Assembly: GCF_037914945.1 (NCBI RefSeq)
Contig: NZ_CP149787.1
Coordinates: forward strand, 2,232,001 to 2,296,000
DNA from: Haloterrigena sp. KLK7
Lineage (GTDB): Archaea > Halobacteriota > Halobacteria > Halobacteriales > Natrialbaceae
Reading direction: 5' to 3'
DNA length: 64,000 nt
Both the position numbers and the translations under genes were made by a program. Under the pieces are notes generated by a model that was given only the letters and a program-made list of their open reading frames with translations, had not been told where the DNA came from and searched no databases. Shown here in pieces: positions 1-64,000 of this stretch. Position 1 is the first letter of the stretch. Each line of letters begins with the position of its first letter.

Positions 1-733
1 CGGCATCGAGTACGAGTTCGAGGGGATCGACATCGACCGCCCCGGCTTCGCCGACCTCCGCGACGCGATGATGCTCCGACTGGACCACGAGATCGCGCCC
101 GGCGGCTACTCGTGGATCTTCCACACCGGCGAGGACACCGCCAAGGTCGGACTCTGTTACCTCCAGAACGAGCACCACAGTCGGTACGCCAAGGACGGAC
201 ACACGGTCGACGACTACCTCGAGCACTGGCTCGAGACGGACCCCCGCTTCGCGAACGCGACGCGACTCGAGGGGAAACAACACCGAGGCTCGGCCCACCT
301 CCAGCTGCCGGAACGGATGCACACCGACCGGTTCCTGGCCATCGGCGACACCGTCCCGACGGTCGACCCGCTGTGGGGCGAGGGGATCAACAAGTGCATG
401 CAGTCCGGTCGCGTCGCGGCCGTCGCCGTCGATAGCTGTCTCAAACACGGCCTCGAGCCGACCGCCGAGAACCTCGAGGTGTACGATACCCTCTGGCACC
501 GCGACGTCGCGCCGAACCAGCGCAAGCGACTGCTGATGACCCAACTGCTCTATCTCGCGCCGAACGAGCGCTACGACCAGTTCATGAACGACCTCCACCG
601 GCTCGACGAGGAGACGCTCGCGGCGGCGAACAACGGAAACGTTCTCGCCATCGCGAAACTGTTCGATATCGACGACGCGCCGCTGCTCGCTCGCTTCGCG
701 AAACAGCAACTCGGGCTCGATCGGTTCCTGTAG
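1..733 (+). CDS. Geranylgeranyl reductase family FAD oxidoreductase, C-terminal part
   Basis: The frame is open from base 2, so the gene starts before the window; 243 residues are visible. The segment GDTVPTVDPLWGEGI (around 350-395) matches the second FAD-binding region of the geranylgeranyl reductase family, which usually reads GDAAG.VDPL.GEGI. Family members saturate isoprenoid chains of archaeal lipids or quinones. The missing N-terminus would hold the GxGxxG dinucleotide fold. The usual GDAAG is altered to GDTVP here, so a related flavin oxidoreductase with another substrate cannot be excluded. The family is fairly secure, the substrate is not. Confidence 0.7.
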   Translation, partial: GIEYEFEGIDIDRPGFADLRDAMMLRLDHEIAPGGYSWIFHTGEDTAKVGLCYLQNEHHSRYAKDGHTVDDYLEHWLETDPRFANATRLEGKQHRGSAHLQLPERMHTDRFLAIGDTVPTVDPLWGEGINKCMQSGRVAAVAVDSCLKHGLEPTAENLEVYDTLWHRDVAPNQRKRLLMTQLLYLAPNERYDQFMNDLHRLDEETLAAANNGNVLAIAKLFDIDDAPLLARFAKQQLGLDRFL

Positions 734-871
734 CGCCCGCTGTTCTCGTTACAAAAGGCGAACTCGTATCGTTATCGCCACGCTCGAGGTCGGCGTCTCG
801 GCGGTGGGGACCCGCTGTCCCGGCTGCGATCGCCGCTGCCTCTTTCCGGTCGCTCGCCGATCTACCGGTAG

Positions 872-1669
872 ATGGCACTCATCGAGAACCTCGCGCTGGT
901 CTTCGTCGCCGGCCTCGTGACGGCGCTGGCGACCGGCCTCGGCGCCGTCCCCTTCCTCCTCTTCGACTCGATCAGCGACCGGCGGAACGTCGTCCTCTGG
1001 GGGCTCGCCTCGGGAATCATGCTCTCGGCGTCGACCTTCGGCCTCGTCGAGGAGGGGCTGGCCGAGGGGACGCCGTTCGAGATCGCGATCGGGATGGCCG
1101 CCGGCGTCGCGCTCGTGATCGTCGCCCACGACGTGTTGCTGGACGCCGATATCGACCCCCGCGACTACGAAGAGGCCGATTTCAAGAAACTCGTGCTCAT
1201 CCTCGGCGTGCTGACCGTCCACAGCTTCCCCGAAGGCGTCGCTATCGGCGTCTCGTTCGCCGATCTCGGCCTCGAGGGTGGCACCCAGTTTCTCGGGTTC
1301 ACGGTCCCGCTGCTGGCGATCTTCATGACCGTCGCGATCTCGATCCACAACGTCCCCGAGGGGACGGCGATCTCGATCCCGCTGTCGGCGATGGGCGTCG
1401 CCGACTGGAAGCTCGTCTGGTGGGCCGTCTTCTCGAGTCTCCCCCAGCCGATCGGGGCGGTGCTGGCGTTCGGCTTCGTCCGCTACGCCCGGGAGTTCCT
1501 CCCCTACGGCTTCGGCTTCGCGGCCGGCGCGATGATCTACCTCGTGCTCACGGAGTTCGTCCCCGAGGCGCTCGACGTCGGTCGGAACCTCCCGCGGGGC
1601 GGCAAGCCGGAACTGGCCGCCGGACTCGTCGTCGGCGTGCTCGTCATGGTGCCGCTCACGTTCGTCTGA
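872..1669 (+). CDS. ZIP family divalent metal transporter
   Basis: A 265-residue membrane protein with about eight hydrophobic segments. Two metal-site motifs typical of ZIP transporters are visible, HSFPEG (about residue 113) and HNVPEG (about residue 157), located in the helices that form the binuclear metal site. Members carry zinc, iron or manganese into the cytoplasm. The cytoplasmic loop near residues 90-105 is acidic instead of His-rich. The ATG at 872 gives a protein that begins directly with the first membrane segment. It appears monocistronic; nothing nearby defines the metal. Confidence 0.88.
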   Translation: MALIENLALVFVAGLVTALATGLGAVPFLLFDSISDRRNVVLWGLASGIMLSASTFGLVEEGLAEGTPFEIAIGMAAGVALVIVAHDVLLDADIDPRDYEEADFKKLVLILGVLTVHSFPEGVAIGVSFADLGLEGGTQFLGFTVPLLAIFMTVAISIHNVPEGTAISIPLSAMGVADWKLVWWAVFSSLPQPIGAVLAFGFVRYAREFLPYGFGFAAGAMIYLVLTEFVPEALDVGRNLPRGGKPELAAGLVVGVLVMVPLTFV

Positions 1670-1711
1670 CGGCCGTTCGATCCGAATCGGGACCTGATCT
1701 GCAACTGGCGC

Positions 1712-2179
1712 TCACTCGAGGATGGCCCCGTGTTCGTCGATTTCGCCGTTTACGATCCGCGTCGAGGAGATCCGCTCGCCGTCCGCGGCGAGGACGTAGG
1801 GGGCGACGATCCCCGAGATGGGCTCGAGGTCGCGGTCGCGTCGGCGCTCGTTGATCGCCTCGAGTTCGGGCGCCGTTTCCGGGGAGACGACCAGCGCGTC
1901 GATCGAGGGGTCGTCCTCGGCGATGTCGTACTCGCTCGTCAGTTCCCGGATCTCGACCTCGCGGTCCCAGCGATCGATCTCGGCGACGGCGTCGGTCACC
2001 GCCGCCATGCGGTCGTCGAACCCGGGAATTTCTCGGGGTTCGTGGCGCGTCTCGACCGCCAGGTCGTCGCTGGTCAGGGCGACGACGACGCCGTCCTCGC
2101 CGAACCGCAGCGCGTGTTCGAACAGGGTCCGATGACCGTCGTGAAGCGGGCCGAAGGTGCCGGCGACTGCCACTCGCAT
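1712..2179 (-). CDS. coaD: Archaeal phosphopantetheine adenylyltransferase
   Basis: A 155-residue nucleotidyltransferase that makes dephospho-CoA from 4'-phosphopantetheine and ATP. The N-terminus carries GTFGPLHDGH with the HxGH catalytic signature, and the C-terminal half carries ISSTRI, the second nucleotide-binding motif. The start was placed at the ATG at 2179 because it brings the GTFGPLHDGH loop to residues 6-15 as in the family; an upstream in-frame ATG at 2206 would add nine residues of no evident function. Archaeal CoaD is a separate lineage from the bacterial enzyme, and this size fits it. Confidence 0.9.
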   Translation of the reverse strand: MRVAVAGTFGPLHDGHRTLFEHALRFGEDGVVVALTSDDLAVETRHEPREIPGFDDRMAAVTDAVAEIDRWDREVEIRELTSEYDIAEDDPSIDALVVSPETAPELEAINERRRDRDLEPISGIVAPYVLAADGERISSTRIVNGEIDEHGAILE

Positions 2180-2256
2180 GTGCGACTCGAGGAGGAGAAG
2201 CCCCATAACTGTGCCAGCCGGTTATCGGCGACTGACGGTCGCGACGGGACTGCTAG

Positions 2257-2853
2257 TCAGGTCTCGAGCAGGTCGTCCGTCTCGGTCACCGTCGCGAACT
2301 CGCCCTCGAGGTGGGCCAGCGCGGTGCGGTGGACCGTCTCGGCGTCGAAGCACTCGCCGTCGAAGGTGCGATCGAAGGTCGCGGTCGCGTCGGCGACGAC
2401 GATCGGTTCGAAGCCGAGGTTCTCGGCCATCCGTGTACTCGTCGAGACGCAGTGGTCGGTCGTGAGCCCGGTGATCACGACCGTCTCGACGCCGCGCTCG
2501 CGGAGCCACGCCTCGAGATCGGTTCCGACGAAGGCGCTGTTGACCGACTTCACCATCGTCGGCTCGCCCTCGAGGGGCGCAGTTTCGGACTTGAACGCGA
2601 ATCCGGGGCTGTCGCTCCGGAGCGGCGAGTCCGGTTCCGTCGAATCGTGGCGGACGTGGACGAGCGGCCGGTCGAGGTCGCGCCAGCGCTCGAGCACTCG
2701 CGCCGCGTTCGCCTCCGCGTCGGGGTCGTTGCGCTCGCCCCACGAGGGATCGTCGAACCCCCGCTGGAAGTCGATGAGGACGAGGGCGGCGTGTGCGAGG
2801 CGGTCGGCGTCGACGGCGGCCGTTCGGTCGAGTTTGTTCGGGGGAGGCGTCAT
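2257..2853 (-). CDS. Isochorismatase-like cysteine hydrolase
   Basis: A 198-residue protein of the isochorismatase/nicotinamidase superfamily. The expected triad is visible: Asp in LIDFQRGF (about residue 25), Lys in KSVNSAF (about residue 103), and the nucleophilic Cys in TTDHCVSTS (about residue 138). The metal ligands typical of nicotinamidase are not obvious, so a ureidoacrylate- or isochorismatase-like hydrolase is more likely than PncA. The ATG at 2853 overlaps the stop of the upstream MOSC gene (ATGA), which implies translational coupling. Confidence 0.85.
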
Positions 2854-3314
2854 CGTTCGAGCGGTTCGACGCGGTCGTTCGACGTCAGGACGCCGCCCTC
2901 GAGGATCCGGGCTCGGAGGCCGCCCCGGTGGATCAGCGCCTCGCGAACGCCTTCTTCCTCGAGGTGGCGCTCGAGGTACGAACACGGTTCGCAGAGTTCC
3001 GTGCCCTCGCAGACGAGGTCGCCGACGCGGAACCGTTCCCCGTCGAGGTGGTTCAGCGCGACGCCCTCGGTGGTGACGTTCCGTCGGTGGATCCCCGGCT
3101 CGAGGGCGATGCCGTAGTCGCGCTCGGCCGCCTCGAGCGCCTCCCGCTCGATGAAGGTAATATCGCTGCCGTCGCGGTCAGCGAAGGTCCCCTCGGTGTC
3201 GAAGTAACGGTCCCCCTCGAGACCGCGACCGGCGACGGCCGTCGCTTCCTCGACTCGCTCCATCGGCGCCTCTCGTTCGGGGGCGACGTGGATCGCCCGA
3301 ACTCGACCCGTCAT
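2850..3314 (-). CDS. MOSC domain protein
   Basis: A 154-residue stand-alone MOSC domain, the C-terminal domain of molybdenum cofactor sulfurases. The family hallmark GLEGDRYF lies near residue 32. A cysteine pair in [11 protein letters not shown] (near residue 110) corresponds to the conserved Cys thought to carry the sulfur. Single-domain MOSC proteins of the YiiM/YuaD kind often act in N-hydroxylated base detoxification or sulfur carriage. It is the first gene of a two-gene operon with the isochorismatase-like hydrolase. Confidence 0.86.
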
Positions 3315-3373
3315 GTCGGGGGAGACAGTGGGGGACGTGATAAACTACTGCGATTTTCGACGGGGCCGGATGC

Positions 3374-4114
3374 TCACACCTTCTCGGGCAGCCAGCCGCC
3401 GTCGACCTCTACGTTCTCGCCGCTGACGTACGCGCTGTCCGGGTCGAGGAAGAAGTACAGCGGCGCGATCAGGTCCTCGAAGCTCGCGGGCCGGCCGCGG
3501 GGGAGTTCCTCCGGGAACTCGTCGGAGTTCTCGACGACGTACGGCGAGATGGCGTTGACCGTCACGGCGTCGTCCTGCGTGTCCGCCGCGAGCATCCGGG
3601 TGAACATCAGGACGCCGGCCTTCGCGACGAAGTAGGGGAAGTTCGTCGGGCTGACCAGCCCCTTCTCGCTCGAGGCGTAGCCGATGTTGACGATCCGGCC
3701 GTAGTCGCCCTCGCGCATCGCGGGGAGGGCTCGCTTCGAGCAGAGGTAGGTGCCGTTGAGATTGGTCTCGAGCACGCGGTTCCAGGTATCGAACTCGAGG
3801 TCGGCCCAGTGGTCGGGGGCGAAGTCGCCGACGTTGTTCACGAGGACGTCGACGGAGCCGAGTTCGGATTCGACGGCCGAAAAGAGCCCCTCGACGCTCT
3901 CGGGGTCGGTGACGTCGCCCTGAACGGTCATCGCGTCGGCGGCGCCGCGGTCTTCGGCCTCGGCGGCCACCTCGCGGGCGGCGTCGGCGCTCGTGTAGTA
4001 GTGGACGGCCGTCTTCGCGCCGCAGTCGGCGGTCGAAAGCAGGAGTTCGCGACCGACGCCGCGTGCGCTGCCCGTCACGAGTACCGTCCGATCCGAGAGG
4101 TCGGGTCCGTCCAT
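3374..4114 (-). CDS. Short-chain dehydrogenase/reductase
   Basis: A classical SDR of 246 residues. The dinucleotide motif TGSARGVG is near residue 14, the NNVG motif near residue 90, the catalytic Ser in the YASSEKG segment, and the YxxxK pair in YFVAK near residue 160. An arginine-containing turn after the first strand suggests NADP use, but this is weak. The C-terminus ends in VSGENVEVDGGWLPEKV, the normal SDR tail. The substrate cannot be told from the sequence. It is transcribed alone and ends about 60 bp from the MOSC operon. Confidence 0.88.
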   Translation of the reverse strand: MDGPDLSDRTVLVTGSARGVGRELLLSTADCGAKTAVHYYTSADAAREVAAEAEDRGAADAMTVQGDVTDPESVEGLFSAVESELGSVDVLVNNVGDFAPDHWADLEFDTWNRVLETNLNGTYLCSKRALPAMREGDYGRIVNIGYASSEKGLVSPTNFPYFVAKAGVLMFTRMLAADTQDDAVTVNAISPYVVENSDEFPEELPRGRPASFEDLIAPLYFFLDPDSAYVSGENVEVDGGWLPEKV

Positions 4115-4215
4115 GTCCCTCCCGTCGACGACGGCGTGGAAAAATCGCCCGGAACGGCGGCCCGCACTCGATCACGAGAAGTGGATTTACGGTGCTCCCC
4201 GAGAGAGATGTCCGT

Positions 4216-4680
4216 ATGACACTAGAAACAGTGCTGCTCGCCGTCGGACCCGGAGACGCCGAACGAATCGACGAACTGGCCGAGACGGTCGCCGAAGTCG
4301 CCGAGCCCGCCGACGCCACCGTCGTGCTCGCCCACGTCTTCACGAAAAGCGAGTACGACGACGTCCTCTCCCGACTCGAGTTCGACCGAGACCAGACGGA
4401 GATCGACCCCGACGACGTCGCCCGCCGTCACTCGACGATCCTCGACCTGCAGGAGACCCTCGACGAGTACGGCGTCGACTACGAGACCAGGGGTGCGGTC
4501 GGCGAACACGGCCCGACGATCGTGGATCTCGCGACCAGCACCGACGCCGACCGCGTCGTCGTCGGCGGTCGCCGCCGGTCGCCCACCGGGAAAGCGGTCT
4601 TCGGATCGACGGCGCAGGAAGTCATGCTGTCGGCGCCGTGTCCCGTCACGTTCGTCCGGAACGACGACCACGGCGCCTGA
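4216..4680 (+). CDS. Universal stress protein (UspA family)
   Basis: A 154-residue single Usp domain. The N-terminus TVLLAVGPGD fits the first strand. The C-terminal segment VVVGGRRRSPTGKAVFGSTAQEV corresponds to the ATP-binding G-2X-G-9X-G(S/T) region, with the second residue of the first G-X-X-G replaced by Arg, so nucleotide binding is plausible but not assured. The start at 4216 was preferred over longer upstream frames because the fold begins within three residues and the gene is preceded by a divergent promoter region. Confidence 0.85.
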   Translation: MTLETVLLAVGPGDAERIDELAETVAEVAEPADATVVLAHVFTKSEYDDVLSRLEFDRDQTEIDPDDVARRHSTILDLQETLDEYGVDYETRGAVGEHGPTIVDLATSTDADRVVVGGRRRSPTGKAVFGSTAQEVMLSAPCPVTFVRNDDHGA

Positions 4681-4788
4681 TCCGTCGTCGGTCTCGAGCG
4701 ATCGCGCGACCCCGTCCGCGGACGGCGCTCCGCTGGCCGTGACGGCGATCGAGACGATACCGCGTGCCGTCGGGCCGGGAGACGTCGT

Positions 4789-5214
4789 TCACCGCTCGTC
4801 GGCCCGATCTTTCCACGCTCGTTCCTGCCGACGCTCCAGTACGTGTCGCCGGCCGTCGACCAGTTCTCGCCGGACCCGTTCCTCGAGTCCGCGGGCTTCG
4901 GCCAGCAACGTTCGCTGGTAGTTCTCGACGACGTCGTACGACCAGCGGTCGTCGTCGACGACGCCGTGGGGTAACAGCTCGTCCCGGACGGCGTCGGCGA
5001 GGTCGTCGCGACCGGACTCCCTGAGGAGCCGTTCGGCCTCGCGGAGGTGGTCCATGCCGTGGCCCGTCGCGTGGTGGAACGCGAGCAACTGCCCCTGCGC
5101 GCGCTGGAACCACTCGAGGGCGAGTTCGACCTCGTGGACCGCGTTCCGTTCGCTGTCGGCCAGGTCTGAGGCGGATCCGGACTCGCTGCCGTTAGCTGTC
5201 TCCTCGGTTGCCAT
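4789..5214 (-). CDS. Conserved haloarchaeal protein of unknown function
   Basis: A 141-residue soluble, acidic protein with no membrane segments. After a low-complexity Ser/Glu-rich N-terminus of about 25 residues the chain looks almost entirely helical (heptad-like ERNAVHEVELALEWFQRAQGQL, then FHHATGHGMDHLREAERLL). His residues cluster in the second helix, as in four-helix metal or haem bundles, but no family is recognised. The ATG at 5214 is preferred to the one at 5241, since the longer version adds nine residues. It is divergent from the ROK kinase, so the intervening promoter region could serve both. Confidence 0.6.
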   Translation of the reverse strand: MATEETANGSESGSASDLADSERNAVHEVELALEWFQRAQGQLLAFHHATGHGMDHLREAERLLRESGRDDLADAVRDELLPHGVVDDDRWSYDVVENYQRTLLAEARGLEERVRRELVDGRRHVLERRQERAWKDRADER

Positions 5215-5299
5215 ACCTAGATGTATGTTACCGTTCAGCATACAACTGTCCCCAGCGATCGCGGTCGGTCGCGACCCGGACGGTAATCTATTGTAAATA

Positions 5300-5317
5300 A
5301 TACTCGTTGGCGAGTAT
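5300..5317. promoter_or_regulatory. TrmB-type operator upstream of the ROK kinase
   Basis: A 7-bp perfect inverted repeat (ATACTCG, 4-nt centre, CGAGTAT). It contains TACT at 5301-5304, seven bases, then GAGTA at 5312-5316, which equals the published Halobacterium salinarum TrmB consensus TACT-N7-8-GAGTA. It lies about 12 bp upstream of the likely TATA element, an activator-like position. Confidence 0.7.
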
Positions 5318-5328
5318 AATCTGAGTAG

Positions 5329-5335
5329 TTAAGTA
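5329..5335 (+). promoter_or_regulatory. Putative TATA element of the ROK kinase
   Basis: TTAAGTA lies 26-32 bp before the ATG at 5361, the expected spacing for a leaderless or nearly leaderless haloarchaeal transcript. Confidence 0.5.
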
Positions 5336-5360
5336 CGGTCGCGGTCGTCCCTAGGATAGC

Positions 5361-6332
5361 ATGGACTACTATGCGGGCGTCGATCTCGGCGCGACGAACG
5401 TCCGTGCCGTCGTCGCCGAGGACGACGGGACGACGATCGGTGTGAGTCGCCGATCCACACCACGTGGCCCGACGGGGATCGACGTCACGGAAGGCGTTCT
5501 GCGGACGCTTCGCGAAGCGTGCGGCGATGCCGGTATCGCACCCGAAGAAATCGTCGCGGGGGGGATCGGCTCCATCGGTCCGTTCGACCTCGCGGAAGGA
5601 GCGGTCATCGATCCGGCGAACCTGCCGGACTCGATCGATCGCATCCCGCTGACGGGACCGATCTCGAAACTGATCGACAGCGACGAGGTGTACCTCCACA
5701 ACGACACCAACGCCGGCGTCATCGGCGAGCGGTTCCACGCCGACCGCAACCCCGACGATATGGTATACATCACGATCTCCTCCGGGGTCGGCGCCGGCGT
5801 CTGCTGCGACGGCAATATCATGAGCGGCTGGGACGGCAACGCCGGCGAGGTCGGCCACTGCGTCGTCGATCCGCAGGGGCGACTGACCTGTGGCTGCGGC
5901 CGCGACGGCCACTGGGAGGCCTACTGCTCGGGGAACGCCATCCCCGACTTCGCCCGACTGCTCGCCGAGGACGATCCGACGATTTCGACCGACCTGCCCC
6001 TCGAGGGGCCCGACTTCACGGCCAAGGACGTCTTCGAGCTGGCCGGCGAAGACGAACTGGCCGACTACACCATCGAGCAGCTCGCCCACTGGAACGCGGT
6101 CGGCGTGACGAACGTGATCCACTCGTTCGCCCCGATCGTCGTCTCCTTCGGCGGCGCCGTCGCCCTCCACAACGAGGAACTGGTCGTCGACCCCATCCGC
6201 GAGCGCGTCTCCGAGATGGTGATGACCAACGTCCCCGAGATCACCGTCACCGATCTGGGCGACGACGTCGTCCTCGAGGGCGCGCTCGCCAGCGCGCTGA
6301 CCGGCGGAACGGGCGACCGCAAGCAGCTGTAA
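5361..6332 (+). CDS. ROK family sugar kinase (glucokinase-like)
   Basis: A 323-residue kinase of the ROK family. The phosphate-binding loop GVDLGATNVR is at residues 6-15, the catalytic Asp in HNDTNAGVIGE (about residue 115), and the zinc-binding ROK signature GHCVVDPQG...CGCGRDGHWEAYCSG (about residues 170-200) is complete. A sugar such as glucose or N-acetylglucosamine is the likely substrate. The TrmB-type site in its promoter supports a role in glucose metabolism. The family's N-terminal HTH domain (NagC/XylR type) is absent, so it is an enzyme, not a repressor. Confidence 0.9.
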   Translation: MDYYAGVDLGATNVRAVVAEDDGTTIGVSRRSTPRGPTGIDVTEGVLRTLREACGDAGIAPEEIVAGGIGSIGPFDLAEGAVIDPANLPDSIDRIPLTGPISKLIDSDEVYLHNDTNAGVIGERFHADRNPDDMVYITISSGVGAGVCCDGNIMSGWDGNAGEVGHCVVDPQGRLTCGCGRDGHWEAYCSGNAIPDFARLLAEDDPTISTDLPLEGPDFTAKDVFELAGEDELADYTIEQLAHWNAVGVTNVIHSFAPIVVSFGGAVALHNEELVVDPIRERVSEMVMTNVPEITVTDLGDDVVLEGALASALTGGTGDRKQL

Positions 6333-6464
6333 CGGTCGGCGCTCGAATCGACGGCGGCCCGAGGCCGCCCCTCGAGAGCGACCTCGGGGCCGACCAGTCG
6401 ACGACGTACCGACCTTTGCGTCCGCTTTCCACGTATTTTTGACGCGCGCGACAGTGGGTGACGT

Positions 6465-7868
6465 ATGCAGCGGAGAGCCTTCCTCCGAGCGAGCGGGGCC
6501 GCCTGTGCCGTCCTGACCGTCCCGGGAGCGGTCGCCGGCTCGACCGGCGCGACGCCGCGCGCCAGTCAGGAGATCCCCGACTCGTTCGAACCGCTCGGGC
6601 GCGTCGAGGTGCCGGACGGCGGTGAAGCAGTCGTCAGCGGCGACGGCGAGACGGTCTATCTCGCGACGGCGCTCGGGTTCGCGACCGTCGATATCGGCGA
6701 TCCGACCGAGCCCGAACTGCTCGCCGAACGCTACCGGCTCGAGGTCGACGGACGGGAGTTCATGGATATCCTCGACGTCGAGATCGACGACGACCGACTC
6801 GCCGTCGTCGGGCCGGCGAACGAGGGAAACGACGGCTTCCACGGGTTCGTACTCTACGACGTCAGCGATCCCGCCGACCCCACCGTCGTCGACCGCTACG
6901 AGACCGGCTTCCACATCCACAACTGCTTTTTCGCGGACGGACTGCTCTACGTCGTCGCCAACGGCCCCGACGACAACGCCCTCGTCATCTACGACGCGAG
7001 CGACGACGAGACCGAGGAGGTCGGCCGTTGGTCGCTGCTCGAGCACGACCCCGAGTGGGAGGACGCCTACTGGTACGTCCGTTACCTCCACGACGTCACC
7101 GTCCACGACGACATCGCGTACCTCCCGTTCTGGGACGCCGGTACCTATCTGGTGGACGTCGGCGATCCGAGCGACCCGGAGTACGTCTCGCACGTGCGCG
7201 ACCCCGACGTCGGCGAGGACCGCAGCTACGGGGGGAGCGAGGCCGTCTACGGCCTGCCGGGCAACGACCACTACGCGACGGTCGACGACGCCGGCGAACT
7301 CCTCGCGGTCGGTCGCGAGGCCTGGACGACCGACGGCTCGGCGCCGGACGGGCCGGGCGGAATCGACCTCTACGACGTCAGCGATCCGACGGCGCCGGAC
7401 CCGCTGGCGTCGATCGAGCCGCCCGAGAGCGACGACGCGTCACGCAGGGGCGGCGAGTGGACGACCGCGCACAACTTCGAGTTGCGCGACGGTCGCCTCT
7501 ACTCGGCGTGGTATCAGGGCGGGATCAAGATCCACGACGTCAGCGATCCCACCGATCCCGCGGAGCTCGCACACTGGCGCGAGACCGACGACGCGGCGCT
7601 CTGGACGGCACGCGTCGCCAACGGCGGTGCGACGGTCGTCTCGAGCAGCACGTCGCGGATCCCCGCCACGGACATCGACGGCGCGCTGTACACGTTCCCG
7701 ACCGGCCTCGAGAGCGACACACTCGAGACGAGCGACGGCGACGATGGCGACGGGAACGGCTCCCTCAGCGATCGGGTTCCCGGCTTCGGCGGTCTCGGCG
7801 CCGGTGTCGGACTCGCCGGCGGTGCGGCCGCCCTCGAGTGGATCCGCCGGCGCGACGGCGACCGGTGA
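6465..7868 (+). CDS. Secreted LVIVD-repeat protein with PGF-CTERM tail
   Basis: A 467-residue exported protein. The N-terminus MQRRAFLRASGAA carries a twin-arginine signal. The body has at least four repeats of the form Y-D-V-S-D-P-x-x-P (for example near residues 130, 235, 305 and 355), which matches LVIVD/choice-of-anchor beta-propeller proteins. The C-terminus has an acidic Ser/Asp-rich linker, VPGFGGLG, a hydrophobic stretch, and an Arg-rich end. This is a PGF-CTERM signal, the archaeosortase A substrate tag for lipid anchoring. It should be displayed on the cell surface; its ligand is unknown. Confidence 0.82.
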   Translation: MQRRAFLRASGAACAVLTVPGAVAGSTGATPRASQEIPDSFEPLGRVEVPDGGEAVVSGDGETVYLATALGFATVDIGDPTEPELLAERYRLEVDGREFMDILDVEIDDDRLAVVGPANEGNDGFHGFVLYDVSDPADPTVVDRYETGFHIHNCFFADGLLYVVANGPDDNALVIYDASDDETEEVGRWSLLEHDPEWEDAYWYVRYLHDVTVHDDIAYLPFWDAGTYLVDVGDPSDPEYVSHVRDPDVGEDRSYGGSEAVYGLPGNDHYATVDDAGELLAVGREAWTTDGSAPDGPGGIDLYDVSDPTAPDPLASIEPPESDDASRRGGEWTTAHNFELRDGRLYSAWYQGGIKIHDVSDPTDPAELAHWRETDDAALWTARVANGGATVVSSSTSRIPATDIDGALYTFPTGLESDTLETSDGDDGDGNGSLSDRVPGFGGLGAGVGLAGGAAALEWIRRRDGDR

Positions 7869-7964
7869 CCGAGCGCGCGCTATCCTCGAAACCGTCAGGA
7901 ACGATCCTGATAGTAGCTAACACGGGTCAAAACCTTATTCAGCGCTCGCGTGCTAGAGCGAGTA

Positions 7965-8354
7965 ATGACTGATTCCGACGCGGTATCCGACGCCGAGGAC
8001 GACGGCGAGCCGTCGCTCCGAGAGCGCGTCGAGACCTGGCTCAGCCGGGAGATGCCGATCATCCAGATGCACGGCGGGACCAGCGCCGTCCGCGAGGTCA
8101 ACTCCGAGACCGGCGAGGTCATCATCGAACTCGGCGGCGGCTGTAAGGGCTGTTCGGTCAGCGACGTCACGACGGGCAACATCGAGGCCGAACTCATCAA
8201 GTGGCCCGAGATCGACGAGGTCACCGTCCGCGTACCGGACGCGCGCGAGAGCCTCGGCGGTCCCGACCAGGCCGAATCGATCATGGGCGTCGATCGCACC
8301 GAGGGCGGTCGCGGCGACTGGGGATCGTCGAACCCCGGCAAGGACCACCTCTAA
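7965..8354 (+). CDS. NifU C-terminal domain (Nfu-type) iron-sulfur scaffold protein
   Basis: A 129-residue protein with an acidic N-terminal extension of about 30 residues and a NifU C-terminal domain. The cluster-binding motif CKGCSVS (CxxC) follows the strand EVIIELGGG, as in Nfu proteins that carry 4Fe-4S clusters to apo-enzymes. The ATG at 7965 is favoured over a GTG at 7950 because it follows an AT-rich promoter stretch. The last 30 residues are Gly/Asp-rich and look disordered. No suf genes are adjacent. Confidence 0.85.
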   Translation: MTDSDAVSDAEDDGEPSLRERVETWLSREMPIIQMHGGTSAVREVNSETGEVIIELGGGCKGCSVSDVTTGNIEAELIKWPEIDEVTVRVPDARESLGGPDQAESIMGVDRTEGGRGDWGSSNPGKDHL

Positions 8355-8781
8355 ACGGTACGTCTCGCTCCACTGGCGTGTTTTGGCAGTTCCTACGGCC
8401 CCGTATGCGGCTAGTACGCGGTCATCGGTCCGTCTCGAGTGCCGCACGCTGCCGGACGATGTGATGATTCTCGGCGCGCTCGAGTCGCTCGTCGACAGCG
8501 GTCGCACTTCGCCGACAGCGGTCGCACTCTCTCGCGTAGTCACCACGTCGTCCCACGTCTCCGCCAATACCCGACAGCACGTGCGAAGGGAAGCGTCGTA
8601 CCGGTCGATTCGGACGCCGCAATCGCCCTCCCGGTTGGCGGTCGTCGCCGCTATCGGTCGGTCGGCGACCGCGTCGACGGACCTTCTGTTCCGTGTGAAC
8701 TCTCAGCAAACCGCAAGAAGGCGTCGGGTTCGACTGAATACGCTTTCGAAATGGTTTTAACCGCAACGAGCCAAAGAGACC
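8355..8781. other. Gene-free stretch upstream of EF-1alpha
   Basis: No convincing coding frame was found on either strand. The only structure seen is a direct repeat of the 16-mer CGACAGCGGTCGCACT at 8493-8508 and 8513-8528 (period 20). The last 80 bases become AT-richer and lead into the EF-1alpha promoter. Confidence 0.6.
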
Positions 8782-8789
8782 GATATAAG
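8782..8789 (+). promoter_or_regulatory. TATA box of the EF-1alpha/S10 operon
   Basis: GATATAAG ends 25 bp before the ATG at 8814, matching a strong haloarchaeal promoter with a short or absent leader. Confidence 0.6.
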
Positions 8790-8813
8790 CGCCTCTGCGC
8801 GTGAGCTACAACA

Positions 8814-10076
8814 ATGAGCGACCAACACCAGAACCTGGCCATCATCGGCCACGTCGACCACGGGAAGAGTACGCTCGTGGGACGACTCCTCTACGAGACG
8901 GGGAGCGTACCCGAGCACGTCATCGAACAGCACCGAGAAGAGGCCGAGGAGAAGGGCAAGGGCGGCTTCGAGTTCGCCTACGTCATGGACAACCTCGCCG
9001 AGGAGCGAGAGCGCGGTGTCACCATCGACATCGCCCACCAGGAGTTCTCCACCGACGAGTACGACTTCACAATCGTCGACTGTCCCGGCCACCGCGACTT
9101 CGTGAAGAACATGATCACGGGCGCGTCCCAGGCCGACAACGCCGTCCTCGTCGTCGCCGCTGACGACGGTGTCGCGCCCCAGACCCAGGAGCACGTCTTC
9201 CTGGCCCGCACCCTCGGTATCGACGAACTCATCGTCGGTATCAACAAGATGGACATCGTCGACTACGAGGAGTCGACGTACAACGAGGTCGTCGAGGAAG
9301 TGACCCAGCTGCTCAAGCAGGTCCAGTTCAACACCGACGACGCCTCGTTCATCCCGATCTCGGCGTTCGAGGGCGACAACATCGCCGAGAAGTCCGACAA
9401 CACGCCGTGGTACGACGGCGAAATCCTGCTCGAGGCACTCAACGACCTGCCGGAGCCGGAGCCGCCGACGGACGCGCCGCTTCGACTCCCGATCCAGGAC
9501 GTCTACACCATCTCGGGTATCGGTACCGTCCCCGTCGGACGTATCGAGACCGGTCTCCTGAACACCGGCGACAACGTCTCCTTCCAGCCCAGCGACGTGG
9601 GCGGGGAGGTCAAGACGATCGAGATGCACCACGAAGAGGTGCCCAAAGCGGAGCCCGGTGACAACGTCGGATTCAACGTCCGCGGCATCGGTAAGGACGA
9701 CATCCGCCGCGGTGACGTCTGTGGCCCCGCCGACGACCCGCCGAGCGTCGCCGAGACGTTCCAGGCCCAGATCGTCGTCATGCAGCACCCGTCCGTGATC
9801 ACGGCCGGTTACACGCCGGTCTTCCACGCCCACACGGCCCAGGTCGCCTGTACGATCGAGTCCATCGACAAGAAGATGGACCCCTCGAGCGGCGAGGTCG
9901 CCGAGGAGAACCCCGACTTCATCCAGTCGGGTGACGCTGCTGTGGTCACCATCCGACCGCAGAAGCCCCTCAGTATCGAGCCGTCCAGCGAGATTCCCGA
10001 ACTCGGGAGCTTCGCCATCCGCGACATGGGTCAGACCATCGCGGCCGGGAAGGTCCTCGAAGTCCACGAGAAATAA
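8814..10076 (+). CDS. tef1a: Translation elongation factor 1-alpha
   Basis: A 420-residue GTPase that brings aminoacyl-tRNA to the ribosome. All G motifs are visible: GHVDHGKST (G1, near residue 12), the GVTIDIAH switch region, DCPGH (G3, about residue 90) and NKMD (G4, about residue 145). The length is normal for archaeal EF-1alpha, and domains II and III are intact. It is immediately followed by S10 with no spacer, the classic archaeal tef1a-rps10 arrangement. Confidence 0.97.
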
Positions 10077-10385
10077 ATGCAGCAGGCACGCGTTCGACTC
10101 GCGGGCACGAGTCCAGACGACCTCGACGACATCTGCGACGACGTCCGCGAGATCGCGAACAACACCGGCGTCAACCTGAGCGGTCCGATCCCGCTGCCGA
10201 CGAAGACCCTCGAGGTCCCGACCCGGAAGTCGCCTGACGGCGAGGGCACCGCGACGTGGGAGCACTGGGAGATGCGCGTCCACAAGCGCCTGATCGATCT
10301 GGACGCCGACGAACGCGCACTCCGCCAGCTCATGCGCATTCAGGTGCCGAACGACGTCTCGATCGAGATCGTCCTCGAGGACTGA
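10077..10385 (+). CDS. rps10: 30S ribosomal protein S10
   Basis: A 102-residue S10 protein of the small-subunit head. Recognisable segments include [22 protein letters not shown] (central loop) and the C-terminal [17 protein letters not shown]. The ATG directly follows the TAA of EF-1alpha (no gap), so the two are cotranscribed and probably translationally coupled. Confidence 0.96.
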
Positions 10386-10394
10386 GGCGATCGC

Positions 10395-10418
10395 GGTTGC
10401 AGTTGCGGTTGCGGTTGC
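10395..10418. repeat. Short hexamer tandem repeat
   Basis: Four consecutive GGTTGC-type hexamers (one variant, AGTTGC) directly behind the S10 stop. It is followed by a T-rich stretch that may serve as the operon terminator. Confidence 0.5.
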
Positions 10419-10625
10419 GATTTTCACCGTTTCTTCACACCGTCTATAGCGACGCAGCCGTCGCGATCGGCGGTAGCGGTGTGCTAACGACTCCACAGCG
10501 GCGATCGCTCTCGAGAAGCGACACCGACGGACCGTCTTCGAATTACCAGCGACGCTCGCGGTAGGCAATCCATAGCCGTCAGTGTCGACGCGGACACTTT
10601 TGGGGGGCGCGTCCCACTAGCCGCT

Positions 10626-11318
10626 ATGGCAGATCGCTCGTCGCGATCGGGGATCGGAATGCGGTCGGGGACCGGCGCCGAATCGCCGACCGACGACTCG
10701 AGTAGCCCGATCGTCGAGCTGCTCGCCGTCTTCGTCCTCGTCTTCGTAGTCCAGCAGGTGGCGGCGCTGCTCAGCGTCGGGCTGATGGCCGGGCTGTTCG
10801 TCCTCGCGCCGCCGCTGTCGACCAATCCGTGGACGGTCGTGACGAGCGTCTACGCCCACGGCAGCGTCGGCCACCTGGTCTCGAACGGCCTCGCGTTGAT
10901 CGTCTTCGGCTGGCCGGTCGCGCGCGCGACGACGCGGCTTCGATTCCACCTGTTTTTCGCGGTGACGGGTGCGATCGCTGGAATCGCCCAGATCCTCCTC
11001 ACGAACGTCGCGGCGTCGGTCTCCGTGGTTCCCGCGACGGGCGGCGTGCTCGGCGCCAGCGGTGCGGTCTTCGCCCTGCTGGGCTACCTGATCGCCTCGA
11101 ACCGGCTGTCGGCCAGCCTGGCCTCGTTCGTCGACGTCCCGTCGTGGCTGTCGGCGCTGGTGTTCCTCGGCCTCGCCGTCGCCGTCACGATGGCGACCGC
11201 GTCGCCGGGCGTCGCCCTGCTCGCGCACTTCACCGGCCTGTTGCTCGGTCTGGTGGCCGGACGCGCTCGAGTCCTGCACGTCGGCTCGCCGTCGCAGTCG
11301 GGGCCCGCGAGGCTCTGA
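10626..11318 (+). CDS. Rhomboid family intramembrane serine protease
   Basis: A 230-residue membrane protein with about six hydrophobic segments after a disordered 30-residue N-terminus. The catalytic serine motif is present as GVLGASGAVFALLGYL (GxSG, about residue 143). The partner His is in ALLAHFTGLLLGLVAG in the last helix (about residue 203), giving the rhomboid Ser-His dyad. HGSVGHLVSN near residue 80 matches the conserved H...N of helix 2. Substrates are unknown. Confidence 0.85.
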   Translation: MADRSSRSGIGMRSGTGAESPTDDSSSPIVELLAVFVLVFVVQQVAALLSVGLMAGLFVLAPPLSTNPWTVVTSVYAHGSVGHLVSNGLALIVFGWPVARATTRLRFHLFFAVTGAIAGIAQILLTNVAASVSVVPATGGVLGASGAVFALLGYLIASNRLSASLASFVDVPSWLSALVFLGLAVAVTMATASPGVALLAHFTGLLLGLVAGRARVLHVGSPSQSGPARL

Positions 11319-11391
11319 GGCGATCACCGCTCGAGCGCGCCTCGCGGAGCCGAGCGAAAAGGTATTTTCCCGACCTGTTCGAACGAAACGT

Positions 11392-11748
11392 ATGGCACCG
11401 ACTCAGGTTCAGCGGGCGGTCGACGTCGCCGAGCGAGAGCTCACCCTCTCGTGGGCGACCGTCGCCGCTGTCGTCCTCCTCTTCGCGGGTCGACTGCTCC
11501 TCGAGGGCACCGCCTCGCTCACCCAGACCGTGTCCCTCGTGGCCTACGCCGCCGTCGTGACCGCGAGCGCGTTCGTCCGCGTCCGTCGGTGGGCCGGGAT
11601 CTGGTTCCTCTGGGCGGCCTTCGTCCTCCACTTCGCGCTGACGTTCTCGGCGGCCGGGATGGGATCCATCTCCCTCGTGCTCCTGCTGGTCGCCGGCGTG
11701 TTAGTGGCACTAGGGGTGCAGGACGTGCGCGGGGAGCTCGAGCGATGA
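11392..11748 (+). CDS. Small membrane protein, unknown function
   Basis: A 118-residue protein with three or four predicted membrane segments (about residues 20-40, 45-60, 68-85 and 88-108) and short acidic loops. No motif is recognised. It follows the rhomboid gene by about 70 bp in the same direction, so the two may share a transcript. Confidence 0.65.
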   Translation: MAPTQVQRAVDVAERELTLSWATVAAVVLLFAGRLLLEGTASLTQTVSLVAYAAVVTASAFVRVRRWAGIWFLWAAFVLHFALTFSAAGMGSISLVLLLVAGVLVALGVQDVRGELER

Positions 11749-11863
11749 CCCCGATCCGGTGTCGACCGGCGGGAACGCTCGGGACGACTCGAGCGTGTGG
11801 ACGGCTGTCGCGCCGCTCCCGAAACACAAGCTACAAATAGAAACCCCGGTTAGGAACGTGCGA

Positions 11864-11935
11864 GGGCTCGTAGATCAGTGGCAGATCGCTTCCTTCGCAA
11901 GGAAGAGGCCCCGGGTTCAAATCCCGGCGAGTCCA
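11864..11935 (+). tRNA. tRNA-Ala(CGC)
   Basis: A 72-nt cloverleaf. The acceptor stem pairs GGGCTCG with CGAGTCC (one G-T), and the anticodon stem CTTCC/GGAAG encloses TTCGCAA, giving anticodon CGC. The T arm is CCGGG-TTCAAAT-CCCGG. The discriminator base is A and CCA is not encoded. An accessory island begins immediately downstream. Confidence 0.95.
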
Positions 11936-12116
11936 TCAAGATTTTGTAACGTTTCGAGTTATCCGGTTAGTCGCTGCTGTAGCGACTGACTCCGCATTAT
12001 GCAGTTGCGTTTCGTGCGTAGAAACCACCCCTGAAAATCGAGTGATTGCCGGTGCGGGATTCGCCTCCGCGCTGGCTGGCGATTTCATCGAAGGAAACCG
12101 GGGGTGGTCAGCGTGA
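11936..12116 (+). pseudogene. Possible remnant of a small viral/plasmid protein
   Basis: One frame is open from inside the tRNA gene to a TGA at 12114-12116 and reads as a plausible chain with a CSCVSC cysteine group and a Gly/Ala-rich end (AGAGFASALAGDFIEGN). It has no ATG; the only GTG (12042) would give 24 residues. The stop overlaps the GTG start of the next gene (GTGA), as in a coupled operon. I read this as the 3' end of a gene lost at the tRNA junction. Weak evidence. Confidence 0.3.
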
Positions 12117-12346
12117 CGATCGCGCCGTGGCCGTCGACTGGCACTGAGTCGACGTGTGAGCACTGCGGCGAACACGTCTCGGCTCAGTTCTGCCGGGTCT
12201 ACGGTGATAACCGCGACCGAGTCCATCGCTGTCCCGAGTGCGATACCTACTGCCGGCTGACCCGCGGGTCCGCTGCTGGGATCGACGTCGCGATCCCAGA
12301 CCCGGAGACGTCGCCCGGTCGTCACGGGGGTGAACCCGATGTCTGA
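12113..12346 (+). CDS. Small zinc-ribbon protein (DUF7563-like)
   Basis: A 77-residue protein. CEHCGEHVSAQFCRV and HRCPECDTYCRL form two CxxC knuckles about 25 residues apart, a zinc ribbon. The segment and the following TRGSAAG agree with DUF7563 proteins as I recall them, which are common in haloarchaeal viruses and integrated elements. GTG at 12113 was chosen because it overlaps the preceding stop; GTG at 12104 is an alternative. It overlaps the next gene by 8 nt. Function unknown, perhaps DNA or RNA binding. Confidence 0.65.
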   Translation: MTIAPWPSTGTESTCEHCGEHVSAQFCRVYGDNRDRVHRCPECDTYCRLTRGSAAGIDVAIPDPETSPGRHGGEPDV

Positions 12347-12647
12347 GGAGTTCGTCTCGGCAAGCGAACTCTACGACGTCGAGAGTCGGACGCCCATAGT
12401 CCATCCGGCCCATCAAGCGACCGACGCTGACGTTCGGCGCGCGCTCGAGAACCGGGAAATCCGTGCCGACGGCGGTAACGCCTCGAGCGTTAATTGTCGA
12501 GCGTTAATTGTCGTTCTCGTCGTCGGAATCCGAGTCGTTCTCTGCGTTCTCTTCATCGCCATCGGCACCCGGACCGAGCCCAGGTTCTGGTTCTTCATCT
12601 ATCTCCTCTTTCGCAGCGTCAAGGCCTTCTTCATCGGAATTCTCTGA
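12339..12647 (+). CDS. Hypothetical element-borne protein, uncertain C-terminus
   Basis: Starts with ATG at 12339, overlapping the zinc-ribbon gene by 8 nt, as in a compact viral operon. The first 50 residues (SEEFVSASELYDVE, then TDADVRRALENREI) look like a genuine acidic haloarchaeal protein. From about residue 52 the frame crosses a 14-bp tandem duplication, turns hydrophobic, and runs antisense to an acidic microprotein. The duplication changes the frame by two bases, so the original end may be lost. Confidence 0.4.
   Translation: MSEEFVSASELYDVESRTPIVHPAHQATDADVRRALENREIRADGGNASSVNCRALIVVLVVGIRVVLCVLFIAIGTRTEPRFWFFIYLLFRSVKAFFIGIL
12483..12510. repeat. 14-bp tandem duplication
   Basis: TCGAGCGTTAATTG occurs twice in direct succession (12483-12496 and 12497-12510). 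The second copy contains the TAA of the minus-strand acidic microprotein, and the duplication lies inside the plus-strand frame that starts at 12339. Confidence 0.85.
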
Positions 12648-12665
12648 ATTCGAATTATCGGCCAT
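12504..12665 (-). CDS. Acidic microprotein, 53 residues
   Basis: A frame of 53 codons plus stop, starting MADNSNSENSDEEGL and ending in a run of Asp/Glu/Asn/Ser. About half the residues are acidic, typical of a disordered halophilic protein, and there is no cysteine or membrane segment. It is antisense to the C-terminal half of the preceding plus-strand frame. A hairpin lies 33 bp upstream. No family is recognised; the biased composition may flatter the frame. Confidence 0.4.
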   Translation of the reverse strand: MADNSNSENSDEEGLDAAKEEIDEEPEPGLGPGADGDEENAENDSDSDDENDN

Positions 12666-12697
12666 CGTCCCAGCTAGGGGGAGTCGAATACAAAACG

Positions 12698-12723
12698 GTC
12701 TCCCCTGTTATTTTTGGGGAGAC
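12698..12723. repeat. Inverted repeat, 8-bp stem
   Basis: GTCTCCCC and GGGGAGAC are perfectly complementary and enclose a T-rich 10-nt loop. The site lies upstream of the minus-strand microprotein and between two plus-strand small frames, so it could be an operator or a terminator. Confidence 0.5.
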
Positions 12724-12770
12724 TCCGCTGTATGAGTATTCAGTAAACGCGGCTACTGAACGCGAGCGGG

Positions 12771-12917
12771 GTGACCGATGAGCCGCTCGAGTCAGTCTCG
12801 ACTCGCTGCCTCGAGACAGGCTGGCGATCGGCGGGCGAAGACCGCAGCGAGGAGTACGTTCAGTTCAGTTGGGCTCGCGTCTTCGGCCCCGACGAGATTC
12901 TGGAGGGATCGCGATGA
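12771..12917 (+). CDS. Small hypothetical protein upstream of the broken HTH gene
   Basis: A 48-residue GTG-start frame with an acidic character (TDEPLESVS, EDRSEEYVQFSWARVFGPDEIL). Its stop overlaps the ATG of the following HTH reading frame (ATGA at 12914-12917), the usual coupling in this kind of operon. No family recognised. Confidence rests on the overlap and composition only. Confidence 0.35.
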   Translation: MTDEPLESVSTRCLETGWRSAGEDRSEEYVQFSWARVFGPDEILEGSR

Positions 12918-13443
12918 GCGTCGATCGTGACGGTCGCGACCGACGGCGACGGTCGGCGGTCTCGCCGACCAGTTGGGCAAGCATCCCGCGACGATCTACC
13001 GGGCGATCGAAGACCTCGGCGACGTCCTCGAGCTCGACCAGGGCGACGTCTCGTTTCGGGCCCGGAAGTATCGTGAGGAGTTGCGCGCGCTCGTCGAGTC
13101 GGCCGAGCACGCGATCGAGAGCTACGCCGATCGGATGCAACACCTCGTGGGTCTGGCCGATCACGTCGCCGAGTCGTCGCCGTTCCAGAAGTGGCTTGCC
13201 GAGAACGGCGCCGACCTCGAGTTCGACGACCAGGGCGAACCCCGTCGGATGCGAATCGATACGATTCTCTCGCGGCTGAAGGCCGATAGTTTCGAGAACG
13301 TCGGTACGATCGCCGCCGAGGCCCTCGAGAAGTGGTCGAAGTCGGGGAACGACCCGACAATTCTCCGCGGCGCCGAGTTGACCTGGAAGACTCCCGGCGG
13401 CGGAACAGAGACAGGATTCGTCGGCGCCGTCGCCGATCGATGA
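12914..13443 (+). pseudogene. HTH DNA-binding protein, frameshifted
   Basis: From about 12943 one frame encodes GGLADQLGKHPATIYRAIEDL, a clear helix-turn-helix, followed by about 130 residues (ARKYREEL, then HAIESYADRM, then GFVGAVADR) ending at 13443. This frame has no ATG or GTG at its start and runs into a stop at 12928. The natural ATG at 12914 overlaps the previous gene but lies in another frame. Restoring one base near 12940-12942 would join SVDRDGRDR to the HTH, so a single-base deletion is the simplest explanation. A TTG at 12973 could still give a protein that starts inside the HTH. Confidence 0.6.
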
Positions 13444-13764
13444 ATCGGCCAGAGTAGTGGCAACACTACCCCGTTACTTCATTTAGACAACCACAGTTTC
13501 GTTAGCAGCTGATTTTCGCAAGTTCCGTTGTATTCGTCCCCTCGAGAGCGGGGTCTGCACCGTGATCGCACCGCAGCGCCTGCAGGGTCGTTTCGCGCTG
13601 CGCGCGAAAGCCCCCTTGGCGGGTGTCCCCAAGGGGACAGCGCCAAAAAATTACAGCGCCCCGCCCCCGCTTCCGCATGCGGAGCCCCAGTTGATCCAGA
13701 CGAAACACACCCTCTGTAACTCGACGCACGTCAATCTTAATTTTGTACACATGCAAAGTTACCT
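13444..13764. other. Gene-free stretch rich in hairpins
   Basis: No supported coding frame. It contains three strong inverted repeats between 13591 and 13683, listed separately, then a rapid drop in GC toward the promoter of the AT-rich gene at 13765. Confidence 0.6.
13591..13683. repeat. Cluster of three hairpins
   Basis: First, TTTCGCGC and GCGCGAAA around TGC (13591-13609). Second, TGTCCCC-AA-GGGGACA (13624-13639), extended outward by TTGGCG and CGCCAA after small bulges. Third, the 12-bp palindrome TCCGCATGCGGA (13672-13683). All stems are perfect. Such clustering is typical of replication or transfer origins or of a structured leader, but no iteron or partner gene is visible. Confidence 0.55.
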
Positions 13765-14160
13765 ATGAGCAAGCCGTTAGAGATCAAAGACTACCCTCTA
13801 CCGATACATATTAAGTGGAATAGTCAGGATCGTCCGGTTAGGATCTTATTCATAGATGGTTTATTTGACATTATAAAACCGATTTATGACATAATAAAAC
13901 CAGTGTCTGAAGTTATGACTGTAAAAGAACAACCAGAGGCTGTAGAGAATGTTATAGAGTTGATTAGGGGGCTGACAGTAGAGTATGGGGCATTCGGCTG
14001 GGTATTTGCCATATGCGTTCTGGAACTAGTACTCTTAGCTGCGGAGAAATTGGTATCTATTGGGAAATTCACGTATGAGAAGACAGGATTTGGTATGAAT
14101 TTCGGCCAGTATTTCGGAGCCAGTGGTTACGTTTTGCTGGAGTATCCCGTTGTTGAGTGA
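13765..14160 (+). CDS. AT-rich orphan membrane protein
   Basis: A 131-residue protein in a segment far lower in GC than its surroundings, with A/T-ending codons (AAA, ATA, TTA) that neighbours avoid. The chain has Lys/Ile-rich stretches (FDIIKPIYDIIKPVSEVM) instead of the usual acidic haloarchaeal composition. It carries one strong membrane segment near residues 75-95 (AFGWVFAICVLELVLLAAEKL). No family is recognised. Composition marks it as recently acquired, probably viral or plasmid-borne. Confidence 0.6.
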   Translation: MSKPLEIKDYPLPIHIKWNSQDRPVRILFIDGLFDIIKPIYDIIKPVSEVMTVKEQPEAVENVIELIRGLTVEYGAFGWVFAICVLELVLLAAEKLVSIGKFTYEKTGFGMNFGQYFGASGYVLLEYPVVE

Positions 14161-14240
14161 TTTCAAGACCAGTCTGTCTTGCTTTCTTTATCTGGTTTTG
14201 TTTCCCCTCCGGTTGCACGTCCACAAATCCGGTTCCCCGA

Positions 14241-14275
14241 ATATGCACACGAGTCGCGAAACCCCGTGTGCATAT
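14241..14275. repeat. 11-bp inverted repeat, 13-nt spacer
   Basis: ATATGCACACG (14241-14251) and CGTGTGCATAT (14265-14275) match perfectly. The site sits between the AT-rich orphan and the DUF7692-like gene, about 130 bp before the latter's ATG. It could be an operator for a dimeric repressor. Confidence 0.6.
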
Positions 14276-14402
14276 CGAACGATGATCGCCCCACGACCCC
14301 AGCGACAACTCGGATAGAGTGACGGGACATCCCCATTTCGTGGGCTATGGGCTGCTCGAGATAGGCGAAAAAACGAGGATTCGACGGTCTGTGTGTACGA
14401 GT

Positions 14403-14657
14403 ATGCGAATCCGAACCAGTGAAGAGTATGCGTACCGGAACGACGCAATCGAGCGAGCAGCGGACTTCTACGGCTGTAACAAGACGAAAGCCGTCGTCTC
14501 AGCCTGTGATGATGTACCAAAACTGGTTGCGGCAGCGTGGACCGTCCTCGAGCGCGATGACCTCACTCACGAGCAGCGCACGGAGATCGCTGAAACACTA
14601 TCGACGAGAGCGACGACCTTCGAAGTAGGACAGTCCGTAGACGTTGATCGAGATTAG
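14403..14657 (+). CDS. DUF7692-like small protein
   Basis: An 84-residue protein starting MRIRTSEEYAYRNDAIERA. The pattern (EYAYRNDAIERAADFYGCNKTKAVVSACDDVPKLV) agrees with what I recall of DUF7692, a haloarchaeal family found near tRNAs and in mobile regions. It is helical and resembles ribbon-helix-helix or antitoxin-sized proteins, but no DNA-binding motif is certain. The ATG at 14403 was chosen because upstream residues in the frame look non-coding. Confidence 0.6.
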   Translation: MRIRTSEEYAYRNDAIERAADFYGCNKTKAVVSACDDVPKLVAAAWTVLERDDLTHEQRTEIAETLSTRATTFEVGQSVDVDRD

Positions 14658-14678
14658 AAACAGCAGATAGGAGCACAG

Positions 14679-14694
14679 TTTTTTATTCAGAACT
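14679..14694 (+). repeat. Left copy of a 16-bp inverted repeat flanking the PQQ gene
   Basis: TTTTTTATTCAGAACT. Its reverse complement recurs at 16588-16603 with 15 of 16 bases identical. The pair encloses 1.9 kb containing only the PQQ/PGF-CTERM gene. No target-site duplication was seen outside the copies. Confidence 0.6.
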
Positions 14695-14810
14695 GCTCGC
14701 GAAACTCGCGGTAAGTACAGAGCAAGTAGTGTGCGACCTTTTCAATGAAATAGAGGATTCCGGTACGTTGTTCGGTGATCTCGTCCGAATTTGCCCGACC
14801 CGGGATCCCC

Positions 14811-16457
14811 TCACTCAGACGGTTCGTTCACGCTGGTCGATTCGTCGACGCCGGCCTTCCGGCGCAGCCACTCGAGGCCGAGCGCCCCGCCGAGAAGTCC
14901 GCCACCGGCCGTGAAGCCGGGCACGTTGTCGGCATCACTGTTGTTCCCGGCGTCCGTCTCGTTTCCAGCGTCCGTCTCGTTTCCAGCGTCCCCATCTCCG
15001 GCGGTTCCGTTCCCGCTATCGCCGTCGTCGACGGACTTTCCGTCGTCGGCAGCCGGATCGTCGTCCGGACAGGGGCACTCGTCTTCGTCGTCGCTGTCGT
15101 CTTCCCCCGCGTCGCTGTCGTCCTCGCCGTCCTGCTGCTCGTCTCCCTCGTCGGACCCGCCTTCGTCGTCGGACCCGTCTTGCTCGTCAGATCCGTCTCC
15201 CTCGTCGTTTCCGCCGTCCGTGTCGTCGTTCTCGCCACTCTCGTCGGGCTGGTCGTCCGTGTCGGTTTCTTCACGAAGCGCGACGAGTTCGCCGTCGTGA
15301 TCGACGTAGATGGTCTCGCCGCTGATCGCACGAATGTGTCCGACCGGTGCGTCGTCTTTCGAGAGCGTCCACTTCTCTCTCCCGTCGCGTTTGTCGAGCG
15401 CGACGAGTTTCTGATCGTAATCCCGGTCTCCGTAATTGTGGCCATCTACCTCAAAATAGACGTAGACGGTCTCGCCGCTGATAACGGCCTGCCCGTAGGT
15501 GTACGTAACGTCGAGCTCCCAATCGTACTCGTCGCCGTGGATCGAAGTACTGTCGTAGCCGTAATCGTGTGCTGAAAGCACGGATTCATTGCCGAGCGTC
15601 CCTATGGAATAGGGCCCGACCAGACCCAACCCACTGCCGGTTTGTGCATCGTAGAAGGGGAGTTCCTCCCCCGGAAGCTCGGCGAGAACCGCCGTCTCAG
15701 TCGCGTAGATGGCATCTCCTCCTGTCCAGTGCGATGTCTGCCAGATGGTCTCTCCGGTCGCGGGATCGAAGGCGAGAACGCCGTCCTGCGTTTCGGCGTA
15801 GACGACGCCGTTCATCGCGGCGGTTCCGGGGGTGAATTCGGACTCCTGTTCGTCACCGTCGCTCGACTCGACGACAGCCGTGTCTTTCTGCCATCGGACC
15901 GATCCGTCGTCGGCCTCGAGGGCATACAGGATGCCGTCGACGACGACGAAGACGCCGTCGTACGCCACCGTGTGGCTACTCGTCCTCTCCCCGGGGTCGA
16001 GGTCGCTCTCCCAGCGGACGCTACCGTCTTCTCGATCGAGCGCCACGATATCGCCGCCGTTGAGGTATACCATCTCGCCGGCTACCGCGGGGTCACCCGC
16101 GTCGACGTCGGCGTTCTCCCAGAGGCGCGTTCCGTCCGCCGCGTCGAGGGCGACGACACCGTCCGCGGTCGTCGTGTACACGGTGTCGTCGGCGACCGCG
16201 ACGGAGCCGTCGTGGTCGACGGTCCAGGCGGCCTCGAGCGACTCGCCGTCGAACTCGTAGCCGTCTTCGATGAATCGCGCGTGACCGGCGTCACCGCGGT
16301 AGGACGCCCAGTCCTCGTCCAGGTCCGGATTCGGATCCAGGTCCGGGTCCGGGAGGTCGTCGACATCAGCCTCGGCGGCTCCGGCCCCTACCGAAGCGAG
16401 TCCGGTCCCAATCGACAGCGCTGCCCCACTCGCCAGCACAGATCGTCGTTTCCACAT
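14811..16457 (-). CDS. Secreted PQQ-like beta-propeller protein with PGF-CTERM tail
   Basis: A 548-residue exported protein. The N-terminus MWKRRSVLASGAALS is a signal peptide with a twin Arg. Residues about 50-400 hold at least six PQQ/pyrrolo-quinoline-like repeats of the form G-x-V-x-A-L-D-x-x-D-G-x-x-x-W. A long Asp/Glu/Gly/Ser linker (about 410-515) includes CPCP and a short GNETDA duplication. The end, VPGFTAGGGLLGGALG plus an Arg-rich tail, is a PGF-CTERM signal for archaeosortase. Propellers of this type usually bind proteins or polysaccharides; there is no evidence for bound PQQ. Confidence 0.82.
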   Translation of the reverse strand: MWKRRSVLASGAALSIGTGLASVGAGAAEADVDDLPDPDLDPNPDLDEDWASYRGDAGHARFIEDGYEFDGESLEAAWTVDHDGSVAVADDTVYTTTADGVVALDAADGTRLWENADVDAGDPAVAGEMVYLNGGDIVALDREDGSVRWESDLDPGERTSSHTVAYDGVFVVVDGILYALEADDGSVRWQKDTAVVESSDGDEQESEFTPGTAAMNGVVYAETQDGVLAFDPATGETIWQTSHWTGGDAIYATETAVLAELPGEELPFYDAQTGSGLGLVGPYSIGTLGNESVLSAHDYGYDSTSIHGDEYDWELDVTYTYGQAVISGETVYVYFEVDGHNYGDRDYDQKLVALDKRDGREKWTLSKDDAPVGHIRAISGETIYVDHDGELVALREETDTDDQPDESGENDDTDGGNDEGDGSDEQDGSDDEGGSDEGDEQQDGEDDSDAGEDDSDDEDECPCPDDDPAADDGKSVDDGDSGNGTAGDGDAGNETDAGNETDAGNNSDADNVPGFTAGGGLLGGALGLEWLRRKAGVDESTSVNEPSE

Positions 16458-16587
16458 AACGACACGACGTACGAATATCGGTCATATTCCTATCCATCAA
16501 TTAACGGTATTTCTTAGCTATGCAATTGTTTCAAACTGTTCAGGACGCATCTGTAGTTACCAAATCGGGCGTTTCAGTTTCGTCTCT

Positions 16588-16603
16588 AGTTCTGAATAAA
16601 GAA
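16588..16603 (-). repeat. Right copy of the 16-bp inverted repeat flanking the PQQ gene
   Basis: AGTTCTGAATAAAGAA, the inverted counterpart of 14679-14694 with one mismatch. It lies in an AT-rich stretch upstream of the PQQ gene start. Confidence 0.6.
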
Positions 16604-16619
16604 ATTGTATTATCAACCA

Positions 16620-16943
16620 TTATGGAATGTCGCCGATAGAAATCTTCGCCTGCTCCGTGCCGCGGTGATCGCCGCCGACGTGCCACCGGAGCAGCGGGAG
16701 ACTCGAGGCCGTGCACATCTTGTCCGTGACAATCGTGCAATCAGAGCGCCCATGGGGCCGGTAGACGACGAAACAGTACCAGCCGTCCGCTCGCCGGAGT
16801 TTCTCGTGATACTCGCGATAGACCTTGAAGTTCCCCGGCTGGCCGTCGCTGTGCTCGAGCATCGTCGATTTAATCTCGACCGGCGTCCCGTTGTTGAATC
16901 TGGCGTCGTGCCAACTGGCCCGCTCGAGTTCGAACCGTCGCTT
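16620..16943 (-). pseudogene. PD-(D/E)XK-like nuclease, N-terminally truncated
   Basis: The readable chain runs from just after a TAG (16944-16946) to a TAA at 16620 and lacks its beginning. It contains ASWHDARFNNGTPVEIKST, whose D...ExK spacing fits the PD-(D/E)XK nuclease core. EHSDGQPGNFKVYREYHEKL and RWHVGGDHRGTEQAKISIGD follow. I recall similar proteins in haloarchaeal elements but cannot name the family. An internal ATG at 16862 would lose the ExK motif, so the gene is probably dead. Confidence 0.5.
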
Positions 16944-16961
16944 CTAGCCGAGTCGACTCGA

Positions 16962-17009
16962 AAGACTCCCGACGAGACTGAAACCGGATTCCGCGGCGCC
17001 GACCGCTGA
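16962..17009 (+). pseudogene. Fragment of an HTH gene C-terminus (second copy)
   Basis: Encodes KTPDETETGFRGADR and a stop. It is closely similar to KTPGGGTETGFVGAVADR at the end of the frameshifted HTH gene (13443), and similarity continues a few bases past the stop (TGAATCG, then GAGTAG). It abuts the truncated nuclease, so this point marks a rearrangement joint. Confidence 0.5.
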
Positions 17010-17166
17010 ATCGCCTTCGAGTAGCGGTGACAGACATCCGCTCTTTCGCTGGTTCCGACACGTTTAGTTAACTATCAGGGGTCATAAATAAGTTCCAACG
17101 GTCACTACCATTGGCAAGTACATTTAACACTCGGAATATGGTAGCCTCGACTGAGGGAATACCGGA

Positions 17167-17307
17167 GTGGGGGACTCAAAAACCGATCAAGTGACCAGAG
17201 ATGTCGATTTGATCTTCGAATGGCGACGGCTCTGTCACGCCTGCGGTCAGCAGAAGCGCTTCAACAGACTGATCTGCGACGATTGTCGGGACCGCCATGA
17301 CGTGTAG
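17167..17307 (+). CDS. Zinc-finger microprotein, 46 residues
   Basis: GTG start; the frame upstream is closed by a stop at 17152. The chain has CHACGQQKRFNRLICDDC, two CxxC knuckles 13 residues apart, the pattern of the one-domain zinc microproteins that are frequent in haloarchaea. An AT-rich CATTTAACA about 40 bp upstream may be its TATA element. Its stop is one base from the stop of a convergent second zinc microprotein. Confidence 0.55.
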   Translation: MGDSKTDQVTRDVDLIFEWRRLCHACGQQKRFNRLICDDCRDRHDV

Positions 17308-17308
17308 T

Positions 17309-17440
17309 CTACTCACCCACGTAGTCGATCAGTCCCATCTGTTGCCGTTGTACGCAGTTCGGACACCGCCCGGGACCAGCGATTTGTGCAAATTTCCGCT
17401 CACCGCAATCGGCACACCTTCCGTCAGGATATCGAACCAT
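17309..17440 (-). CDS. Zinc-finger microprotein, 43 residues
   Basis: ATG at 17440; starts MVRYPDGRCADCGERKF and contains CPNC 16 residues after the first knuckle, a complete CxxC...CxxC zinc ribbon. Basic and aromatic residues surround the cysteines. Convergent with and almost touching the plus-strand zinc microprotein (17167-17307), with one base between the stop codons. Confidence 0.55.
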   Translation of the reverse strand: MVRYPDGRCADCGERKFAQIAGPGRCPNCVQRQQMGLIDYVGE

Positions 17441-17766
17441 ACACTATTGAGACAATAATTACACCATAGGTCTTCTGGCTACGCGACGATGGCCAGATCC
17501 GGTTTTCGCGTCCAGTACCAGTCCTGCGGCGCCAACGTGGCTCAGCGGTGAGTCGTCGCCGCTGTACTCGAGCGCGTCATCTCACGAACCCTGAATATTC
17601 AAAACCGCTCGCCGAGCTGACTTCAGTCCCTCGTGCGCGGCAACCCTGCGACTGTACGTCCGGCGCTCAGTTCGTGAACCGAGGCCCTCGCAGCCATCGC
17701 GAACACGCTTCGAGCGTACCCGCCTCGAGAACGAGTGCCCTCGTTACTCGAGCCGCGAATCGACCC
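17441..17766. other. Gene-free stretch closing the accessory island
   Basis: No coding frame, tRNA or strong repeat was found. I looked here for a copy of the tRNA-Ala 3' end as an attachment site and saw none. Confidence 0.5.
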
Positions 17767-18078
17767 TCACTCGTCGGTTCGCGTCGCGAGCCACTGCTCG
17801 AGACGTTTCATCACGGCCGCGGCCACGACCTCGCCGATCCGCTCGGGCGCGTCGCTCAGGTCCCAGACGTACTCGCCGTCGCGGGTGACGGTCACCCACT
17901 CGACGTAGTCACCGCGGTCGAGTTCGAGCAGGAGGTCCTCGAGGACGCTCGTCTCGAGCCGACAGTCGAGGGCGTCTTCGACGCGACCGGCGAGCTGTGA
18001 CGTGGTCGCGAGGACTCGACCCTCGCTCGCGGGGACGGGTCGGTCGGGAGTCGACGGGGTGGGGGGTTGGGTGGGCAT
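17767..18078 (-). CDS. Conserved haloarchaeal hypothetical protein
   Basis: A 103-residue protein with a Pro/Thr-rich N-terminus and an alpha/beta body (RVEDALDCRLETSVLEDLLLELDRGDYVEWVTV). The central part resembles a small winged-helix or MarR-like region, but no family is certain. The ATG at 18078 fits a leaderless start about 28 bp behind AATTAATATG; an in-frame ATG at 18108 lies inside that element. It sits at the border between the island and the core-like region. Confidence 0.55.
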   Translation of the reverse strand: MPTQPPTPSTPDRPVPASEGRVLATTSQLAGRVEDALDCRLETSVLEDLLLELDRGDYVEWVTVTRDGEYVWDLSDAPERIGEVVAAAVMKRLEQWLATRTDE

Positions 18079-18209
18079 GGTCGACCGACCGGTAGGAAGT
18101 CGAGTCATATTAATTCCGGTGGTACTCTCGGGCCAGTGACTATCTGTCGGAGCGATCCGAGTCGCCTGGAAGACCTGAACGCGGCCGATTCGATAGTTCC
18201 GGGCACCGA

Positions 18210-19691
18210 TCACAGGGTCTCCATGAGAATCGGTTTCGGCCCAGTGGCGGACTCGTACGGAAAGGACAGCGTCACGACCGTGCCGCCGTCGGGTCGGTCG
18301 GCGAACCGCAGATCGCCGCCGGCGTTCTGGACGATCCAGTTGACGAGCCACAGCCCCAGTCCGGAGCCGTGCTCGAGTTGCGTTTCCGCGCCGTCGAGGA
18401 CGGCCCGCCGCTCGGTTTCGGGAATGCCGTCGCCGTCGTCGGCGACCGTGAACTCGAGTCGGGTGTCGTCGCCGTAGTCGACGGTTCGGACCGCGACTTC
18501 GACGGTCGGTTCGTCGTCCGCGGCGTCCCCGTCGGCTGCCGAGTGGTGTTCGACGGCGTTATCGACGAGTTCGTTCAGGGCGTCGACGACGCTGCCGTCG
18601 ACGGTCGGCGTGGTCGCCGTCGCCCCCGACTCGTCGGTCCGAGACGCGATCCGCGCGTCGGGATAAGCCGCTCGCGCGCGGTCGACGACCGATCGAACCG
18701 CCGCCGTGGCGTCGATCAGATCGGCGTCTCCGTTTCGCTCGAGCGTTCGCTCGACGCCGCGGGCCTTGTCGGCCGTCTCGATCAGGTCGGTGGTCTCCTC
18801 GCGGATCGGCCTGACGTGCTCGCGCTCGAGCGACGGCGCCTTCTCGCTGATGAGGCCGGCGTGGCCCTCGATGACGGTCGCGGCGTTCCGGAGGTTGTGC
18901 CGGAGGACGCGGTTGAGCACCTGAATCCGTTGCTCCCGGTCTCGCTGCTCGGTGATGTCGCGAGCGACGACGACGTACCCGCGCTCGAGGGCGCTGACCG
19001 TCACGTCCTGCGGGAACGTCGTCCCGTCGGTTCGCTGGCCGATCAGCGTTCCCCGCCAGTAGTTTCGCTCGGCGAGCGCCGGTCGCACTTCGCGTTCGAT
19101 CGTCGCCCGCGCGGCGTTCGCGTACCGTCCCGCCCACTCGGTTCCCTCGAGCGTCGCCGCGTCGGGAACGTCGTAGAGGGTCGCGTAGGCGTCGTTGACG
19201 TACGCGTGTTCGTCGTCGACGACGACGGCGATCCCGTCCATCGAGGCGTCGACGGCCCGCGAGAGGCGCTCGCTCTCGCGGTAGTAGTGGGCGAACTCGA
19301 CGTACGTGTAGCCGAGGAGGCCACCGAACGCCATGCCGGTGCTCAACGCGCTGATCACCGGCTGGGTGAGTCCGGCGGAAAAGTTCATCCTGATCGAGAG
19401 CAGGTAGATACACCAGGCACAGAAGAGCGCGACCATCGCGCCGCAGGTGACCGAGCCGACGGTGACGATGTCCGCTCGCCGCGTCGTCTCCTCGTGGTCC
19501 CGCGTCCGAACGCCGTACCAGACGTGACCGACTCCGATTCCCGTGGGGATCCCCATTTCGAGGACGAGCAAGGCGACGGACCCGCCGAAGGTCACGACGT
19601 ATGCGCCGACTATCGCGAGCAGTCCGAGTCCGACGATCGAAACCGAGTGCTCCCGAACGGACGTCGACGTGCGGCGAGCACTGGTGGGCAT
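18210..19691 (-). CDS. Sensor histidine kinase with PAS domain
   Basis: A 493-residue membrane sensor. There are about four membrane helices within residues 18-150 (an MHYT/HisKA_7TM-like module), a PAS domain at roughly 160-265 (DGIAVVVDDEHAYVNDAYATLYDVP), and a kinase core. The phosphoacceptor His lies in VLRHNLRN, followed by N-box NELVDNAVEHH, G1 DDGDGIPETER and G2 GSGLGLWLV. The VLRHNLRN form of the H box is typical of haloarchaeal kinases. No response regulator is adjacent, so it is an orphan whose partner and signal are unknown. Confidence 0.88.
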   Translation of the reverse strand: MPTSARRTSTSVREHSVSIVGLGLLAIVGAYVVTFGGSVALLVLEMGIPTGIGVGHVWYGVRTRDHEETTRRADIVTVGSVTCGAMVALFCAWCIYLLSIRMNFSAGLTQPVISALSTGMAFGGLLGYTYVEFAHYYRESERLSRAVDASMDGIAVVVDDEHAYVNDAYATLYDVPDAATLEGTEWAGRYANAARATIEREVRPALAERNYWRGTLIGQRTDGTTFPQDVTVSALERGYVVVARDITEQRDREQRIQVLNRVLRHNLRNAATVIEGHAGLISEKAPSLEREHVRPIREETTDLIETADKARGVERTLERNGDADLIDATAAVRSVVDRARAAYPDARIASRTDESGATATTPTVDGSVVDALNELVDNAVEHHSAADGDAADDEPTVEVAVRTVDYGDDTRLEFTVADDGDGIPETERRAVLDGAETQLEHGSGLGLWLVNWIVQNAGGDLRFADRPDGGTVVTLSFPYESATGPKPILMETL

Positions 19692-19817
19692 CGTCGGAAC
19701 AGTACGTGATGGGAAGACGACGATGATAAATCAATTGGCAATTCCACCGACACCTCGGTCGGCGAGTCCGCTCGCCGGCCCCGACTTGTTTGGTGATAGA
19801 AGCCGTCTGCGATCGAC

Positions 19818-20846
19818 ATGACGACTCTCTACGCGGCGATGCGGGACCGCCTCCGCTGCTACGCGAGCGACGACGCCGACGCGGGCGGGATGAGCCACGC
19901 GAGCACTCGACTCGAGGGACACGCCATCGAGTGTCTCGCCGCCTCGCGGGCGGCCCCGGAGCGGGTCTTCGTCGGCACCTTCGAGGACGGTCTGTACCGT
20001 TCCCGCGGTCGAGACGCGGCGCCGGGCGAACGGGAGTTCGAACGCCTCGAGACCGAGTTCGTCAGCGAGGCCATCACGGCGCTGGCGGTCAGCCCGCACG
20101 ATCCGAACGTGGTCTACGCCGGAACCGAACCGAGCCGCGTCTACCGCTCGCTCGACGGCGGCGACACCTGGACGCGCCTCGAGGGGCTGACCGACCTCCC
20201 GTCGGCCGACGAGTGGGCCTTCCCGCCGCGACCCCACACCCACCACGTCCGCTGGCTCGAGGTCGACCCGTTCGATCCCGACCGGCTCTACGTCGGCATC
20301 GAAGCGGGCGCGTTCGTCCTGAGTCCCGACGGCGGCGAGACGTGGCGCGAGCGCCCCGAGGGCTCGCGCCGGGACAACCACACGCTCGCGACCCACGCCG
20401 ACCGCGAGGGCCGGATCTACACCGCCGCCGGCGACGGCTACGCGGTGAGCGACGACGGCGGCGACTCCTGGCGGCGCCCCCAGGACGGCCTCGAGCACAC
20501 CTACTGCTGGGGGCTGGCCGTCGATCCCGCCGATCCGGACGCGGTCATCGTCTCGAGCGCCAGCGGCGCCCGGACGGCCCACACGGCCGAGCGGGCCGAC
20601 TCCCACGTCTACCGTCGCGTCGGCGACGAGTCTTGGGAGCGACTCGAGGACCGGGGGCTCCCGACGGGCGAGGGCGTCGTTCGCGCCGTCTTCGAGACGA
20701 CCGGCGAGGACGGGGTCGTCTACGCGCTGAACAATTGGGGACTGTTCCGCAGCGAGGACTTCGGCGACTCCTGGGCGGGGATCGATACTGATTGGGCGGT
20801 AGGCCTCGAGACGCAGGCGCCGCGCGGACTGGTCGCACTCCCCTGA
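19818..20846 (+). CDS. BNR/sialidase-like repeat propeller protein
   Basis: A 342-residue cytoplasmic protein without a signal peptide. It has at least four Asp-box repeats of the form S-x-D-G-G-x-x-W (SLDGGDTW near residue 114, SPDGGETW near 172, SDDGGDSW near 212, SEDFGDSW near 316), the mark of BNR/sialidase or Ycf48-like propellers. No catalytic residues of glycosidases are evident. Haloarchaea carry many such proteins, usually annotated as glycosyl hydrolase-like; binding or assembly roles are more likely than catalysis. Confidence 0.75.
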   Translation: MTTLYAAMRDRLRCYASDDADAGGMSHASTRLEGHAIECLAASRAAPERVFVGTFEDGLYRSRGRDAAPGEREFERLETEFVSEAITALAVSPHDPNVVYAGTEPSRVYRSLDGGDTWTRLEGLTDLPSADEWAFPPRPHTHHVRWLEVDPFDPDRLYVGIEAGAFVLSPDGGETWRERPEGSRRDNHTLATHADREGRIYTAAGDGYAVSDDGGDSWRRPQDGLEHTYCWGLAVDPADPDAVIVSSASGARTAHTAERADSHVYRRVGDESWERLEDRGLPTGEGVVRAVFETTGEDGVVYALNNWGLFRSEDFGDSWAGIDTDWAVGLETQAPRGLVALP

Positions 20847-20852
20847 GCCGTC

Positions 20853-21761
20853 TCAGCCGTCACTCGCCACGCTTCCGTCGCTGCGTTCTCGGACGACGGC
20901 GACCGTGACGGCGTGAACCGACGCGACGAGGGCGCTACTCAGCACGGTCCCGGCGTACGGAAGCGGAACGAGCGTGAGGAGCCACGCCGCGAGCCCGAAG
21001 GCGAGTACGAGCGCGGCGATCGACCAGCCCGAGCCGCGGGTGACACGGGCGCTTCGACGGAGCGCCGCGACCGGTCCCGCGCCGGTGACGACGAACGCGG
21101 GCGCGGCGAACAGGCGTACCATCGCGGCGAAGACCAAGACGAGCAGCGGAATCCCGAGGACCAGTCCGAGTTCCCCGAGCGAACCGAGCAGTCGCCCCGC
21201 CGCGGAGAAGAGGACGACGAGACCGAAATACGCGGGCACTCGTCGAATCGAGTGCGATTCGGTTTCCGCGTCGGCGACCCCGGCCCCCTCCTCGAGGGCT
21301 CGAGCGATCGTGATCGACCCGGCGACCGCGACGACCAGGAGGGCGACCGCTTCGAGTCCGATCCCCCACGCGAGGTAGGGGAGTTTCAGGTCGACGAGGG
21401 CCTCGAGCGAGCGCGTCGTCTCCGGGACGCCGGTCGGGTAGCCGTCGAACTCGACGCTGATCGTGAAGCCGACACTGTCGTCGAGCGACAGCGTTGGAAG
21501 CGGATCGTGTCGGCGAACCCAATCGACGATCGCGAGGAGGACGCCGGCGACGGCGAACGGCAGGAGCAGCGATGGATCGCGTCGGATCCGCGTCGCCGCC
21601 GAGAGCGGTGACGACGGCTCGTTCCTCCGGGCGGCGGTTCGGCCATCGGTACCGTCGTCGCGGCTCGAGACCGAATTTCGAATCGGATCTGACGCGTCGT
21701 TCGACGGCGATCCCGTCCCCCGATTCGCCGACCCGGATCCCGAACCCGGTTCGCCCGTCAC
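20853..21761 (-). CDS. Integral membrane protein, translationally coupled to a PQQ propeller protein
   Basis: A 302-residue protein with a 60-residue disordered N-terminus and about six membrane segments (near 64-82, 120-145, 170-195, 205-225 and 255-290). No family is recognised, though the layout resembles DUF7544/DUF975-like membrane proteins of haloarchaea. The GTG start at 21761 overlaps the stop of the upstream propeller gene (GTGA), so the two are made together and may form a complex at the membrane. Confidence 0.65.
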   Translation of the reverse strand: MTGEPGSGSGSANRGTGSPSNDASDPIRNSVSSRDDGTDGRTAARRNEPSSPLSAATRIRRDPSLLLPFAVAGVLLAIVDWVRRHDPLPTLSLDDSVGFTISVEFDGYPTGVPETTRSLEALVDLKLPYLAWGIGLEAVALLVVAVAGSITIARALEEGAGVADAETESHSIRRVPAYFGLVVLFSAAGRLLGSLGELGLVLGIPLLVLVFAAMVRLFAAPAFVVTGAGPVAALRRSARVTRGSGWSIAALVLAFGLAAWLLTLVPLPYAGTVLSSALVASVHAVTVAVVRERSDGSVASDG

Positions 21762-22993
21762 GCCGATCCCTCCAGCGCGAGGAGCCGATCGCCGTCGACG
21801 GCGTACAGGACGCCGTCGCCGACCGCCGGCGGTGAGAACGTCCACTCCGATTCGTACGCGAACAGCTCGTCGCCCGTCTCTGCATCGAACGCGATGATTT
21901 CGGCCCCGTTCGTGACGTAGACGACGCCGTCGGCGACGACCGGCGTCGTCGGGGTGGCGAACGATACCGACCACTCCTCGTCGCCCGTCTCGAGGTCGAG
22001 CGCGTGTAGCGACTGGTTACTGTCCGCGACGAAGACCGTTCCGTCGGCGACGGCGGCGGCGCCCTCGGTCGCGTTCCCCTCGAGGTCGCGCTTCCAGCGG
22101 ACGTCGCTCCCGTCGGCCTCGTACGTCGTGACGCCCGACCGCGTCAGAACGACGACAGCGCCGTCGGTCGCCGTCGGCGCGAGGACCATCTGCTCGTCGA
22201 GTTCGTCGCGCCACTCCTCGTCGCCCGTCTCGGCGTCGAACGCGCGGAGTTGGTGGGGCCAGGCAGTGACGAAAACGGTCCCGTCTCTCACTGCCGGTCG
22301 GCGCAGTGCCTCGCTGGCGATGTCGCTGTACTCGACGGTTCGTCGCCACCGTTCGCGACCGCTGTCGGCCTCGAGCGCGACGACGTCGGACGTCTCCGGA
22401 ACGACGCTGTACACCGTCCCGTCGACCGTGACGGGCGGCGGGGCCTCCGTCGGACCGAAGAAATCGAATCCCGATTCACCGACCGGCGACTTCCACCGTT
22501 CGTCTCCGACCCGCCGTCCGAACAGTTTCAGGCCACCGCCGGCGTTCAGGCCGACGATCTCACCTGGCGCGGCGACCGCCAACGTATCCGTTCGGTAGAT
22601 CGAGGACGGTACGTGGGCTGGGCTCGAGAACCTGTGGGCGTCACCGTAGGAGAACCGAACGTCGCCGGTCGTGGCGTCGAAAGCGACGAGTTCCTCGGTG
22701 CTGGCATATACGGTTCCGTCGGCGAGAATCGGCGGCCCCATGCCGAATCCACCCGTTCTATCGAAGGTCCCTTCCCACGCGATTCGCGGCTCGCCTTTCG
22801 GCCCCGACGCGTCGGGATTGAAGCCGGTCCCGGCGGCGTCGTAGCGCGCCATCGGCCAGTCGACCTCAGCGGATTCGGCGGCGGACGCGATGCCGATACT
22901 CGTCCGTAGCCCGTCGTCGAGAACACTTTCACTACCGGTGATTCCAACGGCGCCGACTCCGACGCCGGCGAGCAGTCGTCGTCTGGAGGGCAT
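21758..22993 (-). CDS. Exported PQQ-like beta-propeller protein
   Basis: A 411-residue protein starting MPSRRRLLAGVGVGAVG, a twin-arginine signal. Residues about 45-405 form seven or so PQQ-like blades with repeated D-x-x-T-G-D-x-x-W signatures and A-V-A-D-G-T-V-F strands. No PGF-CTERM tail is present. The ATG at 22993 was chosen because it places the twin Arg next to the start; a GTG at 23008 adds five residues. The GTGA junction links it to the downstream membrane protein, which may act as its anchor or partner. Confidence 0.8.
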   Translation of the reverse strand: MPSRRRLLAGVGVGAVGITGSESVLDDGLRTSIGIASAAESAEVDWPMARYDAAGTGFNPDASGPKGEPRIAWEGTFDRTGGFGMGPPILADGTVYASTEELVAFDATTGDVRFSYGDAHRFSSPAHVPSSIYRTDTLAVAAPGEIVGLNAGGGLKLFGRRVGDERWKSPVGESGFDFFGPTEAPPPVTVDGTVYSVVPETSDVVALEADSGRERWRRTVEYSDIASEALRRPAVRDGTVFVTAWPHQLRAFDAETGDEEWRDELDEQMVLAPTATDGAVVVLTRSGVTTYEADGSDVRWKRDLEGNATEGAAAVADGTVFVADSNQSLHALDLETGDEEWSVSFATPTTPVVADGVVYVTNGAEIIAFDAETGDELFAYESEWTFSPPAVGDGVLYAVDGDRLLALEGSA

Positions 22994-23185
22994 CGTTCGA
23001 TCCGTCACGCGTCGAACGTGTAAGTACTTTCATCTCTTCGGACTGGATTCAACCCTGGTGTAGCGGACCTCGCGAGGGTCGACGGAATCGTTCGATCGCG
23101 AATCGTCCCGTCGGTCGGCAACGGTGGGGTGCTTCGAAATCCTTTTAGTCGCGACACGGGGATAGTAGGGTAACTGAGTGATATC

Positions 23186-23509
23186 ATGGACGTCGACATC
23201 ATCTCCGAAACGGAGAATCCCATGTTGCATCGAACCGACGTGACCTTCGAACTCTCCCACGAGGACGCGACGCCGGAGCGTCTGCAGGTCCGAGACAGTC
23301 TCGCGGCCAAACTGAACAAGGACGCCGACGAGGTCGTCGTCCGCAAACTCGACACGAAGTTCGGGATGCGAAAGACCGTCGGCGAGGCCAAGGTCTACGA
23401 CACGGCCGACGACGCCCGCGACGTCGAGCAGGACCACATGCTCGAGCGAAACAAGATCGGCGCCGAGGACGCCGAGGCCGAGGCGGACGCCGAAGCGGAG
23501 GAAGCATAA
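23186..23509 (+). CDS. rps24e: 30S ribosomal protein S24e
   Basis: A 107-residue archaeal/eukaryotic-type S24 protein. Recognisable are NPMLHRTDVTFEL at the N-terminus and KLNKDADEVVVRKLDTKFG in the centre. The acidic Ala/Glu tail after residue 90 is a halophilic addition. The gene is one base from S27ae, the usual archaeal pairing. Confidence 0.95.
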   Translation: MDVDIISETENPMLHRTDVTFELSHEDATPERLQVRDSLAAKLNKDADEVVVRKLDTKFGMRKTVGEAKVYDTADDARDVEQDHMLERNKIGAEDAEAEADAEAEEA

Positions 23510-23644
23510 ATGCCACGACACGAACTCTACGACGACGACGGCAGCACCGAGCGCGAACAGTGCCCCCGCTGCGGGGACGCCTTCCTCGCCGACCACGGTG
23601 ACCGCCAGCACTGCGGCAAGTGCGGCTACACCGAGTGGGAGTAG
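23510..23644 (+). CDS. rps27ae: 30S ribosomal protein S27ae
   Basis: A 44-residue zinc-ribbon ribosomal protein. CPRCGDAF and CGKCGYTEW provide the four zinc-binding cysteines (CxxC, about 16 residues, CxxC). Its ATG follows the S24e TAA directly, so the genes form one operon. Confidence 0.93.
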
Positions 23645-23773
23645 CGATGCGCCGAGCGGAGCGAGGGGCATCGATTACGCGCACGGGGAACGAAGTGACC
23701 CGTGGGCGATAACGCGCTCGAGCGTTCTTCCACGTCCCGCGCCGTGACCGAGAGAGCGCAGTAATCCAGACAC

Positions 23774-25522
23774 GTGAGTTCTACCACCCGCATTCTCGGG
23801 ATCGAAGGCACCGCCTGGGCGGCCAGCGCGGCGGTGTACGATTCCGCGACCGACGACGTCGTCATCGAGAGCGACGCCTACCAGCCCGACAGCGGCGGCA
23901 TCCACCCCCGCGAGGCCGCCGAACACATGCACGACGCGATTCCCCGCGTCGTCGAGACCGCTCTCGAGCGCGCCCGCGAGACCCACGACGGGCCCGCCGA
24001 CGCGGCCCCGGTGGACGCGGTCGCCTTTTCCCGGGGTCCCGGTCTCGGCCCCTGTCTACGGATCGTCGGCACGGCCGCCCGCGCGCTGAGTCAGGCCCTC
24101 GAGGTGCCCCTCGTCGGCGTCAACCACATGGTCGCCCACCTCGAGATCGGTCGCCATACCGCCGACTTCGACTCGCCGGTCTGTCTCAACGCCAGCGGCG
24201 CGAACGCCCACCTGCTGGCCTACCGCAACGGCCGCTACCGCGTGCTCGGCGAGACGATGGACACGGGCGTCGGCAACGCCATCGACAAGTTCACGCGCCA
24301 CGTCGGCTGGTCCCACCCCGGCGGCCCGAAGGTCGAGGCGGCCGCCGAGGACGGCGAGTACGTCGACCTCCCGTACGTCGTCAAGGGAATGGACTTCTCG
24401 TTTTCGGGGATCATGAGCGCCGCGAAGCAGCGGTACGACGACGGCGTTCCGATCGAGGACATCTGCTTCTCGCTCCAGGAGAACGTCTTCGGGATGCTCA
24501 CCGAAGTGGCCGAACGCGCCCTCTCGCTGACCGGCAGCGACGAACTCGTGCTGGGCGGCGGCGTCGGACAGAACGAGCGCTTACGCGAGATGCTCCGGGA
24601 GATGTGCGACCAGCGCGGCGCCGAGTTCCACGCGCCGGAACCCCGATTCCTGCGCGATAACGCGGGGATGATCGCCGTCCTCGGCGCGAAGATGTACGAC
24701 GTCGGCGATACCCTTGCGATCGAGGACTCTCGAGTCGATCCGAACTATCGGCCGGATCAAGTGCCCGTCACGTGGCGGCGCGACGAACCCGAACTCGCGG
24801 CCGGTCGAGGAGCGGACGGCAGCGAGACGCAGGTCCGCGGCGCCGAAGCGCTCGTCGACCTCGAGCCCGAGCGCGGCCGCGTCGCGAAACGCCGCGAGTC
24901 GAAGACCTACCGCCATCCCGAACTCGACGACCGGCTCCGACGCGAGCGGACGACCCTCGAGGCCCGCTTGACCAGCCTCGCGCGCCGCGAGGGGGTGCCG
25001 ACGCCAGTGCTCTCGGACGTCGATCCCCGCGAGGCCGTATTGGAACTCGAGTACGTCGGCGAGACGGACCTCCGCGACGGGCTGACCGCCGAGCGGGTCC
25101 GCGAGGTCGGTCGCCACCTCGCGCGACTGCATCGGGCCGGGTTCGTCCACGGCGATCCGACGACGCGGAACGTCCGCGTCGGTGGCGCGGGACGCGCCGC
25201 GTCGCGGAGTGAACGAACGGCCGACGACCGTGACCGGCCCGACGGCTCCCGGAACGCGCGGGCGACCGACGGCCGCGATCAGGCGGGCGACCACGTATAC
25301 CTCATCGACTTCGGCCTCGGCTACCACACCGACCACGTCGAGGACTACGCGATGGACATTCACGTCTTCGACCAGAGCCTCGTCGGCACCGCAGACGACC
25401 CCGAACCGCTCCGCGCGGCGCTGCGGGAGGGCTACCGTGAAGCCGGCGAGGAGCGTGTGCTCGAGCGCCTGCGGGACGTCGAGGGTCGCGGTCGGTACGT
25501 CAGCGACGATACTCGAGAATAG
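23774..25522 (+). CDS. kae1-bud32: Kae1-Bud32 fusion, tRNA t6A synthesis (KEOPS)
   Basis: A 582-residue two-domain protein. Residues 1-325 are Kae1/TsaD, which transfers the threonylcarbamoyl group to A37 of ANN-decoding tRNAs. The metal-binding HMVAH motif is near residue 117, and DTGVGNAIDKFTRHVGW and DNAGMIAVLGA follow. Residues about 375-580 are Bud32, the small ATPase of KEOPS, with HGDPTTRNV (catalytic loop) and IDFGLGYHT (DFG). A Ser/Arg/Asp-rich insert before the DFG segment is haloarchaeal in style. GTG at 23774 starts three residues before the first Kae1 strand. The fusion is known in many Euryarchaeota. Confidence 0.95.
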   Translation: MSSTTRILGIEGTAWAASAAVYDSATDDVVIESDAYQPDSGGIHPREAAEHMHDAIPRVVETALERARETHDGPADAAPVDAVAFSRGPGLGPCLRIVGTAARALSQALEVPLVGVNHMVAHLEIGRHTADFDSPVCLNASGANAHLLAYRNGRYRVLGETMDTGVGNAIDKFTRHVGWSHPGGPKVEAAAEDGEYVDLPYVVKGMDFSFSGIMSAAKQRYDDGVPIEDICFSLQENVFGMLTEVAERALSLTGSDELVLGGGVGQNERLREMLREMCDQRGAEFHAPEPRFLRDNAGMIAVLGAKMYDVGDTLAIEDSRVDPNYRPDQVPVTWRRDEPELAAGRGADGSETQVRGAEALVDLEPERGRVAKRRESKTYRHPELDDRLRRERTTLEARLTSLARREGVPTPVLSDVDPREAVLELEYVGETDLRDGLTAERVREVGRHLARLHRAGFVHGDPTTRNVRVGGAGRAASRSERTADDRDRPDGSRNARATDGRDQAGDHVYLIDFGLGYHTDHVEDYAMDIHVFDQSLVGTADDPEPLRAALREGYREAGEERVLERLRDVEGRGRYVSDDTRE

Positions 25523-25582
25523 GTCGCCTCGAGGGCGTCGGTCGACGATTCTCAGCCCACTGATTCGATAGTCGAGTCGCCG

Positions 25583-25804
25583 CTACTCCACGGCACAGGA
25601 GTCCCCGGTCGTATCGACCCCGAGCAGGTAGTTCCCGCCGCAGAACCCCGTCCAGACGTTCTGGAGGAGTCCCAGTCCGGCGATGCCCGCTATCGCGGCG
25701 CGCTCGCGTTTGTCGTCCTGGTAGGCCGCCGCGGCTATCACGACGAGCCAGATGCCGAGTACTCCGCGGACGATGCGATCGTATCCACCGACGTTTCGCT
25801 GCAT
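25583..25804 (-). CDS. Small membrane protein (DUF2892/YgaP-type membrane domain)
   Basis: A 73-residue protein with two hydrophobic helices (about 8-27 and 38-58). The pattern MQRNVGGYDRIVRGVLGIWL and the end GLLQNVWTGFCGGNYLLGVDT matches the DUF2892 membrane domain that in bacteria is joined to rhodanese in YgaP. Here it stands alone, with a conserved Cys at the second helix end and another near the C-terminus. Confidence 0.75.
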   Translation of the reverse strand: MQRNVGGYDRIVRGVLGIWLVVIAAAAYQDDKRERAAIAGIAGLGLLQNVWTGFCGGNYLLGVDTTGDSCAVE

Positions 25805-25900
25805 ACGCGATCGTACGGGCGGCCGAGTGGAAACCGTGTGGCCGAATATCTCGCACGCATTTATGACGGCCCCCGTCGACTAGCCGACAGCAACCGACCG

Positions 25901-26557
25901 ATGAAACGCGTTCGAATCACCTTGGATCCCGCCGGGGACTACGCGCCGCCGCTGTACCGTCGGTTCGCGGGCGGGGCACCGTCGCTGGATCGGGTCCACA
26001 TCATCAACTGGAACGTCGCGGCGCCGCCGACGGCGTTCCTGCTCAGACTCCGCGGCGACTACCGCCGGTTCGAGGCCGAACTGGAAGCCAGCGAGAACGC
26101 CGACGAGTACGAGATCCTGCCGATCACCGACCGGGAGTGTCACTGCTTCCTCGAGGGGGAGGTGGCCGACGCCGCGCGGCTGCTGTTCGAGAACTTCACG
26201 CGGGGGAGCCTGATCACCGTCCCGCCGATCGTGTGCAACGACGACGGGACCAACACGTTCTCGATCATCGGGACGGACGCCGACATCCAGAACGCGGTCG
26301 AGGGCGTCCCCGACGGCGTCGGCGTCACCGTCGAGGCGGTCGGCGGGGAGACCGTCGCCCCGAAGAGCGCGGTCGGACGGCTCTCCGAGCGCCAGCTCGA
26401 GGCCGTCGAGGCCGCCCTCGAGATCGGCTACTACGGCGTTCCCCGCGAGGCGACGACGGCCGACGTCGCCGACGAACTCGACTGCGCGACCGCGACGGCC
26501 GCGGAACACCTCCAGAAGGCCGAGTCGAAGCTGATCGGGGCGTTACTCGAGCGGTAG
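25901..26557 (+). CDS. HTH_10 (bacterio-opsin activator type) regulator
   Basis: A 218-residue regulator. The C-terminal 55 residues (LSERQLEAVEAALEIGYYGVPREATTADVADELDCATATAAEHLQKAESKLI) are the HTH_10 winged-helix domain of Bat-like proteins. The N-terminal about 150 residues are a BAT/GAF-like sensing domain without recognisable ligand residues. It is a single gene, divergent from the DUF2892 gene. The target is unknown. Confidence 0.85.
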   Translation: MKRVRITLDPAGDYAPPLYRRFAGGAPSLDRVHIINWNVAAPPTAFLLRLRGDYRRFEAELEASENADEYEILPITDRECHCFLEGEVADAARLLFENFTRGSLITVPPIVCNDDGTNTFSIIGTDADIQNAVEGVPDGVGVTVEAVGGETVAPKSAVGRLSERQLEAVEAALEIGYYGVPREATTADVADELDCATATAAEHLQKAESKLIGALLER

Positions 26558-26683
26558 GGCGGCGGCTCTCATCCCCGCGGAACCGCGATACGGGGCTGCG
26601 CTCTCGAGGCCGCGCGGCCGTTCGATTCCGCTGACGGAGAGGATCACCAAATACTCTTATCAGGTGAGGCCGTACCTTCCCGT

Positions 26684-26968
26684 ATGGCAGACAAACCGAC
26701 TTCCGGAGAGATTCTCGGCGTACCGTACAACTTCGATCGACCCAGCCTCGGACGGATGATCTCCTCGTACTGGCAGCCCGGCGAGGGGATGCTCGTCGAG
26801 AAGCCCTTCGGCGTCGGCTACACCCTGAACCTCGCCAACTGGCGGTCGTGGATCGTCGTCCTCGTCGCCGGCGCGCTCCTCTGGCAGCAAGAGCAGAGCG
26901 ACTCCGGCGCCGACGAGGACCGCCAGGACGACCCCGTCGAGGTCATCGTCGACGACCAGGACGAGTAG
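26684..26968 (+). CDS. DUF5808 family small membrane protein
   Basis: A 94-residue protein. The stretch GVPYNFDRPSLGRMISSYWQPGEGM followed by a KPFGVGYTLNLANW segment agrees with DUF5808 as I recall it. One membrane segment (SWIVVLVAGALLW) near residue 60 is followed by an acidic, disordered tail. Function unknown. An AT-rich element about 30 bp upstream (AATACTCTTATC) suggests a leaderless start. Confidence 0.72.
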   Translation: MADKPTSGEILGVPYNFDRPSLGRMISSYWQPGEGMLVEKPFGVGYTLNLANWRSWIVVLVAGALLWQQEQSDSGADEDRQDDPVEVIVDDQDE

Positions 26969-27102
26969 GCGCGTCCCCGTTTTTCGCCCGGCTCGAATCC
27001 TCGGAGTTCGCACCTCGAGCGCCGGCTGTCGGAATCGCACCTCGAGAGCGCTCCCGTCGAACCGAATCGTTATCCCGGGCGGCGTCGCAACATGGCGCCA
27101 CT

Positions 27103-28029
27103 ATGCAGGCCGAGACCTCCGATTTCGTGGTCGCGCGAGACGGGAGCGGCGATTTCGAGTCCGTTCAGGCCGCGATCGACGCCGTTCCGGACTTCCGGGA
27201 CGCGGAGACGACGATCTTCCTCGAGTCCGGGACCTACGAGGAGAAACTGGTGGTGCCGACCTCCAAGACGAACGTGACCCTCGTCGGCGAGGACCCCGCG
27301 GAGACGGTCCTGACCTACGACGACTACAACGGGAAGGCGAACCGCTTCGGCGAGGAGATGGGGACGACCGAGTCCTCGAGTTGCTTCCTGTTCGGCGACG
27401 ACTTCACGGCGCGGGGGCTGACGTTTCAGAACACGGCGGGCGCCGTGGGACAGGCCGTGGCCGCCCGGGTCGACGGCGATCGCGCCGTCTTCGAGAACTG
27501 CCGATTCCTCGGCCACCAGGACACCCTCTACACTCACGGCGAGGACAGCCGTCAGTACTACCGCGACTGCTATATCGAAGGGCGGGTCGACTTCGTCTTC
27601 GGCTGGTCGACGGCCGTCTTCGAGGACTGTGAGATCTTCTGTACCGGCGACGAGGGATACGTCACCGCCGCCTCGACGACCGAGGACACCGACTACGGCT
27701 ACCTCTTCCGGGACTGCGAGATCACGGGCGACGCGCCAGCGGACTCCTTCTACCTGGGGCGGCCCTGGCGGCCCTACGCCCAGACGGTGTTCGCACACTG
27801 CTACCTCGGCGAGCACGTCCGGCCCGAGGGGTGGCACAACTGGCGGGACCCCGACAAGGAGGAGACCGCCTTCTACGCCGAGTACGAGAACGAGGGCCCC
27901 GGCTTTACGCCCGACGAGCGCGTCGACTGGGCCCACCAGCTGACCGACGAGGCGGCCGCCGAGTACACCCTCGAGACCGTCCTCGACGGCTGGGATCCCC
28001 TCGAGCGGCTCGTAGACGCCGACGACTGA
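27103..28029 (+). CDS. Pectinesterase family protein, no signal peptide
   Basis: A 308-residue carbohydrate esterase family 8 protein, a right-handed beta-helix that demethylates pectin. All signature motifs are visible: SGTYEEK near residue 44, QAVAARV near residue 122, HQDTLYTH (catalytic Asp) near residue 143, VDFVFG (second Asp) near residue 165, and LGRPWRPYAQTVF (Arg) near residue 220. The chain begins directly with the domain, with no Sec or Tat signal, so it appears cytoplasmic unless exported by another route. No pectate lyase or uronate genes are adjacent. Confidence 0.86.
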   Translation: MQAETSDFVVARDGSGDFESVQAAIDAVPDFRDAETTIFLESGTYEEKLVVPTSKTNVTLVGEDPAETVLTYDDYNGKANRFGEEMGTTESSSCFLFGDDFTARGLTFQNTAGAVGQAVAARVDGDRAVFENCRFLGHQDTLYTHGEDSRQYYRDCYIEGRVDFVFGWSTAVFEDCEIFCTGDEGYVTAASTTEDTDYGYLFRDCEITGDAPADSFYLGRPWRPYAQTVFAHCYLGEHVRPEGWHNWRDPDKEETAFYAEYENEGPGFTPDERVDWAHQLTDEAAAEYTLETVLDGWDPLERLVDADD

Positions 28030-28188
28030 TCGCCGGCCGCCAGCCGTCGATCGCCGATCGGTACGTACTGAGCCTCGAGCCATCAGCGGCCGACGTCACC
28101 GCTGACACTTCCGAAAGGCGGAGACGACGACCGACGTCGGCGCGACGCAACCGACGACGCTTTGCCGTCGCCGCCACGTCGCTCGCAC

Positions 28189-28797
28189 ATGGCCATTCGA
28201 TTCGTCACCGGCAACGAGGGGAAGGTTCGCGAGGCGCGGGACTACCTCGCGGACCTCGAGCCAGTCGAACAGATCGACTACGACTACACCGAGGTCCAGA
28301 GCGACTCGCTCGCCGAGATCGCGGCCCACGGCGCCCGCGAGGCCTTCGTGGAACTGGGGAGCGACGAACCGGTCCTCGTCGACGACGCGGGACTGTTCGT
28401 CGACGCGCTCGAGGGATTCCCGGGCCCGTACTCCGCGTACGTGGAGGACACCGTCGGCGTCGAACGGCTCTGGCAACTCGCGAGCGAAGAGGAGAATCGA
28501 CGCGCTCGGTTCAAGACGGTGCTCGCGTACGCCGACGGCGAGGTGCCACGCACCTCGGACGAGACGGCGAGCGAAGCGGATAGCGGTTCGCGAGCCGTCA
28601 GAGTCGAGACCTTCGAGGGCTCGGTCGCCGGAACGCTCGTCGCGCCGCGCGGCGAGGGTGGGTTCGGCTACGATCCGATCTTCGAGTACAACGGGCAGAC
28701 GATGGCCGAGATGAGCACCGAGGAGAAAAACGCGATCTCCCATCGCGGCCGCGCGCTGGCCGAGTTCGCGGAGTGGTACGCCGGACGCGACCAGTGA
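28189..28797 (+). CDS. rdgB: XTP/dITP pyrophosphatase (RdgB/HAM1)
   Basis: A 202-residue house-cleaning nucleotidase that removes deaminated purine nucleotides. The N-terminus MAIRFVTGNEGKVREA carries the TxNxxK motif. LVDDAGLFVDALEGFPGPYSA (metal-binding region) and GEGGFGYDPIFE, then ISHRGRAL complete the family signature. An insertion of about 20 acidic residues lies at 125-145. The ATG at 28189 is the one that fits the family. Confidence 0.93.
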   Translation: MAIRFVTGNEGKVREARDYLADLEPVEQIDYDYTEVQSDSLAEIAAHGAREAFVELGSDEPVLVDDAGLFVDALEGFPGPYSAYVEDTVGVERLWQLASEEENRRARFKTVLAYADGEVPRTSDETASEADSGSRAVRVETFEGSVAGTLVAPRGEGGFGYDPIFEYNGQTMAEMSTEEKNAISHRGRALAEFAEWYAGRDQ

Positions 28798-28910
28798 GAC
28801 GATAGATCGACTTTTTCCGATTCGCTCTCGACGACCTGACACCAATCTGCCGAACCCTCGAATTCGACTGTTTCTCGATATTCGGTGCTAGACCTTTATA
28901 TTGTCGCGGA

Positions 28911-29012
28911 ATGATGGGTATCGTAGACGAGAGTGCGATCGAGAAATCGCTCTCGAGAGCGTCCTCTCGTCCAAAACAGATCGAGAAAACGCAATATGAG
29001 TTCGGACGATGA
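28911..29012 (+). CDS. Possible upstream ORF of the ars operon, 33 codons
   Basis: A short frame (MMGIVDESAIEKSLSRASS..., ending EFGR) that begins about 10 bp behind a TATA-like CTTTATATT (28894-28902) and overlaps the ArsR start by 17 nt. Its position implies that ribosomes on a leaderless transcript would read it first. No homology is recognised; it could regulate ArsR translation or be chance. Confidence 0.3.
   Translation: MMGIVDESAIEKSLSRASSRPKQIEKTQYEFGR
28948..28961. promoter_or_regulatory. Perfect 14-bp palindrome upstream of ArsR
   Basis: CGCTCTCGAGAGCG lies 35 bp before the ArsR start. Autoregulation by ArsR-family dimers at such palindromes is common, so it is an operator candidate. 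It is downstream of the likely TATA element, a repressing position. Confidence 0.45.
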
Positions 29013-29385
29013 CGCGATCGAGGCGGCCTGCCGGAGCCTCGAGGCCGTATGCGACGACGTCGAGGAGACCGTTGACGCCTTGACGGAGCAGCGGCCGGCC
29101 GAAGACAGGGTCGCGACGCAAGCGGCGGTGTTCGGCGCGCTCGCGAACGAACACCGAGTACGGATCCTCGAGGCGCTCCGGGACGGCGAGCTGTGCGCCT
29201 GCGAACTGCAGGTCGTCCTCGAGGCGCCCCAGTCGACGGTCGCGACCCACCTCCGGCGGCTCCGGGAAGCGGGGCTGATCAAGGGCCGGAAGAAGGGGAA
29301 GTGGACCTACTACCGGATCGCCGACACGGCGGCGCTCGAGTTGCTCGATATCGGCGCCGCCGTCGACGTTCCAGAGACCGACTGA
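28996..29385 (+). CDS. arsR: ArsR family metalloregulator
   Basis: A 129-residue winged-helix repressor. Residues about 50-115 hold the domain: ALANEHRVRILEALRDGELCACELQVVLEAPQSTVATHLRRLREAGLI. ELCACEL corresponds to the ELCVCDL arsenite-sensing site of ArsR, keeping both cysteines. The N-terminal 45 acidic residues include a further Cys. It is followed after 28 bp by an arsenite methyltransferase, which supports As(III) as the signal. Autorepression is likely. Confidence 0.86.
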   Translation: MSSDDDAIEAACRSLEAVCDDVEETVDALTEQRPAEDRVATQAAVFGALANEHRVRILEALRDGELCACELQVVLEAPQSTVATHLRRLREAGLIKGRKKGKWTYYRIADTAALELLDIGAAVDVPETD

Positions 29386-29413
29386 CTGCCGACCGATACG
29401 AACCGAGACAACC

Positions 29414-30301
29414 ATGACAGGAAACGATACCACCACCGACGACGCGACCGACACGCCGCGCGATCAGCGAACGCACGTCCGCGAGCGGTACGCCGAGGTC
29501 GCGTCCGTCGACGGCGACTGTTGCGACGCCTCGACGACCGACGCCGGCTGCTGTGACGACCCCGCGGCCGACGACGACACCGAAACGGAGTGCTGTGACA
29601 CCTCGGAAACCGACAGCGGCTGCTGTGACGCTTCGAACGGCGAGTTCGACCTCGAGGACGATCCGTCTCGGGCGCTGTCGCTCGGCTACGAGCCGGCCGA
29701 CCTCGAGGCCGCCCCCGAGGAGTCGAACCTCGGGCTCGGCTGTGGCAATCCCGTTGCGATCTCGAACCTCGAGGCCGGCGAGACGGTCCTCGATCTCGGC
29801 TCCGGGGGCGGGTTCGACTGCTTCCTCGCGGCTCGCGAGGTGGGCCCCTCGGGACGAGTCATCGGCGTCGATATGACGCCGGAGATGCTCGAGCGCGCTC
29901 GCGAGAACGCGGCCGAGGGCGAGTTCGAGAACGTCGAGTTCCGACTGGGCGAGATCGAACACCTTCCAGTCGCCGACGCGACCGTCGATACGATCGTCTC
30001 GAACTGCGTCGTCAACCTCTCGCCGGACAAGGGCCAGGTGTTCGCGGAGGCGTACAGAGTCCTTCGGCCCGGCGGCACGCTCGCGATTTCGGACCTCGTC
30101 GCGACCGAGCCGCTACCGCGAGAGATCCGCGAGAATCCCGACGCCGTCGACGCCTGCGTCGGCGGGGCCGCGACGGTCGACGAACTGGAACCGCTGCTCG
30201 ACGACGCCGGCTTCGTCGACGGCTCCATCACCCTCGAGGGCGAGTGGACCGCGGACCTGCCGGTCGCGTCCGCTCGGATCGAAGCGAGAAAACCCGTCTG
30301 A
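29414..30301 (+). CDS. arsM: Arsenite methyltransferase with cysteine-rich N-terminus
   Basis: A 295-residue SAM-dependent As(III) methyltransferase. The SAM site VLDLGSGGGFDCFLAA is near residue 118, and the arsenic-binding cysteines appear in LGLGCGNP (about residue 104), SNCVVNLSPDKG (about residue 198) and DACVGGA (about residue 247). Residues 30-80 carry four vicinal Cys pairs in acidic repeats (DCCD, GCCD, ECCD, GCCD), an extension beyond the usual ArsM. It could bind arsenite directly or serve as a thiol reservoir. Operon partner of arsR. Confidence 0.9.
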   Translation: MTGNDTTTDDATDTPRDQRTHVRERYAEVASVDGDCCDASTTDAGCCDDPAADDDTETECCDTSETDSGCCDASNGEFDLEDDPSRALSLGYEPADLEAAPEESNLGLGCGNPVAISNLEAGETVLDLGSGGGFDCFLAAREVGPSGRVIGVDMTPEMLERARENAAEGEFENVEFRLGEIEHLPVADATVDTIVSNCVVNLSPDKGQVFAEAYRVLRPGGTLAISDLVATEPLPREIRENPDAVDACVGGAATVDELEPLLDDAGFVDGSITLEGEWTADLPVASARIEARKPV

Positions 30302-30367
30302 GTCGCGATCGAAGGTTTTCGCTCGAGTTCGAATTCGAAAGCAGGGACGAACTTCGATCGACGGCCG

Positions 30368-31492
30368 TCAGTCGTCGCCTTCCGCGGTCGCGTTCGCGCT
30401 CCCGTCCTCGGACCCCGAACCGCCGCCGGCCTTCGCCGTGCTGTCGACGTTGACGCCCTCCCAGTCGTGATCCGAGTGGTAGCCCTCGCGCTCCTTCGCG
30501 CTGGCCGCGACGCGGATGAACTCGGCCTTCTCGCGGGCGTCGGGGATCGTGTGGCCGCCGCAGTATGAGAGCCCGGACTGGATGCCGGCACAGAACTCCT
30601 CGACGACGTCGGCGACCGGTCCCTTGTAGGGGGTCAGCGCCTCGACGCCCTCGTCGGCCCGGACGTCCTCCTCCTTGTCGTCGCGCTTCTCCGCGGCGGT
30701 CGTCGTCGCCATCCCGCGGGAGCGCTTGTACCGCGTGCCGTCGACCTCGACGACCGCGCCGGGCGCCTCCTCGGTGCCAGCGAAGAGGCTGCCCATCATC
30801 ACGGTGTCGGCGCCGGCCATCAGCGCCTTCACCGCGTCGCCGGACGTCCGGATGCCGCCGTCGGCGCAGACGGTGACCTCGAGGGCCTCGGCCGCCTCCG
30901 CGCAGTCGTCGACGGCGGTCAGCTGCGGGACGCCGGCGCCGGCGACCTTTCGCGTGGTGCAGTGGGAGCCGGGCCCGATACCGACCTTCACGCAGTCGGC
31001 GCCGGCGGCCGCGAGGTCCTCGACGCCCTCGGGCGTCGCGACGTTGCCCGCGACGAGATCCGTCTCGGGGAACTCCTCGCGAAGCCGTTCGACGGCCTCG
31101 ATGGTCCGTTCCATGTGGCCGTGGGCGACGTCGACGACGAGCGCGTCGACGCCGGCCTCGACCAGCGCGGCGCTGCGACCGACGTAGTCCTCGTCGATTC
31201 CGACGGCGGCGCCCACTCGCTCGTCGGCGTCGTTCACGCGTTCGACCTGCTCGGCCTGTTCCGCCGGCGTGAGGAATCGGTGGAGGACGCCGAACCCGCC
31301 GGCGCGCGAGAGCGCGATCGCCAGTTCGGCCTCCGTGACGGTGTCCATCGCGGCCGACACCAGCGGCGTCTCGAGTTCGACGGAGGGCGTGAGGTTCGTC
31401 GAGAGATCCACGTCGCTGCGGCTGTCGACTGGCGAGCGGTTCGGAACGAGGAGGACGTCCCCGTAACTCAGTCCGGTGCGAAGATCGTTCAT
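30368..31492 (-). CDS. guaC: IMP dehydrogenase/GMP reductase family protein without CBS domains
   Basis: A 374-residue TIM-barrel enzyme. [11 protein letters not shown] opens the barrel, the catalytic Cys loop is [17 protein letters not shown] (about residue 180), [10 protein letters not shown] binds phosphate, and the flap [19 protein letters not shown] follows. The paired CBS domains of IMP dehydrogenase are absent, which favours GMP reductase, but the two activities cannot be separated by eye. The last 25 residues are a Gly/Ser/Glu tail. The ATG at 31492 is favoured over an upstream GTG (31510). Confidence 0.82.
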
Positions 31493-31577
31493 TGACCCCT
31501 CATCACTCACTGCTGTGACCGGATAAACGTCTCGGCTCGGAACGGCCCGCGTCGCGGTCGTCTCCCCGCGTCCGTTC

Positions 31578-32051
31578 CTACTCGCGAGGGTCTCGATCCG
31601 GACCGGGGTAGTCGCCGCCCTCGACGGCCTCGTAGAGGCTCTCGGGATCGAACAGCCGCGCGAACGCGTCCGGCGGGCGGACGCTGACCGAGACGCGGGG
31701 CTGCAGGGAGAGACCTGCCTTCGCCGATCCCAGTCCCTCGTCGTACGAGAGCAGGTGCGCGGCCTGTCCGCGGTAGGCCGAGGCGAGCGCCGGGTGGTCG
31801 TCCGCCGGCTGGTCGACGGCGACGCGCTCGGCCTCGAGTCGCCCCCGATGGGCCGCCGCGAGGTCGGAAGCGGCCAGCGCCGCTACGAGCCGCTCGGTGC
31901 GCTCGAGCAGCGGGTCGCTCGCGACGAGTTCGACCCAGGAGTGGCGACGGACGTGATCGAGGGCCTCCCGGGCGTCGCCGCCGACGAGCAGGTCGGCCGC
32001 GAGCACTTCGGGAGCCGCGACGACGCGGGCCGGATTCGGCCGCTCAGGCAT
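31578..32051 (-). CDS. PIN-like domain protein (DUF7384-like)
   Basis: A 157-residue protein resembling DUF7384/PIN-fold proteins as I recall them. Acidic positions expected in a PIN nuclease are seen at LAADLLVGGDARE (about residue 20), ERTERLVAAL, and DQPADDHPALASAY (about residue 83), but not all four can be assigned with confidence. It overlaps a 45-codon gene by 8 nt, as toxin-antitoxin pairs often do. Catalytic activity is uncertain. Confidence 0.6.
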   Translation of the reverse strand: MPERPNPARVVAAPEVLAADLLVGGDAREALDHVRRHSWVELVASDPLLERTERLVAALAASDLAAAHRGRLEAERVAVDQPADDHPALASAYRGQAAHLLSYDEGLGSAKAGLSLQPRVSVSVRPPDAFARLFDPESLYEAVEGGDYPGPDRDPRE

Positions 32052-32181
32052 CGTCGTCGGCCTCCGTCCCCGAGTTCGGCTCCGCCTCGGTCGACGGCTC
32101 GTCGGCCGTCGCTCGAACGGCCTCGAGCGTCACGTCGTAGTCCGCGCCCCGATCGAAGAGTTCGGCCCAGCTCGCTGGCAT
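32044..32181 (-). CDS. Small acidic partner of the PIN-like protein, 45 residues
   Basis: Starts MPASWAELFDRGADYDV, continues with a helix (TLEAVRATADE), and ends in an acidic disordered tail; its stop lies inside the PIN-like gene (8-nt overlap). Size, order and overlap fit an antitoxin or chaperone of the downstream protein. An AT-rich block about 50-60 bp upstream (ATATCAAATTC on the minus strand) may be the shared promoter. No family is certain. Confidence 0.5.
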   Translation of the reverse strand: MPASWAELFDRGADYDVTLEAVRATADEPSTEAEPNSGTEADDDA

Positions 32182-32418
32182 CGGCGCTCCTTCGCAGTCC
32201 GGAGAGAAAAGCCCCGCGTCTCTCGACTTACGCGAATTTGATATCGCTGTATGAGATTTATCACATCAAATCGACCCGTCGACGGATACGGCCGGCAGTT
32301 GCCGTTACAGTGCTCGAAGGAGGGTTTTCGATCCGATTTCGCCTGCAATCGCCGTGCTACTGTCGAAACCGAACGCGCACCTGAGAAGAAACGTCTCCAC
32401 CCAGCGATCGATCGTTCA

Positions 32419-33522
32419 CTACTCCGCTTCAGAGAGCGCCCAGAACAGAACGCCCCCGAGGACGAACGCGACGCCGACGTTGACGGCGAGGCCCGCGACG
32501 CCGACGCCCAGCACGAACGCGAGCGAGCGGCGGCCGGAGACCGGTTCGAACGCCGCCCGAGCCAACTCGAGCGAGACGACGACGAGCAACACGCCGAGTA
32601 CTGCCAGCGGGAACGCGGCCAGCAGCGCGCCGGTGGCCACGAGCGCCAGCGCGAGGTAGCCGATCCCGAGCAGGACGTTCGCACCCCCGGTGCGAGCGCC
32701 GAAGGCGTACTTCCCCGCGAGCCCGCCGCTGCCGTGGCACATCGGCACGCCGCCCAGCGGAATCGCCGCGAGGCAGGTCACGCCCATGCTCGTCGAGAGC
32801 GCGTCTGGCGAAACATCGCGGTCGTAGAGGTCGCCACAGAGCAGCGCGGTCGCGATCGCCGCGTTCCCGACGGTCATCCCCAACTGTGCGACGGTCCCCT
32901 CGAGTGCGGCGGTCGACAGCGTCGGCGCGCCCGCCGGGAAGACGGCGAGCGCGGGCACCCGCGGCGTCGGGAGCCCCGTCGCCGCGACGGCGGCGAGGGC
33001 GCCGAGTCCGAGAACGACCAGGACGCTGGCTTGCCGGTAGCCGACCAGCGATAACAGGCCGACGACGGCTATCCCGCCTATCGCGACCGGGAGGTTTCCC
33101 GCCGAGAGATCGACGGCCGCCTCGAGCAGGAGCAAGGCGACGGCGAACTGGACGCCGCGAATCACGGGTTCGCCGACGACCCGCTGGAGTCGGCCGACGA
33201 GTCCGAGCCGTCCCACGAGCAGTAACGCGCCGCCCGCGACGAGGCCGGCGGCGGCGAGTTCCGAATAGGAGAGCGCGCCGACGATCGCCAGCCCGATCAG
33301 GGCCTTCATCGGCTCGACCGACAGCGGCATCCCGTAGTGGAGGCCCCAGACGATCTGGAAGACGCCGAAGCCGACCAGTACGTGGGGCAGGGAGACGCTC
33401 GTCGTTGCCGCGAGGGCGACCAGCAGTGGCAACACCGTAACCGAATCCCCTAGCGCGCCTGTCAGCTCGCTCGTCGAGAACTCGAGTACGGAGTCGGCCC
33501 CAGACCTGAACGAGTACGCCAT
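32419..33522 (-). CDS. MOT1-type molybdate/sulfate transporter
   Basis: A 367-residue protein with about ten membrane helices. ELTGALGDSVTVLPLLVALA at the N-terminus and YGMPLSVEPMKALIGLAI match the two conserved motifs of the MFS_MOT1 family (P-x-x-P-x-K-A type); the second half repeats the pattern around GVPMCHGSGGLAGKYAFGART. MOT1 proteins take up molybdate. It is a single gene; molybdenum cofactor genes are not adjacent, although a MOSC protein lies elsewhere in the window. Confidence 0.85.
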   Translation of the reverse strand: MAYSFRSGADSVLEFSTSELTGALGDSVTVLPLLVALAATTSVSLPHVLVGFGVFQIVWGLHYGMPLSVEPMKALIGLAIVGALSYSELAAAGLVAGGALLLVGRLGLVGRLQRVVGEPVIRGVQFAVALLLLEAAVDLSAGNLPVAIGGIAVVGLLSLVGYRQASVLVVLGLGALAAVAATGLPTPRVPALAVFPAGAPTLSTAALEGTVAQLGMTVGNAAIATALLCGDLYDRDVSPDALSTSMGVTCLAAIPLGGVPMCHGSGGLAGKYAFGARTGGANVLLGIGYLALALVATGALLAAFPLAVLGVLLVVVSLELARAAFEPVSGRRSLAFVLGVGVAGLAVNVGVAFVLGGVLFWALSEAE

Positions 33523-33723
33523 CTACACCCGCTACAGTCGGAATCCATTTGAGGTTTGCCGATAACCAGTCACCGTTTCATGACGATACCTGCGCTAGGT
33601 AATCCCGTTACAGCTTCGAATCGTGGCCGTAGCGACTCGTTCTCTCGATCTCGGACGCCACGCGACGCTCGCTTTCTCGAGTCATAAATTGAAATGCGCT
33701 ATACGGAACGGGAACGGTCGTCG

Positions 33724-34665
33724 TCAGGGCTCCTCGTCTTCGACGGACTCGAGCGAGTCCGCCTCGACGGCGTCGCTGTACCGTTCTAACGTGGCTTCGT
33801 AGCCGGCCATCGCGAGGTCGTACGTCTCGCGCAGGTCGGCGATAGGCGTCTCGCTCGCGTCGATCCGCAGGTCGTTGTACGACGGTTCCCACTCGTGGCG
33901 TTCGGTCGTCTCGACGGCGACCGCCGCGCTCTGGACCGACAATCCCTCGCGCTTGTCGCCGCCCTCGATGTCGCCCGCCGCGAGAGCGTCGATCAGTCGC
34001 TTCGCGAACGGGTCGGTTTCCGCGTCCGCTCGCACCGCGTTCGGTCCCGTCGCGGGATCGGTCGTCTCGTGGACGGCGTTAGCCGCGTAGTTGGCCGCGG
34101 CCGCCTCGAGGACGTCCTCGCCGGTCAGCATGTTGCCGGCGACGGTGAACTCGTCGCGCTCGAGGTGGCCCGACTGCTCGACACACTCCGCGCCCGTGAA
34201 GGCGAACGATCCCTCGCGGTCGACGCCGTGGAGCTGGCGGTGTGGCGCCCCGTCGTCGGCGTTGAGCAGCGCCTCGAGGACGTCCTCGCCGGTCAGCATG
34301 TTGCCGGCGACGGTGAACTCGTCGCGCTCGAGGTGGCCCGACTGCTCGACACACTCCGCGCCCGTGAAGGCGAACGATCCCTCGCGGTCGACGCCGTGGA
34401 GCTGGCGGTGTGGCGCCCCGTCGTCGGCGTTGAGCAGCGCCTCGAGGGCGTCCTCGATCGCGAGCCCGTCCTCGACGTACGCGAGCCCGCGCTCGCCGAG
34501 TTCGACGTTGACCAGACTCTGGGTCGCGACGGCGCCGCGGTCGCTGACGAACGGACAGAGCGTACCGACGCCGGGGAGACGGGTGGTCACGGCGACGCCG
34601 AATCGGTGGTGGCTGTCGCCGTCCGGAGTCTCGTAGGTCTCGTGAGCGCAGATGCTGAAGGTCAC
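33724..34665 (-). CDS. DUF1028 family protein with a perfect internal duplication
   Basis: A DUF1028 (Ntn-hydrolase-like) protein; family members begin with TFSI-A-H, here VTFSICAHE after a GTG at 34665 (a TTG at 34692 is possible). FVSDRGAVATQSLVN follows. A block of 56 residues (ALLNADDGAPHRQLHGVD ... AGNMLTGEDVLE) occurs twice in tandem with identical DNA. Normal homologues have one copy, so this protein is longer than the family and its fold may be disturbed. Function of DUF1028 is unknown. Confidence 0.78.
   Translation of the reverse strand: MTFSICAHETYETPDGDSHHRFGVAVTTRLPGVGTLCPFVSDRGAVATQSLVNVELGERGLAYVEDGLAIEDALEALLNADDGAPHRQLHGVDREGSFAFTGAECVEQSGHLERDEFTVAGNMLTGEDVLEALLNADDGAPHRQLHGVDREGSFAFTGAECVEQSGHLERDEFTVAGNMLTGEDVLEAAAANYAANAVHETTDPATGPNAVRADAETDPFAKRLIDALAAGDIEGGDKREGLSVQSAAVAVETTERHEWEPSYNDLRIDASETPIADLRETYDLAMAGYEATLERYSDAVEADSLESVEDEEP
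34103..34438. repeat. Perfect 168-bp tandem duplication
   Basis: Bases 34103-34270 and 34271-34438 are identical by direct comparison. A third partial start of the unit (GCCTCGAGG) follows at 34439 and then diverges. The unit is 56 codons, so the reading frame is kept. Confidence 0.95.
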
Positions 34666-34692
34666 GCTTCGTGGATCACCGGTCGCGAACAA

Positions 34693-35018
34693 AAATCACG
34701 CGCCGGTCTCGGTGTGCGGTGGTCGACGCCGTTCGTCTCGGTCGGTTTCGCCCGTCGGACGAGTGGTCGACGGTGTGAGTGCTACCTGACACGGTTCGAG
34801 CGTCGCGCTGCTCCCGTACGATTTCCGAACCGGAACGGGTTGGGAACGTTCTCGATCGTCCGTCAGTCCGGTCTCGAGGAAGACCGAAACTCGGAGTTCG
34901 GGACGGAACCGGCCGGTTACTCCTCGAGTTTCGCGAACCCATCACTGGGCCGATTCATTCGAGATCGTGACTGTGTCTGACGTAAGAACTATACTGGCGG
35001 CGGCGGTGGGTTACGCCA
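34693..35018. other. Gene-free stretch before sepF
   Basis: No coding frame or strong repeat seen. The last 40 bases (AAGAACTATACTGG) probably contain the sepF promoter. Confidence 0.5.
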
Positions 35019-35381
35019 ATGGGACTTATGAGCAAAATCCTCGGCGGCGGCCAGTCTCGAACGGCCGAGGACTACGTCGAACTGGATCTCGACGACGCGT
35101 CGGCGAGTTCGGCCGAAGCGGCCATGCAGGTACACATCGCCGAAGTCAACGACCAGGCCGACGCGATCGACATCAAAGACGCCGTCTACGACGGCGACAT
35201 CGTCATCGCCGACATCACGCGTCTGCGGACCTCGGACAGCACCGTCGAACACATCGTCGACGAACTCCGGCAGGTCGCCCAGGAGGTCGACGGCGACATC
35301 GTCCGGAAGGGCGACGATCAGATCATCATCACGCCGACCGGCGTCCACATCAGCCGCGAGAAACTGGGCCAGCGGGCCTGA
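35019..35381 (+). CDS. sepF: Cell division protein SepF
   Basis: A 120-residue SepF, the membrane anchor of FtsZ in Euryarchaeota. The N-terminus MGLMSKILGGG is the amphipathic membrane-targeting helix, followed by an acidic linker (residues 12-35) and the SepF core (YDGDIVIADITRLRTSDSTVEHIVDELRQVAQEVDGDIVRKGDDQIIITPTG). Start at the first ATG keeps the targeting helix. Length is normal for haloarchaea. Confidence 0.92.
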   Translation: MGLMSKILGGGQSRTAEDYVELDLDDASASSAEAAMQVHIAEVNDQADAIDIKDAVYDGDIVIADITRLRTSDSTVEHIVDELRQVAQEVDGDIVRKGDDQIIITPTGVHISREKLGQRA

Positions 35382-35900
35382 TCCGGTCGCCACCGAATTT
35401 TCTGTGACTCCGTCTCGTTCGAGGGAGGACGGACTCTCGCGCCGATTCGCCGTCTGGAGATCGTAGCCGTCCGACCATCGCTCGGTAGTGTCCATTGGTA
35501 CCGCGTATCGCGGTACCGACCTGTGATCCGGCGATGTTATCCGGGTTTTGTTGCCGACTCCGGTGACGAACCCGGCGCGTAGTGACCGTCCGTCTCGAGT
35601 CCCCTGTAATCGATCCCGTCGCTGCGGTCGAATAAAGGCCGGGCATACGATGGGTAACGGAGCTGTCACGAGTGGCGACGCGTCGCTGCCGTGGTTGCGG
35701 AGCCGCGGTACGGCTTACCCTGAGACGTAGTTGAAAGGGGATCTCGAGCCAATCCGTGGCCACAGCATGAGCACGCGACTACCGAACCCACCCGGTCCGG
35801 GACGGGGCCCGGACTCGAGGCGGCGCGATCGAAGACGTCGCCCGCCGGCTGCGTCGGACGGACGACCGAAGCGACGAGCGGACGCCGGAGGTGTGCGGCC
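35382..35900. other. Gene-free stretch with one strong palindrome
   Basis: No supported coding frame in about 520 bp. At 35497-35517 GGTACCGCG and CGCGGTACC flank TAT, a perfect 9-bp stem. The stretch ends at the GTG of the sulfite reductase fusion, about 385 bp downstream of the palindrome. Confidence 0.55.
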
Positions 35901-38333
35901 GTGAGCGACGCGCCGCGCGTCGTCTCGCCGTCGTGGCTCGAGGCCCACCGTGAGTCGGTGACGGTCGTCGACGTCCGCGAGCAGCGCGATTACGAGGAAC
36001 TGGGACGCGTTCCGGGCGCGGTCAACGTCCCAGCCGAGGCGTTCCGCGACCCGAGTAGCGTAGCCGAGGGGAAACTCCCCGGTGCGGAGGCCTTCGCCGA
36101 CCGCATGAGCGAGGCGGGGATCGAGTGCGGTGACGCCGTCGTCGCCGTCGACGACGAGCGCGGTGTCGACGCGGCCCGGTTCCTGCTGACCGCCGCCGTC
36201 TACGGCCACGAGGGGGATCTCTACCTGCTCGACGGCGGTCTCGAGGCGTGGCTCGAGGAGACCGAAGCCGACCTCGAGACGACCGACTCCGAATCGGAAT
36301 CGAAGGCGGGGTCGGAGCCGACGCCGCCGACGACGTACGAGGCCGTCAGACGGGACGACGCACCGATCGTCGACCGCGAGGGCGTCGAATCGGCCGTCGA
36401 GGGCGACGCCGTCGTCGTCGACACCCGGACGGCGGCCGAGTACGACCAGTCACACATCCCGGGTGCGGTGCAACTCGGCTGGGAGACCCTGCTCGAGGAC
36501 GACACCGGCCGACTGAAGCCCGAGGACGAACTCGAGGCGTTGCTCGCCGATCGGGGCATCGAGCCGGACGAACGGATCGTCCTCTACTGTAACACCGCGC
36601 GCAGGCTGAGCCACACCTACGTCGTCCTCCGCCATCTCGGCTACGAGGCCGTCGAGTTCTACGAGGGGAGTCTGACCGACTGGGTGCGCGCGGAGGCCCC
36701 CGAGTGGGACCCCGTCGACCTCAAGCGGCAGGTCCGCGCCTACGCCGACGCGGGCGGATTCGATGCGATGGTCGAGGAGCTCGGCGAGGACGTCCTCGGC
36801 CGGCTGAAGCTGATCGGCCTCTACCACCAGAAACAGCGGGGCTACTTCATGCTCCGCACGCGGGCGCCCGGCGGGATCCTCACCGCCGAACAGGCCCGCG
36901 TGATCGGCGAGGTCGCCGACGAGTTCGCCCGCGCGCCCGAGGCGTACGGCGGGCCGGATCAGAACCCCGTCTTCGGGGACGGCTATCTCGACGCGACCAC
37001 GCGACAGGACATCCAGATGCACTGGATTCGGATCGAAGACATCGACGAGATCTGGGACCGCTACGAGGCGGTCGGCCTCGAGACGATGCAGGCCTGTGGC
37101 AACTCGGTGCGCAACGTCGTCGGCTGTCCCGCCGCGGGGATCGATTCCGGCGAGACGATCGACGTCCGGCCGACCGTCGAGCGCGTCAGCGAGCGGTTCT
37201 TGGGGGACCACCACTACGCTAACCTCCCGCGGAAGTTCAAGGTCAGCGTCACCGGCTGTCACGAGGACTGCGCCCGATCGGGAATCCAGGATCTGGGGCT
37301 GACACCGGCCGTGAAAGACGGCAAGGACGGTTTCGCCGCCCGCGTCGGTGGCGGCCTTTCGGACGGGCCGCGCGTCGCCAGCGACATCGATCTCTTCGTC
37401 GAACCCGAGCAGGTCGACGACCTCGTGGCCGCGATGGCCGACCTGTTCATGGACCGAGGTAGCTACCTCGACACCGCCGTCAACCGCCTGCGCTTCCTCG
37501 TCGAGGAGCTCGGCCCCGAGCGATTCAGGGAGGAACTCGAGTCCTACGCCGACTTCGCGTTCGAGTCGCCCGACGAGGCGCTGACGACCGACTATCGGGG
37601 CGACCACGTCGGCGTCCACGAGCAGGACGACGGCCGCTCCTACGTGGGACTGAACGTCCCGACGGGTCGACTGGGCGGCGACGAGTTGGCGGAACTGGCG
37701 CGACTCGCCGACGACCTCGGCGACGGCGAACTCCGGCTGACGCCCAACCAGAACGTGCTCGTCCCCCACCTCGCGGACGACGCGCTCGAGGCGTTTCTCG
37801 ACCGGCCGGTCGTCGAGCGCTACAGCCCCGATCCCGGTCCCTTCACGCGCGGAATCGTCACCTGCACGGGACGGGAGTTCTGCAACTACGGGATCATCGA
37901 GACGAAGAACCGCGCGATCAGGTGGGCCCGCGAGCTCGACGACTGGGCCGAGGAGACCGGTATCGCGGACGACCACGACGCGATCCGCGTTCATATGTCC
38001 GGTTGTTCGGCCTCCTGCGCCCAGCCCCAACTCGGCGACTTCGGCCTCCGCGGCGAGGTGTATCGGGACGACTACGAGTCCGGCCGCGCGGCCGACCTCG
38101 GGCTGGGCGGCGACCTCGGGAGCGACGAGTTCATCGACTGGTTGGTCGGCAAGATCCCGATCGACGACGTTCCGGGCGTGATCCGGGAGACGATGCTCGC
38201 CTACGAGCGCGACCGCGAGGACGGCGAATCGTTCGCCGACTGGACCGACCGAAAGTCCGACGCGGAACTGCGCGAGCTCGTCGCGGGGCGTCCGACGACC
38301 GAGCCGCCCGCGATCGGCACGGAGGTGAGCTGA
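35901..38333 (+). CDS. Tandem rhodanese - siroheme sulfite/nitrite reductase fusion
   Basis: An 810-residue fusion. Residues about 8-125 are a first rhodanese-like domain (VTVVDVREQRDYEELGRVPGAVNVP ... YLLDGGLEAW) with no Cys at the active position. Residues about 165-275 are a second one with VVDTRTAAEYDQSHIPGA and the persulfide Cys230 in LYCNTARR. From about 300 it is a ferredoxin-type nitrite/sulfite reductase (LRTRAPGGILT, ACGNSVRNVVGCP, TGCHEDCA), with the siroheme-4Fe-4S ligands Cys655/Cys661 (C-x5-C) and Cys702/Cys706 (C-x3-C). It would reduce sulfite to sulfide, or nitrite to ammonia, using a sulfur-carrying module in the same chain. GTG start. It abuts the next gene with no gap. Confidence 0.88.
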   Translation: MSDAPRVVSPSWLEAHRESVTVVDVREQRDYEELGRVPGAVNVPAEAFRDPSSVAEGKLPGAEAFADRMSEAGIECGDAVVAVDDERGVDAARFLLTAAVYGHEGDLYLLDGGLEAWLEETEADLETTDSESESKAGSEPTPPTTYEAVRRDDAPIVDREGVESAVEGDAVVVDTRTAAEYDQSHIPGAVQLGWETLLEDDTGRLKPEDELEALLADRGIEPDERIVLYCNTARRLSHTYVVLRHLGYEAVEFYEGSLTDWVRAEAPEWDPVDLKRQVRAYADAGGFDAMVEELGEDVLGRLKLIGLYHQKQRGYFMLRTRAPGGILTAEQARVIGEVADEFARAPEAYGGPDQNPVFGDGYLDATTRQDIQMHWIRIEDIDEIWDRYEAVGLETMQACGNSVRNVVGCPAAGIDSGETIDVRPTVERVSERFLGDHHYANLPRKFKVSVTGCHEDCARSGIQDLGLTPAVKDGKDGFAARVGGGLSDGPRVASDIDLFVEPEQVDDLVAAMADLFMDRGSYLDTAVNRLRFLVEELGPERFREELESYADFAFESPDEALTTDYRGDHVGVHEQDDGRSYVGLNVPTGRLGGDELAELARLADDLGDGELRLTPNQNVLVPHLADDALEAFLDRPVVERYSPDPGPFTRGIVTCTGREFCNYGIIETKNRAIRWARELDDWAEETGIADDHDAIRVHMSGCSASCAQPQLGDFGLRGEVYRDDYESGRAADLGLGGDLGSDEFIDWLVGKIPIDDVPGVIRETMLAYERDREDGESFADWTDRKSDAELRELVAGRPTTEPPAIGTEVS

Positions 38334-39590
38334 ATGTCCGCGGACAACCAGCCGTCGGTGCCCGAGCCGAACTCCCGAGCCGAGCCGAAGGGCGTCGGTG
38401 GAGATCCGCGCGAACTGAACGACGACGTGACGGAGCCGCCGGGGAAGATCTGGTTCCGCGACTTAGACGAGGCGGTGATCGAGGCCGATCGCTGTATCCA
38501 GTGTGCCTCCTGTGTCGCGGCCTGTCCCTCCGACTCGATCGGGATCGACGAGGAGGAACAGCGACCGACGCTGGTCAAGATGTGCACCGGCTGTTCGCGC
38601 TGCTGGGACTTCTGTCCCCGCAGCGGCCTCCGCTACGAGCGCCACCTCGAGCTGACCGCCGAGGAGCGCGCCCTCGACGACCCCGAGACGTACGCCGCGC
38701 GAGCGAGCGGCGACGCCGCGGCGGCCGGGCAGGACGGCGGCGCCGTAACGGCCCTGCTGGCCGAACTGATCGAATCCGGCGAACTCGACGGCGCCGTCGT
38801 CGCCAGGGAGAGCGACGCGGACCCGCTGCGCGGCGAGCCCTTCCTCGCGACCTCCCGCGAGGACCTGCTCGAGGCCGGCGGCAGCATCTACAATCAGACG
38901 ATGGGACTCGGCCGAATCGACGACCTGCTGGCCGACGAGGGGCTCGATCCGGCCGAGACGGACCTCGCGCTCGTCGGCCCGCCCTGCGTGATTCAGGGTG
39001 CGACCGCGCTCGACCGGTACGACCACGAGCCGGCCGACCCGATCGCGCTGACGGTCGCGCTGATGTGTACGCGTAGCTTCGAGCACGGGCGGCTGGTCTC
39101 TCACCTCGAGCGCTTCGACGTCGACCCCGAACGGGTCGACAAACTCGATATCGCCGAGGGCGTGCTCCGCGCCTCCGACGACGACGGGGAGACGCTGCTC
39201 GAGGCCGACGTCGACGAGTTCGGCGCCGCGGGCCTGCGCGGCTGTGAGGAGTGTGCGGACTTCGTCGGCGCCGCGGCAGACATCAGCGCCGGCAACGTCG
39301 GAACGGAAGACCGCGAAACGACGGTCGTCGTCCGCACAGAGACCGGTCGAGCGGCCTGGACGGCGGCGGCCGACGGCCTCGAGGTGACCGAAATCGACCG
39401 GCCGGAGACGCTCGAGCGACTCGCCGACTGGAATCGGCGCCGCGCGGAGTCGACCCTCCCGCGGGAGTACGATCCCGAGGAATCGATCGGTATCACCTAC
39501 GAGGACCACCGCGAGGCCTACGACGGCACCGATCGGGAGCCACAGCCGCTGAACCCGGCTCGAGTCCACCAGTACGAGGAGTGGTGTTGA
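38334..39590 (+). CDS. FrhB/FdhB-like F420 oxidoreductase with two 4Fe-4S clusters
   Basis: A 418-residue protein. Cys54/57/60/64 (CIQCASCVAACP) and Cys84/87/90/94 (CTGCSRCWDFCP) are two ferredoxin-type clusters. From about 130 the chain follows the coenzyme F420 hydrogenase/dehydrogenase beta subunit (GQDGGAVTALLAELIESGELDGAVV; VGPPCVIQGATAL; ALMCTRSFEHG; GCEECADFVGAAADISAGNVG), which binds FAD and F420. Its ATG directly follows the TGA of the sulfite reductase fusion. Haloarchaea make F420 but no hydrogenase of this type, so it most likely feeds electrons from F420H2 to the reductase. Confidence 0.87.
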   Translation: MSADNQPSVPEPNSRAEPKGVGGDPRELNDDVTEPPGKIWFRDLDEAVIEADRCIQCASCVAACPSDSIGIDEEEQRPTLVKMCTGCSRCWDFCPRSGLRYERHLELTAEERALDDPETYAARASGDAAAAGQDGGAVTALLAELIESGELDGAVVARESDADPLRGEPFLATSREDLLEAGGSIYNQTMGLGRIDDLLADEGLDPAETDLALVGPPCVIQGATALDRYDHEPADPIALTVALMCTRSFEHGRLVSHLERFDVDPERVDKLDIAEGVLRASDDDGETLLEADVDEFGAAGLRGCEECADFVGAAADISAGNVGTEDRETTVVVRTETGRAAWTAAADGLEVTEIDRPETLERLADWNRRRAESTLPREYDPEESIGITYEDHREAYDGTDREPQPLNPARVHQYEEWC

Positions 39591-39675
39591 GTTCGAGCGA
39601 CCGGTCCAACGCTCTGTGGCAGCTGACCGGTTCGATTCTCCGTTTCGGCCGACCGAGCGGCAACCGCGGCCGGGT

Positions 39676-39727
39676 GGGACTGAAAGGGGCGACCCGCTGG
39701 CGCTTGCGTCAGCGGGTCGGGGCTTTC
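39676..39727 (+). repeat. Hairpin element, unit 1
   Basis: Constant GGGACTGAAAGGGGC, a 9-bp stem (GACCCGCTG / CAGCGGGTC) with a 10-nt loop, then constant GGGGCTTTC. GAAAG and CTTTC of the flanks can also pair. Four bases separate it from unit 2. Confidence 0.8.
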
Positions 39728-39731
39728 GGGC

Positions 39732-39786
39732 GGGACTGAAAGGGGCTGCGCCGCTCGCCGACTGGACGAGCGGCGCAGGGGCTTTC
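39732..39786 (+). repeat. Hairpin element, unit 2
   Basis: Same flanks as unit 1 (GGGACTGAAAGGGGC and GGGGCTTTC), but the stem is an unrelated 11-bp sequence, TGCGCCGCTCG / CGAGCGGCGCA, with a 9-nt loop. The pairing is kept although the stem sequence is different. Confidence 0.8.
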
Positions 39787-39850
39787 AGGTGTTTTCATCC
39801 GGCGGGAATTCCGGTGGCGGGTTAATACCCAGAGTGCGTAATCCGTTCAC

Positions 39851-40504
39851 ATGACCGGGTTTCGAGCCACAGTCGTCGTCGAGGACCCCGGGGACTGCCC
39901 GATCGCGGACGTCTCGGCGACCGCCGACGAACCGATCACCTCCGTGACGCGGTCGCGCGCGACGACCGACGGGACGGTCGTCGAGGAGTTCGGTATCGCC
40001 GCCGGCGCGGAGACCGAGTCGGTCGACGACGGGACCGCGACCGAACTGACTCCCGTTCAGGCGAACGAACGCGAGGAAATCTATCGGTTCGAACGCGACG
40101 GCGACGCCGACTGCGCGTGCGAGATCGTCGAAGGGACCGGGACGCCGGTCTCCTCGGTCAGCGCACGGGACGGCGCGCTCCGATTAACGTTTCGCACCCT
40201 CGAGTTGACGGAGATCGCCGACATCGTCGACGACCTTCGGGATCGATTCGAGAGCGTCCTCGTCGAAGAGCTCACGCAGGACCACGACGACGAGACGACG
40301 GATCCGGTCCTCGTCGACCGCGACCTGCTCACGACGCGCCAGCGCGAGATCCTCGAGACGGCCCACGAGATGGGGTATTTCGACTATCCGAAGGGTTCGA
40401 ACGCGACGGACGTCGCCGAGGAACTGGGGATCGCTCGGTCGACGTTCACCGAACATCTGGCCGCCGCCCAGACGAAACTGCTCGACGCGCTGCTCGAAAA
40501 ATAA
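39851..40504 (+). CDS. HTH_10 (bacterio-opsin activator type) regulator
   Basis: A 217-residue regulator. The N-terminal about 150 residues contain DPGDCPIADVSA and CACEIVE and lack a known ligand motif. The C-terminus (LLTTRQREILETAHEMGYFDYPKGSNATDVAEELGIARSTFTEHLAAAQTKLLDALL) is a complete HTH_10 domain. It lies between the sulfite reductase operon and citrate synthase; which it controls, if either, is unknown. Confidence 0.87.
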   Translation: MTGFRATVVVEDPGDCPIADVSATADEPITSVTRSRATTDGTVVEEFGIAAGAETESVDDGTATELTPVQANEREEIYRFERDGDADCACEIVEGTGTPVSSVSARDGALRLTFRTLELTEIADIVDDLRDRFESVLVEELTQDHDDETTDPVLVDRDLLTTRQREILETAHEMGYFDYPKGSNATDVAEELGIARSTFTEHLAAAQTKLLDALLEK

Positions 40505-40673
40505 TGAAAAAATTCCTGCGCATATAGTAGTTGGTGACCGAACGTCTAATTAGACTCCCTACTAACTCGTTCGGTTGTTCATATGACCGGAACGAAACGG
40601 AGACATCGCACGCGTTTAGCCGTGACGGCGAACAAACGACAATACTTTTCCAATGGGGTGCGAAACACCGACT

Positions 40674-41822
40674 ATGGCTGACGATCTCAAGAAAGGACTG
40701 GAGGGAGTCCTTGTCGCAGAGTCAGGACTCAGCTCGATCGATGGCGACGCCGGTCGACTGATCTATCGAGGGTACTCGATCGAGGATCTCGCTCGCGGCG
40801 CGAGCTACGAGGAAGTCCTCTATCTCCTCTGGCACGGCGAACTCCCGACCGCCGACGAACTCGAGGAGTTCTCCGCAGCGCTCTCCGAGGAGCGGACGGT
40901 TCACGACGACGTCCTCGATGCCATGGAGCGGCTCGCGGCGGCCGACGAGCGGCCGATGGCGGCGCTCCGGACCGCGGTTTCGATGTTCTCGGCCTACGAG
41001 CCCGAGAACGACGCCGAGCCCGAGGATCTCGAGGCGACGATGCGCAAGGGGCGGCGCATCACCGCCAAGATCCCGACCGCGCTGGCGGCCTTCGAGCGCT
41101 ACCGTCTCGGCGAGGAACCCGTCGACCCCCATCCCGACCTGGGGCTGGCGGCGAACTTCCTGTACATGCTGACTGACGAGGTGCCCAGCGACGTCCACGC
41201 CGAAACCTTCGACCAGGCGCTGATCCTGCACGCGGACCACGGCCTGAACGCCTCGACGTTTACGTCGATGGTGATCGGCTCGACGATGGCCGACATCTAC
41301 AGCGCCGTGACCGGCGGTGTCAGCGCCCTCTCCGGCCCGCTCCACGGCGGCGCTAATCAGGACGTCATGGAAGTGCTGATGGAGATCGACGAGAGCAACA
41401 AGGACCCCCTCGAGTGGGTCGAGGAAGCCACCGACGAGGGTCGACGCATCCCCGGCTTCGGCCACCGCGTCTACAACGTCAAGGACCCCCGCGCGAAGAT
41501 CCTGCAAGAGCGCAGCAAGGAACTCGCCGAGAGCGGCGACTCGAAGTGGTACGACATCACCACCACGATCGAGGAGTACCTCTCCCAGGAGAAGGGACTG
41601 GCCGAGAAGGGAATCGCCCCGAACGTCGACTTCTACTCCGGATCCGTCTACTACCAGCTGGGGATCCCGATCGATATGTACACGCCCATCTTCGCGATGA
41701 GCCGCGCCGGCGGCTGGGTCGGTCACGTCCTCGAGTACCAGGAGGACAACCGCCTCATCCGCCCGCTCTCGCGATACACCGGTCCCGAGGATCAGGAGTT
41801 CGTCCCGGTCGAAGAGCGGTAA
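40674..41822 (+). CDS. gltA: Citrate synthase
   Basis: A 382-residue type I-like archaeal citrate synthase condensing acetyl-CoA and oxaloacetate. Visible are DGDAGRLIYRGYSIEDLA (N-terminal signature), LHADHGLNASTFT (catalytic His), GPLHGGANQDVMEVL, GFGHRVYNVKDPRAKIL (catalytic His and CoA loop) and VDFYSGSVYYQLGIPIDMYTPIFAMSRAGGW (Asp). The ATG at 40674 is used because it gives the usual start ADDLKKGLEGVLVAES. Confidence 0.96.
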   Translation: MADDLKKGLEGVLVAESGLSSIDGDAGRLIYRGYSIEDLARGASYEEVLYLLWHGELPTADELEEFSAALSEERTVHDDVLDAMERLAAADERPMAALRTAVSMFSAYEPENDAEPEDLEATMRKGRRITAKIPTALAAFERYRLGEEPVDPHPDLGLAANFLYMLTDEVPSDVHAETFDQALILHADHGLNASTFTSMVIGSTMADIYSAVTGGVSALSGPLHGGANQDVMEVLMEIDESNKDPLEWVEEATDEGRRIPGFGHRVYNVKDPRAKILQERSKELAESGDSKWYDITTTIEEYLSQEKGLAEKGIAPNVDFYSGSVYYQLGIPIDMYTPIFAMSRAGGWVGHVLEYQEDNRLIRPLSRYTGPEDQEFVPVEER

Positions 41823-41960
41823 CGCGTTCGTCTCGCCACCCCATCGATTCGGTTTTTCCGTCTCGCGGTGTCTCGCTCCGCCCGTTTCACTGTCGTCGAT
41901 CGGACCGCCAGTACGGTTCCGACCGGTACGGGCAAGACGACGGCGTTCGAACGCCGACGT

Positions 41961-42368
41961 GTGCTCGTCTTCGTCTACGGAACGCTGACCGAACCCGACC
42001 GAGTCGCGGCGCTGCTCGAGGACGGCCCCGGCGAGTACGAGTTCGTCGGCCCGGCGACGCTCGAGGGACTGCACCGCGTCGACGGCCGGTATCCGACGCT
42101 CGTTCCGGGCGGTAGCGTCGAGGGTCGACTCCTCTCGGTCGACGGACCCGCGCTCGAGCGACTCGATCGCTACGAGGGCGTCGAGCGCGGACTGTACGTT
42201 CGGGTCGCGGTTTCGGGACCGGACGATCGGCGCGTCTGGATCTACGTCGGCGATCCGGATCGGCTCGGCGTCGACGCTACCGATGCCTGGCCGAACGTGC
42301 GTCCGTTTCGCGACGCGGTTCGCTCCTCTATCGTGCCGGACGATACCATGGTAGTAGGAGGCGAATGA
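41961..42368 (+). CDS. Gamma-glutamylcyclotransferase-like protein
   Basis: A 135-residue GGCT-fold protein. The substrate-binding VFVYGTLTEPDRV is at residues 3-15 and the catalytic Glu is in LERLDRYEGVE (about residue 72). Bacterial and archaeal relatives act on gamma-glutamyl amines or peptides. The GTG at 41961 places the YGTL motif at its normal distance from the start; the open frame reaches back to 41868, so the start is not certain. Follows citrate synthase after about 140 bp. Confidence 0.8.
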   Translation: MLVFVYGTLTEPDRVAALLEDGPGEYEFVGPATLEGLHRVDGRYPTLVPGGSVEGRLLSVDGPALERLDRYEGVERGLYVRVAVSGPDDRRVWIYVGDPDRLGVDATDAWPNVRPFRDAVRSSIVPDDTMVVGGE

Positions 42369-42446
42369 CGTCCGTCTGCCAACCGTCAGACACGGCCGTC
42401 TCTTCGCTTCTATCTGGCGATTTCACTTTTACCCCGGAGCCATGAG

Positions 42447-42535
42447 CTTTATATGCTCCGCGTTCCGTTCTACACTCGCACGTCACACGCCGTGCATTCC
42501 CTGTATTCCCTGTCGTGTTGCCGATCCGGCAACAC
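42447..42535 (+). promoter_or_regulatory. Promoter and structured leader of threonine deaminase
   Basis: CTTTATAT at 42447-42454 is a good TATA element and predicts a transcript start near 42478, about 140 nt before the ilvA ATG. The leader contains a tandem 9-mer (ATTCCCTGT at 42496-42504 and 42505-42513) and a perfect hairpin GTGTTGCCG-ATC-CGGCAACAC (42515-42535). The distance is unusually long for a haloarchaeon. Confidence 0.45.
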
Positions 42536-42620
42536 TGTCCTGTTGGGGCCGCCGTGAACGCCGGGCCGACCGGCCGACGGTCCCCGACAGTCTTACACCA
42601 CCCGCCCCATAGTCGGGCGT

Positions 42621-43832
42621 ATGCTCGAACTCGACGATATTCTCGAGGCTCGCGAACGGGTACGGGAAACGTCCAGACACACGCCGCTCGAGCGATCGCA
42701 CACCTATTCGTCGATGACCGGCGCCGAGGTACACCTGAAACTGGAGAACTTCCAGCGGACGGGCGCGTTCAAGATCCGCGGGGCGACCAACCGAATCGCG
42801 ACGCTCTCCGAGGACCAGAAGGACGCGGGCGTCGTCACCGCCAGCGCCGGCAACCACGCACAGGGGGTCGCACTCGCCGCGACTCGATCCGGCGTCGACT
42901 CGAAGATCGTCATGCCCGAACACGCCCCGATCTCGAAGGTCAAAGCGACCAGAAACTACGGCGCCGAGGTCGTGCTGGCGGGCCGAGACTACAACGAAGC
43001 CGCCGAGCGCGCCCACGAGATCGAACGCGAGGAAGATCGCACCTACGTCCACGCGTTCGACGACGAGTACGTGATGGCCGGCCAGGGCACCATCGGCCTC
43101 GAGATCCTCGAGGACTGCCCCGACGTCGAGACCGTCGTCGTCCCCATCGGCGGCGGCGGGCTCATCAGCGGGATCGCGACCGCGATCAAGGAGCGAAAGC
43201 CCGATACCCGCGTGATCGGCGTCCAGGCCGCGGGCGCCTCGAGCGCCGCCGCCTCGCTCGAGAAGGGCGAGCGGATCTCGATCGACGAGGTCGACACCAT
43301 CGCCGACGGTATCGCGACCCGCAGCGTCGGCGAGCAGACCTTCCCCTATATTCAGGAGTACGTCGACGAGGTCGTCACCGTCTCCGACCCCGAGATCGCC
43401 GTCGCCCTGGTCTACCTGCTCGAGCGCTCGAAGACCGTCGTCGAGGGCGCGGGCGCGGTGCCGCTGGCGGCCGTCCTCTTCGAGAAGTTCGACTACGCCG
43501 AGGGCGAGGTCATCGTTCCCGCGCTCTGTGGCGGCAACATCGACCTCAACACGCTGACTAACGTGATCGTCCGCGGCCTCGTCGAGACCGGCCGCTACCT
43601 GAAGATCCGAACCGTGCTGAAGGACCGCCCTGGCGCGCTCGAGGACCTCCTCGATATCTTCACCGCCCACCAGGCGAACATCTACGCCATCCACCACGAT
43701 CGGACCTCTCGCGACGTCGAGATGAGCGATACGGAAGTCGAGATCGAACTCGAGATGCGCGGCCCCGACCACGTCGACGCCTTCCTCTCGGACCTCCGCG
43801 AGGCCGGCTACGAGGTCGACGTCCTCGCCTGA
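42621..43832 (+). CDS. ilvA: Threonine ammonia-lyase with ACT domain
   Basis: A 403-residue PLP enzyme converting threonine to 2-oxobutanoate, the first step of isoleucine synthesis. KLENFQRTGAFKIRGA carries the PLP lysine (about residue 52), SAGNHAQGVA and VPIGGGGLISGIA bind the cofactor phosphate. The C-terminal ACT domain (about 330-403, RTVLKDRPGALEDLLDIF) suggests allosteric control by an amino acid. RidA, encoded 0.4 kb downstream, would clear the enamine by-product. Confidence 0.94.
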   Translation: MLELDDILEARERVRETSRHTPLERSHTYSSMTGAEVHLKLENFQRTGAFKIRGATNRIATLSEDQKDAGVVTASAGNHAQGVALAATRSGVDSKIVMPEHAPISKVKATRNYGAEVVLAGRDYNEAAERAHEIEREEDRTYVHAFDDEYVMAGQGTIGLEILEDCPDVETVVVPIGGGGLISGIATAIKERKPDTRVIGVQAAGASSAAASLEKGERISIDEVDTIADGIATRSVGEQTFPYIQEYVDEVVTVSDPEIAVALVYLLERSKTVVEGAGAVPLAAVLFEKFDYAEGEVIVPALCGGNIDLNTLTNVIVRGLVETGRYLKIRTVLKDRPGALEDLLDIFTAHQANIYAIHHDRTSRDVEMSDTEVEIELEMRGPDHVDAFLSDLREAGYEVDVLA

Positions 43833-43917
43833 TCGGTTCGGCGCGATCGCTCGTTCGTACGACGACCGCGTCCGGTCAGTTCACTATGCTTTTCCCGTCA
43901 GTCGGCAATAACGCGAT

Positions 43918-44133
43918 ATGGGAATTCAGGAATACTTCGAATCCGATCTCCGGTTCTACTACGCGATCGGTGTATTCGTTATGCTAGTCTACGTGCTTGG
44001 AATCGCGCTCTCAGCGCTCTTGGACCTCGCCGTTATCGATCACCGACTCATCCCGCTTACCGTCGGCTTCTTCCTGTTCATGTTCGTCTACTTCATCTCG
44101 GTAAGCGTTCAGGCCCTCGAGCCGGATTCCTGA
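43918..44133 (+). CDS. Small two-helix membrane protein
   Basis: A 71-residue protein with two membrane helices (about 13-35 and 45-65), IGVFVMLVYVLGIALSALLDL and the LIPLTVGFFLFMFVYFISV segment. Composition is less acidic than average and no family is recognised. It lies between ilvA and ridA in the same direction. Confidence 0.65.
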   Translation: MGIQEYFESDLRFYYAIGVFVMLVYVLGIALSALLDLAVIDHRLIPLTVGFFLFMFVYFISVSVQALEPDS

Positions 44134-44246
44134 CCGCGATTCGACTCGTGTGGCGTCCGTACTACACGCGTGTCGTTCAACTGGAACCTCCGGGGGACGA
44201 ACGCACTTCGACCGCTTTTAAGCAGCCTCGGCTCGAGTCGTCGACT

Positions 44247-44627
44247 ATGAAACGGATTGTCCAGACCGACGACGCGCCCGCCGCGGTCGGCGCCTACAGC
44301 CAGGCGACCGGTAACGACTCGCTGCTCTTTACCGCCGGCCAGATCCCCCTGACGACCGACGGCGAACTGCTCGACGACGAACCCATCGCGGCCCAGACCG
44401 AACAGGCCCTCTACAACCTCGACGCCGTCCTCGACGAAGCCGGCGCGTCCGCCGAGGACGTCCTCAAGGTCACCGTCTACCTCGAGGACATCGACGACTT
44501 CGACGCGATGAACGAGACCTACGCCGACTACTTCGACGACCAACCGCCCGCCCGCAGCGCGGTCGAGGTCTCCGCCCTCCCCAAGGGCGTCGGCGTCGAA
44601 ATCGAAGCCATCGCCTCCCTCGAGTAA
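44247..44627 (+). CDS. ridA: RidA family 2-iminobutanoate/2-iminopropanoate deaminase
   Basis: A 126-residue trimeric enamine/imine deaminase. GAYSQATGNDSLLFTAGQIPLT opens the family pattern; the binding-site Arg lies in PPARSAVEVSALPKGVGVEIEAIA near residue 105. The reaction removes reactive enamines formed by PLP enzymes such as threonine deaminase, which is encoded just upstream. The ATG at 44247 fits the family length. Its stop overlaps the next start by one base (TAATG). Confidence 0.94.
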   Translation: MKRIVQTDDAPAAVGAYSQATGNDSLLFTAGQIPLTTDGELLDDEPIAAQTEQALYNLDAVLDEAGASAEDVLKVTVYLEDIDDFDAMNETYADYFDDQPPARSAVEVSALPKGVGVEIEAIASLE

Positions 44628-44911
44628 TGGCCCCGGCGCTGCCCTCGGTCGTCCGGTCCCATCCCCGGATCGTCTCGGCGCTCCTCTGGGGCGCCGTCGG
44701 CTGGATGGCGTTCCTGGCGCTCGTGCAGGGCTACGCGCTGGTCGTCGACCCGCTCGTAACGTTCGGTCAGGCGGTCGTCATCGCCGTCCTCGTCGGCGCG
44801 GTCACCGCGGGGACGGCCTACTGCCTCGAGCATCGCGTGGCCGTCTGGGCGGCGCGCCGTGCGCGGCGTGAAACCGATGCACACGGCGGCGACGACAAAA
44901 GTAAGAGTTAA
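44627..44911 (+). CDS. Small membrane protein coupled to ridA
   Basis: A 94-residue protein with two membrane helices (about 15-37 and 48-67) and a basic then acidic tail. TAATG overlap with ridA implies coupled translation. No family recognised with certainty (DUF7981-like by size and layout). It ends 27 bp before tRNA-Ser. Confidence 0.65.
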   Translation: MAPALPSVVRSHPRIVSALLWGAVGWMAFLALVQGYALVVDPLVTFGQAVVIAVLVGAVTAGTAYCLEHRVAVWAARRARRETDAHGGDDKSKS

Positions 44912-44938
44912 AGGACGGTCGCCGTTAGGAAGAGACGA

Positions 44939-45019
44939 GCCAGGATGGCCGAACGGTAAGGCGCACGCCTGGAAAGCGTGTTCCCTTTGGGATTCTGGGT
45001 TCAAATCCCAGTCCTGGCG
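44939..45019 (+). tRNA. tRNA-Ser(GGA)
   Basis: An 81-nt class II tRNA. Acceptor GCCAGGA pairs with TCCTGGC; anticodon stem ACGC/GCGT holds CTGGAAA, giving GGA. A long variable arm (TTCCCTTTGGGA) and T arm CTGGG-TTCAAAT-CCCAG are present. Discriminator G, CCA not encoded. Confidence 0.94.
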
Positions 45020-45240
45020 TTTTCCCCGATCTCAACCCCATTAGGGGCTCGAATTGTATTATCGGTCTTTTGAGCGAGTGAGGGTAAAATCGATCATTGA
45101 ACGCAGTAGTGAGTTCTCGAAGGCGTCCATCTTGTGACCGATCTCGAGCGATACCCCACGTAGTAGATGAGTAGCTGTCATGAAGTGACTAGCAATTAGC
45201 TATCGTAATTATTATTGTCTCACGAAATGAAATAACAGTA

Positions 45241-46431
45241 GTGGGCTCGGATGAGTACTACCGTCGCACTGCCATCACTCGGTTAGAGGGACTCTCTCGA
45301 GAAGACGAACGACTGTTGCTCGCGACGATCGACGAGTGGCACGACGGGTGTACTCTCGCATCGGATCTGGCCTGGCAAGTGTGCGAAGCGAAGTCCGATG
45401 TGCAAGCGCTCGCATACGACCCGATCCGAGAGGAAACAGAACTCGGCGGCCAACACGCCGTCCTCGCCTGTCACGAAGCGGCGAGTGCGATCAAGTCCTG
45501 TAACGAGAAACGACGAAACGAGAAGAAAGCGAGCAAGCCACGGTTCACGTCGCGGTCGATCACGTACGATACGCGGTCGATGACCGTGTTTCACGAGCGC
45601 GAGCAGGTGTCTCTCGCTACCCTCGGTGATCACGCTCGAGTCCGCGCTGACCTATCGCTTCCAGCCGCCACCGATGGGTATCAGTACGAATTCTTGGATA
45701 GTGACGAGTGGGAGTATACGGAGAGCACACTGCACTACCGCGATGGGTGCTGGTACCTCCATCTCGGCTTCCGCAGGCCGAAAATCGACGAGTCAGAGTC
45801 GACGACCGCGAACGGAACGGTTCTCGGTGTCGACCTCGGCGTCAATCAGATCGCCGTCACCAGCACTGCTCGCTTTTTCGATGCGGGTGAACTCAATCAC
45901 ACCCGCCGCGAATTCGAGAAAACGCGGACGGGATTACAGGAAACGGGAACGCAATCCGCCCATCGAACACTCGAGAGACGAAGCGGTCGTGAACGCCGCT
46001 ACGTGCGTCACGTGCTTCACGACGTTGCGAATGGAATCGTCGAGGAAGCACGGGATCACGAATGCGACGGGATCGTGTTCGAGGATCTCGAGGAGATTCG
46101 GACGAACCTTCCCGAGGCGGACTGGCACTCCGACTGGGCGTTTCGATCGTTGAAAGAGTACGTAGAGTACAAGGCCGAAATCGCGGGAATATTCGTCGAA
46201 ACGGTCCAGCCGTGGAATACGTCGACGCAATGTTCCGAATGCGGGTTCACTACCGATGAAAACCGGACCGGAGCCGATTTCGAGTGCCAATCGTGCGGAA
46301 ACCGGAATCACGCAGATTACAACGCAGCGAAAAATATCGCGAAGCGTTATCTCCGTCGTGGCCACCAGTCGTCGCGACGGAGGGGCGTCAGTCAATACGC
46401 CCTGAAGTCAGGATCGAGGACACCGAGTTAG
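45241..46431 (+). CDS. tnpB: TnpB, IS1341-type transposon-encoded RNA-guided nuclease
   Basis: A 396-residue TnpB, ancestor-type relative of Cas12. RuvC-like catalytic residues are all visible: Asp in VLGVDLGVNQIAV (about residue 201), Glu in GIVFEDLEEIR (about residue 281) and Asp in NRNHADYNAAKNIAKR (about residue 360). The zinc finger is CSECGFTT ... CQSCG (about 333-353). No tnpA is present, so it is an orphan IS1341-type copy. GTG at 45241 starts the frame. The gene sits 220 bp behind tRNA-Ser in an AT-rich pocket. Confidence 0.92.
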   Translation: MGSDEYYRRTAITRLEGLSREDERLLLATIDEWHDGCTLASDLAWQVCEAKSDVQALAYDPIREETELGGQHAVLACHEAASAIKSCNEKRRNEKKASKPRFTSRSITYDTRSMTVFHEREQVSLATLGDHARVRADLSLPAATDGYQYEFLDSDEWEYTESTLHYRDGCWYLHLGFRRPKIDESESTTANGTVLGVDLGVNQIAVTSTARFFDAGELNHTRREFEKTRTGLQETGTQSAHRTLERRSGRERRYVRHVLHDVANGIVEEARDHECDGIVFEDLEEIRTNLPEADWHSDWAFRSLKEYVEYKAEIAGIFVETVQPWNTSTQCSECGFTTDENRTGADFECQSCGNRNHADYNAAKNIAKRYLRRGHQSSRRRGVSQYALKSGSRTPS

Positions 46432-46520
46432 CGGTTCCGCTACTCCCGTCGGGATCGAGGTCGAGGTCACTGACAAGCCGCCACTCGCGGGGAACCCGAG
46501 TGAGGCAGTTGATATCCCTG
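46380..46520 (+). ncRNA. Candidate TnpB guide RNA region (reRNA/sotRNA)
   Basis: TnpB guide RNAs overlap the 3' end of tnpB and run to the right end of the element. Here a hairpin CACTCG/CGAGTG encloses CGGGGAACC at 46482-46502, followed by AGGCAGTTGAT. Boundaries are estimates from the known position in related elements, not from sequence alone. Confidence 0.35.
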
Positions 46521-47051
46521 TTCTGGCGTTTCGAAGCGGTGGCATACACCGTTCTCGAGACAATTCGATTCGGAACACTACGGCACACTGACCGCAATCC
46601 GCTAGATAGCGAGTATCTGTATCGATTCGATCCAGCGACGAAAAATGATGACGCGGTACGCGGTACAGCGGTATCGTGGAGGCGAGACGGGTTACCGCGT
46701 AACTGTCGCTGGCGAGTCGGTCGTAATCCAGCAGTCGGGGTCGTCCGGATCGCGGAGTTCGAGGTTGCCGCTTTGACACACCACCATTTCGTATCGATCC
46801 GTCATCGTGACCCCGTCGTGACCTGCCTCGGGATCGGATATCGTAACGAGGCCCTTACCGGCCGATTCGGCGGCGGTATGGAACCCATACCGCTCCGCGA
46901 GCGGGACGTGACTCGTCGCGCGGTCCGCCTCGAGCGGTCGGCTCGAGCCTCGAGCGACGGCGGGTAATCTCGTCTCGAGTCCGGTATCTGGGAGTGACAC
47001 TCTCGAGTGGCGACGAACAACGATTTATCCCGACGGTCCGACGCTCGAGGT
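46432..47051. other. Stretch between tnpB and the SRAP gene
   Basis: Apart from the presumed element end near 46500 and a doubtful small minus-strand frame (46692-46805), no gene is supported in about 620 bp. GC is lower than in the flanks, in line with insertion debris. Confidence 0.5.
46692..46805 (-). CDS. Doubtful 37-residue frame
   Basis: MTDRYEMVVCQSGNLELRDP..., ending with a CWITTDSP segment. Two cysteines 16 residues apart and an acidic, plausible composition are the only support. The frame extends upstream to 47000 without a good start. No family recognised. Confidence 0.25.
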   Translation of the reverse strand: MTDRYEMVVCQSGNLELRDPDDPDCWITTDSPATVTR

Positions 47052-47774
47052 ATGTGCGGTCGCTACACGCTGTTGGTCGAGCGGGAAACCCTCGAGGAGC
47101 GGTTCGACGCGCGGTTCGCGGACGGACCCAGCGGGTTCGAACCGCGGTACAACATGGCGCCGGGCCAGCGCTTGCCAGTGATCACGAACGACGAGCCGGG
47201 GACGATCCGGCGACTCGAGTGGGGGTTGGTGCCGTCGTGGGCCGAGGACGACAGCGGCGGGATCATCAACGCGCGGGCGGAGACGGTCGGCGAGAAGCCG
47301 ACGTTCCGCGAGGCGTACGAGCGGCGGCGATGTCTGGTCCCGGCGGACGGGTTCTACGAGTGGGTCGAGACCGAGTCGGGGAAACAGCCCTACAGAGTTA
47401 CGTTCGAGGACGACCGCGTGTTCGCGCTGGCGGGGCTGTGGGAGCGCTGGGAGTCCGACGAGGCGACGACGCAGACCGGTCTCGAGGCCTTCGGTGGCGG
47501 CGTCGACGAGGCGGCCGCTGACGGTTCCGACGGCCCGCTCGAGACGTTCACCATCGTGACGACCGAGCCCAACGACCTCGTCGCGGACCTGCACCATCGG
47601 ATGGCGGTGATTCTCGAGCCCGGGACCGAACGGGAGTGGCTGACGGCCGACGACCCGAGCGACCTCCTCGAGCCCCATCCGGCCGACGAGATGCGCGCGT
47701 ATCCGGTCTCGCGGGCGGTCAACGATCCGTCGGTGGACGAGCCGTCGCTGGTCGAGCCCCTCGAGACCGGTTGA
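47052..47774 (+). CDS. SRAP (HMCES/YedK-like) abasic-site protein
   Basis: A 240-residue SOS response-associated peptidase family protein. MCGRYTL has the N-terminal Cys2 that is exposed after removal of Met and forms a thiazolidine link with abasic DNA. RYNMAPGQRLPV, WGLVPSWA, NARAETVGEKPTF and CLVPADGFYEW (catalytic Glu) follow, and HHRMAVIL (His) is near residue 193. The start at 47052 is fixed by Cys2. An acidic insert lies near residues 145-170. Confidence 0.92.
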   Translation: MCGRYTLLVERETLEERFDARFADGPSGFEPRYNMAPGQRLPVITNDEPGTIRRLEWGLVPSWAEDDSGGIINARAETVGEKPTFREAYERRRCLVPADGFYEWVETESGKQPYRVTFEDDRVFALAGLWERWESDEATTQTGLEAFGGGVDEAAADGSDGPLETFTIVTTEPNDLVADLHHRMAVILEPGTEREWLTADDPSDLLEPHPADEMRAYPVSRAVNDPSVDEPSLVEPLETG

Positions 47775-47800
47775 ACAGTCCGAACGGGCCCCGACGCTGA

Positions 47801-49438
47801 CTACAGCCCCTCGCGTCCGCCCTGCGAGAGCATCACGAGGATCGAGAGCCCGGAGACGACCAGCAGGATCAACGCGGGGATCGCGGCGTACTGGTAGTAG
47901 GCCGCTTCCTGGGCGCGCCAGATGATCGTGACGAGCGTATCGAAGTCGTGGGGGCGAAGCATCAGTGTCGCCGGGAGTTCCTTCATCGTGGTCAGAAAGA
48001 CGAGGGCGGCACCGGCGGTCAGCCCCGGGGCGATCAGCGGCAGGGTGATCTTCCGGAAGGTTCGCAGCGGCGTCTCGCCCAGCGTGTGGGCGGCCTCGAC
48101 CAGCGTCGGGTCGACCTGCAGCGTCGTCGAGCGGATCGAACCGACCGCCTGGGGCATGAATCGAACGACGTAGGCGAAGACGAGCAGCGGAACGGTCTGG
48201 TAGAGCCCCGGCAGATAGGTCGTAGCGAGGTCGCTCCCGTACCGGACGTTCTCGTATCCCGTCACGAAGAACACGAGCGCGAGGCCGAGGGCGACGCCCG
48301 GGACGGCGAAGCCGACGTAGGTCGCGCGTTCGAAGATCACCGAGAGCGAGCTGTCGTGTCTGGCCGCGAAGTAGGCGACCGGCAACGCCACGAGGACGGC
48401 GACGAGCGCCGCCGCGGCGGCGACCGTAATCGAGTTGAGGGCGTACTCGAGTTCGAAGCCGAGCGACGGCCGCGCGTTCGGATCCGCGGTCACGAGCCAG
48501 AGGCCGAGGATCCACAGCGGAACCAGCAGCGCGACGCCGGTCACCGTCGCGGGGAGCGCCATCGCCGGCCAGCGCCAGCGGCCGAGTTCGACGACGGGAC
48601 CGCTCGAACCGTCGCCGCTGCTCTGCACGTTGTCGCCGGGACGGACCCACCACTCGAGGGCGAGGACGACGAGGACGACCGCGAGCAACTGCAGACAGAG
48701 CAGCGCCGCGTAGTTCCGGTTGAAGGCGTTGTACTCGACGTAGATCTGGCGGGTAAACACCGGTAGCTGCATGATCGCGGGGGTGCCGAAGTCGGAGATC
48801 GCGTACAGCGCCGCGAGCAACGCGCCGGCGACGATTCCGGGACGAACCTGCGGGAGCGTCACGCGGCGAAACGCCGCCCACGTGCTGTGGTTGAGCGTGC
48901 GAGCGGCGTCGAGCAGCGTCGCGTCGAACGACAGCAGCGCGGCCCGGGTCGTCAGGTAGACGTAGGGATACGTGTAGAGGGTGATGACGAGCGTCGCGCC
49001 GCTGAGCCCGTAGATCTCCGGCAGTCGCTCGATCCCGATCGGCTCGAGGAGCGCCTGGAACTCGCCGTAGGGGCCGAACGCGGAGACGAACGCGAAGGCG
49101 CCGATGTAACTGGGGACGACCAGCGGCAGGGCGACGATGATCGACCAAAATCGGCGAAAGGGGAGATCGGTCTGGACCGTCAGCCAGGCCAGCGGGACGC
49201 CGATCAGGACCGAAAGGGTCGTCACCGCGATCATCAACAGGAGGCTGTTCCCGATGACCTCGAGGGTCTCCGAGCGGGCGATCAGGTCCCACGCTCGGCC
49301 GGGATCGACGGTCGTCGCCTCGTAGAGGAGCCACGTCAGGGGAAACACCATGCTGGCGGCGATGGCGCCGGACACCAGCGCCAGCCCCAGCGACGGTCCG
49401 TCGGTCGCGTCGCGCTGTCGCGGGAAGAGAGCCTTCAT
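47801..49438 (-). CDS. Iron ABC transporter permease (FbpB/ThiP type)
   Basis: A 545-residue protein with about 12 membrane helices, a fused double permease. Two EAA-loop motifs are visible, DAARTLNHSTWAAFRRVTLPQVRPG (about residue 190) and EAAHTLGETPLRTFRKITLPLIAPG (about residue 460). This two-in-one form is typical of ferric iron (Fbp) and thiamine transporters. The ATG at 49438 is preferred over a frame start at 49489. The FbpA-like binding protein is encoded 8 kb away (56229-57347), and no ATPase gene is seen in the window. Confidence 0.86.
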   Translation of the reverse strand: MKALFPRQRDATDGPSLGLALVSGAIAASMVFPLTWLLYEATTVDPGRAWDLIARSETLEVIGNSLLLMIAVTTLSVLIGVPLAWLTVQTDLPFRRFWSIIVALPLVVPSYIGAFAFVSAFGPYGEFQALLEPIGIERLPEIYGLSGATLVITLYTYPYVYLTTRAALLSFDATLLDAARTLNHSTWAAFRRVTLPQVRPGIVAGALLAALYAISDFGTPAIMQLPVFTRQIYVEYNAFNRNYAALLCLQLLAVVLVVLALEWWVRPGDNVQSSGDGSSGPVVELGRWRWPAMALPATVTGVALLVPLWILGLWLVTADPNARPSLGFELEYALNSITVAAAAALVAVLVALPVAYFAARHDSSLSVIFERATYVGFAVPGVALGLALVFFVTGYENVRYGSDLATTYLPGLYQTVPLLVFAYVVRFMPQAVGSIRSTTLQVDPTLVEAAHTLGETPLRTFRKITLPLIAPGLTAGAALVFLTTMKELPATLMLRPHDFDTLVTIIWRAQEAAYYQYAAIPALILLVVSGLSILVMLSQGGREGL

Positions 49439-49583
49439 AGTTGTGTCGAGTGATCGTCCGGTATCTCGACGGCGACACTGCAGCGACATACCAGGGTCGA
49501 AATCATCCGCAGAGCGGGAACGTCGGCTGCGTGACGGTCGCTACCGGAACTCGTTACCTGACGCTCTCGTTCCAACGAGTATA

Positions 49584-49605
49584 AGGATTAGGTTTGCCTA
49601 ATCCT
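49584..49605. promoter_or_regulatory. Iron-box-like operator a (GMC dehydrogenase operon)
   Basis: AGGATTAGG and CCTAATCCT form a perfect 9-bp inverted repeat around TTTG. It overlaps the 3' end of a TATA-like GTATAAGG and ends 5 bp before the ATG at 49611, a repressor position. The core TTAGG-N4-CCTAA resembles DtxR/IdeR operators. The permease gene is divergent 146 bp away. Confidence 0.7.
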
Positions 49606-49610
49606 CGTCC

Positions 49611-50141
49611 ATGGAGCTGACACGACGCGACGCGGTCGCCGCGCTGGCCGCACTCGGCGTCGGGAGCGGAATGCTGTCGGGCTGTGCGGCCCCGTCCGGG
49701 TCCGATCCGTCGGCCGACGTCGACGCCGAACGGATCCGCGAGGTGCTGGTCGCGGCCGCGGACGTCGTCTATCCCAGCGAGGTCTCCGGGACCGAGGCGT
49801 TCGTCGAGGCGTTTCTCGACGGGCGACTCGAGGGTCGAGAACACGCCGTCGGGCTGGACGAAACGGTCGCGGAACTGGACGCTCTCGCGGAGTCGTGGTA
49901 CGGGGATCGGTTCCCGGCGCTGTCGCTCGAGACCCGCGATCAGGTCCTTCACGGGACCGGCGCGGCGACGGCCGACGAGGATCCCGACGGAACGACCGCC
50001 CAACGCGTGCGCTACTACGTCGTCAACGAACTGCTGCTCGCGCTGTACGCCTCGCCAGCGGGCGGCGAACTGGTCGGCCTCGAGAATCCACAGGGCCACG
50101 CGGGGGGAACCGAGACGTACCAGCGGGGGCCGCGATCATGA
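49611..50141 (+). CDS. Gluconate 2-dehydrogenase subunit 3-like lipoprotein
   Basis: A 176-residue protein starting MELTRRDAVAALAALGVG with a twin-arginine signal and a lipobox (SGC at about residue 24), so it should be exported and lipid-anchored. The rest (VLVAAADVVYPSEVSGTEAFVEAFLDGRL ... YYVVNELLLALYASPAGGELVGLENPQGH) matches gluconate 2-dehydrogenase subunit 3. In bacteria this small subunit guides and anchors a GMC-type large subunit, which is the next gene here. Confidence 0.85.
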   Translation: MELTRRDAVAALAALGVGSGMLSGCAAPSGSDPSADVDAERIREVLVAAADVVYPSEVSGTEAFVEAFLDGRLEGREHAVGLDETVAELDALAESWYGDRFPALSLETRDQVLHGTGAATADEDPDGTTAQRVRYYVVNELLLALYASPAGGELVGLENPQGHAGGTETYQRGPRS

Positions 50142-50187
50142 GGGCGACGGTCCGACAGTCGGCCGACTCGGTCGGGGAGGCGACGCC

Positions 50188-51837
50188 GTGAGTTGGGACC
50201 GGCCGGGGGCCGAATCGGCGGCGCCCGTCGAGACAGAGACCGATCGCGCTCCCGTCGACGGCGCCGACGTCTGCGTGATCGGCGCGGGGCCCGCCGGCGG
50301 GATCGTCGCGGATCGCCTCGCCGACGCCGGCCGCGAGGTCGTCGTCCTCGAGGCCGGGCCGCGGTTCGATCCCGCGGACCGCCTCGCCCGACAGGAACGG
50401 GCGATCCGGCCCGCCTACGACCGGCCGGCCGTCTGGGACAGCGATCCCGAGCGGGACGCGTACTCGAGCAGTAGCGACCGCTTCTATCCGCTGAACTTCA
50501 CCCGTGCCAAGGGGGTCGGCGGCTCGACGCTGCACTGGCAGGGGATGGTGATGCGCCTCCACGAGGACGACTTCGACTCCGCCAGCGTCCGCGGCGTGGG
50601 GTCCGACTGGCCGATCGACTACGAGGACCTGCGGCCCTACTACGCCGCCGCGGAGCGCGAACTCGGCGTCGCCGGGGCCGACGACAACCCGTTCGCGCCG
50701 CCCCGAGAGGAGCCCCATCCGATGCCGCCGTTTCCGCCCTCGTACAGCGACAGCCTGTTCGCCGAGGCCTGCGAGGAACTCGAGATCGCGATGCACTCGG
50801 TGCCCAACGCTCGCAACTCGGAGGGCTACGACGGCCGGAGCGCCTGCGTCGGCTACGGCACCTGCGAACCGGTCTGTCCCGCCGGCGCGAAGTACGACGC
50901 GACGGTCCACGTCGAGCGCGCCGAGGAGAAGGGGGCGGCGGTGATCGACCGCGCGCCGGTCCAGCGCCTCGAGCACGGCCCCGACGCGATCGACGCCGCC
51001 GTCTACGCGACGCCCGACGGCGCGGAACACCGCCAGACGGCCGACGCCTTCGTGATCGCCTGCGGTGGCGTCGAGACGCCTCGCCTGCTGTTGCTCTCCG
51101 ACTCGAGCCACTACCCCGACGGCCTCGCGAACTCGAGCGGGGTCGTCGGCAAATTCTTCATGGAGCATCTGTTCGCGGGAACGGGCGGGATCCTCGACGA
51201 ACGGACCCGACAGAACCACGTCGGCTTCCTCACCAGCGAGTCCCACCAGTTCTACGACGACGCAGACGAGGAGATCGCCCCGTTCAAACTCGAGTTCCTG
51301 AACTACGGCGGCCCCGCGGCGCTCGAGATGGCGCCGCCGGCGATGGCCCTCGAGGGCGACGACTGGGGCGACGACCTGCTCGAGCGCCTCCGGACGGAGT
51401 ACGGCAACCACGTCGGGGTGGGCGCGCTCGTCGAGCAACTCCCGCGCGAGGACAGCTACATCGGACTCGATCCCGACCGCACGGACGACCGCGGCAACCC
51501 CGTCCCGGACGTCCACTGGACGATCGGCGACCGGGCGCGGCGGACCATAGAGCGGGCCAACGAGATTCAGCGCGAGATCCTCGCGGAACTCGGGGCCGAG
51601 ATCACCTGGCAGGTCGGCCCCGAGAACACCGGGCCGGCCTTCCACCACATGGGAACGACTCGTATGGGTGACGACCCCGCCGAGAGCGTCGTCGGTCCCG
51701 ACCTGCGGACCCACGACCTCGAGAACTGCTGGATCGCCTCGAGCAGCGTCTTCCCGACCGGAGGCGCGATGAACCCGACGCTGACGATCGCGGCGCTGGC
51801 GCTGAAGGCCGCCGACGACGTTCACGCGGCGCTGTGA
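50188..51837 (+). CDS. GMC oxidoreductase, membrane gluconate/sugar dehydrogenase large subunit
   Basis: A 549-residue FAD enzyme. VCVIGAGPAGGIVADRL (about residue 30) binds ADP, and KGVGGSTLHWQGM is the GMC flavin segment. SACVGYGTCEPVCPAG has C-x5-C-x3-C, the spacing of the 3Fe-4S cluster in FAD glucose dehydrogenase alpha subunits. FHHMGTTRMG and FPTGGAMNPTLTIAALAL carry the catalytic His/Asn region. GTG at 50188 fits the fold. No signal peptide of its own; it would be carried out with the Tat lipoprotein subunit. A cytochrome c partner is not seen. Confidence 0.86.
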   Translation: MSWDRPGAESAAPVETETDRAPVDGADVCVIGAGPAGGIVADRLADAGREVVVLEAGPRFDPADRLARQERAIRPAYDRPAVWDSDPERDAYSSSSDRFYPLNFTRAKGVGGSTLHWQGMVMRLHEDDFDSASVRGVGSDWPIDYEDLRPYYAAAERELGVAGADDNPFAPPREEPHPMPPFPPSYSDSLFAEACEELEIAMHSVPNARNSEGYDGRSACVGYGTCEPVCPAGAKYDATVHVERAEEKGAAVIDRAPVQRLEHGPDAIDAAVYATPDGAEHRQTADAFVIACGGVETPRLLLLSDSSHYPDGLANSSGVVGKFFMEHLFAGTGGILDERTRQNHVGFLTSESHQFYDDADEEIAPFKLEFLNYGGPAALEMAPPAMALEGDDWGDDLLERLRTEYGNHVGVGALVEQLPREDSYIGLDPDRTDDRGNPVPDVHWTIGDRARRTIERANEIQREILAELGAEITWQVGPENTGPAFHHMGTTRMGDDPAESVVGPDLRTHDLENCWIASSSVFPTGGAMNPTLTIAALALKAADDVHAAL

Positions 51838-51848
51838 CACCGCCCTTA

Positions 51849-51868
51849 CTTTTAGGCGAACCTAAAAG
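51849..51868. promoter_or_regulatory. Iron-box-like operator b (GT2)
   Basis: CTTTTAGG and CCTAAAAG around CGAA, a perfect 8-bp inverted repeat. It lies just upstream of an ATAAGTA TATA candidate (51870-51876) and 30 bp before the GT2 start, and directly behind the GMC gene. Confidence 0.7.
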
Positions 51869-51898
51869 AATAAGTACGCCGGGGCGAGAGTACACTCA

Positions 51899-52711
51899 AT
51901 GAGTAGCGCTGACAGTCCCTCCGGAGACGACGCGGACGACGGTATCGACGCGGAGCTATCCACCAGCGAGAGCGGCGACTCGAGCGCGGCGGTCGACGGC
52001 GACGCCGACGAGTACACGTTCGAGGATCTCAGCGTCGTCATGGGGACCTACAACGAGGAGGAGGCCATTGGCAAAGTGCTCTCGGACATCGAGGACGTGA
52101 CCGACGGGAAGGCGGAGGTCGTCTGTATCGACGGCTCCTCGGATCGGACCCCCGAGATCGCCCGCGAGCGCGGCGCGACGGTGATCGAACAGCAGCCACA
52201 GGGGTACGGCGTCGCCGTCCGCGCGGCCGTCCTCGAGCCGGATCGTCCGATCGTCGTCACGACCGACTGCGACGACACCTACCCGATGGAGCAACTCCCC
52301 GAGTTCCTCGAGTCGATCAACGAGGGGTACGACGTCGTCAGCGGCGACCGCCTCTACCACGGCGCCGACGCGATGCCGGCGTTCAACCGCTTCGGCAACC
52401 ACGCCTTCGCGGCCATCGCGAGCGTCCTGCTGGGGACTCGCGTTCACGATACGACCACCGGGATGCGCGCCTATCGCCGCGAGGTCGTCGAGTCCATCGA
52501 GTGGACCGAGAACACCGGCCTCTCGGCCGAACTCCTGATCCGTCCGTTGATGCGGGGCTACGACGTCCGCGAACACCCCATCGAGTACCGCGAGCGCGCC
52601 GGCGAGACCAAACTCGACCCGCTGAAGGGCGGTGCCGAGATCGCGAAATCGATCGTCAAGGTCTGTCTCGAGGAGCGACTTCGGGAACTGCCACACGAAC
52701 CGACGCAGTAG
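51899..52711 (+). CDS. Family 2 glycosyltransferase (dolichol-phosphate sugar synthase type)
   Basis: A 270-residue GT-A enzyme with an acidic 40-residue N-terminus. SVVMGTYNEEEAIGKVL and VVCIDGSSDRTPEIARE bind the nucleotide sugar, and TTDCDDTYPME holds the DxD-type metal site. RVHDTTTGMRAYRREVV and PIEYRERAGETKLDPLKGG are typical of polyprenyl-phosphate mannosyl/glucosyltransferases. No membrane segments, so it acts on lipid carriers at the inner face. The promoter carries an iron-box-like palindrome. Confidence 0.86.
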   Translation: MSSADSPSGDDADDGIDAELSTSESGDSSAAVDGDADEYTFEDLSVVMGTYNEEEAIGKVLSDIEDVTDGKAEVVCIDGSSDRTPEIARERGATVIEQQPQGYGVAVRAAVLEPDRPIVVTTDCDDTYPMEQLPEFLESINEGYDVVSGDRLYHGADAMPAFNRFGNHAFAAIASVLLGTRVHDTTTGMRAYRREVVESIEWTENTGLSAELLIRPLMRGYDVREHPIEYRERAGETKLDPLKGGAEIAKSIVKVCLEERLRELPHEPTQ

Positions 52712-52738
52712 GCGGCGAGTCGGGCGGACCGATCCGTC

Positions 52739-53779
52739 CTAGTAGTGGACGCTCTGCGTGAGGACGAACACCAGCAGCGCCATCAGCAGCGATCCGAGCA
52801 GGGTCTCGACGCTGGCGAGCGCGCGGGCCCACCCGCCGACCGGTTGGATGTCGCCGTACCCGAGCGTGGCGAACGTGACGACGCTGAAGTAGAGACTTTT
52901 GAGTAACGTCCGTACGAGGACGGGCCCCGGCGTCTCCGTCGGATCGTCGATCGCGTAGGTGATCGCGGTGTCGGTCCCGACCTCGCGGATCCCGCCCGTC
53001 AACGGATACAACCCGGCGCAGACGGCGATCAGGAGCAGCGAGGTCGCGACGACGCGCCACGGACTCGTCCCGTACTGCATGACCCAGCGGGAGCCGGCGA
53101 GCTTGACGGCCTGCAGGTAGTCGCCGACCTGCCAGGCCCGCGTCCGGCGAAAGTTCATCTCGCGCAGGTAGTACGTGTGCACCCGCTCCGGGAAGGCGTT
53201 CTCGTCGTAGAGTCGCTGCAGTTCCCGGTAGACCCACTGTGCGGAGTCGGCGGATGCCGTGGTATCTTCGTTCGACGCGTCCGCGAGTTCGTCCTCGTAC
53301 ACCGCCCGCTCGTCGAACGCCGTCTCGAGATTGAGTCGGACGTCGGTCAGGCCCGCGCGATACAGCCTCGCGCCCCGAAAGTCCGCGCCGCGGAGGTCGA
53401 CGAAGACGAACACCGCGTCGTGGAGGTTCGCGTTCCGGAACGACGCGCCGTGGGCGTCGACGTCTCGAAACGTGGCCCGGCGGAGGTCCGTCCCCGAGAG
53501 ATCGGCGCCGTCGAGGACCGCGTCCGTGAAGTCCGCGGCGACGAGCGACCGCCCCGCGAGGAACGACGTCTCGCGCAACATCGCGCCCTCGAGATTCGCG
53601 CCGTCGAGTCGTTCGCCCGGTTTCGGCGGATTTCGTTCGTATTCCTCCGCCGGAACGACCGTCTCGGTGTGCCAGCGACACCGATCGGTATCGTCCCAGG
53701 TGGGTCGCCAGCAACAGACCGCGCCGGCGTCGTCGACCCCGCTGCTGCTCGTGACGTGTCCGCACCGCTGTTCGGTCAT
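52739..53779 (-). CDS. Pentapeptide-repeat ion channel protein
   Basis: A 346-residue protein. The N-terminus has Cys/His groups (CGHV, CCWRP, CRWH) that may bind zinc. Residues about 58-150 are pentapeptide repeats (A-D/N-L-x-x) such as LDGANLEGAML and LDGADLSGTDLRRATF. The last 100 residues contain two membrane helices around TLGYGDIQP, the potassium-channel selectivity loop. This combination is seen in haloarchaeal channel proteins; the pentapeptide part may be a cytoplasmic gate or docking domain. It follows the GT39 gene on the same strand. Confidence 0.84.
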   Translation of the reverse strand: MTEQRCGHVTSSSGVDDAGAVCCWRPTWDDTDRCRWHTETVVPAEEYERNPPKPGERLDGANLEGAMLRETSFLAGRSLVAADFTDAVLDGADLSGTDLRRATFRDVDAHGASFRNANLHDAVFVFVDLRGADFRGARLYRAGLTDVRLNLETAFDERAVYEDELADASNEDTTASADSAQWVYRELQRLYDENAFPERVHTYYLREMNFRRTRAWQVGDYLQAVKLAGSRWVMQYGTSPWRVVATSLLLIAVCAGLYPLTGGIREVGTDTAITYAIDDPTETPGPVLVRTLLKSLYFSVVTFATLGYGDIQPVGGWARALASVETLLGSLLMALLVFVLTQSVHY

Positions 53780-53857
53780 AGGGTTCTTGGCGGGCAGTCG
53801 GCCCCTAACGATAGTGCTTGAAATACCGCCGCGAGCCGCCGCTCGACGGACCGACGG

Positions 53858-56212
53858 TCAGTCTCCGTCGGAATCGGCGCCGCGAGCCGTGAGTTCCGTC
53901 TCGAAGTGCTCCCACTCGCTGTAGAGTTCCGGTCGGTCGGGGAGGTACGTCCCCTCGGTACCGCAGTTCGGTGCGAGCAGACAGCCCGTTCGCTCGGGCG
54001 GCCAGACGACCTCGACGCGTCCGTCGGTCACCCGGACGGACTGGGTCTGCGTGTAGGTGTACGTCGCGCCCTGCGGCTGGATCAGCGTGATCGAGAGAGA
54101 CACGTCCTCGGCGCCGTCGATGGCGAGCGTGCCATCGGCCGTGTCCGCGGTCGTTCCGTTGGCCGTGTCGGCGTCCGTTCCCTCGTTCGCAGTCGTCCCG
54201 TTGCCCGTCTCGTTGCTCCGCCCGGTCGTCGCGTCGGACAGCCGGGCGACGCCGTCGCTCTCGCCGGTGGCCTCGAGCGACCAGTCGACCGCGAGTTCGT
54301 CCTCGGAGCCGTCGATCTCGTACTGCGTAGCCGCGTCGTCGGTCTCGAGGCGAACGACTACCCGTTCGACGCCCTCCGCGACGCCGACGACGGTCTCGCC
54401 CGCGAACGACGCTCCGTCCCGCACCGTCAGGGGCTGGATCGCCGGAACGATCGGATCGGAGGGCTCGGCCGTCCACTCGCCGCGGTAGGTGTAGCGGTAG
54501 TAGTCCCGATCGGGATAGGCGTCGAGGACGGCGAAGTCCCGCTCGGCCGAGCCCTCGAGGGCGTAGACCACCTCGCCGTCGAGGCCGGGATCGTTTCGCA
54601 GCGACTGGAAGGGGTGGCCCTGCCACTGTCCGTACGGCGTCGGCAGGAAGACGAGGTCGTTCTCGAACTCCCGCTCCTCGAAGGGTTCGTAGGCCGCCTC
54701 GAACCGGTCGGTGTGGGGGGCGTGGCGTTCGACCGGCGTCGAGACGAGCGCGGCGTTGGCGGCGCCGACGACGAGCACGCTCGCGGCCAGCGCCGCCAGC
54801 GCGACGGCCCGGGCGGCGTCCCGCGACGTCGCGGCCTCGAGTCGGCCCGCCGTCGCGCTGGCGCGAAGCCGTCGCCAGCCGGTTACGAAGCCGAACGCGG
54901 CGAAGATCGAGAACGGCGCGAGGAGATCGAAGTGGTAGAGCGGTCCGAACTCCGAGACGAACCCGTCCGTGGGATCCGCCATCGTTCCGAGGACGTTGAA
55001 GTTCCCCCAGAACGGAACGTTGCCGAGCGAAACGCTGAGCAACACGCCGATCAGCAGGATTCCCGCAATCGGGTCGATCCGGCTCTCGCGGCCGGTCGAC
55101 GACGTATCGCTCCCGTCGCGTTTCTCGACGCCCGCGGCTCGAGGCGGCGACTCCGTCTCGGTGTCGCGGCGGATCCACCCGCGAACCGCCGCCCCGAGCC
55201 CCGCCAGCGCGGCGAGCGATCCGAGCGGACCGGCCGCGAACCAGCGAGTCCAGAAGTACTCGAGGACGTAGGCGTTGGCCTCGAGGGCCAGCGCCGGGGT
55301 GTACTCGATCGAGTGGTCCAGAAGCCGCCGCCGGCCGAAACCCGGCCCGTCCAGCGGCGCGAACGCCTGATAGGGGAAGACCAGCGCCGACCCGGTCAGC
55401 CGGGCGTTGTACGCGAGCGCGACGCCGACGAACGCGAGGCCGATCGCCGCGGTGACCGCGTTTCGCCGGATCGCGTTCGGTAGCGGCCGGAACCGTTCCC
55501 TGGGATCCCAGTCGCCCCGCCGGAGCGGGCGGACGACCGTCCACAGCGCGTGGCAGATGAACGGCGCGGCGAACAGGACGGCGGTGTACGGCCGGGCGAA
55601 GAAGGCGAGACCGATCGCCGTCCCGGCCGCGCCGGCGTCCCGCAGTCGGCCGGACCGGACCCCGCGGAGATAGCAGACCGCGAAGGCGAGGTTCAGCACC
55701 GTCGTCGGCGCGTACGGGAGGAACACCGACGTCGTGAGCAGGGTCATCGGCGAGGCAGCGAAGACTGCTGCGGCGACGACGCCGACCCGTCGATCGACGG
55801 CTATCGAGCCGAGGACGTAGACGAGCGCGGCGTTGCCGGCCGCGACGGCCGCGAGCGTGACCCGGGGTTCCCCGAACAGCGCCATCGAGACGGCGTACAT
55901 CGCCGACGGAACCGGCGAGTACTTCGGATAGAGTCGTCCGCCGTCTTCGATGAAGAACCACGGCCGGAACGCACCGGCGAGCTCGCCGGCGTGGAGCTCG
56001 AGTTGGCCCTCGAGCAACATCGCGGCCTGCAGGAGGTAGACCGCCTCGTCGTCGTTGCTCGAGTGGTAGGGAAACAGCTGCGTGGCGAGGATCCAGACGG
56101 CGACGCCGGCCAGCAGGGCGACGGCCAGCGCGTACCACTGCTCGCGTCGGGAGAACGGAACGCGATCGGTTCGGATCGACGACCGGAGACGGCGGAGCAG
56201 TGCGGAGGGCAC
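53858..56212 (-). CDS. GT39-type membrane glycosyltransferase
   Basis: A 784-residue membrane protein with about 10-11 helices in the first 450 residues. HSSNDDEAVYLLQAAMLLEG in the first outer loop carries the acidic pair used by GT-C enzymes of the PMT/ArnT type. RLYPKYSPVPSAMYAV and a large outer domain (residues about 450-784) rich in beta-strands follow. It would use a lipid-linked sugar at the outer face. Only 16 bp separate it from the iron-binding protein gene upstream, so they share a transcript. Confidence 0.82.
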   Translation of the reverse strand: MPSALLRRLRSSIRTDRVPFSRREQWYALAVALLAGVAVWILATQLFPYHSSNDDEAVYLLQAAMLLEGQLELHAGELAGAFRPWFFIEDGGRLYPKYSPVPSAMYAVSMALFGEPRVTLAAVAAGNAALVYVLGSIAVDRRVGVVAAAVFAASPMTLLTTSVFLPYAPTTVLNLAFAVCYLRGVRSGRLRDAGAAGTAIGLAFFARPYTAVLFAAPFICHALWTVVRPLRRGDWDPRERFRPLPNAIRRNAVTAAIGLAFVGVALAYNARLTGSALVFPYQAFAPLDGPGFGRRRLLDHSIEYTPALALEANAYVLEYFWTRWFAAGPLGSLAALAGLGAAVRGWIRRDTETESPPRAAGVEKRDGSDTSSTGRESRIDPIAGILLIGVLLSVSLGNVPFWGNFNVLGTMADPTDGFVSEFGPLYHFDLLAPFSIFAAFGFVTGWRRLRASATAGRLEAATSRDAARAVALAALAASVLVVGAANAALVSTPVERHAPHTDRFEAAYEPFEEREFENDLVFLPTPYGQWQGHPFQSLRNDPGLDGEVVYALEGSAERDFAVLDAYPDRDYYRYTYRGEWTAEPSDPIVPAIQPLTVRDGASFAGETVVGVAEGVERVVVRLETDDAATQYEIDGSEDELAVDWSLEATGESDGVARLSDATTGRSNETGNGTTANEGTDADTANGTTADTADGTLAIDGAEDVSLSITLIQPQGATYTYTQTQSVRVTDGRVEVVWPPERTGCLLAPNCGTEGTYLPDRPELYSEWEHFETELTARGADSDGD

Positions 56213-56228
56213 GGAAAAACGAGGTCGC

Positions 56229-57347
56229 TTACCAGGAGATGCCGTCGACGCTGCGCATCAGATCGACGGTCTCCTCGATGTTCGAGAGTTCCGACAGATC
56301 GATATCCGGAACGTTCAGTTCGTCGAGCGACGGCAGGCCGCCGAACGGTTCGACGCCGTCGATCATCGGATACTCGAACGTATCGACGGCGAAGAACTCC
56401 TGGGCCTCGGCCGAGAGCAGGTGACGGACGAAGTTCTCGGCCAGTTCCGCGTCGTCGGCGGAGTCGAGGACGGCCGCGCCGGCGACGTTGAAGACGGCGC
56501 CCGCGTCGCCCGCAGTGAACGTCGAACTGATCGACGGATCGCTGTCGCCGTCGATGATCCGCTGGATGTAGTAGTGGTTCGTGAAGCCGGCGTCGATCTC
56601 GCCGTTATTGATGGCCTCACAGACCAGGTGTTCGTTGGAGTAGCTGCGGATCCCCGCGTCGACGATTCCCTCGAGCCACTCGCGGGTGGCGTCTTCGCCC
56701 TCGAGTTCGACCATCGCGGCGACGAAGGACTGACAGGAGCCGTAGCCCGGCGCCCAGCCGAGGTCGCCGTCGAAGTCGGTGTAGGCGTCGATGCTGTCGG
56801 GCAATTCGTCCTCCGAGTAGGCGTCGGTGTTGTACGGAACGGTCCGCGCGCGGCCGGAGATACCGACCCAGTCGTCGGTCCGGAAATCCGAGCCGACCAT
56901 GTCGAGCACGTCGCTCGAGAGGCCGTGAGTCAGTCCGTCGCTCGCGAGCGAGCTGAGTCCGGTGGCGTCGACCGTGTAGAAGATGTCGGGTCGGGTCGCC
57001 GGCCCCTCCTCGTTGATCGCGTTGACGAGGTTCGAGGAGCTCTCGTAGCGAACGTCCAGCGTCAGGTCGCTGTAGTAGTCCTGGAGGCCCTCGACGATCG
57101 GACCGACGAGGAACTCGTTCCGACCGGAGTAGATCGAGAGTTCGCCCTCGAGGTCGGGCAGGTCCTCGACGGACGTGCCGCCCGGTTCGGGGCGACCCTC
57201 GCGACCGGAACCGAACTGACCGAAGGGATTCGCCTGGTCCTCCTCGCTCCCGATCAGACCGAGACAGCCGGCCATGCTACCTACACCGAGCGCAGCCGAA
57301 CCGGCGAGAAACGCCCGTCGGCCCGTGAAATCGTTATTCCCCGTCAT
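56229..57347 (-). CDS. Iron ABC transporter substrate-binding lipoprotein (FbpA-like)
   Basis: A 372-residue exported binding protein. GRRAFLAGSAALGVGSMAGC is a Tat signal with lipobox Cys at about residue 28. The mature part follows the FbpA fold (LSIYSGRNEFLVGPIVEGLQ; RYESSSNLVNAI; DIFYTVDATGLSSL), and FTNHYYIQRI contains the Tyr pair that binds ferric ion in FbpA. LLSAEAQEFFA closes the family pattern. An iron-box-like palindrome lies just before its start. Its permease is likely the gene at 47801-49438. Confidence 0.88.
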   Translation of the reverse strand: MTGNNDFTGRRAFLAGSAALGVGSMAGCLGLIGSEEDQANPFGQFGSGREGRPEPGGTSVEDLPDLEGELSIYSGRNEFLVGPIVEGLQDYYSDLTLDVRYESSSNLVNAINEEGPATRPDIFYTVDATGLSSLASDGLTHGLSSDVLDMVGSDFRTDDWVGISGRARTVPYNTDAYSEDELPDSIDAYTDFDGDLGWAPGYGSCQSFVAAMVELEGEDATREWLEGIVDAGIRSYSNEHLVCEAINNGEIDAGFTNHYYIQRIIDGDSDPSISSTFTAGDAGAVFNVAGAAVLDSADDAELAENFVRHLLSAEAQEFFAVDTFEYPMIDGVEPFGGLPSLDELNVPDIDLSELSNIEETVDLMRSVDGISW

Positions 57348-57351
57348 GTGG

Positions 57352-57367
57352 TTTAGGCTAGCCTAAA
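57352..57367. promoter_or_regulatory. Iron-box-like operator c (FbpA-like gene)
   Basis: TTTAGGCTAGCCTAAA, a perfect 16-bp palindrome, 4 bp upstream of the binding-protein ATG. On the minus strand an ATATAAGTATAT TATA element is directly upstream, so a bound repressor would cover the transcription start. Confidence 0.8.
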
Positions 57368-57372
57368 TATAC

Positions 57373-58548
57373 TTATATGCGTCGATTCTCGGCAACGGCC
57401 GTCGATCGATCGCGGGTCTCGAGCCGGTCGAGACACTCGAGCCAGTCGAGCATGTGGTCGCCGACGTAGTTGAAGAAGGCGCCGTTGTTGTACTCGTCCC
57501 AGTCGCCGCGAGAGAGTTCGCGGGCCATCGCTTCGAAGACGTCGGCGTAGGAGTCGGCGTTTTCGCCCGCATCGTCTATCACTCTCCACAGATGTTCGTT
57601 CAACTCGAGTCCCGGGACCTCGTTGTTGAGGTCGTCGAAGGTGCTGCGGGGGGCCTTGTTGTGCTCGCAGAGCGGTGCACCGTTGTAGATGCGCTTGCCG
57701 AGCACGTCGCAGGCGCGCTTGAGGAAGACACCCGACCAGATGTCGTCGAAGCGGCCGACGTCCCACTCGTTGTCGTCCATCGGGAGCTGGTAGAACGCGG
57801 GGATCACCTCGCGGCGGAAGGCGAGGTTCATCGAGCAGACGGTGAGGTAGTTCCCCCGCGCGGCGACGAAGTCGTCGCCGAAGTCGTCTCTCGTCGTGCG
57901 GGTCTGGGCCTGTCCCTCGAGGTCGCCGTCCATCAGAATGCGGACGGCGTCGAGATCGGGGACGTTGGTCCACAGGCCCTGCGAGGCGACGACCTGTCCG
58001 GATTCGACCTCGGTCGTGCCGGTCTCGACGGTCTCGCCCATCGCAGAGTACGGATAGCCGCGGGGGTAGAGGCCGTGCTCGTCGGCGTTCTGGTAGAGGA
58101 CGTTGACCCACTGCTCGTCGGAAGAAACCGCCTCGACCTCGCCGCCGAAGGCGAGGTTCCGCATGTGCGTCCCGAAGAAGTCCTCCTCGTCGTGGGGGAG
58201 CGTATCGTCGTCGATAAAGAAGCCGTAGTCGAACTCGTCGTGGGCCCACATATAGAGCAGCCCGAAGCTCGTCTCGGCGTGACTGGCCGCCGGTACGACG
58301 TGGCCGTACTGCGCGATATCGTGGTCGGCGTACCACTCCTCGCGGCGACTGCCGTCGAAGACCTCGCCCGAGACGCCTTCCTCCTCGAGCATCCGTTCCA
58401 TCGCGTCGGTCTCGCAGAAGTCCTCGGTGACGAGGACGACGTGGAGCCGCGAGAGGTCGAACCCGTGTTCGCGCGCGTTCTCGAAGTACGAGCGCATGCA
58501 CTCGTACTCCCGTATCGTCGGTACGACGACGCAGATGTCCTGACTCAT
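57373..58548 (-). CDS. RGP family (UDP-arabinopyranose mutase/alpha-1,4-glucan-protein synthase-like) protein
   Basis: A 391-residue soluble protein. VVVPTIREYECMRSYFEN opens a GT-A-like fold, and FFIDDDTLPHDEEDFF has the DDD metal/nucleotide motif of plant reversibly glycosylated polypeptides. ARGNYLTVCSMNLAFRREVIPAFYQLP and RFDDIWSGVFLKRACDVLG also fit the family. Plant homologues interconvert UDP-arabinose ring forms; the reaction here is open. The ATG at 58548 lies 7 nt behind the flippase stop. Confidence 0.8.
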   Translation of the reverse strand: MSQDICVVVPTIREYECMRSYFENAREHGFDLSRLHVVLVTEDFCETDAMERMLEEEGVSGEVFDGSRREEWYADHDIAQYGHVVPAASHAETSFGLLYMWAHDEFDYGFFIDDDTLPHDEEDFFGTHMRNLAFGGEVEAVSSDEQWVNVLYQNADEHGLYPRGYPYSAMGETVETGTTEVESGQVVASQGLWTNVPDLDAVRILMDGDLEGQAQTRTTRDDFGDDFVAARGNYLTVCSMNLAFRREVIPAFYQLPMDDNEWDVGRFDDIWSGVFLKRACDVLGKRIYNGAPLCEHNKAPRSTFDDLNNEVPGLELNEHLWRVIDDAGENADSYADVFEAMARELSRGDWDEYNNGAFFNYVGDHMLDWLECLDRLETRDRSTAVAENRRI

Positions 58549-58555
58549 TGCCACG

Positions 58556-59734
58556 CTATCTTTTAGGCTCGCCTAAAAAACTGCCGGTTTCGTCGGCCGA
58601 TTCCGACTCGGCCGCCGCGTCCGAAAGCGAGATTCCCAGCGCCGCGACCGCGCCGGCACCGCCGACCAGCGTCACGCCGTTTTTCAGCGCGTGGTCGACG
58701 ATCGCGGCCGCCAGCGCCGTCCCCGCACCGACGGGTGTCAGTCCCACGACGAGCGCCGTGAAGGCTGCCTCGTAGAGGCCGACGCCGCCCTGCGAGAGCG
58801 GGAGGACCTTCGCGAGATTGCCCACGCTGACCGCCAGCGTCCCCACCGCCAGCAGCGTTCCGGTCTGGAGGCCGCTGTCCAGCGCCGCGAGGACGAGCAC
58901 CGCGGTCAGCACGTCCAGCGACCACACGAACAGACTCCCGCCGCCGATGGTTGCCAACGCTCGAGGCCGGCGGGCGACGACCTGTACGTTCCCCGCGAAG
59001 CGGAGCGCGCTCTCGAGGAGGCCGTCGATTCGCGACCGGCCCCCGACGCGCCGGCGGAGCCAGTCGCCCAGTCCGAGATCCGCGCGGGCCGAGGTGACGA
59101 CGACGAACCCGATTCCGATCGTCGCCGCGCTCACCGTCGCCGCGGCCAGCAGGGCCGTCCGCGCGCCACCGGCTTCCGCGACGATCTCGAGCGGTCCGGC
59201 CCGTCCGCCGAGTGCGAGCCACGCGGTCGCCAGTCCGGCGAGCGCGGCGATCGTCGCCAGATCGAACACCCGTTCGACGGCCAGCGACGCGAAGCCGGCG
59301 GTGTATGGAACGTCTCGATGAGTATTGACAGCGTACGCGCGTACCGCGTCACCTGCCCGCGCGGGAATCACGAGATTGGTCGTCTGACTGACGAAGACCG
59401 CCATCGTGAGAAACCCCGTTCCGCTTCGGTGACCGATCGCACCGAGGACGTCCGCGTACCGACGCCCGCGGAGCGGCCACGAGAGAGCGTAGACGACGAC
59501 CGCGGCGACCAGCAGCGCGGGATCGGCGGTCGACACCTCGCTCGCGACGGTTTCGACGTCGACCTCCCGCAGGGCGACGAGGAAGCCGACGGCGACGAGT
59601 ATCGTTCCGGCGATCGTCAGCCGTCGTCGCGTCAGGACGCCGAACGGCCCTCGATCCTCGGCCCCGCCGGCAGTTGACGGCGACGGACCGTCGTCGACGC
59701 CGTCTGATCCCTTTCCGTCGGCGCCGTCGTTCAT
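58556..59734 (-). CDS. LPG-synthase-type membrane flippase (UPF0104)
   Basis: A 392-residue protein with about eight to nine membrane helices after a 30-residue disordered acidic N-terminus. VVYALSWPLRGRRYADVLGAIG, RAGDAVRAYAVNTHRDVPYTAGFASLAVERVFD and LPLSQGGVGLYEAAFTALVVGL are the conserved segments of the lysylphosphatidylglycerol synthase transmembrane region. Haloarchaeal AglD carries such a domain and acts in surface glycosylation. Stand-alone members probably move lipid-linked sugars. ATG at 59734 rather than GTG at 59743. Confidence 0.83.
   Translation of the reverse strand: MNDGADGKGSDGVDDGPSPSTAGGAEDRGPFGVLTRRRLTIAGTILVAVGFLVALREVDVETVASEVSTADPALLVAAVVVYALSWPLRGRRYADVLGAIGHRSGTGFLTMAVFVSQTTNLVIPARAGDAVRAYAVNTHRDVPYTAGFASLAVERVFDLATIAALAGLATAWLALGGRAGPLEIVAEAGGARTALLAAATVSAATIGIGFVVVTSARADLGLGDWLRRRVGGRSRIDGLLESALRFAGNVQVVARRPRALATIGGGSLFVWSLDVLTAVLVLAALDSGLQTGTLLAVGTLAVSVGNLAKVLPLSQGGVGLYEAAFTALVVGLTPVGAGTALAAAIVDHALKNGVTLVGGAGAVAALGISLSDAAAESESADETGSFLGEPKR
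58561..58578. promoter_or_regulatory. Iron-box-like operator d (RGP gene), inside flippase 3' end
   Basis: TTTTAGG and CCTAAAA around CTCG, a perfect inverted repeat. It lies 12 bp upstream of the RGP ATG and at the same time encodes the last residues (GEPK) of the flippase gene. Confidence 0.7.
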
Positions 59735-59758
59735 GGACGCCACTCTCGAGGCCAGATA

Positions 59759-59774
59759 TTTAAGCCCACCTAAA
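59759..59774. promoter_or_regulatory. Imperfect iron-box-like operator e (flippase)
   Basis: TTTAAG-CCCA-CCTAAA; one half-site is perfect and the other has a single G-to-A change. It lies 25 bp upstream of the flippase start and overlaps a TTAAATATC TATA candidate on the minus strand. Confidence 0.5.
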
Positions 59775-59844
59775 AATCCTTCCGACGGGGTCGATGACGG
59801 CTCTCGTGTCCGATTCCGCTGACACGAGCCGATCGCCTCGGCGT

Positions 59845-60774
59845 TCAGTTCAGCTCAGCGAGGATCTCCCGAGTCGACCGCCGAACGGCCTCGTCGCTCG
59901 AGCGCGTCGGCTCCCAGCCCAGCGCCGAGAGCTTCTCGATCGAGAGGCGCATCTTCGGCACGTCGCCGGTCCAGCCGCGTTCACCGCCGGTGTACTCGAA
60001 GCCGGGCTCGAGCCCCATCTCGTCGGCGACGATGGCAGCGATTCGATCGACCGAGGTCGTGGTTCGCGTCCCGAGGTTGTAGGTGTTCATCGCGTCGTCG
60101 GCGTGCTCGACGACGTGGAGCATCGCGTCGAGGCAGTCCTCGACGTGGAGGTAGGACTTCTCCTGCCGGCCGTCGCCCAGAATCGTCAGCGTCTCGGGAT
60201 CGTCCCGCAGCTTTTCGATGAAATCCGGAATGACGGCTCCGCGCAGGCGCGGGCCGACGACGTTCGCGAAGCGGAAGTTCCAGACGGTGAGATCGTGGCT
60301 GTGGGCCCGCGCGGAGAGTAATCCCTCGTCCGCGAGCTTGCTCGCCCCGTAGGCGCTGATCGGCTCGAGAGGGGCGTAGTCCTCGGGCGTCGGCCGCGGG
60401 GCCTCACCGTAGACCGTCGACGAGGAGGTGTAGGCGATCTCCGTCACGCCGGCGTCGGCCATCGCCTCGAGGATGTTCCGCGTCATCCGCGTGTTGTCGT
60501 CGAACTGGCCGTGCGGGCGGTCCGTGTCGACGTGTTTCGACGCCGCGAGGTGGAAGACGATATCGACGTCGTCGAGGCGGCCCTCGAGGACGCCGGGTTC
60601 GGTCAGGTCCGCGTCGACGAACGTCGCGCCGTCGGGAACGCGGTCGGCGTCGCCGTTCGATAGATCGTCGACGATCGTGACGTCAGTGCCGTCGGCCAGC
60701 AGCCGCTCAGTCAGATGCGAACCGATGAATCCGGCGCCGCCCGTGACGAGGGCCTGCCCGTTCGAGAGGTGCAT
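59845..60774 (-). CDS. NAD-dependent sugar epimerase/dehydratase (GalE-like)
   Basis: A 309-residue extended SDR. ALVTGGAGFIGSHL (about residue 8) binds NAD, YTSSSTVYGEA and PISAYGASKLADE supply the catalytic Ser and the YxxxK pair (YGASK), and YLHVEDCLDAMLHVVEH is typical of UDP-glucose 4-epimerases. It would make the sugar nucleotide for the nearby glycosyltransferases. Same strand as the flippase, 110 bp upstream of it. Confidence 0.88.
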   Translation of the reverse strand: MHLSNGQALVTGGAGFIGSHLTERLLADGTDVTIVDDLSNGDADRVPDGATFVDADLTEPGVLEGRLDDVDIVFHLAASKHVDTDRPHGQFDDNTRMTRNILEAMADAGVTEIAYTSSSTVYGEAPRPTPEDYAPLEPISAYGASKLADEGLLSARAHSHDLTVWNFRFANVVGPRLRGAVIPDFIEKLRDDPETLTILGDGRQEKSYLHVEDCLDAMLHVVEHADDAMNTYNLGTRTTTSVDRIAAIVADEMGLEPGFEYTGGERGWTGDVPKMRLSIEKLSALGWEPTRSSDEAVRRSTREILAELN

Positions 60775-61184
60775 ACAGGCCGATCCATTGACATCGGGTT
60801 AATCTTGTTGTCTTCCTCGTCGGTGACTCGGGTTCTCGTCACCGTCGATACCTGCCCCTCGCCGCGGTCGGCTCGAGTCGCGCCGGCGCCGTGCTACTCG
60901 CTCGGTTTCGATTCGGCCAGCGTGTCGCCCGTCGCTCGATACGTCGACGCCGTCCGATCCGCTCGAGGCGGACCACCCCCGTCGCGCAAATCGAAATTAC
61001 TTAAATATGTCGGGGACACCCGCCTTCTACGCCGCCTACGTGGATGCTAACATCCCTCACAAATATCCACCGAACAGCGCGCACTACTGCGGTTTTGGAC
61101 CGCTCAATTCGTTTCCAGGCGATCGTCACGAGCGCTGAATAGCGTAGCATTTATATAGAATCACAATCAATGACTCAGTTGACT
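60775..61184. other. Long upstream region of the thermosome gene
   Basis: About 400 bp without a supported gene. A TTTATATA TATA box at 61150-61157 lies 27-35 bp before the thermosome ATG at 61185. An additional AT-rich AATTACTTAAATATG stretch near 61000 could be a second promoter. No clear heat-shock palindrome was found. Confidence 0.55.
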
Positions 61185-62855
61185 ATGAGCCAGCGAATGC
61201 AGCAGGGTCAGCCGATGATCGTAATGAGCGAGGATTCCCAGCGCGTCAAGGACAAGGACGCGCAGGATTACAACATCAGCGCGGCCCGTGCGGTCGCCGA
61301 GGCCGTCCGTTCCACACTCGGTCCGAAGGGGATGGACAAGATGCTCGTCGACTCGATGGGCTCGGTCACCATCACCAACGACGGCGTCACCATCCTCCAG
61401 GAGATGGACATCGACAACCCGACGGCCGAGATGATCATCGAGGTCGCCGAGACCCAGGAGGACGAGGCTGGCGACGGCACCACGACGGCCGTCGCGATCG
61501 CCGGCGAACTCCTCAAGAACGCCGAGGACCTCCTCGAGCAGGAGATCCACCCGACGGCGATCATCAAGGGCTTCCACATGGCCTCCGAGCAGGCCCGCGA
61601 GGAGATCGACGACATCGCCCAGGACGTCGACACCGAGGACGAGGAACTGCTGCGCTCGGTCGCCGAGACCTCGATGACCGGCAAGGGCACCGAGGTCAAC
61701 AAGGAGCACCTCTCCCAGCTCATCATCGACGCGGTCAAGCAGGTCACCGTCGAGGACGAGGAGGGCAACAACGTCGTCGACCTCGAGTTCCTCAACATCG
61801 AGACCCAGACCGGCCGTAGCGCCGGCGAGTCCGACCTGCTCGAGGGCGGCATCGTGGACAAGGACCCCGTCCACGACAACATGCCGACCGAGGCCACCGA
61901 CGCCGACATCCTGCTGCTCAACGAGGCCATCGAGGTCGAAGAGACCGACGTCGACACCGAGGTCTCCGTCACCGACCCCGACCAGCTCCAGAAGTTCCTC
62001 GACCGCGAGGAGAAACAGCTCCGCGAGAAGGTCGACACGATCGCCGACCTCGGCGCCGACGTCGTCTTCTGCCAGAAGGGCATCGACGACCTCGCCCAGC
62101 ACTACCTCGCCAAGGAGGGCATCCTCGCCGTCCGCCGCGCCAAGAAGTCCGACCTCGAGTTCCTCTCGGAGGTCGTCGGCGCGTCGGTCGTCTCCGACCT
62201 CGAGAGCGCGACCGAGGACGACCTCGGCTTCGGCGACGTCACCCGCGACGACGAAGACGAACTGTTCTACGTCGAGGGCGAGGACGCCCACGGCGTCACC
62301 CTCCTGCTCCGCGGCTCGACCGACCACGTCGTCGACGAACTCGAGCGCGGCGTCAACGACGCGCTCGACGTCGTCGCCCAGACCGTCTCCGACGGCCGCG
62401 TTCTCGCCGGCGGCGGCGCCATCGAGGTCGAACTCGCCTCGCGCCTGCGCGACTACGCCGACTCCGTCTCCGGCCGCGAACAGCTGGCCGTCGAGGCCTT
62501 CGCCGACTCGCTCGAGCTCGTCCCGCGCGTGCTCGCCGAGAACGCGGGTCTCGACTCCATCGACACGCTCGTCGACCTGCGCGCGGCCCACGACGACGGC
62601 GACATCGAGGCCGGTCTGAACGTCTTCACCGGCGACGTCGAGGACACCTTCGAGGCCGGCGTCGTCGAACCGGCCCACGCCAAGGAGCAGGCCGTCACCT
62701 CCGCCGCTGAGGCCGCGAACCTGGTCCTCAAAATCGACGACATCATCTCCGCCGGCGACCTGTCGACCGATAAGGGCGGCGACGAAGAGGGCGGCGCGCC
62801 CGGCGGTGCCGGCGGCATGGGCGGCATGGGCGGCGGCATGGGCGGCATGATGTGA
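61185..62855 (+). CDS. thsA: Thermosome subunit (group II chaperonin)
   Basis: A 556-residue chaperonin. AVRSTLGPKGMDKMLVDSMG and TNDGVTILQEMDIDNPTAEM at the N-terminus, GDGTTTAVAIAGELL (ATP site, about residue 90), and GGGAIEVELASRLRDY near residue 405 are canonical. The C-terminus is a Gly/Met-rich tail (GGMGGMGGGMGGMM) that lines the chamber. The ATG at 61185 is chosen over 61170 because SQRMQQGQPMIV is the usual start and it suits the TATA spacing. Which of the paralogous subunits it is cannot be told. Confidence 0.95.
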   Translation: MSQRMQQGQPMIVMSEDSQRVKDKDAQDYNISAARAVAEAVRSTLGPKGMDKMLVDSMGSVTITNDGVTILQEMDIDNPTAEMIIEVAETQEDEAGDGTTTAVAIAGELLKNAEDLLEQEIHPTAIIKGFHMASEQAREEIDDIAQDVDTEDEELLRSVAETSMTGKGTEVNKEHLSQLIIDAVKQVTVEDEEGNNVVDLEFLNIETQTGRSAGESDLLEGGIVDKDPVHDNMPTEATDADILLLNEAIEVEETDVDTEVSVTDPDQLQKFLDREEKQLREKVDTIADLGADVVFCQKGIDDLAQHYLAKEGILAVRRAKKSDLEFLSEVVGASVVSDLESATEDDLGFGDVTRDDEDELFYVEGEDAHGVTLLLRGSTDHVVDELERGVNDALDVVAQTVSDGRVLAGGGAIEVELASRLRDYADSVSGREQLAVEAFADSLELVPRVLAENAGLDSIDTLVDLRAAHDDGDIEAGLNVFTGDVEDTFEAGVVEPAHAKEQAVTSAAEAANLVLKIDDIISAGDLSTDKGGDEEGGAPGGAGGMGGMGGGMGGMM

Positions 62856-63176
62856 GATCGGCCCCGTAACGCCGTCAGAGACGCCAGTTTTCCCTATTCT
62901 GGGACCGTTACGGTCTCATTCGATTTTTCGGTCGAGAAGCAGACCCGAGCGGGAACGGTGCGGTAGCGTCTCCGACGCCACGGGGACGGAACTCGGATCA
63001 ATATTACTCGTCTCAATCCCGAGCGGTCCGCGTATGGAGAACTCGACTTACTCTATTCCTTTCAGTGACAACGACGGATAGATAACCTGCCGGGAAATCT
63101 GGTCTTTTCATCGTGGGTGTTTGATTTGATCGAGACCCATAATTTATTAATAGTTAGTAGAAACAGCATTTCGCAG
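62856..63176. other. Gene-free stretch after the thermosome gene
   Basis: No gene is supported. It contains a T-rich region near 62888-62930 that may terminate the thermosome transcript and an AT-rich AATTTATTAATAG at 63141-63153, the likely promoter of the next gene. Confidence 0.55.
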
Positions 63177-63974
63177 ATGTCAAACCGAACACCAGAACTT
63201 GCGACACGATTGGCTGACGACGCTCGAGCCGCACTCACGGCAGTTATCAATCGAGATACCGGTCGAACCGGCGCTGATACGCAGGCTGCTATCGAGCGAG
63301 CGAAGGCGAACCGCCAGCAACGGCAGCGAGCGCCGCGCGTGATCGAACTTGAGCCGGACACCGTTGCGGGGACTCCCCTGGAAGGGACGATCACCGTTCT
63401 GGGCGCCGAAACCGGGTCCGACCTCCTCGCGGATTTCGAGCACGCAGTCGAAGCTGATGACGCTGCTCTCGCACGCGATGTTCAGGCACGTCTCGCCGAG
63501 GCGATCGAAACGGATGTCGACGCGGACGCGCCGGCGCTCACGGACGTCGTCTATCACGACCGAACGGTCGTTACGGCCCCGGTCGGCTCGAATCGGTTCG
63601 GTGCGGCGATGGCGCCGTACGACGGCGGCTCGCTCGATCACTCCGCGTTCGAAGTTCGCGAACACGTCGCCGACGGTGCCGACGTCGAGTGCGAGTACCG
63701 CATTATTGTCGCCCCGCCGACGTCCGAGCGCGTCGAAGAGGATGCGGCGGCTGCCGCTCCCGACGACGCTGACGACGCCGCAATCGTCTTCGGCCCGGCT
63801 CACGCGTCGGTTGCGTGGGCGTTCGCAGCCGGCGTCGTCGTCGGTGTTGCACTCGGTCCGTCGGGCTCTACGGATCCCGCGCTCCACCAGCTCGAGGGGC
63901 AGGTTGCCGGTGAATTCGAACCCAACGCATCGGTTCAGGAACTGATGAGTGCTCGCGACGAACTCCACGGCTGA
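63177..63974 (+). CDS. Unrecognised protein with one C-terminal membrane helix
   Basis: A 265-residue protein. Residues 1-50 are helical and basic for a haloarchaeon (AIERAKANRQQRQRAPRV); 60-180 form an alpha/beta region with no known motif (TITVLGAETGSDLLADF ... VVTAPVGSNRFGAAMAPY). A short membrane segment (VAWAFAAGVVVGVAL) lies at about 220-235, followed by a helical tail. The ATG at 63177 is 24-36 bp behind an AT-rich promoter. I do not recognise the family; size and composition would fit a small membrane-associated regulator, but that is a guess. Confidence 0.6.
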   Translation: MSNRTPELATRLADDARAALTAVINRDTGRTGADTQAAIERAKANRQQRQRAPRVIELEPDTVAGTPLEGTITVLGAETGSDLLADFEHAVEADDAALARDVQARLAEAIETDVDADAPALTDVVYHDRTVVTAPVGSNRFGAAMAPYDGGSLDHSAFEVREHVADGADVECEYRIIVAPPTSERVEEDAAAAAPDDADDAAIVFGPAHASVAWAFAAGVVVGVALGPSGSTDPALHQLEGQVAGEFEPNASVQELMSARDELHG

Positions 63975-64000
63975 ATCGCCGTCGGTTTCTGCTGCCCGTC

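Follow-up and report, generated by a model that had tools for sequence, protein, structure and literature searches.

The locus studied here raises the question of which reaction would be carried out by a chain that joins two rhodanese domains to a siroheme reductase, and whose neighbouring gene encodes an FrhB-type F420 oxidoreductase subunit. The pair occupies positions 35901-39590 on the + strand of the window, i.e., the whole analysed stretch of 64,000 nt from Haloterrigena sp. KLK7 (NZ_CP149787.1). Its genes and expression signals are the following:

35887..35893, + strand: Shine-Dalgarno-like GGAGGTG, 7 nt upstream of the GTG start (sequence inspection)
35901..38333, + strand: rhodanese-SiR fusion gene, aFsr-alpha-like, 810 aa (ORF list, Pfam, PDB sequence and fold matches, AF2)
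38334..39590, + strand: FrhB-type F420 oxidoreductase subunit gene, aFsr-beta-like, 418 aa (ORF, Pfam, PDB, profile search, fold)
39851..40504, + strand: DmsR_N-HTH_10 regulator, possible regulator of the pair (Pfam; neighbour clustering)

The ORF of the fusion starts with GTG and stops with TGA at 38331-38333, and the FrhB ORF opens with the very next base in the same frame. The genes thus adjoin with no base between them, as originally predicted, and are two ORFs parted by TGA, not one polypeptide. A scan of the locus for sigma-70 promoters and terminators, the model of which is not applicable to archaea, gave no match. According to neighbour clustering, the DmsR_N-HTH_10 family occurs near nine of the 26 rhodanese-bearing loci, mostly directly downstream. 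Within the fusion chain the following features were assigned:

35913..36275, + strand: first rhodanese domain, approximately residues 5-125 (Pfam; alignment)
36402..36689, + strand: second rhodanese domain, residues 168-263 (best PF00581 stretch)
36588..36590, + strand: catalytic Cys230, loop CNTARR (YCNTARRLS) of the second rhodanese (alignment)
36756..38285, + strand: assimilatory NirA/SirA-type siroheme reductase region, approximately residues 286-795 (Pfam, PDB, fold)
37233..37241, + strand: K445-x-K447, presumed oxyanion site (alignment; K-x-N in NasA-linked paralogues)
37863..37883, + strand: siroheme-[4Fe-4S] ligands C655 and C661 (invariant in alignments)
38004..38018, + strand: siroheme-[4Fe-4S] ligands C702 and C706 (invariant in alignments)

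Pfam places two rhodanese stretches (PF00581) at the N-terminal end of the 810-aa chain, followed by repeated NIR_SIR (PF01077) and NIR_SIR_ferr domains with no ferredoxin domain within the reductase region. The original prediction of two rhodanese domains and a siroheme reductase in one chain is thereby borne out, as are its claims that the four cluster ligands are intact and that the catalytic cysteine is confined to the second rhodanese: the loop of the first lacks a cysteine, and C76, the sole cysteine of that domain, lies outside the loop. Cys230 and the CNTARR loop are invariant across a 15-row alignment; the rhodanese-bearing loci in the wider locus set were picked out by this loop itself. 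The AF2 model of the chain reached a pLDDT of 87.4 and a pTM of 0.78. The closest PDB sequence relatives of the reductase part are NirA/SirA enzymes. M. tuberculosis NirA (1zj8) aligns over its length (fold Z 45.7) and has the four siroheme-cluster cysteines in common. However, unlike NirA/SirA enzymes such as M. tuberculosis NirA and plant NiR, the window reductase is partnered by an FrhB-type subunit instead of free ferredoxin and carries the N-terminal rhodanese. K-x-K is present in every FrhB-linked row tabulated, whereas nitrate-reductase (NasA)-linked paralogues have K-x-N. The nitrite-type branch of haloarchaeal NirA, marked by K-x-N and a NasA neighbour, does therefore not include the window protein with its K445-x-K447. 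We take K-x-K to be the sulfite-type and K-x-N the nitrite-type site, in part from the titles of PDB matches; no paper on the N226K mutant of tobacco nitrite reductase turned up in a literature search.

The 418-aa partner comprises a 4Fe-4S dicluster, an FrhB_N and an FrhB_C domain (Pfam), with the following features:

38469..38624, + strand: ferredoxin domain with two CxxCxxCxxxCP motifs (Pfam; invariant C54, 57, 60, 64, 84, 87, 90 and 94)
38691..38909, + strand: FrhB_FdhB_N domain, residues 120-192 (Pfam)
38961..39398, + strand: FrhB_FdhB_C domain, residues 210-355, carrying C218, C245, C304 and C307 (Pfam)
39552..39587, + strand: conserved C-terminal tail NPARVHQYEEWC, C418 being the final residue (alignment, relatives)

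The two predicted 4Fe-4S clusters and the FrhB-type domain were thus found, with the refinement that the four ligands of a third, non-canonical cluster are also retained (P217-C218, C245, C304, C307), in the PC..C..CxxC pattern known from Fsr (PMC10229431). All three ligand sets are invariant in the alignment of FrhB subunits. PDB and profile searches returned F420 enzymes, Fsr among them, as the best solved relatives, and a fold comparison matched the subunit to FrhB and to Fsr, in its F420H2-oxidase half, with Z 28-32. VIA-align of both subunits gave no match to Fsr spanning the two among the matches listed, which is not evidence either way, and when SiR and FrhB were modelled with AF2 as a single read-through chain, the pTM was 0.60 and the ferredoxin part poor, which gives no support for docking of the two. 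FrhB subunits of the window clade have the C-terminal cysteine tail, whereas an N-terminal extension of approximately 150 residues, present in the other FrhB partners of haloarchaea, is missing from them. The tail as a partner specific to the rhodanese was rejected, as two hydrothermal-archaeon loci (L133, L165) have it without a rhodanese.

The pairing has a precedent in aFsr (aFsr-alpha and aFsr-beta), a putative F420H2-dependent assimilatory-type sulfite reductase of haloarchaea made up of an aSir-type reductase gene and an Fsr-N/FpoF-like F420H2 dehydrogenase gene (Susanti and Mukhopadhyay, 2012; PMC3448663); homologues from Rubrobacter xylanophilus and Thermobaculum are named in the legend of its tree. 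The window pair shares the aSir-type reductase, the FrhB protein with two N-terminal ferredoxin-type [4Fe-4S] motifs and the adjacency of both genes. It differs by its rhodanese, a word with 0 occurrences in that paper. Compared to group I Fsr of methanogens, the FrhB subunit resembles the F420H2-oxidase half with its corresponding ligand sets, including the third cluster, and the same electron flow from F420H2 to sulfite would be expected. Yet Fsr is one chain with a Dsr-like reductase half that has a single S/NiR repeat and an inserted ferredoxin domain, whereas the window reductase is a two-repeat NirA/SirA enzyme, encoded separately and with a rhodanese. The original prediction of a split F420-dependent Fsr hence holds for the F420 half, a close homologue, but not for the reductase, and the architecture had already been proposed as aFsr; an origin from a split Fsr is rejected, as the two reductases come from different subfamilies. 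The fusion was also noted in passing in 2024: a rhodanese-fused haloarchaeal NirA (cluster 195.2; 19 of 529 halobacterial NirA proteins), with a suggested role in sulfur metabolism, very probably represents the same proteins, and the passages on the fusion do not mention an FrhB partner, F420, a single origin or a mechanism (PMC11237513). With the aFsr core predicted in 2012, what is new is the rhodanese as an addition to aFsr, as read here, and the support from gene neighbours.

Among 80 loci on genome contigs, drawn from haloarchaea, actinobacteria, one Chloroflexi bin and hydrothermal archaea, SiR lies directly upstream of the FrhB gene in 79, the remaining locus ending at a contig edge. 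Whole genomes added another 61 loci, 59 of them with the same arrangement. These counts rule out chance adjacency. More distant FrhB relatives from the rest of the phylum have neither a reductase nor a rhodanese in their 1.5-kb flanks. Most SiR-FrhB loci lack the rhodanese; the survey of its spread that had been suggested along with the original prediction yielded 26 rhodanese-bearing loci (22 distinct sequences), all with the same gene order. The SiR tree, from which three rows were left out, and the FrhB tree recover the same groups, and, judged from the sequences, the rhodanese fusion arose once.

In actinobacteria the order CysH-SiR-FrhB-120aa-Sat-APS kinase-TauE (Sat, ATP sulfurylase) was observed almost wherever the contig extends far enough. 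Of the 10 loci that reach 3 kb above SiR-CysH, 9 have at least one of the F420-synthesis genes CofD, CofC and CofE upstream. CysH also adjoins the pair in hydrothermal-archaeon locus L133. Similarity to Rubrobacter genes revealed no sulfate-assimilation or F420-synthesis genes beside haloarchaeal loci. In one haloarchaeon (G010) a genome search found no NirA-type reductase besides the fusion, near which two siroheme-type biosynthesis genes and one PF01507 gene (a weaker match) are located. A literature search found no biochemical characterisation of any aFsr member. Comparison supports the predicted F420H2-driven sulfite reduction well, through the fold and ligands of FrhB, the cross-phylum pair, the actinobacterial operons with sulfate-activation and F420-synthesis genes and the K-x-K site, and the core of the pair is likely an F420-dependent sulfite reductase (aFsr). 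A hydride from F420H2 would be passed to FAD in the FrhB-type subunit, and electrons would then run via the non-canonical [4Fe-4S] cluster and the two ferredoxin clusters into the reductase, with which the subunit presumably forms a complex. At the siroheme-[4Fe-4S] centre of the reductase, sulfite, the presumptive main substrate, would be reduced to sulfide.

The rhodanese part resembles the two-domain thiosulfate sulfurtransferases CysA2, SseA and Thermus rhodanese in having two domains with the catalytic cysteine, here C230, in the loop of the C-terminal one; it differs from them by its fusion to a sulfite reductase and by the loop CNTARR instead of CRIGERS or CRKGVT. ATP sulfurylase is encoded in only 4 of 195 haloarchaeal genomes and is absent from the host genome; as it is nearly absent in haloarchaea, another source of sulfite is needed. 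Cys230 may accept the outer sulfur atom from thiosulfate and thereby free sulfite beside the reductase, which would supply this substrate in organisms without the usual sulfate activation; the Cys230 persulfide would be passed on to thiols or other acceptors. As sulfide, the product of the reductase, is already fully reduced, it is more plausible that the rhodanese provides thiosulfate-derived sulfite than that it accepts persulfide from the reductase. A route from thiosulfate via sulfite to sulfide by two separate enzymes has been proposed for haloarchaea (PMC3402447). The host genome also has a rhodanese-less aFsr; about 8 kb from it lie a classical TST and a separately encoded rhodanese that is 56% identical and has the same loop. 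Separate rhodaneses are found near rhodanese-less aFsr in 11 of the 20 family members examined, a synteny that may also stem from shared ancestry within one family. Thiosulfate-transporter-type genes (PF04143) are present in the host, but far from the locus. We consider the chances of the full scheme, an F420H2-dependent sulfite reductase with thiosulfate cleavage in cis by the rhodanese, to be evenly balanced. As a weaker possibility, the invariant C-terminal cysteine of the FrhB subunit might act in sulfur transfer in a manner loosely resembling that of the DsrC arm.

With the aFsr core kept, the rhodanese could instead move sulfane sulfur from polysulfide, mercaptopyruvate or persulfides, or bind and pass on product sulfur. 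Its closest models include 3-mercaptopyruvate sulfurtransferase, most loci manage without a rhodanese, and rhodanese specificity is hard to infer from sequence; the CNTARR loop gives no certain indication of the substrate. However, thiosulfate sulfurtransferases are likewise among the solved relatives, the near lack of ATP sulfurylase calls for a source of sulfite, and forming a rhodanese persulfide from sulfide needs an oxidant (established chemistry). We regard this alternative as rather unlikely.

Siroheme reductases often accept nitrite too, and the pair could be an F420H2-dependent nitrite reductase in nitrogen metabolism or nitrite/NO detoxification. In FsrII, a homologue of Fsr, nitrite is the only substrate reduced with F420H2 (PMC9295563), plant nitrite reductases are among the nearest folds, and a rhodanese-less homologue in Haloferax mediterranei, where the aFsr pair bears the locus tags E6P09_RS15580/15575, is annotated as ferredoxin-nitrite reductase. 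Moreover, the pair lies 270 bp ahead of the nosZ operon in Natronococcus occultus SP4, and weakly NnrS-like proteins are encoded near five other rhodanese loci. Against this stand the K-x-K site, a separate NasA-linked K-x-N reductase in the host, the sulfate-assimilation operons of actinobacteria and the rhodanese, which itself indicates sulfur; a nitrite reductase is accordingly improbable.

It is also highly doubtful that ferredoxin or another carrier, not F420H2, feeds the FrhB-type subunit. Ferredoxin is the electron source of most NirA/SirA enzymes, and the fold also matches the ferredoxin-dependent HCAR (Z 26.6), an FrhB-fold protein not using F420; this is countered by CofD, CofC and CofE beside the actinobacterial pair, by the profile matches to F420 enzymes in the PDB and by CofD in the host genome. 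Rhodaneses are frequent in sulfur-oxidising routes; nevertheless, oxidation of sulfide or persulfide to sulfite with reduction of F420 is extremely improbable given the potentials (HSO3-/HS- -116 mV, F420 -360 mV; PMC9295563) and the assimilatory bacterial operons.

Haloarchaea produce F420, the role of which in them has been called undetermined or enigmatic (PMC8498797, PMC8305020), and their sulfide formation is poorly known (PMC3402447). As a conserved F420-sulfite reductase pair sits with F420-synthesis and sulfate-assimilation genes in actinobacteria, the aFsr pair makes both questions testable. The fusion suggests how this module was re-plumbed upon a change of sulfite source. We tentatively propose, at somewhat less than even chances, that the complex is a bifunctional thiosulfate reductase of a kind not yet described biochemically: the rhodanese would cleave thiosulfate and the F420H2-dependent siroheme reductase would reduce the sulfite half on the spot, so that both sulfur atoms would enter assimilation in haloarchaea without sulfate activation. 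If true, this would give haloarchaeal F420 a concrete physiological role.

The two genes lie without a gap, the FrhB-type reading frame starting at the base directly 3′ of the TGA of the reductase frame:

35901-38333, rhodanese-SiR fusion ORF, 810 aa: a complete assimilatory siroheme reductase (SiR) preceded by two rhodanese stretches
38334-39590, FrhB-type ORF, 418 aa: ferredoxin dicluster domain, then FrhB_N and FrhB_C

These coordinates and the domain content bear out the two-gene layout of the original prediction, and the cysteines cited there all proved right when their positions were checked. As aFsr was named in 2012 as a putative enzyme on the basis of gene pairs in haloarchaea (PMC3448663), a count published in 2024 gave the rhodanese fusion in 19 of 529 halobacterial NirA proteins (PMC11237513), and no assay of any aFsr was found in the literature searched, the system in the window is described here as a rhodanese-fused variant of aFsr, a known but putative F420-dependent assimilatory sulfite reductase. 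The name aFsr recurs in 2022 in the legend of an alignment (PMC9295563), and the passages of PMC11237513 consulted do not mention an F420 partner of the rhodanese-fused NirA. Near the pair, a DUF1028 ORF (33724-34692, minus strand) contains an exact, in-frame tandem duplication of 168 nt or 56 codons (34102-34437), which is either recent or an assembly artefact; the protein has 322 aa versus approximately 254-272 aa in several neighbours' versions.

The best solved relatives of the reductase part are, by sequence and also by fold comparison (Z 45.7), plant nitrite reductase and M. tuberculosis NirA. The reductase part is thus NirA/SirA-like and, unlike methanogen Fsr, lacks the ferredoxin domain with two extra clusters that is inserted in the reductase of the latter; the proposed derivation as a split Fsr is therefore not upheld. 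A group of cysteines in the first pseudo-repeat (C399, C409, C453, C457) makes a second cluster in the reductase conceivable. Most NirA-type proteins of haloarchaea and actinobacteria keep three to four such cysteines, which plant nitrite reductase lacks; one reductase (L100) has lost them. The whole fusion chain was modeled by AF2 with a pLDDT of 87.4 and a pTM of 0.78.

A profile of the FrhB subunit matched F420 enzymes in the PDB: FrhB, FdhB, Fsr, an F420-reducing CODH component and a subunit of an F420-reducing formylmethanofuran dehydrogenase. Besides the two 4Fe-4S clusters of the original prediction, the subunit retains all four ligands (PC..C..CxxC; C218, C245, C304, C307) of the non-canonical cluster 1, a feature of Fsr structures, so three clusters and FAD are expected instead of only two clusters. 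As plant HCAR shares the FrhB fold (Z 26.6), the fold alone does not prove the use of F420, and ferredoxin as electron donor is a competing reading.

The profile search of named genomes yielded 80 FrhB loci from haloarchaea, Rubrobacter and other actinobacteria, one Chloroflexi bin and two hydrothermal-archaeon bins. A NirA-type reductase is located directly upstream on the same strand in 79 of them, the remaining locus ending at a contig edge, and the same order was found in 59 of 61 additional loci from whole haloarchaeal genomes. About one third of 195 genomes sampled from the order contain FrhB genes of the aFsr type; 15 contain the rhodanese-fused form. The window's genome has both, the rhodanese-less pair being located at C1:1273299-1276674. 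Elsewhere, a rhodanese-clade FrhB gene is represented by no more than a C-terminal remnant (L102, G184:C6:200170-200364; 75% identical), and one FrhB gene (L098; L098/L233, G179:C7) has no reductase nearby. In rhodanese-less haloarchaeal FrhB genes (e.g., L041:8490-9003), the ferredoxin domain is separated from the reductase by an acidic, possibly disordered N-terminal extension of ~150 residues, which has no Pfam match.

The strongest evidence for F420H2-driven, assimilatory sulfite reduction by this family comes from gene neighbours. Actinobacterial loci share one conserved run of CysH, SiR, FrhB, a ~120-aa protein, ATP sulfurylase, APS kinase and TauE (Pfam confirmation was made on locus L126). 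At least one of CofD, CofC and CofE, which serve F420 synthesis, is encoded upstream of this run in nine of the ten loci extending approximately 3 kb further upstream. In a hydrothermal archaeon (L133), CysH follows the pair immediately. No published statement linking the pair to these sulfate-assimilation and F420-synthesis genes was found in the literature searched. The ~120-aa protein (L126:7191-7550 and equivalents) is conserved where the operons reach that far and has no Pfam match. In one further genome (G010), the rhodanese fusion is the sole NirA-type reductase found, with two siroheme-type biosynthesis genes and one PF01507 gene nearby.

A competing reading is that the pair acts on nitrite, the main point in its favor being a nosZ-nosD nitrous oxide reductase operon 270 bp downstream of the fused pair on plasmid 2 of Natronococcus occultus SP4. 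All tabulated FrhB-linked reductases have Lys at position 447 of the substrate site, alongside the invariant R319, R404 and K445, whereas paralogues adjoining a NasA-type nitrate reductase have K-x-N instead of K-x-K, as do plant nitrite reductases in the alignment of PDB relatives. CysI binds sulfite with two Arg and two Lys. The sulfite site of DsrA has the same composition (R98, R170, K211, K213; PMC9295563).

As the SiR and FrhB trees contain matching groups and the rhodanese label requires one change, the fusion would most simply have a single origin within haloarchaea; support for the branch that joins every fused form is modest, with SH-aLRT values of 66 in the SiR tree and 92 in the FrhB tree. 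At its C-terminus (39552-39587 in the window), the FrhB subunit of each of the 26 rhodanese loci carries NPARVHQYEEWC or a closely similar tail with an invariant final Cys. As two hydrothermal-archaeon loci (L133, L165) carry the tail NPARVYQYAEVC without a rhodanese, the tail probably predates the fusion; a final Cys is lacking in all of the remaining 110 full-length relatives.

PDB matches of the rhodanese half, by sequence and by fold, are two-domain sulfurtransferases acting on thiosulfate or mercaptopyruvate; the rhodanese loop CNTARRLS is invariant in the aligned rows. ATP sulfurylase was found in only four of the 195 genomes (CysN/CysD-type enzymes being outside this count) and not in the window's genome, so sulfite usually cannot come from sulfate by this enzyme. 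For haloarchaea, a route with separate enzymes has been proposed, from thiosulfate to sulfite by a sulfurtransferase and on to sulfide by a sulfite reductase (PMC3402447). In the window's genome, a divergent stand-alone pair of two-domain rhodaneses (L270, L271; G000:C1:1264800-1266700) is located ~8 kb from the rhodanese-less aFsr: a CNTARR protein, 56% identical to the fused one, back to back with a classical thiosulfate sulfurtransferase (loop CRIGERS). This arrangement was seen at 11 of 20 other family members examined versus none of 20 loci outside the family, which fits a functional link but may reflect shared ancestry.

Most likely, F420H2 would reduce the FAD of the FrhB subunit, from which electrons would pass first through cluster 1, then through clusters 2 and 3, and on to siroheme-[4Fe-4S] and sulfite. 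Without the inserted ferredoxin domain, the reductase would need to dock directly to the FrhB subunit; no interface of high confidence emerged when AF2 folded a SiR-FrhB read-through construct (pTM 0.60), in which the ferredoxin part was badly modeled. In the fused form, the rhodanese would cleave thiosulfate and free sulfite beside the reductase; use of other sulfur donors is a competing reading. F420-driven sulfite reduction is kept as the best hypothesis, while the rhodanese, originally thought to receive or deliver persulfide, is best seen as supplying sulfite. The system is real, conserved and mechanistically interesting, and the fusion unites predicted sulfurtransferase and sulfite reductase activities in a single chain.
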